Shown: positions 1-5,969 of the stretch, one piece after another
Layout of the letters: the number at the start of each line of letters is the position of its first letter
Position numbering within the stretch: position 1 is the stretch's first letter
Source of the DNA: a bacterium BMS3Abin14
Lineage (GTDB): Bacteria; BMS3Abin14
DNA length: 5,969 nt
Assembly: GCA_002897695.1 (NCBI GenBank)
Contig: BDTG01000001.1
Span: 1 to 5,969 of the forward strand
Reading direction: 5' to 3'
The notes under the pieces: model-generated
Told to the model about the DNA's origin: nothing
Database searches by the model: none
Seen by the model: the letters and a program-made list of their open reading frames with translations, nothing else
Translations under genes and position numbers: made by a program

Positions 1-108
1 ATGTGAGATGCCCAGAGACCGGCCGATCTGCCGCCGTCCCAGGCCTGACTCGTAGTGAAGACGAAGTACTTCCTTGATCCTGCGCATGGATAACCTCTTG
101 TTCGCCAA
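1..108 (-). CDS. istA: IS21 transposase IstA, N-terminal 36 residues (runs off window)
   Basis: Read on the minus strand from a TTG at 106-108, the frame stays open to base 1 and gives 36 residues. They include MRRIKEVLRLHYESGLGRRQ followed by IGRSLGISH, the N-terminal helix-turn-helix of IS21 IstA transposases. IstA is a DDE recombinase that pairs element ends and works with the AAA+ protein IstB for target selection. The TTG start is preferred over the internal ATG at 85-87 for two reasons: AGGAGG (plus-strand 116-121) lies 7 bases before it, and the extra residues ANKRLS match the usual family start. The catalytic domain is not in the window, so activity cannot be judged. Confidence 0.85.
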   Translation of the reverse strand, partial: MANKRLSMRRIKEVLRLHYESGLGRRQIGRSLGISH

Positions 109-226
109 TGGTGCACCTCCTGAAGTGGGTGAAAAGGAAACTTCAGAAGGTTTTACACCAGGTTCTCCAGCGCCGCATTGCCGTCAACGCGAATTCGACA
201 ACCCATTCCGGTGGCAACCCCAAAAA

Positions 227-330
227 TGTCCAGTTTGCCAGCGGAATCGGTGTCCAGTTTGCGTTGGAATGACTGTCCAGTTTGGAATGGAACAGGTGTC
301 CAGTTTGGAACGGAATCAGTGTCCAAGTTG
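227..330. repeat. Five phased IS21 terminal repeats (TGTCCAGTTTG units)
   Basis: The 11-base unit TGTCCAGTTTG starts at 227, 251, 274 and 297, with a variant TGTCCAAGTTG at 320. Steps are 24, 23, 23 and 23 bases. GGAAT/GGAAC spacer words also recur, so the longer unit is about 23 bp. IS21 elements are known for multiple terminal repeats used as transposase binding sites. The run lies just inside the inferred element edge and upstream of istA. Confidence 0.8.
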
Positions 331-426
331 CTCCGGAATACCCAGACAGGATACTTCGGCGGTCAAGAGCTACGGTCGGCAGGCAGGGCAGGCGGCCTGA
401 CTCCCTTAGCTGCCCAAAAGAAAATC

Positions 427-1218
427 TTACCCATGTTCTATATGCTCTATGAACCTGTTAAAGGTTTCAAATACATATTTTCTTGAAGGTGTTTGAGAGA
501 GCTCTTGATCGAGTATCCAACCTATTTCATCGCGACCTTGATCGGAGAAAGCGCTCTTTAAGTTGGCCATCATGCTTTCATACCAAGCCCTGTCATTCCT
601 CTCCTTTATCTCACCAACTATTCGGTTTTCAAGCTCCTGTGGCCTATCTATCAGATCATACATATAGTGTTGATCTTTCCCCTTTTCCCGACTGGTTCGT
701 CTTCTTGTATAGGACAAAGCCTTTTGAGCAACAAACATACCTGGTTTCGGTACGACAATACTTCCCCTGAAAGAATTACCTTCATAACTTTCATCAACTT
801 TTAAAGTGAGAGTGTCCTCAATTAAGATATTCAAATAGCGTAAAGGTTGAGCAACAAGCCCCTTCTGGACTTCTACAGTTGATGTACGATCTGATCCCAG
901 GCTTGGAGTTAAAAACTCAATTACTGCTCTTGAATCCTTATTGTCGGGCCATGCATACTTTTCTGATGGTGGTTTAAAGTCTCCTGTTGGAACCCATTCG
1001 AACCCATGTTCCTTCAAAAGTTCCTTCATCGTTCTGTCTTTCTTTTTCAGAGCTCTACTAACGGCACAGTCCAGATCACGTGTGAATTCTAGTGAGATAA
1101 CATCCTGTCCGCAAAGGTACCTTCGATAAAAATACCAAGCCCATCCTCCAATGATAACGATATCATTTAAGTATGGGTTTATTGAATTAAGCGAATGCAT
1201 TAAACCGGACTTATCCAA
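427..1218 (-). CDS. Nucleotidyltransferase-fold toxin, AbiEii-like partner of the adjacent antitoxin
   Basis: This 263-residue protein has a minimal nucleotidyltransferase signature: a GGW turn (residues 24-26), TRDLD with paired acidic residues D48 and D50, and a further acidic strand VIEF (E101). A later segment, AQKAL-x4-RRR-x6-KD-x5-YDL (about 164-189), matches the K...R...KD..D pattern after the core in AbiEii-type proteins. In the AbiE family the nucleotidyltransferase is the growth-arresting toxin, and related enzymes add nucleotides to tRNA. The start is a TTG at 1216-1218, one base after the stop of the upstream antitoxin gene, with a weak GGGAAG 6 bases before it. An in-frame ATG at 1198-1200 lacks a ribosome binding site. 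Translational coupling is likely. The exact family could be a DUF1814-like or GSU2403-like branch. No clear terminator follows; an IS21 end lies 78 bases downstream. Confidence 0.72.
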   Translation of the reverse strand: MDKSGLMHSLNSINPYLNDIVIIGGWAWYFYRRYLCGQDVISLEFTRDLDCAVSRALKKKDRTMKELLKEHGFEWVPTGDFKPPSEKYAWPDNKDSRAVIEFLTPSLGSDRTSTVEVQKGLVAQPLRYLNILIEDTLTLKVDESYEGNSFRGSIVVPKPGMFVAQKALSYTRRRTSREKGKDQHYMYDLIDRPQELENRIVGEIKERNDRAWYESMMANLKSAFSDQGRDEIGWILDQELSQTPSRKYVFETFNRFIEHIEHG

Positions 1219-1219
1219 A

Positions 1220-2308
1220 TCACACTTCCCAGACGGGACTTATTAATCTTTCCAAAATTTCCCTAGCCTGTTCTTCACCTCTCTTTGGGAAAGTCATCAG
1301 GTCGAGATACATTTGGAGGTCTGAGACAATTGATAACCCTTGTATGTCCCTAACTCTGAAAAATGAAGAAATGCGATAATATGGCTTCATGAGGAAGAAG
1401 TTCGAGTCATATTCTTCATACTCAAGGTTAAGGGCATCTACCCATTTGTTTACTTCCCACTCTTCCTTCATTTTAATGAAAACATGAACGTCCTTAAAAA
1501 AAGCATAGGGAGCAACCAATGATGCAGCACCATGAAAGGATAGAGCATATTCACCAGGGATTCTGTTCTTGTTCCTTTGTAATATTTTAAGTATCTCGTT
1601 CCCATCATTCGCATGTATGTAGAATTTTTTCTGAACTACATTTTTTGCTTTTAACCGGTAAAAACTGACCCATTCCTCCAAAAGGTCATTGCGGTTTTGC
1701 AGCTCTATACCAGCATTAGATCGCCTAAGATATCCTGATTCTTCCAATTGTTTTAAGATTCTAGAAACAAGACCAGGGCTCAGGTCGAGATTGCTTGCAA
1801 GATCCCTTACTCCATCTTCAACAATCTTGTTTGCGAAGAGTTCTCTTAGAACTAAAGAAGACTTATCTGCAAAGAATGAGGGTGATGGTTCCTTAACCTC
1901 TTTGGATCGTTTCTTGCCACTGTGAAAAATTGAAACGAATGATGACCTCAGGAAAAAGTTGCCCGAAAGGTCAAGATAACTAACTTTCTTTGATCTAAGC
2001 CACTCCTGAGCAGACTCGCTGAGATGACTTGCGCCGAAGAATAGAACCTTCTTGTTCCCATCGACTTGCGATTCTAATATCCCCAATGCTCGTTCAACAG
2101 CAGCTTTAATCAGGGCCAGGCGAGAAGACAACTTGACTTCAGCATAAATGTCAAAATCAAGCAGATCTAGAACTTGTACGGAAAGAATGAAATCGAAACG
2201 AAATGAACCACTGGATTGAACTCTTTTCTTTCTAACAGAGTATCCAAGGTCTTTAAGTTTTGATACAAGCGCATCTTGTATTCGTTTTTCTAATTCAAAT
2301 TCGTTCAC
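1220..2308 (-). CDS. AbiEi-like antitoxin and transcriptional regulator with nuclease-fold N-terminus
   Basis: This 362-residue protein has three visible parts. Residues 1-130 look like a PD-(D/E)xK-type fold: FDFIL (D39), then YAEVK with E57 and K59, then the family-typical YLDLSGN (111-117). Residues about 150-207 form a winged helix-turn-helix (RDLASNLDLSPGLVSRILKQ, then a wing ending in LRRS). The remaining 155 residues form the C-terminal domain found in large type IV antitoxins. Such proteins are the first gene of AbiE-like pairs; they neutralise the nucleotidyltransferase and repress their own promoter. Start choice: GTG at 2306-2308 has AAGGTGG 5 bases before it, whereas GTG at 2315-2317 (365 residues) abuts a palindrome and has no such site. 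The toxin gene follows after one base. The operon is more AT-rich than the hip locus, which suggests transfer. The nuclease-like residues may be only structural. Confidence 0.72.
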   Translation of the reverse strand: MNEFELEKRIQDALVSKLKDLGYSVRKKRVQSSGSFRFDFILSVQVLDLLDFDIYAEVKLSSRLALIKAAVERALGILESQVDGNKKVLFFGASHLSESAQEWLRSKKVSYLDLSGNFFLRSSFVSIFHSGKKRSKEVKEPSPSFFADKSSLVLRELFANKIVEDGVRDLASNLDLSPGLVSRILKQLEESGYLRRSNAGIELQNRNDLLEEWVSFYRLKAKNVVQKKFYIHANDGNEILKILQRNKNRIPGEYALSFHGAASLVAPYAFFKDVHVFIKMKEEWEVNKWVDALNLEYEEYDSNFFLMKPYYRISSFFRVRDIQGLSIVSDLQMYLDLMTFPKRGEEQAREILERLISPVWEV

Positions 2309-2317
2309 TATTTCCAC

Positions 2318-2341
2318 CTTGTTTACGATATCGTAAACAAG
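2318..2341. promoter_or_regulatory. 24-bp perfect palindrome, probable AbiEi operator
   Basis: The core GTTTACGATATCGTAAAC is a perfect palindrome, and the symmetry extends three bases on each side to 24 bp. It lies between the predicted -10 box and the antitoxin start, and its edge overlaps the ribosome binding site AAGGTGG. AbiEi proteins are known to repress their own promoters through inverted repeats, and a further GTTTAC half-site sits 18 bp upstream in the promoter spacer. Assignment as the operator is inferred from position and symmetry. Confidence 0.65.
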
Positions 2342-2370
2342 AGCCTAATAGTAAACACTCTGGTTGTCAA
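2342..2370 (-). promoter_or_regulatory. Predicted sigma-70 promoter of the AbiE-like operon
   Basis: On the minus strand a perfect TTGACA (plus 2365-2370) is followed after exactly 17 bases by TAGGCT (plus 2342-2347), a weak -10 that keeps the first two T-A and the last T. A copy of GTTTAC, the half-site of the downstream palindrome, lies inside the spacer at plus 2351-2356. A regulator bound there would block RNA polymerase. Transcription would start inside the palindrome, leaving a leader of roughly 20-30 bases. Confidence 0.5.
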
Positions 2371-2437
2371 TAGTGATATTTCCCTATAAATTTCATCCTC
2401 AAGCAACCTAAATCAAGGGATAGTCTATTCATTCATC

Positions 2438-2632
2438 CATGTCTCTAGAGATTTAAGATATGCGTTCCTCAGGAGACCTCCAACGCTTTAAGTGGTCAAG
2501 GGCATCCACGCTGTCGTTCATTTCACTTAGTTTGAAGCGTTCAAACTTTTTGCCTACACGCAGTCAGAGATAGCGGCCCATCTTGAATTGGATAATACTA
2601 CCATCAGCAAGATTGTAAACAAAACCAACTAA
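2438..2632 (+). pseudogene. Decayed RAYT-like (REP-associated tyrosine transposase) 3' end
   Basis: One plus-strand frame reads HVSRDLRYAFLRRPPTL, stop, a degraded stretch with a second stop at 2528-2530, then FEAFKLFAYTQSEIAAHLEL and DNTTISKIVNKTN ending at TAA 2630-2632. RAYT proteins carry an RP-P-L motif followed by a C-terminal helix-turn-helix of the form YTxxEIAxHLxxxxTTxSxI, in this order. Two in-frame stops and the missing N-terminal catalytic domain (HUH motif and tyrosine) mark it as broken. The match is by motif only, and the upstream boundary is uncertain. Confidence 0.5.
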
Positions 2633-2662
2633 ATAGGTCAGACTCGCCACAATTTATCCCCA
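2603..2662 (+). repeat. RAYT-tail repeat, copy A
   Basis: Sixty bases covering the last codons of the first RAYT-like remnant and about 30 bases beyond its stop. They align with 3810-3868 at 46 of 60 positions with one gap. Similarity continues past both stop codons (GTCAGAC, then CACC/CGCC, then CCCCA), so it is an element end rather than only a protein motif. Confidence 0.55.
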
Positions 2663-2732
2663 ATCAGTTCCCCGGTCAGGACGAGTAGAGGCCTCACGCC
2701 TCCAAGCTGGCGAACATGCCGGACGAATAAGA

Positions 2733-2756
2733 AAAGGCGGCCTCTGGGCCGCCTTT
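2733..2756 (-). terminator. Rho-independent terminator of the PEP-CTERM gene
   Basis: AAAGGCGGCC pairs perfectly with GGCCGCCTTT across a 4-base loop. On the minus strand the stem is followed by TTTTCTTATT. It starts 25 bases after the stop codon of the PEP-CTERM gene, the expected place for its terminator. The plus strand lacks a good T tract after the stem, so it is probably one-directional. Confidence 0.8.
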
Positions 2757-2780
2757 GAAACAGTAATTGTGTAGCTGAAT

Positions 2781-3419
2781 TTATACTCTAAACTTTTTCC
2801 TGAAGACTCCAATCCCCACCAGGGCGGTTCCGAAAAGGAGGAGGGTGGAGGGTTCAGGAACCCTTCTAACCAGGTAGTCCTGCTTATCAGCATTTTTGGC
2901 AAGCATCCAGTTGTAGGTAAGAACGATGCTGCCGGGCTCGCCGGGCACACTATCCAGGATGCCTTGAACAGTAGTGGTATGAAATGTCGAGGTGAAGTTA
3001 CCGTCATCGATGAGAAGGTCATTATAATCTGTGAGGACTTCCCAGATGGCGACTTGCGCCTCAGCGGTCTTTGAGTCGTGATCTTCGTTTGGGTCGGGTG
3101 GGGCGTCCAGGTCTGCGTAATTTTCTGCAATCCATGCCATAATCAAATATTTATCGTCCGCTGGAAGCGGGTCAAGACTATACTCTGTCGACTCGTAAGG
3201 GGCGTCTTGAGCCAAATCGACACAAAAGGCCTGGTCATATGTTAGGCCCCCGTCAAAGGAAACATCGTAATCGAGATAAAACGTGCCAGTTGGTCCAGAG
3301 TTAACGTCGATGTATCCAAATGGAGAACTCCATCCGATCTGCAACGGGATGGCGTTTCCATTCACTGGCAAGGTCCAAGCAAGCGCAACTAAAGCCATGG
3401 CAAATACAATCTTTTTCAT
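2781..3419 (-). CDS. PEP-CTERM sorting-domain protein with thioester-like Cys/Gln pair
   Basis: This secreted protein has 212 residues. Residues 1-23 are a signal peptide (MKKIVFAMALVALAW, then a site after GNA). The C-terminus is a textbook PEP-CTERM signal: VPEP (187-190), a hydrophobic stretch LLLFGTALVGIGVF, then RKKFRV. Exosortase recognises this signal at the inner membrane. The body has AFCVDL (C66, the only cysteine), then YLIMAWIAENYA and TAEAQVAIWEVLTD (Q122). This C...Q-x-AIW layout resembles thioester adhesin domains, where Cys and Gln form a reactive internal bond; that reading is inference. The ATG at 3417-3419 is chosen because GGAGG lies 4 bases before it (plus 3424-3428). An upstream in-frame ATG at 3459-3461 would precede the predicted transcription start. 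The gene forms a single unit with a sigma-54 promoter and a terminator. Confidence 0.88.
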   Translation of the reverse strand: MKKIVFAMALVALAWTLPVNGNAIPLQIGWSSPFGYIDVNSGPTGTFYLDYDVSFDGGLTYDQAFCVDLAQDAPYESTEYSLDPLPADDKYLIMAWIAENYADLDAPPDPNEDHDSKTAEAQVAIWEVLTDYNDLLIDDGNFTSTFHTTTVQGILDSVPGEPGSIVLTYNWMLAKNADKQDYLVRRVPEPSTLLLFGTALVGIGVFRKKFRV

Positions 3420-3466
3420 AAGTCCTCCAGCTGTTAGTTCGTCGACCAGTTGACTCCACATATGTT

Positions 3467-3483
3467 AGCAAGAACGGTGCCAA
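3467..3483 (-). promoter_or_regulatory. Sigma-54 (RpoN) -24/-12 promoter of the PEP-CTERM gene
   Basis: The minus strand reads TTGGCACCGTTCTTGCT. It has the invariant GG and GC doublets separated by 10 bases and matches TGGCAC-N5-TTGCT in full. Transcription would start near 3456, giving a leader of about 37 bases that contains the GGAGG site. PEP-CTERM genes are known in several lineages to depend on RpoN with the PrsK/PrsR two-component pair, so an enhancer-binding activator is expected upstream. Confidence 0.82.
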
Positions 3484-3614
3484 AACCTAAACAATTGAAA
3501 TATATAGGGAAACAAAATTTGAGTGGGAAAAATATTGCATAGTTTCGGCAATGCTCTTCTCTTTATGATACCTTAACTGGCCGTCTCCTTTCGGAGGGTA
3601 CTGGTGCAGTTGGT
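3484..3614 (-). other. Intergenic stretch upstream of the sigma-54 promoter, with a small hairpin
   Basis: No gene is seen here. TTTCCC occurs twice on the minus strand (plus 3507-3512 and 3525-3530), 18 bp apart, in an AT-rich stretch where an RpoN activator could bind; this is weak. At 3585-3596 CTCC-GAAA-GGAG forms a short hairpin just after the stop of the dead PEP-CTERM copy. It may be what remains of that gene's 3' untranslated region. It lacks a T tract, so it is not called a terminator. Confidence 0.35.
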
Positions 3615-3692
3615 TTATCCCGAAAACTTCCGCCTGAAGGCCCCGATGCCTACCAGGCCTTTCCCGATGGACAGCCTGCATCTTGCCGGGGG
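3615..3692 (-). pseudogene. C-terminal remnant of a second PEP-CTERM gene
   Basis: The minus strand encodes IGKGLVGIGAFRRKFSG followed by TAA (3615-3617). Its last 16 residues align with GTALVGIGVFRKKFRV, the end of the intact neighbour, at 10 of 16 positions. This is the membrane-anchor and basic-tail part of a PEP-CTERM signal. Upstream in the same frame PPARCRLS replaces the expected PEP-and-hydrophobic segment. A nearby reading with small insertions or deletions would restore a PEPATxLL-like sequence, so frameshifts are likely. No body, signal peptide or start can be followed beyond about 3692. It lies about 200 bases upstream of the living copy in the same direction, as in a tandem PEP-CTERM array. 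Confidence 0.62.
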
Positions 3693-3758
3693 TTTTTTCC
3701 CTAACCCAGAACCATCATTTTCATCGAAGGAGGGTCTTACTTCAGTGCAAGCGGATAA

Positions 3759-3839
3759 TGTGCGAGATCAGGGGTTGTACTCGTGTTGTTGGGGTTTTCC
3801 CTGACGGCAATCAACAAGATCGCCAGCAAAACCAAATGA
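3759..3839 (+). pseudogene. Second RAYT-like 3' remnant
   Basis: A short plus-strand frame bounded by a stop at 3756-3758 reads CARSGVVLVLLGFSLTAINK and then IASKTK, ending at TGA 3837-3839. The end, TAINKIASKTK, parallels TTISKIVNKTN of the first RAYT-like remnant, and the nucleotide similarity runs through the stop into non-coding sequence. Only the last turn of the helix-turn-helix survives. On its own it would not be recognisable; the call rests on the alignment with the first remnant. Confidence 0.38.
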
Positions 3840-3868
3840 ACAAGTCAGACCCACCATAATTCACCCCA
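3810..3868 (+). repeat. RAYT-tail repeat, copy B
   Basis: Direct-repeat partner of 2603-2662, same orientation, 46 matches over 60 aligned positions with one single-base gap. Together the two copies bracket the PEP-CTERM unit and the dead PEP-CTERM copy. Confidence 0.55.
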
Positions 3869-3891
3869 GAAGCCACCGCCTGAAGCCACCT

Positions 3892-3930
3892 GGGGGCTTC
3901 TCGGGGCCAGAGAAGCCCCCGAAGTTTTGT
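3892..3930 (+). terminator. Strong rho-independent terminator before the hip locus
   Basis: GGGGGCTTCTC (3892-3902) pairs perfectly with GAGAAGCCCCC (3910-3920) across a 7-base loop, followed by GAAGTTTTGT. This 11-bp GC-rich stem would stop plus-strand read-through into the hip operon from the RAYT remnant side and so insulate its promoter. No intact plus-strand gene lies upstream, so it may be a relic of the remnant's own unit. Confidence 0.72.
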
Positions 3931-3938
3931 TATTTACA

Positions 3939-3958
3939 TTATACCTTTTAGGGTATAA
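3939..3958. promoter_or_regulatory. HipB operator O1 (predicted)
   Basis: TTATACCTTTTAGGGTATAA: the 7-base arms TTATACC and GGTATAA pair perfectly. First of four related palindromes upstream of hipB. It is the farthest from the gene and lies just past the insulating terminator. Confidence 0.7.
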
Positions 3959-3980
3959 CTAACGATCTTTAATAGGCCAA

Positions 3981-4000
3981 TTGCACCCGAAGGGGTATAG
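3981..4000. promoter_or_regulatory. HipB operator O2 (predicted)
   Basis: TTGCACCCGAAGGGGTATAG: the right arm GGGTATA is intact and the left arm TTGCACCC is degenerate. Probably the weakest of the four sites. It starts exactly 42 bp after O1. Confidence 0.62.
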
Positions 4001-4002
4001 TT

Positions 4003-4016
4003 TGCAAATATTTGCA
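4003..4016. repeat. 14-bp palindrome between O2 and O3
   Basis: TGCAAATATTTGCA is a perfect palindrome in the linker between O2 and O3, ending just before the predicted -35 box. Its sequence is unrelated to the TATACCC operators. It could bind another regulator or bend the DNA; no assignment is possible. Confidence 0.4.
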
Positions 4017-4045
4017 TTGACGTTATACCCTATAGGGTGTAATGT
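4017..4045 (+). promoter_or_regulatory. Predicted hip operon promoter overlapping O3
   Basis: TTGACG (4017-4022) and TAATGT (4040-4045) are separated by exactly 17 bases. O3 (4023-4042) fills the spacer and touches both boxes, so its occupation would exclude RNA polymerase. Transcription would start near 4052, putting O4 in the leader. The -10 match is modest. Confidence 0.5.
4023..4042. promoter_or_regulatory. HipB operator O3 (predicted)
   Basis: TTATACCCTATAGGGTGTAA: near-perfect 8-base arms with a single mismatch, so probably a strong site. It lies in the promoter spacer and starts 42 bp after O2. Confidence 0.72.
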
Positions 4046-4064
4046 TCCCGTAAGTTTATCTGTA

Positions 4065-4084
4065 CTATACCCGAAGGGGTATAT
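4065..4084. promoter_or_regulatory. HipB operator O4 (predicted)
   Basis: CTATACCCGAAGGGGTATAT: arms TATACCC and GGGTATA in good symmetry. It starts 42 bp after O3. It lies in the transcript leader and contains AAGGGG, which could act as a ribosome binding site for an ATG at 4089. Confidence 0.7.
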
Positions 4085-4115
4085 CTCGATGAAATATAAT
4101 ATGGAGTTGACCGAT

Positions 4116-4313
4116 ATGATTACTGGACAAAAGGTAAAAGAGCTGAGAAAGCGCACAGGCCTTACCCAAGAGGCTCTGGCCGTTAGGAGCGGTGTCGGAC
4201 TGCGATTCGTTCGGGAACTCGAACAGGGGAAGAATACGGTGCGCATGGACAAAGTCGACCAGGTGCTTGCGCTGTTCGGATACCACCTGGAACCTGTCAA
4301 GGACAAGATCTAA
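4116..4313 (+). CDS. hipB: HipB-like HTH antitoxin/repressor
   Basis: This 65-residue protein is almost entirely an Xre/Cro-type helix-turn-helix: LTQEALAVRSGVGLRFVREL (16-35) then EQGKNTVRMDKVDQVLALFG, the conserved core of HipB regulators. HipB dimers bind palindromic operators upstream of their own operon and help hold the Hip kinase. Four such operators lie just upstream. ATG 4116 is chosen because GGAG (4103-4106) precedes it by 9 bases. ATG 4089 (74 residues, after AAGGGG in O4) is a real alternative. A still longer reading from a TTG at 3981 would translate through the operators and is rejected. The HipS gene starts one base after the stop, so the two are co-transcribed. Function is inferred from the fold and neighbours. 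Confidence 0.85.
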   Translation: MITGQKVKELRKRTGLTQEALAVRSGVGLRFVRELEQGKNTVRMDKVDQVLALFGYHLEPVKDKI

Positions 4314-4314
4314 A

Positions 4315-4638
4315 ATGGAAGATCAGGGCAGGGAGGCAGTCATAATGTACAAGGACCGCCGAGCGGGTATTATCGAGGAGATCTCTGCAGGTTATCGCTT
4401 CACGTACGATCCCGGCTTTCTGCCAGGTGGGGAACCCATCTCTGTCTCCTTCCCTCTACAGGAAGAACCGTTTGAAAGTGAAGAGCTGTTCCCTTTCTTC
4501 AAGGGCCTCCTGCCTGAAGGCTGGTACCGGGAGATCGTTTCCAAAAAGCTCAAGATAGACAAAAAGGATCAGTTTGGGTTTCTGATGAACGCCTGTGAGG
4601 ACACAATTGGCGCTGTGTGGATAAGGCCATATGGATGA
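4315..4638 (+). CDS. hipS: HipS-like protein: free-standing HipA N-terminal subdomain
   Basis: This 107-residue protein corresponds to the N-subdomain 1 of HipA, here as a separate gene. Family landmarks are YKDRRAGIIEE (12-22), FTYD (29-32), ISVSFPL (42-48), FFKGLLPEGW (61-70), the IDKKDQFGFL turn (81-90) and EDTIGAVWI (95-103). In the E. coli O127 HipBST system the matching HipS protein, not HipB, neutralises the kinase, and a tryptophan in this region is reported to act at the kinase active site; W70 is the natural candidate here. ATG 4315 keeps the first beta strand (EAVIMY) but has only a distant AAGGA. ATG 4345 has GGGAGG 8 bases upstream and would give 97 residues. The stop overlaps the ribosome binding site of the next gene. 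Confidence 0.8.
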   Translation: MEDQGREAVIMYKDRRAGIIEEISAGYRFTYDPGFLPGGEPISVSFPLQEEPFESEELFPFFKGLLPEGWYREIVSKKLKIDKKDQFGFLMNACEDTIGAVWIRPYG

Positions 4639-4641
4639 GGA
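4636..4641 (+). promoter_or_regulatory. Ribosome binding site of hipT containing the hipS stop codon
   Basis: TGAGGA contains the TGA that ends hipS (4636-4638) and is 7 bases from ATG 4649. Ribosomes finishing hipS stop on this site, an arrangement that favours re-initiation and ties kinase synthesis to prior synthesis of its inhibitor. Confidence 0.65.
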
Positions 4642-4648
4642 CTACAAC

Positions 4649-5557
4649 ATGAACTGCGGAATATGCAGTAAAACAGGTGGAGAGGAGAAAGGCTACCACC
4701 GGAAGTGCCTGAGAGCCCTCTTCGCCAAACCCACCCTTCCTGAAATAGACCTCACCCTCTCTGAAGTTCCATTGGAGGCCCAGAAAATGGCCGGCAAGAT
4801 GTCCATCTCGGGTGTTCAGCCGAAGCTCATCATGTCACTGGAGAAGGGCCGTCTGGCGCCTGTTTCTTCCGGGGGCCTTTATATCCTCAAACCACAGACG
4901 GAAGCCTTCAGAAGCCTTCCCGAAAACGAGAACATCTGCATGAACATCGCCCAGGAGCTGAAGATCGAAGTTCCACCCCATGGTCTGTTCGAACTGGCAG
5001 ACGGAACGATGGCATACCTTGTCAAACGCTTCGACCGTATTACTCCAAACGACAGGAAAAGATGCGAGGACTTTTCGCAAATACTGGGCCTCGACAAATA
5101 CAAAGGATCTGTAGAGCAGATTAGCCGCAGGTTGATAGAAGTATCCGAATTTCCGGGAATCGACGCTCAACTGCTTTTTGAGAGGATCCTTCTGAACTTC
5201 CTTCTGGGAAATGGAGATGCCCACCTGAAGAACTATTCGATCCTGGAGGACAACACAGGAGAATTGCGGCTATCACCAGCCTACGACATCGTCTGTTCCA
5301 GGCTGGTCATCCCGGATGAAGAGGATTCTGCTCTTGCCATCAATGGAAAGCGCAACAGGATCACCAGAAAAGATTTAGAAAAGTTATCAGCGTACTTAGA
5401 AATCCCTGAAAAGGCTAAGGCTGATATCTTTAAAAGAATGTCAGCTGTAAAGGATCTTGCGGAACAGGAGATCAATCGCTCCAGACTGGGGGCGAAGGAT
5501 AAAGAGACATTTTTTGATATCATTCAGGAGCGGTATTCCAGGATCTACTTGATCTGA
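4649..5557 (+). CDS. hipT: HipT-like serine/threonine kinase toxin (HipA C-terminal core)
   Basis: This 302-residue protein is a Hip kinase lacking N-subdomain 1. In order: a small Cys/His motif CGIC-x10-H-x2-C (C3, C6, H17, C20); the Gly-rich loop SISGVQPKL (52-60) with the SIS pair that HipT kinases autophosphorylate; the ATP lysine in LYILKP (K81); VKRFDR (126-131); the catalytic loop GNGDAHLKN with D190 and N195; and AYD with metal-binding D213. All key kinase residues are present, so it should be active. Known Hip kinases phosphorylate tRNA synthetases (GltX for HipA, TrpS for E. coli HipT); the substrate here is unknown. ATG 4649 has TGAGGA (4636-4641) 7 bases before it and matches the family start. 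ATG 4631 would add six residues and overlap hipS by 8 bases. The 3' end overlaps a convergent regulator gene by 13 bases. Confidence 0.88.
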   Translation: MNCGICSKTGGEEKGYHRKCLRALFAKPTLPEIDLTLSEVPLEAQKMAGKMSISGVQPKLIMSLEKGRLAPVSSGGLYILKPQTEAFRSLPENENICMNIAQELKIEVPPHGLFELADGTMAYLVKRFDRITPNDRKRCEDFSQILGLDKYKGSVEQISRRLIEVSEFPGIDAQLLFERILLNFLLGNGDAHLKNYSILEDNTGELRLSPAYDIVCSRLVIPDEEDSALAINGKRNRITRKDLEKLSAYLEIPEKAKADIFKRMSAVKDLAEQEINRSRLGAKDKETFFDIIQERYSRIYLI

Positions 5558-5778
5558 TTAAATAGGCTATTCACGGAAACACCCAAAGCATCCGCCATCT
5601 TCTTCAGGTTGATCGCAGAGACGTTCCGCTCCCCCCGCTCGACAGATCCCATGTAGGATCGGTTCAGGCCACGCGCATGGGCAAAATCTTCCTGTGCAAT
5701 CCCACGATCATTCCTGAGCTCGCGAATGCGCTTACCCAGAGCATCCAGGAAGATCATCTGTTCCTCATTGTATTGCAT
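5545..5778 (-). CDS. Small Xre-family HTH regulator
   Basis: This 77-residue DNA-binding protein has KRIRELRNDRGIAQEDFAHA (16-35) followed by RGLNRSYMGSVERGERNVSA, a canonical Xre/Cro helix-turn-helix, then a short helix NLKKMADALGVSVNSLFNQI. Nothing beyond the DNA-binding domain is present. ATG at 5776-5778 is used; a TTG at 5794-5796 would add six residues, and neither has a good ribosome binding site. The gene is convergent with hipT and the two overlap by 13 bases at their 3' ends, with no terminator between them. It could be a stand-alone regulator, the start of a gene group to the left of its promoter lost from view, or a second control input on the hip locus. No partner gene is visible. 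Confidence 0.8.
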   Translation of the reverse strand: MQYNEEQMIFLDALGKRIRELRNDRGIAQEDFAHARGLNRSYMGSVERGERNVSAINLKKMADALGVSVNSLFNQIK

Positions 5779-5796
5779 GGATAAAGGTTGGCTCAA

Positions 5797-5969
5797 TTAA
5801 CTTTCTACGGGCATGGATATTGCCGAATTCCCAGCCCCCATTGTTCCCCCGCAATTTGTACTTGAGAACATCGGCTACCCCCCCCCCGCTGCTATCCTCA
5901 CGCTCATCCTCCTCTTCCTAACACTGTCCAAGGCGAGACCCTACAGTTTGTCCTCCCCCCCTTAGAAGT
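5797..5969. other. C-rich terminal stretch without a convincing gene
   Basis: The stretch contains a run of ten C, several shorter C runs and pyrimidine-rich CTC/TCC words. A 50-codon plus-strand frame (5813-5965) is open, but it has no ribosome binding site and is low in complexity (proline runs from the C tracts). No clear promoter for the minus-strand regulator is seen. The base run near the edge could hold a length error. Confidence 0.4.

Follow-up and report, generated by a model that had tools for sequence, protein, structure and literature searches.

Four candidate HipB operators at 42-bp steps upstream of a hipBST operon

Four palindromic sites, each step between them being exactly 42 bp, precede a hipBST operon in the DNA analysed here (the window, one entire contig of 5,969 bp from a draft genome), and together they probably form an array for autorepression by HipB or HipBST that lies on one face of the helix, with one operator placed in the promoter. 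Since related loci keep such sites 3, 4, 5 or 7 helical turns apart, one-face placement appears to be a rule of self-repression that is conserved in many bacterial phyla. The sites, their spacing, the conservation of its phase and the type of the operon are read directly from sequence. HipBST is a three-component system with poorly understood autoregulation. Operator spacing in toxin-antitoxin promoters has usually been treated one system at a time; the loci compared here share one motif and a whole-turn rule across phyla, which opens a direct test of whether higher-order HipBST complexes sense the level of toxin. In the papers open to search, a whole-turn rule for HipBST was not found stated.

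The candidate operator array and its probable promoter

The sites share the consensus TATACCC-N4-GGGTATA, an 18-bp core that starts at 3940, 3982, 4024 and 4066 and is matched by operators 1-4 at 13/14, 12/14, 13/14 and 14/14 positions, respectively (Table 1). A preliminary description of this DNA placed four 20-bp palindromes at 3939, 3981, 4023 and 4065 with 42-bp steps, and these coordinates and steps are confirmed. All four sites are present, but the word palindrome applies strictly to operator 4 only, the arms of operators 1-3 being imperfect (6/7, 5/7, 6/7 and 7/7 complementary pairs in operators 1-4). In a scan of the whole 2.28-Mb genome the best four matches to the consensus are operators 1-4, and 300 first-order shuffled versions of the window contained no site scoring at least 12/14. 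Because these best matches also directly precede hipB, their earlier designation as HipB operators is upheld: the sites most likely serve the HipB-like Xre repressor encoded next to them. If four non-overlapping sites are placed at random in 250 bp, all three steps come out equal with a probability of about 1.3e-4. The inter-site sequences are mutually dissimilar (5-8/24 bases identical) and hence not copies of one another, which rules out a 42-bp unit recently duplicated in tandem as the source of the spacing. No Rfam matches to RNA elements were found in the window.

Table 1. Features of the operator array and of the operon that follows it (window coordinates)
Feature	Position	Strand	Description
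Intrinsic-terminator-like hairpin	3891..3921	+	Upstream of the array; parts it from upstream transcription
Operator 1	3939..3958	.	TTATACCTTTTAGGGTATAA; most distal; centre 3948.5; homologous site in sister locus L003
Operator 2	3981..4000	.	TTGCACCCGAAGGGGTATAG; centre 3990.5; weakest palindrome, 5/7 arm pairs; homologous site in L003
Probable -35 box	4017..4022	+	TTGACG; abuts operator 3
Operator 3	4023..4042	.	TTATACCCTATAGGGTGTAA; centre 4032.5; within the probable hipBST promoter
Probable -10 region	4038..4045	+	Overlaps right arm of operator 3; weak match in the window
Operator 4	4065..4084	.	CTATACCCGAAGGGGTATAT; centre 4074.5; perfect palindrome; 18-mer core identical in L003
hipB	4116..4313	+	65-aa Xre/HTH repressor; NCBIfam TIGR03070 couple_hipB, 75.7 bits, above cut-off; Pfam HTH_3/HTH_31
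hipS	4315..4638	+	HipA N-terminal-domain protein, 107 aa; Pfam Couple_hipA 1.6e-25
hipT	4631..5557	+	HipA_C kinase toxin without N-subdomain 1, 308 aa; Pfam HipA_C 1.9e-45

Because a generic promoter scan of the window did not call the hipBST promoter, whose hexamers are weak, its placement is one that we infer: the promoter would embed operator 3, and operator 4 would lie past the probable transcription start. The -10 region can be read either as TGTAAT (4038-4043), with a 15-bp spacer, or as TAATGT (4040-4045), with a 17-bp spacer. Related loci repeat this arrangement, as a hexamer resembling TTGACA in at least 4/6 positions ends one base before either promoter-proximal operator in 26 of 38 loci, other offsets giving 0-9, and a -10-like hexamer is found 17 bp further on in 33 loci, a signal to which the operator's own TATA contributes.

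The hipBST operon and its known counterparts

The genes were previously taken to be of the hipBA type, but the toxin is divided between two ORFs. Couple_hipA is found in the 107-aa protein only and HipA_C in the 308-aa protein only, so the single full-length HipA toxin of hipBA is lacking, which rules out hipBA membership, and the sites are TATACCC-N4-GGGTATA rather than the TATCC-N8-GGATA operators of hipBA. The operon is a three-gene hipBST with a split hipA, in the order hipB-hipS-hipT that its relatives also show, and fits the published definition (PMC8262856). HipT carries the kinase motifs with serine(s) beside the Gly-rich loop: SIS (MSISGVQPK), NGDAHLKN and SPAYD, all conserved in the alignment to HipT structures. 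Its score is 163 bits with Legionella HipT, its closest solved relative, 73 bits with E. coli HipT and about 30 with HipA, and no close relatives of HipT were found in viral contigs. The best solved relative of the hipB product is likewise HipB of Legionella; a further in-frame ATG of hipB is present at 4089. HipS, the probable antitoxin, aligns with HipS of E. coli and Legionella, and Trp65 of the E. coli protein, a residue known from a structure paper, stands opposite a Trp.

The published precedent for the present array is the split-hipA operon hipBST of Legionella pneumophila, where HipB binds three evenly spaced inverted repeats, operators O1-O3, upstream of hipB (PMC10653801); these have been termed, in a published paper, the first HipBST operators found. 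Compared by that published description, the Legionella array has three operators with wider spacing, whereas four are found here at 42 bp; its 18-nt sites with 53-bp gaps give computed steps of about 71 bp, which fit the seven-turn class of 71-72 bp described below. In the accessible text of the same paper no discussion of the helical phase of the operators was found, the target of Legionella HipT is said to differ from TrpS of the E. coli type, and the Legionella operator motif is stated to be absent upstream of E. coli hipBST (PMC10653801). The annotation of HipT on the Legionella plasmid locus is that of an injected effector. The hipBST operon of E. coli O127:H6 has the same gene order and domain split as the operon described here; in that system HipB represses, HipS neutralises and HipT is the kinase (PMC10627512, PMC6581861).

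The preliminary description also pointed to E. coli hipBA, and in part rightly: in strain K-12 four palindromes for an Xre-type HipB lie upstream of hipB, one of them just 3' of a TTGACT -35-like box. That system, however, has two genes, an unsplit hipA and TATCC-N8-GGATA operators with a different half-site, and the analogy fails in geometry because its operator steps of 28, 39 and 28 bp (about 2.7, 3.7 and 2.7 turns) are not whole turns, unlike those found here. E. coli hipBA is thus ruled out as an in-phase precedent.

Spacing in homologous loci

Relatives were gathered by a HipT search, and the DNA upstream of hipB was taken from 45 loci, which left 42 after removal of three duplicates; searches of small phyla contributed three loci, one of them a duplicate promoter. 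Scanning with a symmetrical weight matrix, at a threshold expected to pass about 0.05 sites per 400 bp by chance, yielded 135 sites and 94 steps in the 42 loci, and a motif of the TATACCC/GGGTATA type was found upstream of hipB in nearly all the hipBST relatives gathered. When three loci with a divergent operator (Planctomycetia, Nealsonbacteria and Planctomycetaceae) were left out, 83 of the remaining 86 steps fell at 30-31 bp (n=23), 40-43 bp (n=50), 51-52 bp (n=7) or 71-72 bp (n=3), which correspond to 3, 4, 5 and 7 turns of about 10.3-10.4 bp each; the other three measure 16, 27 and 34 bp. Periodicity is strongest at about 10.45 bp (Rayleigh R 0.86), and the whole-turn fit peaks near 10.3-10.4 bp.

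Both members of the window's genus have steps of 42-42-42 bp. In the sister genus member, L003, the 144 bp of the array are free of indels at 74% identity; the three spacers are 46%, 88% and 54% identical, so the spacing has been kept even across a spacer at 46%, and the interval between operator 4 and hipB differs by 2 bp. Steps are mostly 40-41 bp in loci from Fibrobacterota, Spirochaetota, Bacillota and Bacteroidota. Omnitrophota-like loci mix 30-31, 41-42 and 51-52 bp, the distal step varying among loci by whole turns. Seven Bacteroidota plasmid loci had been held out of motif building: in six of them three sites recur at 40-41 bp, with two sub-threshold sites in one of these six, and the seventh locus has none. 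Steps that are inherited together are not independent, and 12 lineages were therefore represented by a single sampled locus each, part of the lineage labels being assumed. At 10.3 bp per turn, about 24 of the 26 steps in such a sample deviate from whole turns by no more than 1.5 bp, a fit that was not equalled in any of 200,000 jittered sets. Because whole-turn steps also prevail in homologous loci, the earlier idea that all sites face the same side of the helix receives strong comparative support. Comparison with related genomes, proposed together with that idea, bears out whole-turn spacing widely, but the exact 42 bp is conserved in this genus only.

Shared ancestry alone, with 41-42 bp steps as an old layout inherited with the operon and spread horizontally that needs no helical phase, is an unlikely explanation. 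The commonest step in distant lineages is indeed 40-42 bp, and a stricter phase test that counts each step-size class as a single evolutionary event gives only p of about 0.03; against this, spacer sequences have diverged at unchanged length, and step changes go by whole turns (31, 41, 52 and 72 bp).

In the three loci left out of the count (L047, L050 and L059) a different palindrome, TTCCCGATCGGGAA, lies upstream of hipB at wider and irregular steps, mostly of 61-110 bp, and is a putative alternative type of HipB operator.

Proposed mechanism and other features of the contig

We infer binding by this HipB, cooperativity, bending and repression as follows. HipB dimers, alone or with HipT and HipS, would occupy the four sites, about 30 bp downstream of which hipBST begins, and the bound complexes would share one DNA face because an integral number of helical turns separates the site centres; same-face binding of this kind is well supported by the comparison of loci. 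Occupation of operator 3, lying between the -35 and -10 boxes, would block RNA polymerase directly. In-phase neighbours may reinforce repression, either through contacts between adjacent complexes or because bends made by HipB, all pointing one way, would sum to a compact and curved promoter, and when HipB or HipBST complexes become scarce the array would empty and the operon would be expressed again. The proposed contacts or additive bending draw on E. coli, where HipB introduces a bend of about 70 degrees into its operator (review PMC3920265), HipBST hexamers oligomerise in solution, and the promoter is repressed by HipBST or HipB alone, lower levels sufficing for HipBST or HipBT (PMC10627512). 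Several observations weigh against this explanation: the stricter phase test above gives only p of about 0.03, the promoter hexamers of the window are weak, Legionella gel shifts suggested intermediate occupancy and not strong cooperativity (PMC10653801), and E. coli hipBA functions with non-integral spacing. The variable step sizes (3-7 turns) count against one rigid contact between neighbours and favour a same-face requirement.

A bolder and tentative extension is that in HipBST promoters of many phyla operators are gained, lost and moved by full helical turns only, because the bound HipB-HipS-HipT complexes form a one-sided curved array whose assembly reports free kinase, an integral-turn code distinct from hipBA.

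Phasing might alternatively be set relative to RNA polymerase and not among HipB complexes. Class I activators use in-phase positions about 61 and 103 bp before the start, and if transcription starts near 4051 the centres of operators 2 and 1 fall near -61 and -103, so that HipB could touch the polymerase from upstream while operator 3 represses, which would make a two-way switch. Upstream sites across relatives also lie whole turns from the promoter-embedded operator. This reading seems quite improbable, as HipB-type regulators studied to date are described as repressors, the -61 and -103 positions depend on the assumed start, and 31-bp steps put sites near -51, a poorer fit to activation. 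That the operators act independently, extra copies just raising local HipB concentration or occupancy with equal spacing in the window by coincidence, is very hard to credit: separate binding of HipB by the Legionella operators (PMC10653801) and the few deviating loci (16, 27, 34 bp) would agree with it, but the chance of three equal steps is about 1e-4 and the pattern returns in relatives and held-out loci.

Several further features are found on the contig. A nucleotidyltransferase (NTP_transf_8; 430-1218, minus strand) adjoins an AbiEi-like winged-helix protein (1223-2317, minus strand), and on this small contig the two probably constitute a type IV toxin-antitoxin pair similar to AbiE. At 227-331 there are tandem repeats (TGTCCAGTTTG-) in five copies 23-24 bp apart, beside a minus-strand frame that lies at the edge of the contig and presumably resembles the start of an IS21-type transposase; the 39-aa piece of this frame has no Pfam match. 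A second Xre-type HTH regulator (5548-5796, minus strand), convergent to hipT, is similar to control proteins of restriction-modification systems, and 2784-3461 (minus strand) encodes a secreted protein of the PEP-CTERM type that weakly matches a thioester domain.
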